Below are positions 1 to 34,638 of a DNA stretch of 34,638 nt, piece after piece (the first letter of the stretch is position 1; each line of letters begins with the position of its first letter). The translations under genes were made by a program, and so were the position numbers. The stretch covers positions 1-34,638 of the forward strand of contig JAFDWH010000007.1 of NCBI GenBank assembly GCA_018268595.1. Direction: 5' to 3'. Under the pieces are notes generated by a model that did no database searches, was not told the origin of the DNA, and worked only from the letters and a program-made list of their open reading frames with translations. Origin of the DNA: Actinomycetota bacterium (GTDB lineage Bacteria > Actinomycetota > Thermoleophilia > Solirubrobacterales > Solirubrobacteraceae).

Positions 1-1
1 C

Positions 2-322
2 GGCGCCGGGGACGCCGGCGCGGCGGCCGCCCAGCCGTCCGCGCGCTCGGCGACGCCCGTGCGCGCGCCGCGGCCGGCGCCGACCCCCGCTCGCGCGCCG
101 CGAGGCGCGCTCGTCAGCGGTACCCTGCTCGCGTCGGCAAGGCCCGTCGCGGCGCCCGCCGCCGGTGCGCAGGCGGCGCGCGCGGCGGTCGTGCGCGGCG
201 CCGCGTCCGACGGCCCGCTGCACCTGCCGGTCGGCGCCTGGGTCGCGATCGGCCTGCTCGCGCTGCTGGCGCTCGGCTGGGCGCTGGAGTCGCGTCACAC
301 CACCCCCTTCTGGCAGCCATGA
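2..322 (+). CDS. C-terminal end of an Ala/Pro-rich protein with a C-terminal membrane anchor (partial)
   Basis: The reading frame is open from the left edge and ends in TGA, so only about 106 C-terminal residues are present. They consist of a long Ala/Pro/Arg-rich low-complexity stretch, then one hydrophobic segment (VGAWVAIGLLALLALGWAL) and a short tail ending TTPFWQP. This looks like a protein tethered to the membrane by its C-terminus through a flexible linker. The stop overlaps the start of the ExbB-like gene by 4 nt (ATGA), so the two are almost surely co-translated. The body of the protein, and hence its function, lies outside the window. In some archaea a CobN-like protein with a C-terminal anchor is found with MotA/TolQ and DUF2149 genes, which makes a metal or tetrapyrrole-related role possible, but nothing visible here proves it. 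Confidence 0.6.
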   Translation, partial: GAGDAGAAAAQPSARSATPVRAPRPAPTPARAPRGALVSGTLLASARPVAAPAAGAQAARAAVVRGAASDGPLHLPVGAWVAIGLLALLALGWALESRHTTPFWQP

Positions 323-993
323 CGATCGAGCACATCCTCTTCGACATCTCCGACGCGCTGCGCTACCCGGTGCTGCTGCTCGCGCTCGTCGCGCTCGTCG
401 TGGTGCTGGCCGAGGTCGGCACGCTGCTGGCCGAGCTGCGCCGCCGCCGCGGGCGCGGCGTCGCGCGGCTCGAGCGCGCGGCCGACGTCGCGCGCGACGC
501 GCTCGCCGCGGGCGACGGCGCGGGCGCGTTGCGCGCCGTGCGCAGCGTCGGCTTCAATCCGGCGATGGACGACGCGCTCGCGGCGATCGTCGAGCAGCGC
601 GAGAAGCCGGACGCCGCGAACCGCATCGCCAAGCGCCTCGCCGAGTACGACTACCGCTCGGTGCGCCGCCTCGAGCGCACGCGCATCCTCGTGCGGATGG
701 GGCCGGCGCTGGGCCTGATGGGCACGCTGATCCCGCTCTCGCCGGCGCTCGCCGGGCTCGCCGCCGGCGACGTGCAGCGGCTCACCGACGACCTGCGCGT
801 GGCGTTCAGCGTCACGGTCGCGGGGCTGCTCGTCGGCGCGGTCGCCTACGCCGTCTCGCTCGTGCGCAACCGCCTCTACGACCAGGACTACTCCGACGTC
901 GAGTACATGAGCGTGGCGCTCGCGGCCGCCGCCGCGCCGCCGCCGGCGGCCGCCCACGTGCACGCGCCGCCGCAGGAGGCGATCGTCCCGTGA
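319..993 (+). CDS. MotA/TolQ/ExbB family proton channel protein
   Basis: 224 aa inner-membrane protein. An N-terminal transmembrane segment (about residues 16-36) is followed by a charged helical region. A second conserved hydrophobic region at about residues 130-185 contains RMGPALGLMGTLIPLSPAL and VAFSVTVAGLLVGAVAYAVS, the hallmark of the MotA/TolQ/ExbB family. Known members form pentameric proton channels that drive a partner (ExbD, TolR, MotB) with the proton motive force. The gene starts inside the stop of the upstream anchored protein and its own stop overlaps the GTG of the DUF2149 gene (GTGA), giving a tight three-gene operon. The C-terminus is Ala/Pro/His-rich (about residues 200-224). 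No TonB or TolA is visible, so the energised partner is unknown. The family call is firm; the substrate or task is not. Confidence 0.85.
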   Translation: MTIEHILFDISDALRYPVLLLALVALVVVLAEVGTLLAELRRRRGRGVARLERAADVARDALAAGDGAGALRAVRSVGFNPAMDDALAAIVEQREKPDAANRIAKRLAEYDYRSVRRLERTRILVRMGPALGLMGTLIPLSPALAGLAAGDVQRLTDDLRVAFSVTVAGLLVGAVAYAVSLVRNRLYDQDYSDVEYMSVALAAAAAPPPAAAHVHAPPQEAIVP

Positions 994-1316
994 GCCGGCC
1001 GACGGTCACCGCCCGCGCGCGCTCGCGCGAGGACCGCGCCGGCGACCCGCTCGACGGGCTCGTCAACCTGTTCGACCTCGGGATCGTGCTGTCGGTCGCG
1101 TTCCTGCTCGCGGCGCTGTCGTCGCTCAAGCTCGGTCCCGAAGCGCTCGGCAGAGACCGCGCCGCGAAGAGAGCCGACGCGGTCGTCGCCTCCAGAGGCG
1201 CCCAGGTGAGAGCCGTCCGGCTCAGGTCCGGCGAGCGCGTCGTCGGGCACGGCAGAGCGATCGGGACGGTCTACCAGCTCGACGACGGCCGCACGATCGT
1301 CGTGCGCAAGCGCTAG
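990..1316 (+). CDS. DUF2149 family membrane protein, likely ExbD-like partner of the proton channel
   Basis: 108 aa, GTG start in a GTGA overlap with the ExbB-like gene. Near residue 20 it has DPLDGLVNLFDLGIVLSVAF, the signature block of DUF2149, which forms a single membrane segment with an acidic residue at its start. A short soluble domain rich in beta-type residues follows (VRLRSGERVVGHGRAIG, then VYQLDDGRTIVV). The arrangement, one N-terminal membrane helix with a membrane-proximal Asp and a small soluble domain, mirrors ExbD/TolR, and the gene directly follows an ExbB-like channel. I infer that it is the ExbD-equivalent of the pair. Arginine codons in the second half are often AGA. The stop (TAG) overlaps the convergent phoU stop within one CTAG. 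Confidence 0.75.
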   Translation: MSRPTVTARARSREDRAGDPLDGLVNLFDLGIVLSVAFLLAALSSLKLGPEALGRDRAAKRADAVVASRGAQVRAVRLRSGERVVGHGRAIGTVYQLDDGRTIVVRKR

Positions 1317-2041
1317 ACCGACGGCGCCGCGTCGCTCGCCGACGGGTGCGAGGCGTCGCGAAACTCCTCGAACTGGCCCGTCAGCACGAAGCCGAGCTGC
1401 TCGCCGACGTCGACCGACAGGTCGCCCATCCGCTCCACCGCGCGCGCCGCGAGGATCATGTGCATCGCCCACTCACGCGCGTCCGGGTCGTCGCCGCTCT
1501 CCCACGCGAACTGGAAGACGCGCCGGTTCAGCTCGTTGACGTCGCGGTCCTGATGGATCAGGTCGCGCGCGAGCGCGAGGTCGCGTTCGGCGAACGCGCG
1601 CTTCGACTGGTCGATCTCCTGGCTGACGAGCCGGCCCATCACGCCCAGCTCCTCCAGCAGCGTCGGGTGCGTCGGCGGGTGGTGGCCGTCGAGCGGGATC
1701 AGCTTCGCGACGTTCACGCACTGGTCGCCCATCCGCTCGACCGAGCGGATCACGTGCAGCAGCGCGGCGCACAGGCGCAGGTCCCCGGCGACCGGCGCCT
1801 GCAGCGCGAGCAGCGAGAGGATCCGTTCGTGCAGCTCGCGGTAGAGCCGGTCGAGCTCGTCGTCGCCGGCGACCACCTCGGCCGCGAGCGCGACGTCCTG
1901 GTGCTCGACCGCCTCGAGCACGCGCCGCAACTGGTCGCGCACGAGGTCGAGCCCGCCGAGCGCGGCCCGCTCGATGTCAGTCAGCTCCTCCTGGAAGCGG
2001 ACGCGCAGCTCGGAGTCGGACGGCGCCATCGCAGGAAGCAT
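1313..2041 (-). CDS. phoU: Phosphate signalling protein PhoU
   Basis: 242 aa, all-helical, with the two PhoU repeats: ELTDIERAALGGLDLVRDQL through RSVERMGDQCVNVAKLI (about residues 15-115) and VSQEIDQSKRAFAERDLALA through RAVERMGDLSVDVGEQL (about 135-220). The paired ER-MGD motifs are the metal-binding signatures of the family. PhoU joins the PstSCAB transporter to the PhoR kinase and damps phosphate-starvation signalling. Here it is divergent from the pst operon, with the PHO-box-like repeat between them. Two in-frame ATG codons are possible (2041 and 2029); neither has a clear Shine-Dalgarno, and the longer form is listed. It converges with the DUF2149 gene, and their stops share a CTAG. 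Confidence 0.93.
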   Translation of the reverse strand: MLPAMAPSDSELRVRFQEELTDIERAALGGLDLVRDQLRRVLEAVEHQDVALAAEVVAGDDELDRLYRELHERILSLLALQAPVAGDLRLCAALLHVIRSVERMGDQCVNVAKLIPLDGHHPPTHPTLLEELGVMGRLVSQEIDQSKRAFAERDLALARDLIHQDRDVNELNRRVFQFAWESGDDPDAREWAMHMILAARAVERMGDLSVDVGEQLGFVLTGQFEEFRDASHPSASDAAPSV

Positions 2042-2064
2042 CCTCGCAGACCGGTTGCAGCGGT

Positions 2065-2097
2065 GTTACCGACTCGTGAACGAGTCGTGAACGCGTG
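2065..2097. promoter_or_regulatory. PHO-box-like repeat of three 11-bp units between phoU and the pst arm
   Basis: Read on the plus strand the units are GTTACCGACTC, GTGAACGAGTC and GTGAACGCGTG, exactly 11 bp apart. On the minus strand the last two begin GTTCACG, matching the GTTCAC-type 11-bp direct repeats bound by PhoP in actinobacteria. The first unit matches the heptamer at 5 of 7 positions. The site ends about 24 nt before the phoU start and lies about 80 nt before the winged-helix gene, so it could serve both. Assignment is by motif and context. Confidence 0.6.
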
Positions 2098-2128
2098 GGG
2101 AAGAGGGCGCCGATCGCATTCGCTTCAC

Positions 2129-2144
2129 CGCCTGATAACAGGCG
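2129..2144. promoter_or_regulatory. Perfect 6-bp inverted repeat containing a GATAAC element
   Basis: CGCCTG and CAGGCG flank ATAA, giving a short hairpin or operator about 30 nt before the winged-helix gene. The 8-mer GATAACAG inside it (2134-2141) recurs at 2527-2534 before pstS, so it may be a shared -10-type element. No protein can be named for it. Confidence 0.35.
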
Positions 2145-2174
2145 CGCGCGCACCGTGCGGGATCCTCGGCGACC

Positions 2175-2531
2175 ATGGAGGCAGCACCCCACGACGAGAC
2201 GATCCGCGCCGGGGGCCTCGAGCTGCGCCGCTCCGACGGGCTCGTGCTGGCCGGCGGGCAGGTCGTGCAGACCTCGGTGCGCGAGCTGCGCCTGCTGGTC
2301 GCGCTGGTCGACCGCTGGGGGCGCATCGTCTCGCGCGAGGAGCTGTACCGCCTCGCCTGGGGCGGCACGCTGCGCGCCGGCGACCGCTCCGTCGACGTCT
2401 ACGTGCACAAGCTGCGCGCGAAGCTCGAGCAGGCGCTCCCGGACACGGCGTTCATCCACACGCACCCCGGATTCGGCTACCGCTTCGACCCCGTTTCACA
2501 AGGTTTAAACAGGTCCGCCACAGCGCGATAA
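2175..2531 (+). CDS. Stand-alone OmpR/PhoB-type winged-helix DNA-binding protein
   Basis: 118 aa. Almost the whole protein is one Trans_reg_C winged-helix domain: GGLELRRSDG and TSVRELRLLVALVDRWGRIV at the start, then SREELYRLAW, the recognition-helix segment RSVDVYVHKLRAKLEQ and the wing IHTHPGFGYRF. A normal PhoB/RegX3 response regulator carries a phosphoacceptor receiver domain of about 120 residues in front; none is encoded here, because the frame immediately upstream belongs to the intergenic region with the PHO-box repeat. It lies between that repeat and pstS and is probably a local phosphate-locus regulator controlled by abundance or a partner rather than by its own phosphorylation. 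The ATG start has no strong Shine-Dalgarno. A remnant of a full regulator is the alternative. Confidence 0.8.
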   Translation: MEAAPHDETIRAGGLELRRSDGLVLAGGQVVQTSVRELRLLVALVDRWGRIVSREELYRLAWGGTLRAGDRSVDVYVHKLRAKLEQALPDTAFIHTHPGFGYRFDPVSQGLNRSATAR

Positions 2532-2532
2532 C
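2504..2532 (+). promoter_or_regulatory. Candidate pstS promoter
   Basis: TTTAAA (2504-2509) and GATAAC (2527-2532) are separated by 17 nt, each matching a sigma-70 consensus at 4 of 6 positions. Transcription would begin near 2539, leaving a leader of about 50 nt with a good AAGGAG Shine-Dalgarno at 2574. The -35 overlaps two GTTT-rich half-similar units that might bind PhoP, but their spacing (10 bp) is not the usual 11. Confidence 0.35.
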
Positions 2533-2591
2533 AGAATCGCGTTCGTGCCCTGTGAGGCTGCCGAGCACAGTCGCAAGGAGAAAGGAAGCAG

Positions 2592-3683
2592 ATGAGGTAC
2601 TCGCAGATCCTCGCGCTCGGCTCGGCCGCCGCGATCGCCATGGGCGTCGCCGCCTGCGGCAGCAGCAGCAAGGACAGTTCGACCGGGGGATCGAGCTCGT
2701 CGTCGGCGGCCCTGAGCGGTGCCGGCTCGACGTTCCAGGCTCCACTCGTGAGCGAGTGGGCGACCCGCTTCAACAAGAGCAGCGGCACGACCGTCAACTA
2801 CCAGCCGGTCGGCTCCGGCGCGGGCATCGCGCAGCTGACCGCGGGCACGGTCGCCTTCGCCGGCAGCGACGCGGTCATGAAGCCGGAAGAGGTCGCGGCC
2901 GGCAAGGACAAGGGCACGCCCGTCCACATCCCGATCGCGCTCGGCGCGGTCACCGTGTCGTACAACCTCGACGGCGTCAGAAGCGGCCTCAGACTCGACG
3001 GCCCGACGGTCGCCGACATCTACCTCGGCAAGGTCACGAAGTGGAACGACAAGGCGATCGCGTCGCTCAACCCCGGCGTGAGCCTGCCGTCGACCGACAT
3101 CTCCGTCTGCCACCGCTCCGACGAGTCCGGCACGACGAAGAACTTCACCGAGTTCCTGGCGGACTACTCGAGAGCGTGGGCTGACGGCCCCGGCTCCGAC
3201 AAGAGCGTCCAGTGGCCGACCGGCACCGGCGCGAGAGGCAACGACGGCGTCGCCGGCTGCGTCAAGCAGACCCCGGGCGCGGTCGGCTACGTCGAGCAGG
3301 CGTACGCGCTGCAGAACAACTTCACGACCGCGGCCGTGAAGAACAAGGATGGCCAGTGGGTCGAGCCGAGCCTGGAGGCCACCTCGGCCGCCGGCGAGGG
3401 CGCGAAGCCGCCGGCGAACCTCGAGTTCTCGACGATCAACGCGCCGGGCGCGAGAAGCTACCCGATCACCGCGGTCACGTTCCAGATCGTGTGGCAGGAC
3501 GCCTGCAAGGCCGGCATCTCGAAGGGCACGGCCACGAACCTGAAGGCGTGGCTCACGTACATCCTCGGCGACGGCCAGAGAGTCGCGCCGCAGCTCGAGT
3601 ACGCGCCGCTGCCGGCGAGCATCCAGAGCAGAGCGCAGGCGAAGGTCGACGCGCTCGTCTGCAACGGGTCGCCGATCAGCTAG
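2592..3683 (+). CDS. pstS: Phosphate ABC transporter substrate-binding lipoprotein PstS
   Basis: 363 aa. The N-terminus is a lipoprotein signal with lipobox GVAAC (Cys22), followed by a Ser/Gly-rich linker. The mature protein has the PstS phosphate-contact motifs: GAGSTF near residue 44, QPVGSGAGIAQ near 76, HRSDESGTT near 174, and GAVGYVEQAY near 229. It captures phosphate outside the membrane and delivers it to PstCA. AAGGAG (2574-2579) precedes the ATG with suitable spacing. It heads the pstS-C-A-B operon. Of its 10 arginines, 7 are AGA, 1 AGG and only 2 CGC, whereas the permease genes that follow use CGC/CGG; this is odd for such a GC-rich genome. Confidence 0.96.
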   Translation: MRYSQILALGSAAAIAMGVAACGSSSKDSSTGGSSSSSAALSGAGSTFQAPLVSEWATRFNKSSGTTVNYQPVGSGAGIAQLTAGTVAFAGSDAVMKPEEVAAGKDKGTPVHIPIALGAVTVSYNLDGVRSGLRLDGPTVADIYLGKVTKWNDKAIASLNPGVSLPSTDISVCHRSDESGTTKNFTEFLADYSRAWADGPGSDKSVQWPTGTGARGNDGVAGCVKQTPGAVGYVEQAYALQNNFTTAAVKNKDGQWVEPSLEATSAAGEGAKPPANLEFSTINAPGARSYPITAVTFQIVWQDACKAGISKGTATNLKAWLTYILGDGQRVAPQLEYAPLPASIQSRAQAKVDALVCNGSPIS

Positions 3684-3690
3684 CGAGTCG

Positions 3691-4680
3691 ATGGAGGCCG
3701 GGACGATCACACCCGCCGGCGAGCGCAGCAGCGCGCTGCACCGCTCGCCGGCGGCCCGGCTTCCCGATCGGGCGCTGAAGTGGGGACTGACGGCGCTGTC
3801 GCTCGGCGTCATCGTCCTGATCGCCTACTTCTTCATCCGGCTGATCGTCGAGTCGGAGCCGGTCTTCCAGCAGGTCGGCGTCGTGAACTACCTGTTCTCG
3901 GCCGACTGGGTGCCGTCGAAGGAGCTGTACGGCGCGTTGCCGCTGCTGGCCGGCACGCTCATCACCTCCGCGATCGCGCTGCTGCTGGGGATCCCGGTCG
4001 CGGTCGCGACCGCGCTCTTCATCACCGAGCTGGCGCCGCGCCGCATCCGCGGTCCGCTCACCGTCGTGGTCGACCTGCTGGCGGCGGTCCCGTCGGTCGT
4101 CTACGGGCTGTGGGGCTTCTTCTTCCTGATCCCGAAGCTGAAGCCGGCCGAGCAGTGGCTCGCCGACACGTTCTCGTTCGTCCCGTTCGTCGGCGGAACC
4201 GTCACGGGCCCGAACTACTTCGTCGCCGGGCTGATCCTCGCGATCATGATCCTGCCGATCGCCTCGGCGATCTCGCGTGAGGTGATCTCGACCGTCCCGC
4301 CCGAGCACAAGGAGGCCGCGCTCGCGCTCGGCGCGACGCGCTGGGAGACGATCCGCATGGCGGTGCTGCCGTACGCCCGCGGCGGGATCGCCGGCGGCGC
4401 GATGCTCGGTCTCGGCCGCGCGATCGGCGAGACGATCGCCGTCACGCTCGTGATCGGCAACGCACCGGTGATCGGCGACTCGATCTTCCAGCAGGGCTAC
4501 ACGCTCGCGGCCGTGATCGCGAACGAGTTCGGCGAGGCCGCCTCGAACGAGCTGCACCGCGCCGCGCTGATCGGCGCCGGGCTCGTGCTGTTCGTGCTGA
4601 CGCTGGGCGTCAACGGCGTCGCGCGCGCGTTCGTGGTGCGGGCCGAGCGCGGTCGGCGCCCGGCGGGGATGGCCGCATGA
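3691..4680 (+). CDS. pstC: Phosphate ABC transporter permease PstC
   Basis: 329 aa integral membrane protein with about six transmembrane segments, beginning with [20 protein letters not shown] near residue 32. It carries the binding-protein-dependent permease EAA loop, [18 protein letters not shown] (about residues 207-224), which docks on the PstB ATPase. Segments such as [20 protein letters not shown] and [20 protein letters not shown] are typical of PstC. It begins only 7 nt after pstS without an obvious Shine-Dalgarno, so translation is probably coupled, and its stop overlaps the pstA start (ATGA). Length and layout are normal for the family. Confidence 0.95.
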
Positions 4681-5549
4681 GCTCCGTCGCGTTCGCGCCC
4701 GTCAGCGCCCGACGCCGCCGCACCGACAAGCTCGCACGCGCGTCGGTTGCGCTGCTGACCGGCGTCGCGCTCGTGCCGCTCGCGCTGATCCTCTACTACC
4801 TCGTCAAGCAGGGGATCGGCGCGATCTCGCTCGACTTCTTCACGACCGACCCGACCGGCTCGTTCCTCGGCGACCCCGGCGGCATCAAGAGCGCGATCCT
4901 CGGCACCGTGCTGATGGTCGGGCTGGCGGCCGCGGTCGCGGTGCCGGTCGGCGTCGGCGTGGCGGTCTGGCTCGTCGAGTTCGGGCGCGCGTCGAAGCTC
5001 GCGCACGCGGTGCGGTACTTCATCGACGTGATGACCGGCGTCCCGTCGATCGTCTTCGGGCTGTTCGTCTACATCACGCTCGTGATCGGCGGCGCCGGCG
5101 GCTCGTCGTTCGCCGCCTGGAAGGGCTCGACCGCGCTCGCGCTGCTGATGCTGCCGATCGTCACGCGCTCGGCCGAGGTCGTGCTGCTGCTCGTGCCCGA
5201 CGCGCTGCGCGAGGCGGCCTACGCGCTCGGCGCGCCGCGCTGGAAGGTCGTCTTCCGCGTCGTGCTGCCGACCGCGCTGCCCGGGATCGTGACGGGCGTG
5301 CTGCTGGCGGTCGCGCGCGCCGCCGGGGAGACGGCGCCGCTGCTGTTCACCGCCGCGGCCGTCAACGCGACCGCGTTCAACTACAACGACAGCATGAACT
5401 CGCTCCCGATGCTGATCTTCAAGAACGTCGGGCAGGCACAGGACCGTCTCGTCACGATCGCGTGGGGCGCCGCCTTGACGCTCGTCGCGATGATCCTCAT
5501 GCTGACCCTGCTCGCACGCCTGATCCAGAGAAGGAGCCGTCTGTCGTGA
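4677..5549 (+). CDS. pstA: Phosphate ABC transporter permease PstA
   Basis: 290 aa, six predicted transmembrane segments, with the permease EAA loop [20 protein letters not shown] at about residues 178-197. The segments [20 protein letters not shown] and [15 protein letters not shown] are characteristic of PstA. It forms the membrane channel with PstC. The start overlaps the pstC stop by 4 nt and the stop overlaps the GTG of pstB (GTGA), so pstC-pstA-pstB are translationally coupled. Confidence 0.95.
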
Positions 5550-6370
5550 GCGACCTCGCCGCCCAACGCACCACCACCGTGAGGCCGGCGCCCGGTCCCG
5601 CGCTCCAGCCGGTCGCCTCGCCCGCGCGTGCGGTCACGGTTGAGCGGCTGAACGCGTGGTATGGGGACCAGCACTCGGTCAAGGACCTGACGCTGTCGTT
5701 CGCGCCCAACCGTGCGACCGCGCTGATCGGCCCCTCCGGCTCGGGCAAGTCGACCGTCGTGCGCTGCGTCAACCGCATGCACGAGGAGATTCCCGGGGCG
5801 AGAGCGAGCGGGCGCGTGCTGCTCGACGACACCGACGTCTACGGCGACGGCGTCGACGTCGTGGCGGTGCGGCGCGCGATCGGGATGGTCTTCCAGAAGC
5901 CGAACCCGTTCCCGACGATGTCGATCTTCGACAACGTCGCCGCCGGCCTGCGGCTGACGGCCCGCAAGGTGAGCCACGACCAGGTCGAGTCGGCGCTGCG
6001 CGGCGCCGGCCTGTGGGAGGAGGTCAAGGACCGGCTCGCGAAGCCCGGCATCGGCCTCTCCGGCGGCCAGCAGCAGCGCCTCTGCATCGCGCGCGCGCTG
6101 GCGGTCGAGCCCGACGTGCTGCTGATGGACGAGCCGGCCTCCGCGCTCGACCCGATCTCGACGCTGAAGATCGAGGAGCTCGTGCAGGAGCTGAAGTCGC
6201 GCGTGACGATCGCGATCGTGACGCACAACATGCAACAGGCTGCGCGCGTCGCCGACCAGACCGCGTTCATGCTCGACGGCGAGCTGGTCGAGGTCGGGCC
6301 GACGGAGAAGATCTTCACCAACCCGGACGACTCCCGCACCGAGGAGTACGTGACGGGCAAGTTCGGCTGA
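5546..6370 (+). CDS. pstB: Phosphate ABC transporter ATP-binding protein PstB
   Basis: 274 aa ATPase. I chose the GTG at 5546 because GAAGGAG (5530-5536) lies at the right distance and it overlaps the pstA stop; the frame stays open further upstream, but that part is inside pstA. Motifs in order: Walker [11 protein letters not shown]-loop [19 protein letters not shown] signature LSGGQQQR, Walker [12 protein letters not shown], and the switch histidine in [23 protein letters not shown]-type and NMQQA sequences distinguish PstB from other ABC ATPases. The first 30 residues are a Pro/Thr-rich extension before the usual start of the domain. Confidence 0.95.
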
Positions 6371-6426
6371 CGCTCGCGCCGTCCCACGGCTTAAGCTCCG
6401 GCGCCGCCGTGCCGAAGCCGAAGACG

Positions 6427-7458
6427 ATGTCCAACGCGCGCGCAGGCGCATGGTTGACCGGGCGCCCGGCCGAGGCGGCCCGCTGGCTGGACCGCGTTCG
6501 CGGCGCCGAGCTGCCGATCGAGGTCACCGCGATGATCGCGATCGGTGTCGTGATGGCCGTCGGCCTCACGGTCGTCAGCTTCGCTCCGGTCAACGCGCAG
6601 CAGCCGATCTTGCTGCCGCGCCTGCTCGCGGCGGGGGCCGTGCTGATCGCGCTCGCGCTGTTCGCGACCGGCCCGTGGCTGTCGCGCGCCGGACTGCACG
6701 CGGCGGTGCTCACGTTCGTGGTCGGCGCGAGCGTGCTCCTCGCCAACGCGCACACGGCCGCCGGCTTCATGATGGCGGCGCGGGCGTTGCAGTGGCTCGC
6801 CGTCTACACGGCGCTGTTCCTGTCGGCGCGCGCCGCGCGCTGGTTCGCGCTCGCGATCACGCTCGGCTGCGCCACGGCGGCCGCGGTCGCGCGCATCCCC
6901 GGCACGTACATGGAGGCCGCGACCGTGTGCGCGATGGTGTGGGTCGCGACGCTGCTGCTGAGCGCGCTCGTCGCGCGCCTGCGCGAGCAGGCCGACACCG
7001 ACCATCTGACCGGGCTGCTGAACCGCAACGGCTTCGCGAAGGCGGCGACCCGCGAGCACGCGCTGGCCGGCCGCACGGGCGCGCCGCTGACGGTCGCCGT
7101 GCTCGACCTCGACGGCTTCAAGCACGTCAACGACGTGCACGGGCACGCGGCCGGCGATCGCATGCTGGCGGAGCTGGCCGGCGCGTGGACGCGGACGCTG
7201 CGGCCCGGGGACGTGCTGGCGCGCTACGGCGGCGACGAGTTCCTGGTGCTGTTCCCGGCGACGAGCGAGACCGACGCCGTCGAGCCGCTCGCGCGGCTGC
7301 GCGCCGCCCACACGGCCGCCTGGTCGGCGGGGCTCGTCGAGTGGCGGCAGCAGGAGACGCTCGCGGCCTGCCTCGCGCGCGCGGACGACCGCCTCTACGA
7401 GGCGAAGGCGGAGCGCGGCAGAGGCGCCGCGCCCGCGATCAGTCGCGTGCCCGCGTGA
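6427..7458 (+). CDS. Membrane-bound GGDEF diguanylate cyclase
   Basis: 343 aa (349 if the GTG at 6409 is used). The N-terminal half has about six transmembrane helices without an extracellular loop large enough for a ligand domain, then a GGDEF domain from ADTDHLTGLLNRNGFAKA onward. The active-site motif YGGDEFLVLF is intact, and RPGD lies exactly five residues before GGDEF, which is the feedback-inhibition I-site of diguanylate cyclases. It should make c-di-GMP from two GTP at the membrane. A TAAGCT element at 6392-6397 precedes the GTG, so a leaderless message is possible. The end overlaps the convergent sigma-factor gene by 20 nt. An HD-GYP phosphodiesterase lies about 5 kb away. Confidence 0.88.
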   Translation: MSNARAGAWLTGRPAEAARWLDRVRGAELPIEVTAMIAIGVVMAVGLTVVSFAPVNAQQPILLPRLLAAGAVLIALALFATGPWLSRAGLHAAVLTFVVGASVLLANAHTAAGFMMAARALQWLAVYTALFLSARAARWFALAITLGCATAAAVARIPGTYMEAATVCAMVWVATLLLSALVARLREQADTDHLTGLLNRNGFAKAATREHALAGRTGAPLTVAVLDLDGFKHVNDVHGHAAGDRMLAELAGAWTRTLRPGDVLARYGGDEFLVLFPATSETDAVEPLARLRAAHTAAWSAGLVEWRQQETLAACLARADDRLYEAKAERGRGAAPAISRVPA

Positions 7459-8242
7459 TCTGCGCGAGCCGCTCGAGCGACTGGCGCAGCAGGCGCGAGA
7501 TCTGCATCTGCGAGACGCCGATCTCGGTCGCGATCTCGCTCTGCGTCATGTCCTCGACGAAGCGCAGCCGCAGGATCTTCTGCTCGCGCTCGGGCAGGCA
7601 TCTGACGGCAGAGCCGAGCAGCGCGCGCGCCTCGGCGCGGTTGTAGCCGTCGTCGGCGGCGCCGAGCGTGTCGGCGATCGTCGTCTCGCCCCCGCCGTCG
7701 TCGTGGCCGCCGGTCGGCGCCGCGAGCGACAGGGCGGTGCGGTTGGAGAGCGCGCCGAGCGCCTCCACGACCGCCTCCAGGCTCGCGCCGGTGCGCTCGG
7801 CGAGCTGGCGGGGCGTGGCGGCTCTGCCGGATTCCGACTCGATCGCTTCGGCCGCCGCGCGCACTCTCAGCGCCAGCTCCTGCGTCCCGCGCGCGACATG
7901 GACGCCCCAGCCGGTGTCGCGGAAGTGGCGCAGCAGCTCGCCGACGATCGTCGGCTGGGCGAACGTCGAGAAGCTGTGCCCGCGATCGGGGTCGAAGCGG
8001 TCGACGGCCTTGATCAGGCCGAGCGACGCGACCTGGACGAGGTCGTCGAGCGGCTCGCTGCCGCGGCGGTAGCGCCGCGCGAGCGCCCGCGCCAGCGGCA
8101 GGTGCTCGGCGATCAGCGCCTCGCGGGCCTGATGGTCCCCCTTACGAGCGCGCGTAGCGAGCGCGCGTGTACGCAATGCATTGGTCGATGCGCCGCCCTG
8201 CAGCAGCTCCAACTGGGGCGCGCTCCCGGTTCCGTGCCTCAT
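7439..8242 (-). CDS. RNA polymerase sigma factor of the SigB/SigF/SigG group
   Basis: 267 aa. Region 2 is clear: EHLPLARALARRYRRGSEPL followed by DDLVQVASLGLIKAVDRFDP and FSTFAQPTIVGELLRHFRD, the form seen in SigB/SigF-type general-stress and developmental sigma factors. Region 3 (AATPRQLAERTGASLEAVVE) and region 4 with the -35-binding helix (LRFVEDMTQSEIATEIGVSQ, then MQISRLLRQSL) are complete. It would direct transcription of stress or envelope genes. No anti-sigma factor (RsbW-type) or antagonist is adjacent, which is unusual because these are often co-encoded. It is convergent with the diguanylate cyclase and overlaps its 3' end. Confidence 0.92.
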   Translation of the reverse strand: MRHGTGSAPQLELLQGGASTNALRTRALATRARKGDHQAREALIAEHLPLARALARRYRRGSEPLDDLVQVASLGLIKAVDRFDPDRGHSFSTFAQPTIVGELLRHFRDTGWGVHVARGTQELALRVRAAAEAIESESGRAATPRQLAERTGASLEAVVEALGALSNRTALSLAAPTGGHDDGGGETTIADTLGAADDGYNRAEARALLGSAVRCLPEREQKILRLRFVEDMTQSEIATEIGVSQMQISRLLRQSLERLAQITRARD

Positions 8243-8395
8243 GGGCCCCGGCCTTACCCGCTTCTCAGCGGCACCAATCGCGGGCGCGCCTCCGCGGCGG
8301 GGCGCAAGGCGCCCGGCCGCCGCGGGCCGGTTGTTCGAAGCGGCCCGGAAGACCCGCCACGGCTTTACACTCTAATAAATGGTAGGGCTGCGCCA

Positions 8396-9046
8396 ATGAC
8401 ATCCGCGAGCCCCATGCGCTCGCCCGATCCGGCCCCCCGCAGAGGCCGGCGGCGGCTGCCCGGACCCGAGCGCCGCGCGCTCATCCTGAGCGCCGCCCTG
8501 CGCACGTTCGCGGCGCACGGCTACGACGGCGCGGCGATGGACGAGATCGCTGCCGCGGCCGGCATCTCGAAGGCGGTCGTCTACGACCACGTCGCCTCCA
8601 AGCGCGACCTCTACGTGATGCTGCTGGAGGCGATCCGGACCGAGATCGAGCGCACCGTCGAAGATGCGCTGAGCGCACCGGGCGGCGGCGAGGAGCGCGT
8701 GCGTGCGGCCGTCGACGCGATCTACGGCTACGTCGAGGCGCACCCGGAAGCGTCGCGGCTGCTCGTGCTCGAGTTGCAGGGCGCCAACGTGTCGCCGATC
8801 GGGCGCGAGCTGGAGGAAAAGCTGTCGACCGGCCTCGCGCGCACGCTCCACAGCGAGACGCCCGCGTTCGGCGGGCACGCCGACCGCGAGTTGCAGCTGA
8901 AGATCTTCGCCGAGCTGCTGAAGTCGGTCGTGCTCGGCGGCGCCGGCTGGTGGTGCCGCCATCCGAAGGTGCCGCGCCGCGACCTCGTCGACCGCACGGT
9001 GGACGTCCTGTGGCCGGTGATCGCGCGCGCGCTGGCGCCGGCGTGA
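8396..9046 (+). CDS. TetR family transcriptional regulator
   Basis: 216 aa. The N-terminal helix-turn-helix is typical: RRALILSAALRTFAAHGYDG then MDEIAAAAGISKAVVYDHVA and SKRDLYVMLLEAI. The C-terminal ligand-binding domain is helical and ends VDRTVDVLWPVIARALAP. Candidate starts are ATG 8396 and ATG 8414; neither has a strong Shine-Dalgarno. The AT-rich patch just upstream (TTTACACTCTAATAAATGG, 8364-8382) stands out in this sequence and probably holds the promoter and operator. No neighbour clearly looks like its target; the divergent gene upstream is the sigma factor. Confidence 0.88.
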   Translation: MTSASPMRSPDPAPRRGRRRLPGPERRALILSAALRTFAAHGYDGAAMDEIAAAAGISKAVVYDHVASKRDLYVMLLEAIRTEIERTVEDALSAPGGGEERVRAAVDAIYGYVEAHPEASRLLVLELQGANVSPIGRELEEKLSTGLARTLHSETPAFGGHADRELQLKIFAELLKSVVLGGAGWWCRHPKVPRRDLVDRTVDVLWPVIARALAPA

Positions 9047-9050
9047 CGGC

Positions 9051-9317
9051 CTACCAGGCCTGCGTGCCGCCGCAGTGCGGACAGCCGACCGTCGTCGAGA
9101 CGGGCGCCTCGAACACGTAGCCGCACGCGCACGCGTAGGCGGCGCGGTCCTGCGGTCCGCCGCTGTCGCGCTCGCGCAGCTGCGCGGCGGGCTGCGCCGG
9201 CGGCGTCGCCGAGAGGACTGTCGGCGCGGGCCGCCGCCGCCCCACCGCGCGCCCGACGCGCGGGCGGGTCCTCGGGCGATCGAGACGGGTTCGCACGGTC
9301 ATCAACAGAAACGCCAT
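9051..9317 (-). CDS. Small zinc-ribbon protein of unknown function
   Basis: 88 aa. The last 30 residues form a zinc ribbon, CACGYVFEAP then VGCPHCGGTQAW, with four cysteines as C-x-C and C-x2-C knuckles. The N-terminal half is Arg/Pro-rich and disordered-looking. It is divergent from ccmE across a 97-nt gap and its end lies 4 nt from the convergent TetR gene. A second Met (position 9305) is an equally good start. Similar short zinc ribbons often act as adaptors or RNA/DNA-binding proteins, but no function can be assigned. Confidence 0.6.
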   Translation of the reverse strand: MAFLLMTVRTRLDRPRTRPRVGRAVGRRRPAPTVLSATPPAQPAAQLRERDSGGPQDRAAYACACGYVFEAPVSTTVGCPHCGGTQAW

Positions 9318-9414
9318 GAGCGGGTAAAGGTTTCGTCAGCGGGTCGTCAATTCCTCGCCTCAGGCATCGGCAGACCGGTCACCGGACCTGAGCGGTCTGC
9401 GACAATCGCGGCGG

Positions 9415-9846
9415 ATGAACCCGTCCCGCAAGCGCAGGATCCGCCTCGTCGTCGCGCTCACGGCCGCGCTGCTGGCCGCCAGCGCGCTCGTCTACACGAG
9501 CTTCAGCGCCGGCAGCGACGAGAAGACGGCCGGCCAGCTGCTCGACGGCGCCGTCGCCGGGCGGACCTACACGCTCGCCGGGACGGTCAAGGACGGCTCC
9601 GTCAGACGCGGCGACGGGGTGCTGTGGTTCAGCGTGCGCGACCCGCACCGGCCGGTCGCCGTGCGCGTGCGCTACACGGGCATCGTGCCCGACCCATTCC
9701 GCGAAGGGCGCGGCGTGATGGTCAAGGTCGAGCGCCGCGGCGACCTGTTCGTGGGGGAGAAGGACACGATGGTCACGAAGTGCCCGTCGAAGTTCCAGGT
9801 CGCGCCGCCGAGATCCGGCTCCAGTCCGGCTGCCGCCATCACCTGA
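9415..9846 (+). CDS. ccmE: Cytochrome c maturation protein CcmE, Cys-type haem chaperone
   Basis: 143 aa. A signal-anchor helix (RIRLVVALTAALLAASALVY, residues 8-27) is followed by the CcmE OB-fold with the conserved block VRVRYTGIVPDPFREGRGVM (about 83-102). CcmE carries haem from CcmC to CcmF during System I cytochrome c assembly, on the outer face of the membrane. The haem-linking residue of classical CcmE is a His in HxxxY. Here the equivalent site reads KCPSKF (Cys123, Phe127), the Cys-type seen in archaea and sulfate reducers as CPSKY, but with Phe in place of Tyr. A GACAAT element at 9401-9406 sits 8 nt before the ATG, suggesting a near-leaderless transcript. It is 4 nt upstream of ccmF. 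Confidence 0.88.
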   Translation: MNPSRKRRIRLVVALTAALLAASALVYTSFSAGSDEKTAGQLLDGAVAGRTYTLAGTVKDGSVRRGDGVLWFSVRDPHRPVAVRVRYTGIVPDPFREGRGVMVKVERRGDLFVGEKDTMVTKCPSKFQVAPPRSGSSPAAAIT

Positions 9847-9850
9847 CCTC

Positions 9851-12055
9851 ATGGCAACCGTCGGCCGCGCCCTGCTGATCGTCGCGTTCGCCGTCGCGCT
9901 GTACGGCATCGGCGCCTCGCTCTACGGCGCCTTCGCCGGCGGGCGCGCCTGGGTCGACTCCGGCCGCCGCGCCGTCTACGCGCTCGCCGGCGTCCTGACG
10001 CTCGCGTTCGCGATCATGGAGGCGGCGTTCCTGCGCTCGGACTTCTCCTTCAACGTCGTCGCGACGCACTCCAGCACGACGACGCCGACCTTCTACAAGG
10101 CGACCGCCGCGTGGTCCTCGCAGGAGGGCTCGCTGCTGCTGTGGGTGTGGCTGCTGTCGCTGTGGTCGAGCCTCGCGCTCGCGCTCACGCGCCGGCGCGT
10201 GCGCGAGGTCGCGCCCGTCGCGACCGGCGTGCTGATGACCTTCGCGGCGTTCTTCCTGATGCTGACGATCTTCTGGGCCAACCCGTTCGGGACGCTCGCG
10301 CAGCCGCCGAGCGAGGGGACGGGCCTGAACCCGCTGCTGCGTCACCCGGCGATGATGTTCCACCCCCCGATGCTGTACTCGGGGTACACGCTCTTCTCGA
10401 TCCCGTTCGCGTTCGCGATCGGCGCGCTCGTGACGCGCCGGCTGAACGCCGAGTGGATCGTCTCGACGCGGCGCTTTGCGCTGGGCGCATGGCTGTGCCT
10501 CGGCGTCGGGATCGTCCTCGGAGCGCGCTGGTCCTACACCGAGCTGGGATGGGGCGGCTACTGGGCCTGGGATCCGGTCGAGAACGCGTCGCTGCTGCCG
10601 TGGCTGACCGGCACCGCGTTCATCCACTCGATCATGATCCAGGAGCGGCGCGGGATGCTGAAGGTGTGGAACGCCTCGCTCGTGCTGGCGACCGGCACGC
10701 TCGCGATCCTCGGCACGTTCCTCGTGCGCTCGGGGATCCTCGACTCGATCCACGCGTTCGGCGCCTCGACGCTCGGGATCCCGTTCCTGATCCTGATCGG
10801 CGCGATGGTGCTGGGCTCGGTCGGGCTCGTCGTGTGGCGGCGCGCGGAGCTGCGGACGGAGCATCGGCTCGACTCGCTGCTCTCGCGCGAGGCGGTCTTC
10901 CTGTTCCAGAACGTGATCCTCGTCGCGCTCGCGTTCGTCGTCTGGTGGGGGACGTTCTTCCCGCTCATCTCCGAGGCGGTGACGGGCACGCGCGCCTCCG
11001 TCGGGCCGCCGTGGTTCAACAAGTACACGGTGCCGCTCGCGTTCGTGCTGGTCGCGCTGTCGGGGATCGGCCCGCTCGTGCCGTGGCGCCGCCTGACGCT
11101 CGCGAGCGTGCGGCGCGGCTTCGTGCTGCCGGGTGCCGCCGCGCTCGCGACCGTGCTGGTGCTGCTCGTCGTGCCGGGGGCGTGGGCCGAGCCGAAGGCG
11201 GCGCTGTTCGCCGGCGTCGTCGCGTTCGTCCTCGTCAGCGTCGGGCAGGAGCTGTGGCGCGGCATGCGCGCGCGGCAGGCGTCGGCGCGCGAGTCGGCGC
11301 CCGTCGCGCTGGCCGGCGTCGTGCGGCGCAACCGCCGCCGCTACGGCGGCTACGTCGTGCACGCCGGCTTCGCGGTGCTGCTGCTCGGCGTCGCGATCTC
11401 CTCCTCCTTCCAGCACGCCAGGGACGTGTCGCTGAAGCCGGGGCAGAGCGCGCGCGTCGACGGCTTCGACATCCGCTACGTGCGCGCGACCTCGCACGCG
11501 AGCGCGGAGAAGATCTCGCTCGGCGCGGTGCTCGACGTCTTGAAGGACGGCCGTCACGTCGCGACGCTGCGCACCACGCGCGGCTTCTACCCGTCGCAGG
11601 ACGTCACGCAGGGGATCGTCGGGCGCTTCTTCGGCGGCGAGTCGGAGAGCGAGGTCGGGCTGCGGGCAGGCTTCGGGCGCGACATCTGGACCGTCATCAA
11701 CCCGAACCTCGCGCCGCTCACGCCGATCATCGACCAGGGCAACCGCACGTTCCGCAAGGCGATGGTGGGGATCATGAGCGGCCCCGCCGCCGACCGCCAG
11801 CGCGCGATCGGCCAGCTCTACGCGCTGCGCGACGCGGCCGTCACGGCGGTGGCGCGGCGCTTCGTCACCTCGCCGTGGCCGGCCGACTTCCGCTTCATCG
11901 TCTCGCCGCTGGCGACGTGGATCTGGATCGGCGCGATCATCACCTTCCTCGGCGGGCTGCTCGCGCTGTGGCCGGCGCCGGCGGCTGCGCGGCGGCGCGT
12001 GAGCGCCGGCTACGCGGCCCGCGTCGCGCGCGAGCTGGCGCGCACCACGCAGTGA
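9851..12055 (+). CDS. ccmF: Cytochrome c haem lyase subunit CcmF
   Basis: 734 aa polytopic protein with roughly 13-15 membrane helices. It carries the tryptophan-rich WWD haem-handling motif WGGYWAWDPVENASLLPWL (about residues 233-251) and the upstream block PMLYSGYTLFSIPFAFA. A large periplasmic loop near the C-terminus (about residues 520-680) matches the extra domain typical of CcmF versus CcmC. It should transfer haem from CcmE to CXXCH apocytochromes. It follows ccmE by 4 nt and overlaps the ccmI-like gene by 1 nt (TGATG). ccmABCD and ccmH/thioredoxin genes are not in the window. Confidence 0.95.
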   Translation: MATVGRALLIVAFAVALYGIGASLYGAFAGGRAWVDSGRRAVYALAGVLTLAFAIMEAAFLRSDFSFNVVATHSSTTTPTFYKATAAWSSQEGSLLLWVWLLSLWSSLALALTRRRVREVAPVATGVLMTFAAFFLMLTIFWANPFGTLAQPPSEGTGLNPLLRHPAMMFHPPMLYSGYTLFSIPFAFAIGALVTRRLNAEWIVSTRRFALGAWLCLGVGIVLGARWSYTELGWGGYWAWDPVENASLLPWLTGTAFIHSIMIQERRGMLKVWNASLVLATGTLAILGTFLVRSGILDSIHAFGASTLGIPFLILIGAMVLGSVGLVVWRRAELRTEHRLDSLLSREAVFLFQNVILVALAFVVWWGTFFPLISEAVTGTRASVGPPWFNKYTVPLAFVLVALSGIGPLVPWRRLTLASVRRGFVLPGAAALATVLVLLVVPGAWAEPKAALFAGVVAFVLVSVGQELWRGMRARQASARESAPVALAGVVRRNRRRYGGYVVHAGFAVLLLGVAISSSFQHARDVSLKPGQSARVDGFDIRYVRATSHASAEKISLGAVLDVLKDGRHVATLRTTRGFYPSQDVTQGIVGRFFGGESESEVGLRAGFGRDIWTVINPNLAPLTPIIDQGNRTFRKAMVGIMSGPAADRQRAIGQLYALRDAAVTAVARRFVTSPWPADFRFIVSPLATWIWIGAIITFLGGLLALWPAPAAARRRVSAGYAARVARELARTTQ

Positions 12056-12342
12056 TGGAGCTGCTGCTCGTCTTTCTCGTCGTGCTGGTCGTCGTCGCGG
12101 TCGTCGGCGCGCCGCTGCGCGGGCGGGCGCGCGGGCTCGATCCGGAGGCGGGGGTGCGGGCGGAGCTGGCGGACCTCGAGGCCGCGAAGGAGGCGAAGTA
12201 CCGCGAGATCCGCGACGCCGAGCTCGACCATCGCACCGGCAAGCTGTCGGACGAGGACCACCGCGTGCTCGACGGGGAGCTGCGCACCGAGGCGATCGCG
12301 CTGCTGAAGCGGATCGACACCGTGAGAGCCCGCAGCGGCTAA
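12055..12342 (+). CDS. CcmI-like small membrane protein of cytochrome c maturation
   Basis: 95 aa. An N-terminal membrane helix (ELLLVFLVVLVVVAVVGAPL) is followed by a coiled-coil-like segment, LADLEAAKEAKYREIRDAEL then DHRTGKLSDEDHRVLDGELR. The pattern L-x-E-x-K-x2-x-R-x-I-x-E-L-D-x-x-x-GKLS-x-x-D is typical of the N-terminal part of CcmI/CycH-type proteins. It lacks the TPR domain that binds apocytochromes in proteobacterial CcmI. ATG overlaps the ccmF stop by 1 nt, so it is the third gene of the operon. Its TAA stop overlaps the -10 element of secG. Confidence 0.7.
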   Translation: MELLLVFLVVLVVVAVVGAPLRGRARGLDPEAGVRAELADLEAAKEAKYREIRDAELDHRTGKLSDEDHRVLDGELRTEAIALLKRIDTVRARSG

Positions 12343-12345
12343 GAT
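12340..12345 (+). promoter_or_regulatory. -10 element of secG (TAAGAT)
   Basis: TAAGAT overlaps the stop of the ccmI-like gene and sits 9 nt before the secG ATG. There is no Shine-Dalgarno in the gap, which suggests a leader of only a few bases. Confidence 0.45.
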
Positions 12346-12354
12346 CGACGGGCT

Positions 12355-12579
12355 ATGTACACGCTGCTGAGCGTCGTTCAGGTGATCATCGCCGTCGTCC
12401 TGATCCTGTTGATCCTGATGCACTCGGGGAGAGACACGGGGCTGTCGGGCGCGTTCGGCGTCGGCAGCGGGTCGGGGCCCTTCGGCGGCGGCTCGCTCGT
12501 CGAGCGCAACCTGAACCGCTGGACCGTCTTCTTCGCGGTCCTGTTCGCGGTCAACACCGTCGTCCTGCTGAAGATCTGA
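12355..12579 (+). CDS. secG: Preprotein translocase subunit SecG
   Basis: 74 aa. Two transmembrane helices (VVQVIIAVVLILLILMHSG and WTVFFAVLFAVNTVVLLKI) flank a Gly/Ser-rich loop (SGAFGVGSGSGPFGGG), the standard SecG plan. SecG stimulates SecYEG-dependent protein export by easing SecA cycling. It starts 12 nt after the ccmI-like gene but probably has its own promoter. Confidence 0.93.
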   Translation: MYTLLSVVQVIIAVVLILLILMHSGRDTGLSGAFGVGSGSGPFGGGSLVERNLNRWTVFFAVLFAVNTVVLLKI

Positions 12580-12612
12580 GCGCCGGCGGCGCGCGGCGGG
12601 CTGCGGCCGCGG

Positions 12613-13368
12613 CTACGCGAGCGTGCAGCGGATCGCGTCGAAGCGTGCGTCCGGGATGTCGTCGAACGCGTCGGCGACCGTCGGGTCGAACTGCGTGCCG
12701 GAGGCCGCGGCGATCACGCGTCGCGCCTCGCGGAAGGAGCTCGCGGCACGGTACGGACGGTCGCTCGTGAGCGCGTCGAAGGTGTCGGCCACGGCGAACA
12801 CGCGCGCGGCGAACGGGATCTGCTCGCCGGCGAGGCCGTCGGGGTAGCCGGCGCCGTCCCAGCGCTCGTGGTGGGAGCGGACGACCTGCCGCGCGCCCGC
12901 GAGGAAGTCGATCCCGCGCACGATCTCCTCGCCGATCACCGGGTGGCGGCGCATCGCGTCGCGCTCGTCGTCGGTGAGGCGGCCGGGCTTGTAGAGGATC
13001 GCGTCGGAGATCGCGATCTTGCCGATGTCGTGCAGCAGGAAGCCGAACTCGAGGTCGGGGTCGGCGCTCGCGTCCATCCCGCACACGCGCGCGAGCTCCA
13101 GCCCGTACGCGGCGACGCGCTCGGCGTGCCGCGCGGTGTACGCGTCGCGCGCCTCGACCGCGTCCGCGAGCGCGCGCACGGTCGCCTCGTAGGAGGCGCG
13201 CAGCTGCAGCTCGCGCCGCTGCGCCTCGCAGTCGCGCTCGGCGAGCTGTGCGCGCAGGCGATCGAGCTCAGCCTGCAACTCCTCGACCTCCGCTGCCCGC
13301 GGCGATCCGGCGCGCTCGGCTGTGCGCCTGCGGCGGCTTGCGAATCCCATGGGAGTGTGGACTTCCAC
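12613..13368 (-). CDS. HD-GYP domain phosphodiesterase (probable c-di-GMP hydrolase)
   Basis: 251 aa from a GTG at 13368; an ATG at 13350 gives 245 aa and is equally plausible. Residues 25-60 are a coiled coil (AEVEELQAELDRLRAQLAER). The HD-GYP domain follows, with LLHDIGKIAI (HD at 113-114), RRHPVIGEEIV, SHHERWDGAGYPDGL and AVADTFDALTSDRPYR. The HHERWDGxGYP signature marks the class that hydrolyses c-di-GMP. There is no receiver or sensory domain, so input probably comes through the coiled coil. It pairs functionally with the diguanylate cyclase at 6.4 kb, though they are not co-transcribed. Confidence 0.88.
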   Translation of the reverse strand: MEVHTPMGFASRRRRTAERAGSPRAAEVEELQAELDRLRAQLAERDCEAQRRELQLRASYEATVRALADAVEARDAYTARHAERVAAYGLELARVCGMDASADPDLEFGFLLHDIGKIAISDAILYKPGRLTDDERDAMRRHPVIGEEIVRGIDFLAGARQVVRSHHERWDGAGYPDGLAGEQIPFAARVFAVADTFDALTSDRPYRAASSFREARRVIAAASGTQFDPTVADAFDDIPDARFDAIRCTLA

Positions 13369-13459
13369 GCGCGTCGTGCGGTTCCTGTGCGGGGGCGCGT
13401 GGGGGGCCTTGCCGATCGTGCCTGTGCATGCTGCTCGCGGATTTTCGGTATGACTCGGT

Positions 13460-13465
13460 TATACT
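13460..13465 (+). promoter_or_regulatory. -10 element of the toxin-antitoxin pair (TATACT)
   Basis: TATACT is followed by exactly 6 nt and then the GTG start, the geometry of a leaderless transcript. Short inverted arms GTAT (13448-13451) and ATAC (13461-13464) overlap it and could be the antitoxin operator. Confidence 0.5.
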
Positions 13466-13471
13466 GATGGT

Positions 13472-13705
13472 GTGAAGACTGCGATCTCGCTCCCTGACGA
13501 CACGTTCCATCGCGTAGATCACGCCGCCAGGCGTCTGGGCGTCTCGCGTAGTGAGTTCTTCGCGCGCGCTGCGGAGCGTTGGCTGGACGCGCTCGAGGAG
13601 GACGGCACTACCGAGGCGATCAACCGGGCGATCGCCGGGCTGCCGGAGGACCACGCGTTCACCGACGCGGCCGCTGCGGCGTTGGTTGCTGACGAGCCCC
13701 GTTGA
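13472..13705 (+). CDS. Ribbon-helix-helix antitoxin of a MazEF-type pair
   Basis: 77 aa. The N-terminus MKTAISLPDDTFHRVDHAAR then RLGVSRSEFFARAAERWLDA is a classic CopG/MetJ-type ribbon-helix-helix: a beta strand (TAISLP), then two helices. The C-terminal half is acidic and Ala-rich, typical of the toxin-wrapping tail. It should neutralise the MazF toxin and repress its own promoter. The stop overlaps the toxin ATG by 1 nt. The DNA is less GC-rich than in the core genes around it. Confidence 0.85.
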   Translation: MKTAISLPDDTFHRVDHAARRLGVSRSEFFARAAERWLDALEEDGTTEAINRAIAGLPEDHAFTDAAAAALVADEPR

Positions 13706-14052
13706 TGCTGCGTGGAGAGCTGTGGTGGGCCGACCTCGGTCTCCCGCGGGGTTCGGCGCCGGCGTTCCGACGTCCTGTGCTGATCGTGAGCGCCGATCAG
13801 TACAACCGCTCCAACCTGCGCACGGTCACAGTCGCGGTGGTCACGACCAACCGTCAACTCGCTGCGTTGCCGGGCAACGTCGGGCTGCCGGCTGAGCCCA
13901 CCGGGCTCGAGACGGATTCCGTCGTGAACGTCACACAGGTCGCCACGATCGATCGTGGCGCACTCGAGGGGCGCATCGGTGCGCTCCCGGATTGGCTCAT
14001 GGCCCAAGTGGACGCCGGTCTCGGGCGTGCGCTGGCGCTCGGGTGCGCCTGA
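13705..14052 (+). CDS. MazF/PemK-type endoribonuclease toxin
   Basis: 115 aa. It begins LRGELWWADLG and contains the family landmarks FRRPVLIVSADQYN (active-site Arg), VAVVTTN (active-site Thr) and TDSVVNVTQVATIDRGAL. MazF cleaves RNA at short specific sequences and halts growth when the antitoxin is degraded. Length and motif order are complete, so it is probably active. It is the second gene of the operon and overlaps the antitoxin stop. Confidence 0.9.
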   Translation: MLRGELWWADLGLPRGSAPAFRRPVLIVSADQYNRSNLRTVTVAVVTTNRQLAALPGNVGLPAEPTGLETDSVVNVTQVATIDRGALEGRIGALPDWLMAQVDAGLGRALALGCA

Positions 14053-14218
14053 CGCTGCTTCGGTTCCGCGGGCTCACGGCCTGTCGGGGGTCGCTCGCGG
14101 GGCCTGTGACACGCCCGAGATTCCAGGCTCCCCTCATGCAACTGACTGGACTTCTCACAAACCGGGTGGGACGGGAGGCGCGGCGGCGGGCGCTGCGCGC
14201 TGCTCCCTATGGGTAGCT

Positions 14219-14236
14219 CGCTCCGCCACCGGAGCG
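14219..14236. terminator. Hairpin between convergent mazF and HNH genes
   Basis: CGCTCCG and CGGAGCG form a 7-bp stem around CCAC. It lies in the 200-nt gap between two convergent genes, so it may stop transcription from either side. No U-tract follows. The rest of the gap shows no recognisable feature. Confidence 0.4.
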
Positions 14237-14253
14237 GCGATGGTCGATGACAG

Positions 14254-15027
14254 TCAGAACTCTATGACCGCGATCTGATCGCGCGGAACGCGACTTGGAT
14301 CCACCACCTGACGACGGTCGAGGTCAGTGATCAGATTGACCCCGAAGAAGTCGGCATGCATCGCGATAGTCGGCGCATCCATGATCGCGACTTCTTGGTA
14401 GGCGAAGTGGACCAGGGCATGCGGCTCGCTATGGCACAGCAGCGCAAGATAGCCATGGAAGTGCTGTGCGCCTAGGATCATCGCGCGCGCCTCGTCGAAC
14501 CGCTCGCTCATCGCAGCGCGCTGTCCTTGGTCGAGGCAGATGAAGCCGAGCAGCACCTTGTAGAGAGCGCGAACGAGATCGCGCGTGTACCGCGGTGTCA
14601 TGCGGCGCGCATGAAGCGTCAGGGTATGACGGTTCGGCACGCTCGGATCAGGGCGCATAGCGGGCTTGCCGTCTCTGCAATCTATGAAGAGATGATCGTT
14701 CTCGTCACGAGAGATGTGTGCATTGGTCCATCGAGAAACCGGCACCCATCTCGGCCGCGGAGGTCGAGCTGCACTCGCATGAGCGCGACTGGAGCGAAGT
14801 CGCAGAGGTTGCTTGTCGAGCATGGAGAGTGGGCCGTTGTTGCATGGGCGGCAGACGATGCCGGGTGGTAGCACCGTCTTCTTGTTGCCGAGGGCTGTTG
14901 GGACGATGTGCTCCTCGGCGGAGAATTCGTTCGTCGTACTGCGGCAGTACAGGCACTCGCGCCGACGCCGGCGCGCCGCTTCGACCCGGCGCTCGAGTCG
15001 TCGTCTGTGTTGGCGCCGTGTGGCCAT
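14254..15027 (-). CDS. HNH endonuclease family protein (HNH_5-like)
   Basis: 257 aa from the ATG at 15027; the frame extends to 15084 but that start is less convincing. The N-terminus is very Arg-rich (RRQHRRRLERRVEAARRRRR). The nuclease core follows: CLYC, then EEHIVPTALGN, then VCRPCNN, that is two zinc-binding CxxC pairs around the catalytic His, as in the HNH_5 family. The C-terminal 150 residues have no recognisable domain and may recognise a target. Codon use is less GC-biased than in the flanking core genes. It stands between two toxin-antitoxin pairs, which suggests an accessory or defence role. No methylase accompanies it. Confidence 0.75.
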   Translation of the reverse strand: MATRRQHRRRLERRVEAARRRRRECLYCRSTTNEFSAEEHIVPTALGNKKTVLPPGIVCRPCNNGPLSMLDKQPLRLRSSRAHASAARPPRPRWVPVSRWTNAHISRDENDHLFIDCRDGKPAMRPDPSVPNRHTLTLHARRMTPRYTRDLVRALYKVLLGFICLDQGQRAAMSERFDEARAMILGAQHFHGYLALLCHSEPHALVHFAYQEVAIMDAPTIAMHADFFGVNLITDLDRRQVVDPSRVPRDQIAVIEF

Positions 15028-15167
15028 GCGTCCAATGATCGCGCCAGCTCCGGCGGGACCGCTGCTCCAACCGCGACCGAGCACATGGCGCCACCGGACA
15101 GAGGCTCAGTTCTCTCTCGAAGAGCAAAGTCCGCGCAAGGCGATGCCACAGGCGACATCGCCAACGG

Positions 15168-15173
15168 TAGGCT
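15168..15173 (+). promoter_or_regulatory. -10 element of the GNAT toxin-antitoxin operon (TAGGCT)
   Basis: TAGGCT is followed by exactly 6 nt and the ATG at 15180, the same leaderless geometry as the MazEF-type pair. Confidence 0.45.
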
Positions 15174-15179
15174 TTTCCC

Positions 15180-15404
15180 ATGACCACGAAGCAGCAACTG
15201 CACCAGTTGGTCGATGAGCTGTCCGACGCTGAGGCCGAGGATGCGCTGCGCGTGATGGTGGCGCGGCGGGAGCACGAGGTATCGCCGCGAATCGTGCTCG
15301 GCGACGACGAGGCTCAGCGGTTCCTCGACGCGCTCGAGAACCCGGCGGCGTTTGAGCCGGGGCTGCGGCGACTGACCGAGCGGTCTCGTACGCTCGGCGC
15401 GTGA
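15180..15404 (+). CDS. Antitoxin of a GNAT (TacT-like) toxin, atypical N-terminus
   Basis: 74 aa. The C-terminal half, VLGDDEAQRFLDALENP then FEPGLRRLTERSR, matches the toxin-binding tail of DUF1778/TacA antitoxins, in which the chain wraps the acetyltransferase active site. The N-terminal half, KQQLHQLVDELSDAEAEDAL, is not the ribbon-helix-helix of TacA but resembles the helical N-terminus of another small antitoxin type. It may be a domain-swapped antitoxin. The stop overlaps the toxin GTG (GTGA). Identification rests on the tail and the toxin next door. Confidence 0.7.
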   Translation: MTTKQQLHQLVDELSDAEAEDALRVMVARREHEVSPRIVLGDDEAQRFLDALENPAAFEPGLRRLTERSRTLGA

Positions 15405-15907
15405 CGACCGAGCCGCTCGACCTTAAGCACCATTCCGTCGAGCGCTTCGCGTGCGGCCGGCCGTCGCTTGACCGTTGGCTGCGTGAGTACGCGGGGCAGG
15501 GGCAGCGGCGCGACACGAGCCGGACGTTCGTCGCCGCGGGTGCTGGTGGCGATGTCGTCGGCTACTACACACTCGTCGCCGGCCAGGTCGAGCGGAACCA
15601 GGCGACGAGCAGCGTGCGTGCCGGGACGTCGAAGCACTATCCGATCCCGATCTGCCTGGTTGCGCGGCTGGCGGTCGATCGCGAGTCGCAGGGCAGAGGA
15701 CTCGGTGCTGATCTCCTCCTCGACGCGCTTCGGCGGGCCGTCGGCGCTGCGGATCTGGTTGGGATCCGCGCCGTGGTGGTCCATGCGCTGGACGATGAGG
15801 CCGCGGCGTTCTACGAGCACTTCTCGTTCGCGCCGCTCGGCGGCGAGCCGCGGACGCTGATGGTTCCGCTGGCCGCTGTTCGTGCGGTCCTGGGACGCGC
15901 ACGCTGA
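15401..15907 (+). CDS. GNAT acetyltransferase toxin (TacT/AtaT-like)
   Basis: 168 aa. It opens with the TacT-type block FACGRPSLDRWLREYAGQGQ, followed by SRTFVAAG and VVGYYTLVAG. The acetyl-CoA site is VARLAVDRESQGRGLGADLL, and FYEHFSFAPL near residue 145 carries the conserved Tyr. Such toxins acetylate the amino acid on charged tRNAs and block translation. The GTG start lies in the antitoxin stop, so the two are coupled. It ends 54 nt before tRNA-Leu, which reads toward it. Confidence 0.87.
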   Translation: MTTEPLDLKHHSVERFACGRPSLDRWLREYAGQGQRRDTSRTFVAAGAGGDVVGYYTLVAGQVERNQATSSVRAGTSKHYPIPICLVARLAVDRESQGRGLGADLLLDALRRAVGAADLVGIRAVVVHALDDEAAAFYEHFSFAPLGGEPRTLMVPLAAVRAVLGRAR

Positions 15908-15961
15908 GGCGGCGCGACGGCTGCTGGACGGTTTGCGTAAGGCCCAACAGCCCCCTCCGAA

Positions 15962-16047
<86 letters not shown>

Positions 16048-16105
16048 GAGCGTGGGCGGTGAGTATAGAGGGGAGGGGGCGTTGCGGGTCCGTCCGGCGC
16101 CACGG

Positions 16106-16128
16106 TACACTGGTCGAACACACGTTCG
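16106..16128 (+). promoter_or_regulatory. lexA promoter -10 with SOS (LexA) box
   Basis: TACACT (16106-16111) is a -10 element, and CGAACACACGTTCG (16115-16128) is a 14-bp LexA box of the CGAAC-N4-GTTCG type used in Gram-positive bacteria. The box covers the expected transcription start, so LexA should repress its own gene. It is the first of three such boxes in the window. Confidence 0.88.
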
Positions 16129-16160
16129 TCTTGGAATCCGCACTGGGAGCGCGTTGCCCG

Positions 16161-16775
16161 ATGGTCGACCTCACGAAGCGCCAGCAGGAGATCTTCGAGT
16201 TCATCAAGCGCTACTCCGCGCGTCACGGCTATCCGCCGACGGTGCGCGACATCGGCAAGGCGGTCGGCCTCGCCTCGTCCTCGACGGTGCATGCGCACCT
16301 CGCGAACCTCGAGAAGGTCGGGCTGTTGCGGCGCGACCCGACCAAGCCGCGCGCGATCGAGCTGCTCGACCGCGCCGTCGACAACGTGCGCAGCATCGTG
16401 CGCCCGCCGGGCCTGCCGCTCGTCGGCCAGGTCGCCGCCGGTCAGCCGATCCTCGCGGAGGAGAACGTCGAGGAGTACGTGCAGACGCCGGACGTCGTCG
16501 GCGGCGAGCGGGGTGAGTACCTGCTGCGGGTGCGCGGCGAGTCGATGAAGGACGTCGGGATCCTCGAAGGCGACCTCGTCGTCGTCTCGCCGCAGGACAC
16601 GGCGCGGGACGGCGAGATCATCGTGGCGCTCGTCGGCGAGGAGGCGACCGTCAAGACCTTCTACAGAGAGGCCGACCACATACGGCTCCAGCCGGAGAAC
16701 GACGCGATGGAGCCGATCCGCACACGCGAGTTGCGGATCCTCGGCAAGGTCGTCGGCCTCATGCGGAGCATGTGA
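16161..16775 (+). CDS. lexA: SOS response repressor LexA
   Basis: 204 aa. The winged-helix DNA-binding domain is at residues 1-70 (LTKRQQEIFEFIKRYSARHG, then PPTVRDIGKAVGLASSSTVH). The self-cleavage site is the Ala-Gly in QVAAGQPI. The catalytic Ser is in RVRGESMKDVGI and the Lys in EEATVKTFY. LexA represses DNA-damage genes and cleaves itself when RecA filaments form. The ATG at 16161 gives the usual LexA N-terminus; a weak GGGAG lies 12 nt upstream. It overlaps the zinc-ribbon gene by 1 nt, so both are under SOS control. Confidence 0.96.
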   Translation: MVDLTKRQQEIFEFIKRYSARHGYPPTVRDIGKAVGLASSSTVHAHLANLEKVGLLRRDPTKPRAIELLDRAVDNVRSIVRPPGLPLVGQVAAGQPILAEENVEEYVQTPDVVGGERGEYLLRVRGESMKDVGILEGDLVVVSPQDTARDGEIIVALVGEEATVKTFYREADHIRLQPENDAMEPIRTRELRILGKVVGLMRSM

Positions 16776-17050
16776 TGGCCGTGCTGATGGCGGAGCGCGT
16801 CGAGCGGCCGCCGTCGCTGTTCGGGTCGGATCCCGGGCGACACGCGCCGGCAGCTGGCGGCGCCGGGTGCGAGCGCCCGGGGGACCTGGGAGGCAGGCCG
16901 ACGCTCGACGACGCGATCGTCGGCGCCTGGGAGGGCCTCGCCGCCCACGTCGTCGTCGCGTGCCCGCTGTGCGGCGGTCCGCTGCGCCCGCATGGGGCGC
17001 CGGACGCCGTCGGCGGGCGCTGCGGTGACTGCGGGACGACGTTGGACTGA
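16775..17050 (+). CDS. Small zinc-ribbon protein co-transcribed with lexA
   Basis: 91 aa. The C-terminus has two CxxC knuckles, VACPLCGGPLRPHG and GRCGDCGTTLD, forming a zinc ribbon. The N-terminal half is Pro/Gly-rich with no recognised domain. The ATG overlaps the lexA stop by 1 nt (TGATG), so expression should follow the SOS response. I do not recognise the family. It may bind nucleic acid or a damage-response partner, but that is only inference from position. Confidence 0.6.
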   Translation: MAVLMAERVERPPSLFGSDPGRHAPAAGGAGCERPGDLGGRPTLDDAIVGAWEGLAAHVVVACPLCGGPLRPHGAPDAVGGRCGDCGTTLD

Positions 17051-17149
17051 CGGGGCTGGCCGGCGCGCGGAGGGGGAGGGCCCGTCGCCGGCGTGCGGCA
17101 CGAGCGCGAGGCGCTGGGCCTCCGGCGTCCGCAGGTTCACGTGCACTGC

Positions 17150-17177
17150 TTGCACACCGCCGTGCGCGAGCTAGGCT
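17150..17177 (+). promoter_or_regulatory. rnpB promoter
   Basis: TTGCAC (17150-17155) and TAGGCT (17172-17177) are 16 nt apart, a good housekeeping-sigma promoter. Transcription would begin near 17184, at the 5' end of the RNase P RNA. Confidence 0.6.
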
Positions 17178-17182
17178 GAACG

Positions 17183-17505
17183 CCGCTGACCAAGCAGTCG
17201 CGGAGGTTCGTCCTTCGAGGAAAGTCCGGACATCACAGGGCAGGGTGGTCGGTAACGCCGACCCGGGGAAACCCGCGGGAAAGTGCCACAGAAATGACAC
17301 CGCCTACGTCCGCCTTCCGAGGCGGGCCGGCAAGGGTGAAATGGTGCGGTAAGAGCGCACCGGCGTCGCGGTGACGCGGCGGCCAGGCAAACCCCACCCG
17401 ATGCAAGGCCAAGCCGGACCGTTCGCAGGTTGCCCGCCGAGGTCCAGGTCGGCCGCACAGATGGATGACTGCTCACGACAGAATCCGGCTTACCGGTCAG
17501 CTACG
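17183..17505 (+). ncRNA. rnpB: RNase P RNA (class A)
   Basis: The invariant blocks are present: GAGGAAAGTCCGGACATC near 17217 (CR-I, P4 5' strand) and ACAGAATCCGGCTTACC near 17478 (CR-V, P4 3' strand), plus the purine-rich AGGGTGAAATGGTGCGGTAA segment near 17334. The terminal P1 helix can be drawn as GCTGACC (17185-17191) with GGTCAGC (17495-17501). The RNA is the catalytic subunit that trims tRNA 5' leaders. It is about 320 nt long. Ends are estimated from P1 and the flanking promoter and terminator. Confidence 0.95.
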
Positions 17506-17510
17506 GAAGA

Positions 17511-17534
17511 GCCCCGCTCCGGCGGGGCTTTTCT
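17511..17534 (+). terminator. Intrinsic terminator of rnpB
   Basis: GCCCCGC and GCGGGGC form a 7-bp stem with a TCCG loop, followed directly by TTTTCT. This is the clearest intrinsic terminator with a U-tract in the window. Confidence 0.9.
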
Positions 17535-17616
17535 ATGGGCGGATGGGGCGCTGCCGCGCGGGCAGCGCCTGTCGCCGACGACGTGGCCGTCGGCTCGGCG
17601 CTCATCCCGCCGGAAG

Positions 17617-17635
17617 TATCGGACTCCGATATAAC
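17617..17635 (+). promoter_or_regulatory. Promoter and palindromic operator of the ClC-MarR operon
   Basis: TATCGGA and TCCGATA (17617-17631) form a perfect 15-bp palindrome around a central C. It overlaps the -10 element TATAAC (17630-17635), which sits 9 nt before the ClC ATG. A palindrome of this size over a -10 is typical of MarR-family operators, and the second gene of the operon is a MarR regulator, so autorepression is likely. Confidence 0.6.
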
Positions 17636-17644
17636 TCCCGCGCG

Positions 17645-19516
17645 ATGCCGCGGCCGCGCCAGCTTCCCGACGACGCGGTCGCGATCCCGGACGCGCGCCC
17701 CGCGGACGGCGCGGAGCGCGGGCTCGGCGACTTCTCCGCGACGCCGGCGCTGCTGCGCCTGACGGCGGTGGCGGTCGCGATCGGCGCCGCCGTGGCGGGC
17801 GTGGCGCTCGTGCTGCTCGACCTGATCGGGCTGATCTCCAACCTCGCGTACGCAGGCCGCTGGAGCACGGCGCTGACGGCGCCCGACCCGCACGTCCTCG
17901 GCCCCGCGAGCGCGCTGGTGCCGGTCGCCGGCGGGCTCGCGGTCGGGTTGATGGCGCGCTTCGGCTCCGAGCGCATCCGCGGCCACGGGATCCCCGAGGC
18001 GATGGAGACGATCCTGCTGCGCGGCAGCCGCATGGAGCCGCGGCTGGCGCTGCTCAAGCCGCTCTCCAGCGCGATCAGCATCGGCTCGGGCGGGCCGTTC
18101 GGTGCGGAGGGGCCGATCATCGTCACGGGCGGCGCCGTCGGCTCGATCGCCGGCCAGCTGCTGCACCTGACGGCGGCGGAGCGGCGCAGCCTGCTGGTCG
18201 CCGGCGCGGCCGGCGGCATGACCGCCGTGTTCGGCACGCCCGTCGCGGCCGTGCTGCTGGCGGTCGAGCTGCTGCTGTTCGAGTGGCGCCCGCGCTCGCT
18301 CGTGCCGGTCGCGCTCGCGAGCGCCGCAGCGGAGGCCGTCCGCGAGGCGCTCGCGCGCGGCGGGCTCGTGCATCCGGCGCCACTGTTCCCGCTGCACGCG
18401 GTCGCGGCGATGTCGGCGACGGCGCTGCCCGGCGCGGTGGCGATCGGGCTCGCGTGCGGGGCGCTGGCGTGGGCGATGACGCGCTGCGTCTACGCGGCGG
18501 AGGACGCGTTCGCGCGGCTGCCGCTGCACTGGTGCTGGTGGCCGGCGCTCGGCGGCGCGGTCGTCGGGCTCGGCGGCCTGCTCGACCCGCGCGTGCTCGG
18601 CGCCGGCTACGGCACGATCCGCGCGGAGCTGGCCGGCCAGCTCGCCGTCGGCGCGCTCGCGGCGCTGCTGCTGTGCAAGCTCGTCGTGTGGGCGGTCGCG
18701 CTGGGCTCGAACACGAGCGGCGGCATCCTCGCGCCGCTGCTGATGCTCGGCGCGGCGCTCGGCGGCCTGCTCGGCGCGCTGCTGCCGGGCGCCGACGGCG
18801 GGACGTGGGCGCTGCTGGGACTGGCGGCGGCGATGGCGGGCGTGATGCGCTCGCCGCTGACCAGCGTCGTGTTCGCGCTCGAGCTGACGCGACAGGTGAG
18901 CGTGCTGCCGGCGCTGCTGCTGGCGTGCGCGGTCGCGCACCTCGCGAGCGTGCTCGCGCTCAAGCGCTCGATCCTGACCGAGAAGATCGCCCGTCGCGGC
19001 TACCACGTGAACCGCGAGTACGAGGTCGACCCGCTGCAGGCGCTGTTCGTGCGCGACGTGATGCACGCCGACCCGCTCACGCTCGACCCGCGCATGACCG
19101 CGGGGGAGCTGCACGCGCAGCTGCCCGAGGGCAGCGCCGCGCGCCGCCAGCGGCTGTACCCGCTGCTCGGTGCGGACGGCCGGCTGGACGGCGTCGTCGC
19201 GTGGTCCGACGTGCTCGCGGCGCGCGCCGAGCACGACGCGTCCGCGCCGCTCGCCACGCTTGCGCACATGCCGGTCGTCGTGCACCCGGACGAGACGCTG
19301 CGGGCCGCCGCCGACCGCATGCTCGCGAGCGGCCACGGCGTGCTGCCGGTCGTCGCGCGCGACGAGCGGCGGCGCCTGCTCGGGCTCGTCTCGCAGTTCG
19401 ACCTGCTCGCCGCGCACCAGCGCGTGCTCGTCGAGGAGCGCCATCGCGAGCGCCCGCTCTCGCCGCGGCGCCTGCCGGCGATCGGCGCGCTGCTGCCGGC
19501 GCGCGGGGGCTCGTGA
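17645..19516 (+). CDS. ClC-type chloride channel/transporter with C-terminal CBS pair
   Basis: 623 aa. About residues 35-440 are the ClC membrane domain with selectivity motifs GHGIPEAM, GSGGPFGAEGPIIVTGG (with the gating Glu in AEGP) and GSNTSGGILAPLLMLGA. Residues about 470-610 form two CBS domains (FVRDVMHADPLTLDPRMTAG and LATLAHMPVVVHPDETLRAA), which usually bind adenine nucleotides and regulate transport. The gating Glu suggests gated or proton-coupled chloride movement. ATG 17645 is preceded by a -10 at 9 nt and no Shine-Dalgarno. It overlaps the MarR gene by 4 nt. Confidence 0.93.
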   Translation: MPRPRQLPDDAVAIPDARPADGAERGLGDFSATPALLRLTAVAVAIGAAVAGVALVLLDLIGLISNLAYAGRWSTALTAPDPHVLGPASALVPVAGGLAVGLMARFGSERIRGHGIPEAMETILLRGSRMEPRLALLKPLSSAISIGSGGPFGAEGPIIVTGGAVGSIAGQLLHLTAAERRSLLVAGAAGGMTAVFGTPVAAVLLAVELLLFEWRPRSLVPVALASAAAEAVREALARGGLVHPAPLFPLHAVAAMSATALPGAVAIGLACGALAWAMTRCVYAAEDAFARLPLHWCWWPALGGAVVGLGGLLDPRVLGAGYGTIRAELAGQLAVGALAALLLCKLVVWAVALGSNTSGGILAPLLMLGAALGGLLGALLPGADGGTWALLGLAAAMAGVMRSPLTSVVFALELTRQVSVLPALLLACAVAHLASVLALKRSILTEKIARRGYHVNREYEVDPLQALFVRDVMHADPLTLDPRMTAGELHAQLPEGSAARRQRLYPLLGADGRLDGVVAWSDVLAARAEHDASAPLATLAHMPVVVHPDETLRAAADRMLASGHGVLPVVARDERRRLLGLVSQFDLLAAHQRVLVEERHRERPLSPRRLPAIGALLPARGGS

Positions 19517-19935
19517 GCCGCCGGCCGCTCGACGACGCGGACTACGCGCGGCTGCTCGCGTTCCGCATCGAGCTGCGCCGCTTCCTGCGCCACGGCGAGG
19601 CGGTCGCGCACGACGCCGGCCTCACGCCCGCGCTGCACCAGCTGCTGCTCGCGGTCCGCGGCGCGGCCACCGCGTCCGGCCCGACCGTCGGTCAGCTCGC
19701 CGCCGCGCTCGACGTCCGCCATCACACCGCCGTCGAGCTCGCGCAACGCGCCGAGCAGCTCGGCCTGGTCGCACGCACCCGCGACGCGCGCGACCAGCGC
19801 CAGGTGCACGTCCGCCTCACCGCAGCCGGCAGACGACGGCTCGAGCAGCTCACGCGCAGCAACCTCCCCGCGATCGCCCAGCTCGCCTCCCGCCTCGCGG
19901 ACGTCATCGCCACGGATCGGCCCACCGCAGACTAG
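19513..19935 (+). CDS. MarR family transcriptional regulator
   Basis: 140 aa, GTG start within the ClC stop (GTGA). A winged helix occupies about residues 45-120: TVGQLAAALDVRHHTAVELA (recognition helix) and LVARTRDARDQRQVHVRLTA (wing with the conserved DxRxxxVxLT pattern). MarR proteins bind small ligands or oxidants and release palindromic operators. Its place as second gene behind a palindromic site suggests that it controls the ClC operon. The signal it senses cannot be read from the sequence. Confidence 0.88.
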   Translation: MSRRPLDDADYARLLAFRIELRRFLRHGEAVAHDAGLTPALHQLLLAVRGAATASGPTVGQLAAALDVRHHTAVELAQRAEQLGLVARTRDARDQRQVHVRLTAAGRRRLEQLTRSNLPAIAQLASRLADVIATDRPTAD

Positions 19936-20049
19936 AATCGGGTTCATCGATGCGCCGGACCGGGACGTGCGGCGCGACGGGGGACCAGAGGGGGACGCAT
20001 GGCGGGGCTCGCGCGGCGCGTTCGCCGGGTGGCCAGGAGCTGACGACGG

Positions 20050-22944
20050 ATGGACGTCTTCCGCGACTTCTCGGGCCGGCACGTCCAACCGATCGTGCGG
20101 TTCGCATTTCCGGCGAACCTCGCACAGCTGCGGGGTGAGATCGTCCGGGCGGAGGCCGAAGGCCTGGCCGTCCACGCGGTCGGCGCCGCGCTCGCGTTCT
20201 CGGCGCCGGCCTACTGCGCGGGCGTCGTCGTCGACCTGCGTGGGATCGCGGGCTTCCCGCAGGCGATCCAGCGCGCCATCGGCCGAGCGGACCGCGGGCG
20301 CAGCGTGCTGCTGGCGGTCCACGCCGGCATCCGCATCCACGAGCTCGACCGCGTGCTCGAGCAGCGGCCGCCGGGCCGGCACCCGCTCGCGTGGCTCGCG
20401 CCGGGGCGGCGCCTCGCCCTGCCCACGCACGGCGGCGCGAGCCTGCAGACGCTCGCCGGCGCGGTCAGCACCGGCACGCACGGCGGCGACGCGGCGCGCC
20501 CGCCGATCGGCGACTGCGTCCACGCCGCGATCGTCGTCGGCTCGGGCGGGGACGTGTCCGTCGTCCAGCGCGCCAACGCTCCGGTGCTCGACTTCCCCGC
20601 GCTGGAGCGGACGCTGCTCGCCGAAGCCGGACGCGGGGTCGCGGTCGTCGACGTCGCCGCGGACGACGCGCTCGACGCCGCCGTGGTGGCGCTCGGCCGG
20701 GTCGGCGTCGTCTACGCCTACGTCGTCGAGGTCGCCGACGAGACCGGGACCCTGGTCTTCGAGCACCGCACCAAGCGCCGCTGGAGCGACGTGCGCGACG
20801 AGCTCGACCTCGCCACGCCGGTCGCCCGGGCGGTCGCCGACGACGGCTTCCTCCAGTACGTCATCAACCCGGTGCGCGACGACGGCGACCGGACGTGCTA
20901 CGAGACGCGGCACCTCCAAGCGCCCGACACGTCGATCGGCCACGCCGGCGCGCTGTTCGGCATCCGCCCGGTGGCGAGCGCCGACGTCGTCGCCGAGCGC
21001 GGCCGCATGCCGCTGCCACCCGAGTTCGGTCGCGCCTTCTGCGTCGACCACATCACCCCCGAGCTGGCCGCCGTCCGGGACGTCCTGCGGGTGGTGGCGG
21101 TTCGCGTGGCGCTGGAGCTTCCCCCGTTCGGCGCGATCGTCGCCGGGGCGCTGCTCGACGCCGCCGCCTCGATCGATCGCATCGGACCCGAGCACCGCGT
21201 CGGCGACGTGCTCGCCGACCTCGTCAACCTCGCCACGAGCGTGCCGTGCATCGACCTCAACGCGCTCATCACGAACGCGGTCCTCGACGGAGCCCAGTCG
21301 GACACGCGCTCGGCGCCCCCCGGTGTCAGAAGGCCTCCATGGCTCGTGCACGGGACCCGCGCCCAGATCGCCGACGTCTTCGGCGAAGCGCTCGACGGCT
21401 GCTACGGCGGCGACTCGGTCGAGTTGCTGTTCGACGCCGCGCCCGGCGCGGGCCTGCCGGCCAAGGTCGACGGCGTGCTCGAGATCTTCGACGCGCTGCG
21501 CGCCGAGGGCAGGCCGATCGGGGGCTACCTCTCGCTGCGCTTCCTCGCACGCACGAGATCGCTGCTCGGGATGGCGGCCTGGTCCAGCACCTGCGCGATC
21601 GAGATAGCGATGCTGCGCGGACTGGAGGGCAACGGCGAGGCGCTCGACCGTCTGCAGCGGCACGCGGCTCGCAACGACGGCCGCGTCCACTGGGGAGAGG
21701 AGAACGACCTCAGCGCCGCAGAGGTGTCGCTCGCCTACGGCGAACGACTGGCGCGCTGGCGCACCGTCCTGCACGCGCTCGAGGGCGACTCGCAGACGTT
21801 CAGCACGCCGTTCACGCGGGCGCACGGCCTCGAGCTGCCGCACCCGGAGCGCTGGGCTGCCTGGGGCGACGCCGGGATCGTCGCCGGATCGCCGCCGGGC
21901 GTCGTGTCCGCAGCCGGCGGCCGGCCGCTGCAGGCGTTCGTCGTCGACGCGGACGGGCGCGTCCGGACGAGCCTGCGCGCCGCCACGGCCGTGTCGAGCG
22001 CGTGGCACGACGCCGGGCTCGCGCCGGTCGACCCGCGGGCGACGCCGGTGCCGACGCGCGGCCACAGCGGTCGCGTGGAGCTGTTCGTGCGCGGCGACGA
22101 CCGCCTCAAGCACAGCTGGGAGCAGGAGCGGCCCGGCGGTCCCTTCGCGGCGTGGGACACGAAGGGCGCACCGCTCGTCGGCTCCGCGCCGCGGATCTCG
22201 TGCGAGCCCGCGGTCGCCGCCCACGCCGACGGCCGGCTCGAGGCGCTCGCGCGCGCGGGGGACCAGCCGGCGCGCCTGCTGCACACGTGGGCGCGCTGGG
22301 TCGACGGTCCCTGGAGCGAGCTGGCGCCGCTCGGGAGCGCGCCGATCGCGGTCGCGCCGAGCGTCTGCCTGCGACGGCACGCGACGGGCGGCGCGCGCGG
22401 CGACCAGCTCGTCGCGGTCGCCAAGCTGGACGACGGGACGGTGGTGTGGACGGCTCAGACCGGGCCCGGCGGCGACAGCGGCTGGACGCCGCCGGCGCCC
22501 TTGCAGCCGCCCGGCGGCGCGCCGCTGGCCGCCGCGAACCGCCCGCTCGCGGTCGAGGCGCTCGGCACCAATCCGCGCCTGCGCGTGCTCGCGGTCGACG
22601 CCCGCGGTCACGCGTACGAGGCGCTCGACGACGATCGCTCCTTCGCGATCGGCTGGGGGCCGTGGCAGCCGCTCCCGCCGTTGCCGGGCGGCGCGCGGCT
22701 CGACCCGACGAGCGCGCTCGTCGCCGTGCACGCCGTGCACGCCGTCGCGCTCGTCCTGCTCGGGACCTGCGTCGACCGGACCGTGACGGCGATCGAGCTG
22801 GGGCCGGCCGGCTGGGGCAGGTGGACCGGCCTCGGCGGCGAGGTCGACGGGCAGATCGCCGCCGGCGTGCTCGAAGACGGGCGCGTCGAGCTGCTGGCGA
22901 ACGCGCCGAGCGGACGCCTGATGGCGCGGCGCCAGCCGTGGTGA
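20050..22944 (+). CDS. FAD-linked sugar/lactone-type oxidase fused to a C-terminal beta-propeller
   Basis: 964 aa. Residues about 15-200 are a VAO/PCMH-type FAD-binding domain (VRFAFPANLAQLRGEIVRAE, then LALPTHGGASLQTLAGAVST and GTHGGD). HWGEEND at about 547-553 matches the HWG signature near the end of aldonolactone and alditol oxidases. Residues about 595-964 are repeats such as VELFVRGDDRLKHSWEQE and CEPAVAAHADGRLEALARAG, typical of PLL-like lectin propellers. The usual GxGHSFS, whose His binds FAD covalently, reads GAALAFS (about 45-51), so flavin is probably bound non-covalently or the enzyme has diverged. AGGAG lies 10 nt before the ATG; TAGAAT (19933-19938) is a likely -10. No signal peptide is seen. 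The substrate is unknown. Confidence 0.75.
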   Translation: MDVFRDFSGRHVQPIVRFAFPANLAQLRGEIVRAEAEGLAVHAVGAALAFSAPAYCAGVVVDLRGIAGFPQAIQRAIGRADRGRSVLLAVHAGIRIHELDRVLEQRPPGRHPLAWLAPGRRLALPTHGGASLQTLAGAVSTGTHGGDAARPPIGDCVHAAIVVGSGGDVSVVQRANAPVLDFPALERTLLAEAGRGVAVVDVAADDALDAAVVALGRVGVVYAYVVEVADETGTLVFEHRTKRRWSDVRDELDLATPVARAVADDGFLQYVINPVRDDGDRTCYETRHLQAPDTSIGHAGALFGIRPVASADVVAERGRMPLPPEFGRAFCVDHITPELAAVRDVLRVVAVRVALELPPFGAIVAGALLDAAASIDRIGPEHRVGDVLADLVNLATSVPCIDLNALITNAVLDGAQSDTRSAPPGVRRPPWLVHGTRAQIADVFGEALDGCYGGDSVELLFDAAPGAGLPAKVDGVLEIFDALRAEGRPIGGYLSLRFLARTRSLLGMAAWSSTCAIEIAMLRGLEGNGEALDRLQRHAARNDGRVHWGEENDLSAAEVSLAYGERLARWRTVLHALEGDSQTFSTPFTRAHGLELPHPERWAAWGDAGIVAGSPPGVVSAAGGRPLQAFVVDADGRVRTSLRAATAVSSAWHDAGLAPVDPRATPVPTRGHSGRVELFVRGDDRLKHSWEQERPGGPFAAWDTKGAPLVGSAPRISCEPAVAAHADGRLEALARAGDQPARLLHTWARWVDGPWSELAPLGSAPIAVAPSVCLRRHATGGARGDQLVAVAKLDDGTVVWTAQTGPGGDSGWTPPAPLQPPGGAPLAAANRPLAVEALGTNPRLRVLAVDARGHAYEALDDDRSFAIGWGPWQPLPPLPGGARLDPTSALVAVHAVHAVALVLLGTCVDRTVTAIELGPAGWGRWTGLGGEVDGQIAAGVLEDGRVELLANAPSGRLMARRQPW

Positions 22945-22972
22945 GCGAACGTCCGAACGCGAGGAGGACGCG

Positions 22973-23728
22973 GTGGGGGAAGGGCTGACGGTCACGTTGA
23001 GCGGGGAGCTGGCCACGCGCGCCCGCGTGGAGGTCGAGCGCGCGGGCGGCGACGGCCTCGCCGGGCTGGTGGAGCAGGCGCTGCGCGCCGAGCTGGAACA
23101 GCGCGAGCTGCTGCGGGCCGTGTCGGCCGACGGCGGGAGCCCCGGCGATCCGCCCGCCGTGCGGCTCGGCCGGGCGATCGCGGCGACCGGCATGTCGACG
23201 GGAGCGGTCGAGGCGGTCGCGGCGACGCTGCTGGACGCGATCGGCCTCGTGCCGGGCTTCCGCGAGCCCGGCAGCGTCCACGAGCACGTCGCCCGTGTCG
23301 TGCGGTGGGTCGCCGCGGCCCCGGACCGCGGGGTCGGCTGCGTGATCGCGACGAGCCAGCCCGCGAGCGGGCCCGACGGCGCGCAGCGTGACGCCGTCGT
23401 GTCCTACGCGCGCGGCCTGCTGCTCCCGACCCCGGCCGGCCTGTCGGGAGTCCTCGACCAGCTGTTCAGCGATCGCACGGCCGGTCTCCCGGCCGCGCCG
23501 TTCGCGTGGGAGCGCCGCGATCAGCTCGGCGTGAACGTCGCGCTCGACGCGGCCGCGGGACTCGTGACCGTCGAGCTGGTGGCGCGCAGCTGGGGCGGTG
23601 CGCGTCAGCGGCTCGCGAACCTGCGGCTGGAGGGCGGCGTGCTCGTCGGGGACGGGGCGGGCGTCGGCAACGCGACGCCGTTGGCGCTCCACCTGCTGAG
23701 CTTCTCCACGGTGACGATCCCGGAGTAG
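22973..23728 (+). CDS. Hypothetical protein downstream of the oxidase-propeller gene
   Basis: 251 aa. The GTG start is chosen because GAGGAGG (22961-22967) lies 5 nt upstream, the strongest Shine-Dalgarno in the window. I do not recognise the protein. The first 45 residues (LTVTLSGELATRARVEVERA, then VEQALRAELEQREL) resemble a ribbon-helix-helix DNA-binding or antitoxin N-terminus. The middle is helical and the last 65 residues look beta-rich (VNVALDAAAGLVTVELVARS). No signal peptide or membrane segment is visible. It is 28 nt downstream of the oxidase gene and probably in its operon, so it may regulate or assist it. Confidence 0.6.
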   Translation: MGEGLTVTLSGELATRARVEVERAGGDGLAGLVEQALRAELEQRELLRAVSADGGSPGDPPAVRLGRAIAATGMSTGAVEAVAATLLDAIGLVPGFREPGSVHEHVARVVRWVAAAPDRGVGCVIATSQPASGPDGAQRDAVVSYARGLLLPTPAGLSGVLDQLFSDRTAGLPAAPFAWERRDQLGVNVALDAAAGLVTVELVARSWGGARQRLANLRLEGGVLVGDGAGVGNATPLALHLLSFSTVTIPE

Positions 23729-23753
23729 CGGCGGGGCGCTGGTGGCGCGGCCG

Positions 23754-24965
23754 TCACGCCTCCAGCACGACCGCCAGCCCCTGGCCGACGCCGATGCAGA
23801 GCGCCGCGACGCCCCAGCCGCCGCCGCGACGGCGCAGCTCGTAGGCGCACGTCGCCAGCACCCGCGCGCCGCTCGCGCCGAGCGGGTGGCCGAGCGCGAT
23901 CGCGCCGCCGTTCACGTTCACGCGCTCCGGGTCGAGCTGTGGCCACTCGGCGAGGCACGCGAGCGACTGGGCGGCGAACGCCTCGTTCAGCTCCAGCACG
24001 CTCACGTCGGACCAGCCGATCCCCGCCTGCGCGAGCGCGCGCTCGACCGCCTGCACCGGCCCGATCCCGAACACGTCCGGGTCGACGCCCGACGCGGCGC
24101 GCCCGGCGATCCGCGCCAGCGGCTCGCGTCCGATCGCGTCGGCCGCGGCGGCGCTGCCGATCAGCACGGCTGCCGCGCCGTCGTTCAAGGCGGACGAGTT
24201 GCCGGCCGTCACCGTTCCGCCGTCCTCGCCGCTGCGGAACGCGGGCTTCAGGCGCGCGAGCGCCTCGACGGACGTGTCCGGCCGCATGATCTCGTCGCGC
24301 GCCAGCTCGGTCCCGGGGACGGGCACGACCCACGCGTCGTAGAAGCCGCCGTCCCACGCTGCCGCCGCGAGCCGGTGGCTGCGCAAGGCGAAAGCGTCCT
24401 GCGCCTCGCGCGAGATCGCGTATTTGTCGACGAGCTGCTCGGTCGAGGCGCCGAGCGAGATCGTCCAGCGGTCCGGCATGCGCGGGTTCACGAGCCGCCA
24501 GCCGAGCGTCGTCGAGGCGAGCGTCTCGTCCGTGCGCGGGAAGCCGCGCTCGGGCTTCGGCAGCACCCACGGCGCGCGGCTCATCGACTCGACGCCGCCG
24601 GTCAGCATGAGCGACGCGTCGCCGCACTCGATCGCGCGGCTGCCGGCGATCGCCGCCTCGAGCGAGGAGGCGCACAGCCGGTTGACGGTCACGCCGGGGA
24701 TCGAGGTCGGCAGGCCGGCGAGCAGCACGGCCATGCGCGCGACGTTGCGGTTCTCCTCGCCGGCGCCGTTCGCGTTGCCGAAGACGACGTCGTCGATCGC
24801 CGCCGGATCGAGGCCCGGCGAGCGCGCGAGCAGCGCCTCCACCGCGTGCGCGGCGAGGTCGTCGGGCCGCACGCCCGCCAGCGCGCCGCCGTAACGGCCG
24901 AACGGCGTGCGGACCGCGTCGATCACGAACGCGTCGGTGAGCGTGCGGGAGCCGGGCTGCGCCAT
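23754..24965 (-). CDS. Thiolase (acetyl-CoA C-acyltransferase)
   Basis: 403 aa. Active-site residues are all present: the nucleophilic Cys in VNRLCASSLEAAI, the His in NGGAIALGHPLGASGAR, and the second Cys in CIGVGQGLAVVLE. The N-terminus DAFVIDAVRTPFGRYGGALA is typical of degradative thiolases, including 3-oxoadipyl-CoA thiolases. It cleaves 3-oxoacyl-CoA with CoA, in fatty acid or aromatic compound breakdown. I start at ATG 24965: the longer frame begins with a non-thiolase Cys-rich stretch, and a TAGGGT -10 (minus strand, 24976-24981) lies 10 nt upstream of this ATG. No partner beta-oxidation genes are adjacent, so the exact pathway is open. Confidence 0.9.
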   Translation of the reverse strand: MAQPGSRTLTDAFVIDAVRTPFGRYGGALAGVRPDDLAAHAVEALLARSPGLDPAAIDDVVFGNANGAGEENRNVARMAVLLAGLPTSIPGVTVNRLCASSLEAAIAGSRAIECGDASLMLTGGVESMSRAPWVLPKPERGFPRTDETLASTTLGWRLVNPRMPDRWTISLGASTEQLVDKYAISREAQDAFALRSHRLAAAAWDGGFYDAWVVPVPGTELARDEIMRPDTSVEALARLKPAFRSGEDGGTVTAGNSSALNDGAAAVLIGSAAAADAIGREPLARIAGRAASGVDPDVFGIGPVQAVERALAQAGIGWSDVSVLELNEAFAAQSLACLAEWPQLDPERVNVNGGAIALGHPLGASGARVLATCAYELRRRGGGWGVAALCIGVGQGLAVVLEA

Positions 24966-25099
24966 CTCGCCCGCCACCCTAGCTGCGGCCTGTCCGGTGG
25001 GCGCCGGTGCGGCGAGATCGGCGGCTCCGGCGGCGTGCAGACGGCACGAGCAGGTGCATGCGACGCCGTCAGCCCAGCTGCGAAATGGCACACAGAAAC

Positions 25100-25129
25100 T
25101 TGACACAGAGCCGTTCAGGTTTCTAGTGT
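25100..25129 (+). promoter_or_regulatory. Promoter of the secreted-protein gene and 354-nt gene-free stretch
   Basis: TTGACA (25100-25105) and TAGTGT (25124-25129) are 18 nt apart, the best -35/-10 pair in the window. It lies in the 354-nt gene-free stretch 24966-25319. The predicted start near 25136 leaves a leader of about 185 nt before the ATG at 25320, GC-rich with several possible hairpins, but no known riboswitch or attenuator is recognised in it. Confidence 0.6.
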
Positions 25130-25319
25130 CTCGATTGGGCGCGGACTGGGGGTTCGCGCTTGGCGGCGGCTCCGGTCTGCCGCGGAGGGGGATGGCATCG
25201 CGCGCTGCGAGGGACTGCGGCTGCGGGGGGGAAGTCGTGCCGTGCTCGTGTCGCGACGGAGCAGGAGGCGTCGTCCCGACGTTTCGTCCGCGCGATCACG
25301 CGCGGGGAAAGGCAGAGAG

Positions 25320-26081
25320 ATGAGATCACCTAGGCGCGTCGCGGTCATCGCCGCGACGGTCATGGCGCTGGCGCTTGCCGGCCTCGGAGGGGTGGCGCAC
25401 GCAGCGTTCCCGAACTTCTCGGGTTGCACCGCCACGGACCTCGAAGTGTCGTCCTGCTTGGACATCCAGCAGCGCAGCGGCAACCTGAACATAAAGGGCT
25501 TCAACATGCCGCTCCATGAAACGATGGAGATCCGCGGGATGCTCCTCGCGAACGGCACGGCGACGCCCACGTTCGTCCCGCCGACGGGCACGAACGGCTT
25601 CTTCACGAGACCGGTCCCGGTCCCGGGCGGGATCTTCGGCATAGAATGGCTGCCGGGGAACGAAGTGCTAGCGATCACGGAGCTCGCCGGCCCCGCGTCG
25701 TCGATCAGACTGAACATCCTGACGCACGAAGTGACGATGCCGATCAAGGTCCGCCTCGTGAACCTGCTGCTCGGGATGGACTGCCACATCGGCACGAACA
25801 GCAGGCCGGTCGTGCTCAACCTGATCACCGGGACGACGAGCCCGCCGGCGCCCAACAGGCCGATAAGCGGCTCGTTCGGCGAACCGGAAGGCACCAACAC
25901 GAGGGTCATATTCAGAGGCGCCAGAAACGTTGAAAACTCGTTCTCCGTTCCGGGCGCGACCGAATGCGGCCTCGGGCTCGGCCTGATCAACTCGCTCGTG
26001 AACCTGAGGCTCCAGCTGCCCTCGGCGGGTGGCAACAACTTCGCCGAAGTCACGAACGACGTCGCGCTCGGCCTGCCGTAG
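25320..26081 (+). CDS. Secreted protein of unknown function
   Basis: 253 aa. A Sec signal peptide (RRVAVIAATVMALALAGLGG, cleavage near AHA-AF) leads to a mature protein with four to six Cys (SGCTATDLEVSSCLDI, GMDCHIG, ATECGLG) that could form disulfides. It is rich in beta-type segments and Pro/Gly turns and has no family I recognise. The weak GGGAAAGG Shine-Dalgarno lies about 8 nt before the ATG. Arginines are 5 AGA, 5 AGG and 4 CGC, and other codons are also less GC-biased (for example ATA), so the gene may be highly expressed or acquired. A strong hairpin follows. It is probably an extracellular or wall-associated protein. Confidence 0.75.
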   Translation: MRSPRRVAVIAATVMALALAGLGGVAHAAFPNFSGCTATDLEVSSCLDIQQRSGNLNIKGFNMPLHETMEIRGMLLANGTATPTFVPPTGTNGFFTRPVPVPGGIFGIEWLPGNEVLAITELAGPASSIRLNILTHEVTMPIKVRLVNLLLGMDCHIGTNSRPVVLNLITGTTSPPAPNRPISGSFGEPEGTNTRVIFRGARNVENSFSVPGATECGLGLGLINSLVNLRLQLPSAGGNNFAEVTNDVALGLP

Positions 26082-26111
26082 GTCGACGCTCACACACGAC
26101 GTGTCTCGTCC

Positions 26112-26141
26112 GTCCCGCTCGGCCTGCCGGCCGGGCGGGAC
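26112..26141 (+). terminator. Strong hairpin after the secreted-protein gene
   Basis: GTCCCGCTCGGCC and GGCCGGGCGGGAC pair at 12 of 13 positions around a TGCC loop. It lies 30 nt after the stop. There is no U-tract, which is common for terminators in very GC-rich actinobacteria. Confidence 0.6.
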
Positions 26142-26172
26142 GGCGCGTCTCCGGGCCGGCCCGGATCTCCAC

Positions 26173-26205
26173 CCGTGAACGGTGATCTTCCGTCCGTGGA
26201 CGGTG
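26173..26205. repeat. Paired CCGTG(A/G)ACGGTG repeats 21 bp apart upstream of imuB
   Basis: CCGTGAACGGTG (26173-26184) and CCGTGGACGGTG (26194-26205) differ at one position and are two helical turns apart. Each core is CCGT-NN-ACGG, an inverted repeat. They lie 20-53 nt upstream of the imuB SOS box, in the place of an upstream regulator site. Confidence 0.45.
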
Positions 26206-26225
26206 GCGCGCGAGCCGGCCTGAGG

Positions 26226-26239
26226 CGAACATGTGTTCG
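26226..26239 (+). promoter_or_regulatory. SOS (LexA) box of imuB
   Basis: CGAACATGTGTTCG is a perfect 14-bp palindrome ending 4 nt before the imuB ATG. It is identical to the dnaE2 box and shares the CGAAC-N4-GTTCG core with the lexA box. Confidence 0.9.
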
Positions 26240-26243
26240 CCCG

Positions 26244-27431
26244 ATGATCGCCTGCGTCCTGCTGCCCCGCTTCGAGCTGACCGTCGCCGCCGGCGACCGT
26301 GAGGAGCTGCTGCGCATGCCGGCGGCGCTCGCGCCGGAGCCCGGTCGCGAGCAGCGCGTGGGAGAGGCATCGCCGGCCGCCGAGGCGTTCGGCGTGCGCG
26401 CCGGCACGCCGCTCGGCGAGGCGCTGGCGCGCTGCCCGTCGCTGACGCTCGTGCCGCCCGACCCGGCCGGCGTCGCCGACCGCTGGGAGCGGCTGCTGGT
26501 GCGGCTGGAGGCGATCGGCGCGGCGGTCGAGCCGGAGCGGCCGGGGCTCGCCTGCTTCGCCGTGCGCGGGCTGCTGCGCCTGCACGGCGGGTCGCTCGAG
26601 CACGTGCTGGGCGCCGCGCGCCACGCGCTGCGCCAGCCGGCGCGGCTCGGCGCCGGCCCGTCGCGCTTCTGCGCGCTCGCCGCCGCCTCACGCGCGCGTG
26701 TGCGTCGGCCGGAGGTCGTCGCGGGCGGGGAGGCGGAGGCGGCCGCCTACCTCGCGCCGCTGCCGGTCGCGCTGCTGCGCGGCCGGCGCGAGACGGCGCA
26801 ACTGCCGGAGCCGCTCGCGCGGCTGGGGATCGAGACGCTCGGGGCGCTGGCGGCGCTGCCCACGGCGGCGGTCGCCGATCGCTTCGGCGCCGCGGGGCTG
26901 CTCGCGCGCGAGCTGGCGTGCGGTCGTGACGGGCGGCTCGCGCCGCGCCGGCCGCCCGAGCGGCTGGCGGAGGAGCTGGAGCTGCCGGAGGCGCTCTCCG
27001 GCGTCCAGCTCGACCACGCGCTGCGGCTGCTCGTCGACCGCCTGCTCGCGCGCCGCGAGCGGCGCGGCCGCACGCTGCGGACGGTCGTGCTGTCGGCCGC
27101 GCTGGTCGAGGGCGGCACGTGGCGCGAGCAGGTCCCGTTCCGCGAAGCGCTCGCCGACCCGCTGCGGATGCGGCTCGCGCTCGCGCAGCGGCTGGCGCTG
27201 CTGCCCGCGCCGGCGGAGCGCCTGCGGCTCGCCGTCGAGCGCTTCGGGCCGCACGCGAGCGACCAGCGCTCGCTGCTCGACGAGGCGGACGACGTGCGCC
27301 GCGCGCGGCTGCGCGAGGCGGTCCGGCAGGCGCGCGCGGCGGCCGGCCCCGACGCGGCCCTGCGCGTGCTCGCGGTCGAGGCCGAGTCGCGCGTGCCCGA
27401 GCGCCGCGTCGTGCTGACGCCGTTCGAGTGA
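26244..27431 (+). CDS. imuB: ImuB-like inactive Y-family DNA polymerase, SOS mutasome subunit
   Basis: 395 aa. I start at ATG 26244, just after the SOS box, because MIACVLLPRFELTVAAGD is the typical ImuB N-terminus; longer frames would place the box inside the gene. The fold is Y-family: a palm region, thumb/HhH (PEPLARLGIETLGALAALPT) and little finger (about residues 250-350). The catalytic acidic residues of active Y polymerases are missing: the N-terminal DxD position reads LLPRFE, and the SIDE motif reads CFAVRG. This fits ImuB, which links DnaE2 to the sliding clamp. No RecA-like imuA-prime gene is visible upstream. It overlaps the next gene by 4 nt. Confidence 0.88.
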   Translation: MIACVLLPRFELTVAAGDREELLRMPAALAPEPGREQRVGEASPAAEAFGVRAGTPLGEALARCPSLTLVPPDPAGVADRWERLLVRLEAIGAAVEPERPGLACFAVRGLLRLHGGSLEHVLGAARHALRQPARLGAGPSRFCALAAASRARVRRPEVVAGGEAEAAAYLAPLPVALLRGRRETAQLPEPLARLGIETLGALAALPTAAVADRFGAAGLLARELACGRDGRLAPRRPPERLAEELELPEALSGVQLDHALRLLVDRLLARRERRGRTLRTVVLSAALVEGGTWREQVPFREALADPLRMRLALAQRLALLPAPAERLRLAVERFGPHASDQRSLLDEADDVRRARLREAVRQARAAAGPDAALRVLAVEAESRVPERRVVLTPFE

Positions 27432-27679
27432 GCGGCGCGCGCACGCATCGCCTCGCCCGTCCGCGCCGCGCGCGCGTCGAGGCGCGCCCCGCGGACGGCC
27501 GCCCGCTCGCGGTCGACGGCCGCGCGGTCGACGCGGTGCGCGAGTCGTGGCTCGTCGAGGACCGCTGGTGGAACGGCAGCCCCGTCCGCCGCCGCTACTG
27601 GGAGGTCGTCACGACCTGCGGCCGCAATCTGGTCGTCTTCCACGACCTGCGCGGCGGGGGGTGGTTCGCGCAGCGGTGA
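27428..27679 (+). CDS. DUF6504-like small protein between imuB and dnaE2
   Basis: 83 aa, GTG start in the imuB stop (GTGA). After a basic N-terminus, the core is VRESWLVEDRWWNGSPVRRR then YWEVVTTCGRNLVVFHDLRG. This pattern is what I remember as the DUF6504 family found next to imuB in actinobacteria. It is small, Trp/Arg-rich and beta-type. Being coupled to imuB it must be SOS-induced; a structural or clamp-related role in the mutasome is inference. Confidence 0.75.
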   Translation: MSGARTHRLARPRRARVEARPADGRPLAVDGRAVDAVRESWLVEDRWWNGSPVRRRYWEVVTTCGRNLVVFHDLRGGGWFAQR

Positions 27680-27762
27680 CCGCCTGAGGTTGCCGCACGG
27701 GAGCTGGGCGGCGGCGCTTCCGGTTTCCACCTCCGGGCGGTAGCCAACATAGATGTGGGAAG

Positions 27763-27775
27763 CGAACATGTGTTC

Positions 27776-27776
<1 letters not shown>
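27763..27776 (+). promoter_or_regulatory. SOS (LexA) box of dnaE2
   Basis: CGAACATGTGTTCG, identical to the imuB box. Its last base is the first base of the GTG start I prefer for dnaE2, so transcription must begin inside or just before the box and the message may have almost no leader. Confidence 0.9.
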
Positions 27777-31264
<3,488 letters not shown>

Positions 31265-31346
31265 CGCGCCGGCGCGCCGGCGCGCCAGCGCTGCGCAGTT
31301 CCCTCTTCCATTCCGTGGTCCGCTCAGGGTAGGGTCCGCAACGGCA

Positions 31347-31844
31347 ATGCTCGCGACCGTCGCATTTCTCGCGTTTTGGATCGTCGTCGGCCTCGTGCTG
31401 TTCTTCATCGCGCTGCGCGGCGGGCCGCGCGGAGCGCGCGCCACGCTCCAGTCGCAGAGCCGCGGCGGCCGCCGCGCCGCGGCGATCCTGTTCGCCGTCT
31501 TCTACGTCGCGGTCGGCGTCGCGGTGCCGCTGCTGATCCTCGTCGGCAACGACCACAGCGCCGACGCGCGCGTGGGCGGCACGGCGATCAGGCTCACGAA
31601 GCAGGAGCGCGACGGGCGCCAGGTGTTCGGCGAGCGCTGCGCGAGCTGCCACACGCTCGCCGCCGCGCGCGCGGACGGCAAGGTCGGCCCGAGCCTCGAC
31701 AAGCTGATGCCGCCCGCCGCCCTCGTCGCCGACGCGGTCACGAGAGGCCGCCAGCGCGGCAACGGCACGATGCCCGCCGGCATCGTCCAGGGGCAGGACG
31801 TCGCCGCCGTCGCGGCCTTCGTCGCCGCCGTCGCCGGCAAGTAG
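31347..31844 (+). CDS. Membrane-anchored cytochrome c
   Basis: 165 aa. Two hydrophobic segments (TVAFLAFWIVVGLVLFFIAL and AAAILFAVFYVAVGVAVPLL) precede a class I cytochrome c domain. CASCH (residues 98-102) binds haem and Met142 in NGTMPAGI is the likely axial ligand. It should carry electrons on the outer face of the membrane and is a natural client of the CcmEF system at 9.4 kb. TAGGGT (31330-31335) lies 11 nt before the ATG without a Shine-Dalgarno. A hairpin follows the stop. Confidence 0.9.
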   Translation: MLATVAFLAFWIVVGLVLFFIALRGGPRGARATLQSQSRGGRRAAAILFAVFYVAVGVAVPLLILVGNDHSADARVGGTAIRLTKQERDGRQVFGERCASCHTLAAARADGKVGPSLDKLMPPAALVADAVTRGRQRGNGTMPAGIVQGQDVAAVAAFVAAVAGK

Positions 31845-31877
31845 CGCACGGAGCTCCGCGCATCCTCCGGGAAGTTC

Positions 31878-31904
31878 GCCGGTCGCTCCGGGAATCCGAC
31901 CGGC
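31878..31904 (+). terminator. Hairpin after the cytochrome c gene
   Basis: GCCGGTCG and CGACCGGC form an 8-bp stem with an 11-nt loop, 34 nt after the stop. There is no U-tract. It lies before the promoter of the riboswitch transcript. Confidence 0.5.
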
Positions 31905-31931
31905 GCTCTCCATAACATCGGCAAAACGCAG

Positions 31932-31959
31932 GTGCACGGTGGGCCACCGCTGCTAGGAT
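31932..31959 (+). promoter_or_regulatory. Promoter of the riboswitch transcript
   Basis: GTGCAC (31932-31937) and TAGGAT (31954-31959) are 16 nt apart, the same geometry as the rnpB promoter. Transcription would begin near 31966, at the 5' end of the riboswitch. Confidence 0.5.
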
Positions 31960-31965
31960 CGCCCC

Positions 31966-32095
31966 GCACATACCGCTGAATTCCCGCCCGAGTGGGGCGG
32001 GAAGCGGGGGACCCAGGACATCGGGGCGAATCGTGCAGGCCGCACGTAGCGCCGCTCTTTCGGCGCGAGCCCGTCAGCTAACCCCGTAAGCCGAC
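31966..32095 (+). ncRNA. c-di-AMP riboswitch (ydaO-yuaA class)
   Basis: Conserved blocks occur in order: CCGCTGAATTCCCG near 31973, AGCGGGGGACCCAGG near 32001, CGGGGCGAATCG near 32020, CTTTCGGCGCGAGCCCGTCA near 32058, and GCTAACCCCGTAAGCCGACG near 32077. The CGGGG(T/C)GAATC and GAGCCCGTCAGCTAACC elements are diagnostic of the ydaO class as it looks in actinobacteria. It senses c-di-AMP and normally lowers expression when bound. It lies directly before a small membrane-protein gene, with the gene's AGAGGA Shine-Dalgarno right after the aptamer, so control may act on translation or elongation. Confidence 0.9.
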
Positions 32096-32108
32096 GAAAG
32101 AGGACCGA

Positions 32109-32360
32109 ATGCCACCTGCCGAGGCGCCCCCACGCCCCGCCCGCACCGCCGCCGCGCCGCGTCGCACCGTCGTGATCCGCGGCCAGGTCGCTCCGCCGCC
32201 GCAGCCGCGTCCGTACGCCGCGACGACCGCCCGCCGGCGTCCGCCGCGCCGCGCGAGCGAGCGGATCGTCGGCACGCGCCCCGATCGCGCCGCCCTGTGG
32301 GCCGTGATGATGGGCGTCTTCCTGATCCTCGTCGCCGTCATGACGGCGCACGGCGCGTAG
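32109..32360 (+). CDS. Small Pro/Arg-rich single-pass membrane protein under c-di-AMP riboswitch control
   Basis: 83 aa. The first 58 residues are basic and Pro/Ala/Arg-rich (for example APRRTVVIRGQVAPPPQPRP). A single hydrophobic helix, ALWAVMMGVFLILVAVMTAH, lies at the C-terminus with only two residues after it, so it is a tail-anchored protein with a cytoplasmic basic domain. AGAGGA (32099-32104) precedes the ATG by 4-5 nt. I do not recognise the family. Genes with this riboswitch usually encode wall hydrolases or potassium/osmolyte transport functions; this one is neither by sequence. An envelope or osmotic role is inferred from the riboswitch alone. Confidence 0.75.
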   Translation: MPPAEAPPRPARTAAAPRRTVVIRGQVAPPPQPRPYAATTARRRPPRRASERIVGTRPDRAALWAVMMGVFLILVAVMTAHGA

Positions 32361-32507
32361 CGCGCCTTTTCGCCGCACCTGGCGATCCCGCGCCCGGCAG
32401 GCTGAGCCGGCGTTTAGGTCCGCCCGTATAAGGAGACGGAGACCCCCACGCGGCTCGGCACCTGGCCGCCGCGTCCCTCCAGTGCTCTCCAGAAGCGCGG
32501 TGACGCC

Positions 32508-33068
32508 ATGAGAACTCCGATGAGCCGGTTCCACATCCACGACGACCTGACCGCTCCCGAGGCGTCCGCGCCCGTGCTGCGCGGGGCCACGGCGGCTGGC
32601 GGGCAGCTGCCGAACTTCCTCGGCGTGCTGGCCGGGTCGCCCGCCGCGCTGCGCGCCTACGCGCGCTTCCGCTCGGAGCTGCGCCACGGCCGCCTCGCGC
32701 CCGCCACGCTCGAGCGGATCGCGCTCGCGGTCGCCGAGCACGACGGGTCGGCGCCCGGCGTCGCGATGCACACGCGCGCCGCGCGCGCGGTCGGGCTGCG
32801 CTTCGACGAGGTCCAGATGGCGCGCCGCTGCGAGTCCAAGGACGCGCGCGAGGCCGCGCTGCTGCGCTGGATCGGCGCGCTGCTCGCGGGGGGCAAGCCG
32901 AGAATGCATCTCCACGAGGAGGCGCGCGAGGCCGGCTGGGACGACGAGGAGCTGCTGGAGGCGATGGCGGCCGTCGCGCTGGAGCGCTTCACGGCGATGG
33001 TCAACGTCGCCGGCGAGGTCCCCGTCGACGGCTCCGTCGAGGAGTCGCGCACGCTCAGCGCCGCCTGA
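32508..33068 (+). CDS. AhpD/carboxymuconolactone decarboxylase-like protein lacking the CxxC motif
   Basis: 186 aa, helical. LPNFLGVLAGSPAALRAYAR and LAPATLERIALAVAEHDGSA then GVAMHTRAARAVGL are the AhpD-like fold signature. Active members have CxxC where this protein has SAPG (about residues 81-84), while the following His is kept. It therefore cannot act as a dithiol peroxidase reductant and is more likely a divergent enzyme or a structural relative. Two starts are possible (ATG 32508 and 32520). The 147 nt upstream contains a TATAAG (32427-32432) that may be the -10. It lies 64 nt before glnA. Confidence 0.78.
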   Translation: MRTPMSRFHIHDDLTAPEASAPVLRGATAAGGQLPNFLGVLAGSPAALRAYARFRSELRHGRLAPATLERIALAVAEHDGSAPGVAMHTRAARAVGLRFDEVQMARRCESKDAREAALLRWIGALLAGGKPRMHLHEEAREAGWDDEELLEAMAAVALERFTAMVNVAGEVPVDGSVEESRTLSAA

Positions 33069-33132
33069 CGCGGGGGGCGCCCGCGATACGGTTCCGGGGC
33101 CCGTCGCCCGACCGACGCCTCAGGAGCCAGCC

Positions 33133-34470
33133 ATGCCCGACGCCCCGCTCACCGCCGACGACGTCAAGGCGCTCGTCCAGGAGCGCGACATCCGCTTCAT
33201 CCGGCTGTGGTTCACGGACGTCCTCGGTCAGCTGAAGTCGTTCTCGATCAACAGCAGCGAGCTGGACGACGCGTTCGAGGGCGGCATGGGCTTCGACGGC
33301 TCCTCGATCACCGGCTTCAACGCGATCGAGGAGTCGGACATGATCGCGCTGCCCGACCCGGCGACCTTCGCGGTGCTGCCGTGGCGCCCCCAGGACGACG
33401 GCGTCGGGCGCATGTTCTGCGACATCCAGACGCCCGAGCGCACGCCGTACGAGGGCGATCCGCGCCACGTCCTGCGGCGCGCGCTGCGGCGCATGAGCGA
33501 CATGGGCTTCGACGACTTCATGGTCGGCCCGGAGCTGGAGTACTTCTACTTCAGAGACGCGAGATCGACCGAGCCGCTCGACCAGGGCGGCTACTTCGAC
33601 CTCACGACGCTCGACGCCGGTTCGGACCTGCGGCGCGAGACGATCTTCGCGCTCGAGCAGCTCGGCATCCACGTCGAGTACAGCCACCACGAGGTCGGCC
33701 CCTCGCAGCACGAGATCGACATGCGCTACGCGCCCGCGCTGAAGATGGCCGACGACTGCATGACGTATCGCCTCACCGTCAAGGAGTGCGCGATGAAGTA
33801 CGGCCTCCACGCGACGTTCATGCCGAAGCCGCTGTTCGGCGAGAACGGGTCAGGCATGCACACGCACATGTCGCTGTTCAGAGACGGTAGAAACGCCTTC
33901 TTCGACGCCGACGACCAGTACTTCCTGTCGGAGATCGGCAAGGCGTTCATCGCCGGGCAGTTGCGCCACGCGCGCGAGATCTCCTCGATCTTCGCCCAGT
34001 GGGTGAACTCCTACAAGCGGCTCGTGCCGGGCTACGAGGCGCCGACCTACATCGCGTGGTCGCGGCGCAACCGCTCCGCGCTCGTGCGCGTGCCGCTCTA
34101 CCACCCTGGCAAGGAGCAGTCGACGCGCGCGGAGCTGCGCTGCCCGGACCCAGCCTGCAACCCGTACCTGACGTTCGCGGCGCTGCTGCAGGCGGGCCTC
34201 GAGGGGATCGAGCACGGCTACGAGCTTCCCGAGCCGATGGAGAAGAACCTCTACCACTTGGCGCCCGACGAGCGGCGCCGCCTCGGGATCGAGCAGCTGC
34301 CGGCGACGCTCGGCGAGGCGATCGAGCTGACGGCCGAGTCCGAGCTGGTGCTGCGCACGCTCGGCGAGCACATGTTCAACCGCTTCGTCGAGATCAAGCG
34401 GCAGGAGTGGGAGGACTACCGCGTGCAGGTCACCAGCTGGGAGCTGGAGAAGTACCTGCCGATCCTGTAG
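33133..34470 (+). CDS. glnA: Glutamine synthetase type I (alpha subtype)
   Basis: 445 aa. It joins ammonia to glutamate with ATP. Motifs: GFDGSSITGF (residues 53-62), VGPELEYFYF (about 131-140, metal-binding Glu), GENGSGMHTHMS (about 236-247, ATP/metal) and RRNRSALVRVP (about 311-321). The length and absence of the extra loop and adenylylation Tyr region (it reads NLYHLAPDERRRLGIEQLPA) place it in the GSI-alpha group of Bacillus, Thermotoga and archaea, which is controlled by feedback rather than adenylylation. AGGAG (33122-33126) precedes the ATG by 6 nt. A few arginines are AGA. It is convergent with the next gene. Confidence 0.95.
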   Translation: MPDAPLTADDVKALVQERDIRFIRLWFTDVLGQLKSFSINSSELDDAFEGGMGFDGSSITGFNAIEESDMIALPDPATFAVLPWRPQDDGVGRMFCDIQTPERTPYEGDPRHVLRRALRRMSDMGFDDFMVGPELEYFYFRDARSTEPLDQGGYFDLTTLDAGSDLRRETIFALEQLGIHVEYSHHEVGPSQHEIDMRYAPALKMADDCMTYRLTVKECAMKYGLHATFMPKPLFGENGSGMHTHMSLFRDGRNAFFDADDQYFLSEIGKAFIAGQLRHAREISSIFAQWVNSYKRLVPGYEAPTYIAWSRRNRSALVRVPLYHPGKEQSTRAELRCPDPACNPYLTFAALLQAGLEGIEHGYELPEPMEKNLYHLAPDERRRLGIEQLPATLGEAIELTAESELVLRTLGEHMFNRFVEIKRQEWEDYRVQVTSWELEKYLPIL

Positions 34471-34482
34471 CGCGGAGCGCCG

Positions 34483-34638
34483 TCAGTCGCGTGCCAGCTC
34501 GGCGCCCTTGGCCGCGTCGAGCAGGTGCTCTTTGCGCACGAGTTTGACGCGGGGGCGGCCGTGGGGCTCGCCGGCGGTTCTCTCCGCGTCGTCGATCGCT
34601 TGCCAGTGGGTGTAGGTGATGTGGTCGGGGCAGCGGTC
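34483..34638 (-). CDS. C-terminal end of a FAD-dependent ferredoxin-NADP reductase-like protein (partial)
   Basis: Only the last 51 residues lie in the window; the frame is open to the right edge and ends in TGA at 34483-34485. The sequence includes ITYTHWQAIDDAERTAGEPH then GRPRVKLVRKEHLLDAA. The W-x-x-ID-x-x-E-x-x-x-G-x-x-x-GRPRVK pattern is the C-terminal signature of FprA-type NADPH-ferredoxin reductases and related glutamate synthase small-subunit-like oxidoreductases. It is convergent with glnA, 12 nt away. Identification is from the tail alone. Confidence 0.65.
   Translation of the reverse strand, partial: DRCPDHITYTHWQAIDDAERTAGEPHGRPRVKLVRKEHLLDAAKGAELARD

What the first reader, a model, noticed from the sequence alone, without database searches (positions are those of the whole stretch)
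31932..32360. c-di-AMP riboswitch controlling an 83-aa tail-anchored membrane protein
The ydaO-class aptamer is well formed, with its own promoter, yet the gene behind it is not a wall hydrolase or ion transporter but a tiny basic Pro-rich protein with one C-terminal helix. It may be an undescribed c-di-AMP effector in envelope or osmotic control.
Basis: partly seen in the sequence, partly recalled or inferred. Interest (0 to 1): 0.65.

Follow-up and report, generated by a model that had tools for sequence, protein, structure and literature searches.

The report
Riboswitch-controlled anchor of lost wall enzyme
A genuine c-di-AMP-sensing RNA switch sits in front of an 83-residue membrane protein which, judging by its counterparts at the same place in related soil bacteria, is the leftover anchor half of a cell-wall-cutting enzyme whose cutting half has been lost, while the switch and anchor have been kept.

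Summary
A c-di-AMP (ydaO) aptamer (31964-32107, RF00379, 82.2 bits) ends one base before the ATG of an 83-aa, Arg/Pro-rich protein with one C-terminal membrane helix. A conserved extended -10 box precedes it. The gene is under purifying selection, and homologues occur in 101 of 146 genomes of its family and in three further families of the order, nearly always at the same locus (cytochrome c - riboswitch - gene - CMD - glnA).

The reading changes. At this locus 19 genomes in two families carry a long form: the same cytoplasmic region and anchor followed by peptidoglycan-binding and RlpA-like (DPBB) lytic domains. Short and long forms coexist within genera g5, g10, g22 and g35. All 19 long forms keep the riboswitch; 24 of 99 short forms have lost it. 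So the 83-aa protein is best explained as the anchor half of a riboswitch-controlled wall enzyme that shed its exported enzyme. A cytoplasmic motif, RRTVxIRG, remains conserved in short forms, so the remnant probably still works, perhaps by recruiting a cytoplasmic partner (inferred).

Control is probably translational OFF: a known ydaO pseudoknot (CUCUUUCG/CGAAAGAG) overlaps the Shine-Dalgarno sequence. Ligand binding and function are untested.

The parts
31895..31915 (+). Conserved upstream block TCCGACCGNCGCTYTCCATAA, about 40 nt before the -10; role unknown
   Evidence: Alignment of seven genomes of the genus
31951..31959 (+). Extended -10 promoter element TGCTAGGAT (TGnTAGGAT in relatives)
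   Evidence: Conserved in 7 of 7 genomes of the genus, directly before the aptamer; no conserved -35; not found by the consensus scan
31964..32107 (+). c-di-AMP (ydaO/yuaA) riboswitch aptamer
   Evidence: RF00379, 82.2 bits, E 7.4e-18, full length
32055..32062 (+). Loop strand of the pseudoknot, CUCUUUCG; resembles the anti-Shine-Dalgarno sequence
   Evidence: 8 Watson-Crick pairs with 32095-32102; nearly constant in orthologues
32095..32103 (+). Tail strand of the pseudoknot, CGAAAGAG, overlapping the Shine-Dalgarno sequence GAAAGAGG (32096-32103)
   Evidence: Sequence; the equivalent CUCCUUCG/CGAAGGAG is readable in the crystallised ydaO RNA quoted in PMC5393176
32109..32360 (+). 83-aa protein: cytoplasmic basic region with RRTVVIRGQ (residues 18-26) and a C-terminal membrane anchor RPDRAALWAVMMGVFLILVAVMTA
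   Evidence: Homologues in 101 of 146 genomes; profile A1; pN/pS below 1; AlphaFold2 helix 58-82
31347..31844 (+). Neighbour: membrane-anchored c-type cytochrome (conserved synteny)
   Evidence: PF13442 and PF00034; synteny
32508..33068 (+). Neighbour: carboxymuconolactone decarboxylase/AhpD-like protein
   Evidence: PF02627; synteny; opposite strand in family f3
33133..34470 (+). Neighbour: glutamine synthetase glnA, the syntenic landmark
   Evidence: PF00120 and PF03951; synteny

Best explanation
The window carries a c-di-AMP riboswitch and a shortened target gene. The ancestral gene at this locus most likely encoded a membrane-anchored, exported wall enzyme: cytoplasmic N-terminal region, membrane helix ending in an AxA-like site, one or two peptidoglycan-binding domains, and an RlpA-like DPBB lytic domain. 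In the window's lineage, and repeatedly elsewhere in Solirubrobacterales, the exported part was lost, while riboswitch, start site, cytoplasmic region and anchor were kept. The 83-aa product should sit in the membrane with its basic N-terminus inside and almost nothing outside. Proposed working: when c-di-AMP is low the Shine-Dalgarno sequence GAAAGAGG is free and the protein is made together with the wall hydrolases of the same regulon. When c-di-AMP is high the folded aptamer pairs CUCUUUCG with CGAAAGAG and blocks translation. Its conserved cytoplasmic motif RRTVxIRG probably binds a cytoplasmic partner of envelope growth, so the remnant acts as an adaptor or competitor without enzyme. Shown by sequence: aptamer, pseudoknot complementarity, gene, homology of the anchor half to lytic enzymes, synteny, selection. 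Inferred: ligand binding, OFF direction, direction of domain change (loss), topology and partner.
For: Aptamer at 82 bits; the genome has one diadenylate cyclase domain (PF02457). The other riboswitches in this genome precede M23 peptidases (two), a transglycosylase-like enzyme, a DPBB lytic protein and a peptidoglycan-binding protein; one more has no Pfam hit. Orthologous locus across the order. Long forms: G007, G131, G129 and G033 in the window's family and G153, G159, G213 in family f3 have anchor plus PG_binding_1 plus DPBB_1; eleven more genomes of genus g10 likewise by alignment; G231 is cut by a contig end. Window against G007: 55% identity over 62 residues spanning RRTV and the anchor, E 1e-11. 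G038 (short) and G033 (long), same genus, align from start to anchor. Short and long in one genus: g5, g10, g22, g35. DPBB tree: 13 of 14 locus copies lie in one group, apart from most same-genome paralogues. Riboswitch with 18 of 18 long forms scored, and with G033, against 75 of 99 short forms, Fisher p 0.012 uncorrected for relatedness. Motif RRTVxIxG in 81 of 99 short forms. No intrinsic terminator found. Translational OFF control through such a pseudoknot was proposed for C. glutamicum nlpC (PMC9960051).
Against: No remnant of the lytic domain is detectable downstream in the window (three-frame check), so loss there is inferred from relatives. The DPBB tree is only moderately supported, one group of paralogues falls among the locus copies, and G156's copy groups with a paralogue, so re-fusion is not excluded. 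Family f3 branches first, so for the deepest step loss and gain cost the same. f3 and most g10 long forms lack the RRTVxIxG motif. The pseudoknot strands hardly vary: exchanging loops and tails between genomes gives 7.0 pairs against 7.15 observed, so covariation support is weak. Partner and function are unsupported beyond conservation and regulon membership.
Confidence: 0.72

Rival explanations
1. Gain instead of loss: the small anchored protein is the older form, an undescribed envelope regulator, and lytic domains were fused to it several times.
For: Short forms are by far the commoner (99 of 117); families f2 and f4 are all short; the motif is typical of short forms; first branching of f3 leaves the deepest step open.
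Against: Locus DPBB domains of two families mostly group together rather than with paralogues of their own genomes, with the same PG_binding-DPBB order; at least four independent fusions of the same domain pair would be needed. The riboswitch's known targets in Actinobacteria are mostly wall enzymes (PMC9960051).
Confidence: 0.18
2. Decaying relic: the short gene is merely a remnant signal anchor that drifts, with no function of its own.
For: Riboswitch lost in 24 of 99 short forms and in none of the 19 long forms; locus wholly empty in several genomes (G021, G087, G097 and others); linker length and sequence vary greatly.
Against: pN/pS 0.25-0.68; motif and anchor kept across f1, f2 and f4; the gene is kept even where the riboswitch is gone.
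Confidence: 0.12
3. Regulator or membrane tether of the neighbouring glutamine synthetase, by analogy with small basic disordered GS-inactivating factors (IF7/IF17) of cyanobacteria.
For: Synteny with glnA throughout the order; basic, mostly unstructured, RNA-regulated small protein. The analogy is from memory.
Against: The cytochrome and CMD genes are equally syntenic; CMD lies on the opposite strand between the two genes in f3, so no conserved operon; the long forms are wall enzymes; glnA persists where the gene is absent.
Confidence: 0.05
4. The riboswitch mainly controls the downstream CMD and glnA genes and the 83-aa ORF is a leader.
For: All genes lie on one strand with gaps of 147 and 64 nt in the window.
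Against: The Shine-Dalgarno overlap points to the first gene only; in C. glutamicum a similar switch affected only the first gene (PMC9960051). glnA lies further downstream in the other genomes of the genus; the ORF is under selection.
Confidence: 0.05

Closest known systems
ydaO/yuaA c-di-AMP riboswitch (RF00379), actinobacterial wall-enzyme type (Streptomyces rpfA, Corynebacterium glutamicum nlpC)
   Same: Aptamer, pseudoknot complementarity with the tail, no terminator, Shine-Dalgarno in the aptamer tail, regulon of wall enzymes
   Different: The controlled product here has no enzymatic or exported domain
RlpA-like lytic proteins with a DPBB domain (PF03330) and peptidoglycan-binding domain (PF01471), in particular the long forms at the orthologous locus (L095, L112, L122, L126, L153)
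   Same: Locus, riboswitch, RRTVxI motif in some (L095, L112, L122), PDRxAxWAV membrane anchor
   Different: PG-binding and DPBB domains absent from the window protein
Small tail-anchored or single-pass regulatory membrane proteins of bacteria
   Same: One helix at the C-terminus, basic disordered cytoplasmic region
   Different: No sequence family shared: no Pfam hit, and only two weak single-member NCBIfam hits

Membership tests
c-di-AMP riboswitch (RF00379) | Covariance model score above the gathering threshold | tested here: met
   82.2 against 38 bits, positions 1-134
c-di-AMP riboswitch (RF00379) | Loop-tail pseudoknot | tested here: met
   8 Watson-Crick pairs, 32055-32062 with 32095-32102; covariation weak
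c-di-AMP riboswitch (RF00379) | Binds c-di-AMP | not testable with these tools
   Needs in-line probing; a diadenylate cyclase domain is present in the genome
c-di-AMP riboswitch (RF00379) | Genetic OFF control by transcription termination or translation block | tested here: inconclusive
   No terminator found; Shine-Dalgarno overlaps the pseudoknot; direction not measured
RlpA-like / DPBB lytic enzyme | DPBB domain (PF03330) | tested here: not met
   No Pfam hit in the 83 aa; no remnant downstream
RlpA-like / DPBB lytic enzyme | Homologous anchor and locus shared with DPBB-bearing members | tested here: met
Tail-anchored membrane protein | Single helix close to the C-terminus, N-terminus cytoplasmic | tested here: met
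   Helix 58-82 of 83, hydrophobic 62-80, Arg-rich N-terminal side; orientation is inferred, not measured
Glutamine synthetase inactivating factor (IF7/IF17 type) | Binds and inhibits GlnA | not testable with these tools
   Only synteny with glnA

The most novel reading that the evidence does not exclude
A new family of c-di-AMP-controlled membrane adaptors that arose repeatedly when riboswitch-regulated wall enzymes lost their enzyme, and that act through the conserved cytoplasmic RRTVxIRG motif as dominant competitors or positioning factors for envelope-growth machinery.
Probability: 0.3. Interest if true: 0.75.

Novelty: new variant of a known kind. Interest (0 to 1): 0.5.

Why it matters
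Actinobacterial c-di-AMP riboswitches are known as switches of wall hydrolases. Here one has been kept over a target that lost its hydrolase, in many genera, while a cytoplasmic motif stays conserved. This suggests that some wall enzymes carry a functional cytoplasmic half that can outlive the enzyme, and it offers a testable handle (motif, cultured hosts such as Conexibacter arvalis and Svornostia abyssi) on how c-di-AMP reaches the envelope machinery in Thermoleophilia.

Tried and rejected
Pfam on the 83-aa protein and on 21 family members: nothing; NCBIfam: two weak single-member hits (E 0.019 and 0.08), taken as chance. A paralogue of the small gene in the genome: none. A frameshift artefact or fresh truncation in the window: no DPBB or PG-binding remnant downstream at E up to 1, and all seven genomes of the genus are short. 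A glnA operon under the riboswitch: CMD strand and glnA spacing are not conserved. Outgroup test of polarity: glnA loci of other orders of the class carry no recognisable riboswitch (regex), so loss against gain is judged from the DPBB tree and from within-genus pairs. Covariation of the pseudoknot by loop/tail exchange: weak, since the strands hardly vary. Nelson et al. 2013 is not held. Literature searches for Thermoleophilia with c-di-AMP and Conexibacter with riboswitch found nothing on this locus.

Full report
What is there. Window 31964-32107 matches the c-di-AMP riboswitch model over its full length (82.2 bits, threshold 38). The genome holds seven such aptamers, six above threshold, and one diadenylate cyclase domain. 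The aptamer ends one base before the ATG of an 83-codon ORF (32109-32360). A TGnTAGGAT extended -10 box at 31951-31959 is conserved in all seven genomes of the genus, as is a second block 40 nt upstream; the plain sigma-70 scan sees neither, and finds no terminator. The genus contains Conexibacter arvalis (contig of 317,885 b, the same length as contig C6 of genome G026), class Thermoleophilia, order Solirubrobacterales.

Is the ORF a gene? Yes. It has homologues in 101 of 146 genomes of the family, 21 of 25 genera, and with a profile in families f2, f3 and f4 of the order; in the rest of the class there are only three marginal hits. Within the genus pN/pS is 0.25-0.68 and third positions vary most. 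The family has a variable, charged linker, a nearly invariant RRTVxIRG motif, and RRRPPRR..ER.G.RPDRxAxWAVLLGxxLILVA at the C-terminus; longer members start with a WWADVEHLRE-like segment. AlphaFold2 finds only the C-terminal helix with confidence (58-82).

Association. Of the 30 best homologues, 25 have the ydaO core 34-48 nt before the start. In a wider set, 93 of 117 anchor genes had a core upstream (regex allowing two mismatches). The locus order is cytochrome c - riboswitch - gene - CMD - glnA in most genomes of f1 and f2. In 11 of 60 f1 loci the gene is present and no riboswitch passes Rfam's threshold. In the genomes that lack the gene (G021, G023, G085, G087, G091, G097, G121, G123, G126, G128, G142), no riboswitch lies at the glnA locus within the stretch fetched.

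The turn. At this same locus, in sister family f3, the product continues past the anchor into PG_binding_1 and DPBB_1 domains (G153, G159, G213; G231 is cut by the contig end), and in G206 into a different, transglycosylase-like domain with only a weak Pfam hit (E 0.011). In the window's own family, G007, G131, G129 and G033 have the anchor and then PG_binding_1 and DPBB_1, and G007, G131 and G033 also carry the RRTVxI motif before it. Eleven further genomes of genus g10 are also long by alignment. The window protein and G007 align at 55% over 62 residues, across motif and anchor (E 1e-11). Short G038 and long G033, of one genus, align from the first residue through the anchor. Long and short forms coexist in genera g5, g10, g22 and g35. 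The 83-aa protein is therefore homologous to the anchor half of a riboswitch-controlled wall-lytic protein.

Loss or gain? A tree of DPBB domains places 13 of 14 locus copies in one group, with one set of paralogues among them, and away from most paralogues of the same genomes. This favours a single old enzyme at this locus and repeated loss, but support is moderate. The glnA tree puts f3 first, with the f1+f2+f4 fork weakly supported, which leaves the deepest change undecided. All 19 long forms have the riboswitch (18 scored, plus G033 with its core) against 75 of 99 short forms (Fisher p 0.012, not corrected for relatedness), as expected if the switch exists for the enzyme.

Regulation. The aptamer's loop CUCUUUCG (32055-32062) is complementary to the tail CGAAAGAG (32095-32102). 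The same pairing can be read in the crystallised ydaO RNA printed in PMC5393176. The tail strand overlaps the Shine-Dalgarno sequence GAAAGAGG five bases before ATG. The pairing is present in most of 67 loci but nearly invariant, so covariation is weak; a few loci show matched changes (for example GCUUCUC/GAGAAGC in G024, CUCUUC/GAAGAG in G136) and a few have lost it. In C. glutamicum nlpC a c-di-AMP riboswitch without terminator represses at the level of translation, and this kind of pseudoknot block was proposed (PMC9960051). Translational OFF control is the best inference here.

Function. The rest of the regulon in this genome consists of M23 peptidases, a transglycosylase-like enzyme, a DPBB protein, a peptidoglycan-binding protein and one protein without a Pfam hit. 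The shortened protein should be made with them when c-di-AMP is low. Since its cytoplasmic motif is conserved across three families while the outside part is gone, the likeliest role is to bind a cytoplasmic partner at the membrane. The partner is unknown; this step is inference (about one in three that it is an active adaptor of envelope growth).

Verdict. Observation confirmed, interpretation partly right. The riboswitch is ordinary for Actinobacteria; the target is a new variant: a wall-enzyme gene reduced to its anchor half, with the switch retained.

Noticed in passing
31895-31915: A block TCCGACCGNCGCTYTCCATAA about 40 nt upstream of the -10 is largely conserved in all seven genomes of the genus; possible regulator site or second promoter.
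   Followed up: partly
L007:1501-1640 (G000:C31:176136-176275): A seventh, below-threshold c-di-AMP aptamer (35.6 bits) precedes another DPBB lytic protein in the same genome.
   Followed up: partly
L161:2095-2634: In G206 the anchor is joined to a different, transglycosylase-like domain (weak Pfam hit), as if the enzyme had been exchanged at this locus.
   Followed up: partly
L188 and L185 (CAMCUD010000002.1, QHBY01000163.1): Public MAG records titled Bifidobacterium breve and Pseudonocardiales carry this Solirubrobacterales gene and look mislabelled.
   Followed up: no
L104, L107, L087, L116: Several short forms carry Ala/His-rich tails of about 25-40 residues after an AxA-like site; they might be released peptides or decayed remnants.
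   Followed up: no
27755-31264: A DnaE-type DNA polymerase III alpha subunit gene lies upstream of the cytochrome and is syntenic in most of the family; family judged from sequence and synteny only.
   Followed up: no
17182-17508: RNase P class A RNA (233 bits) and, at 15962-16047 on the minus strand, a tRNA gene.
   Followed up: no
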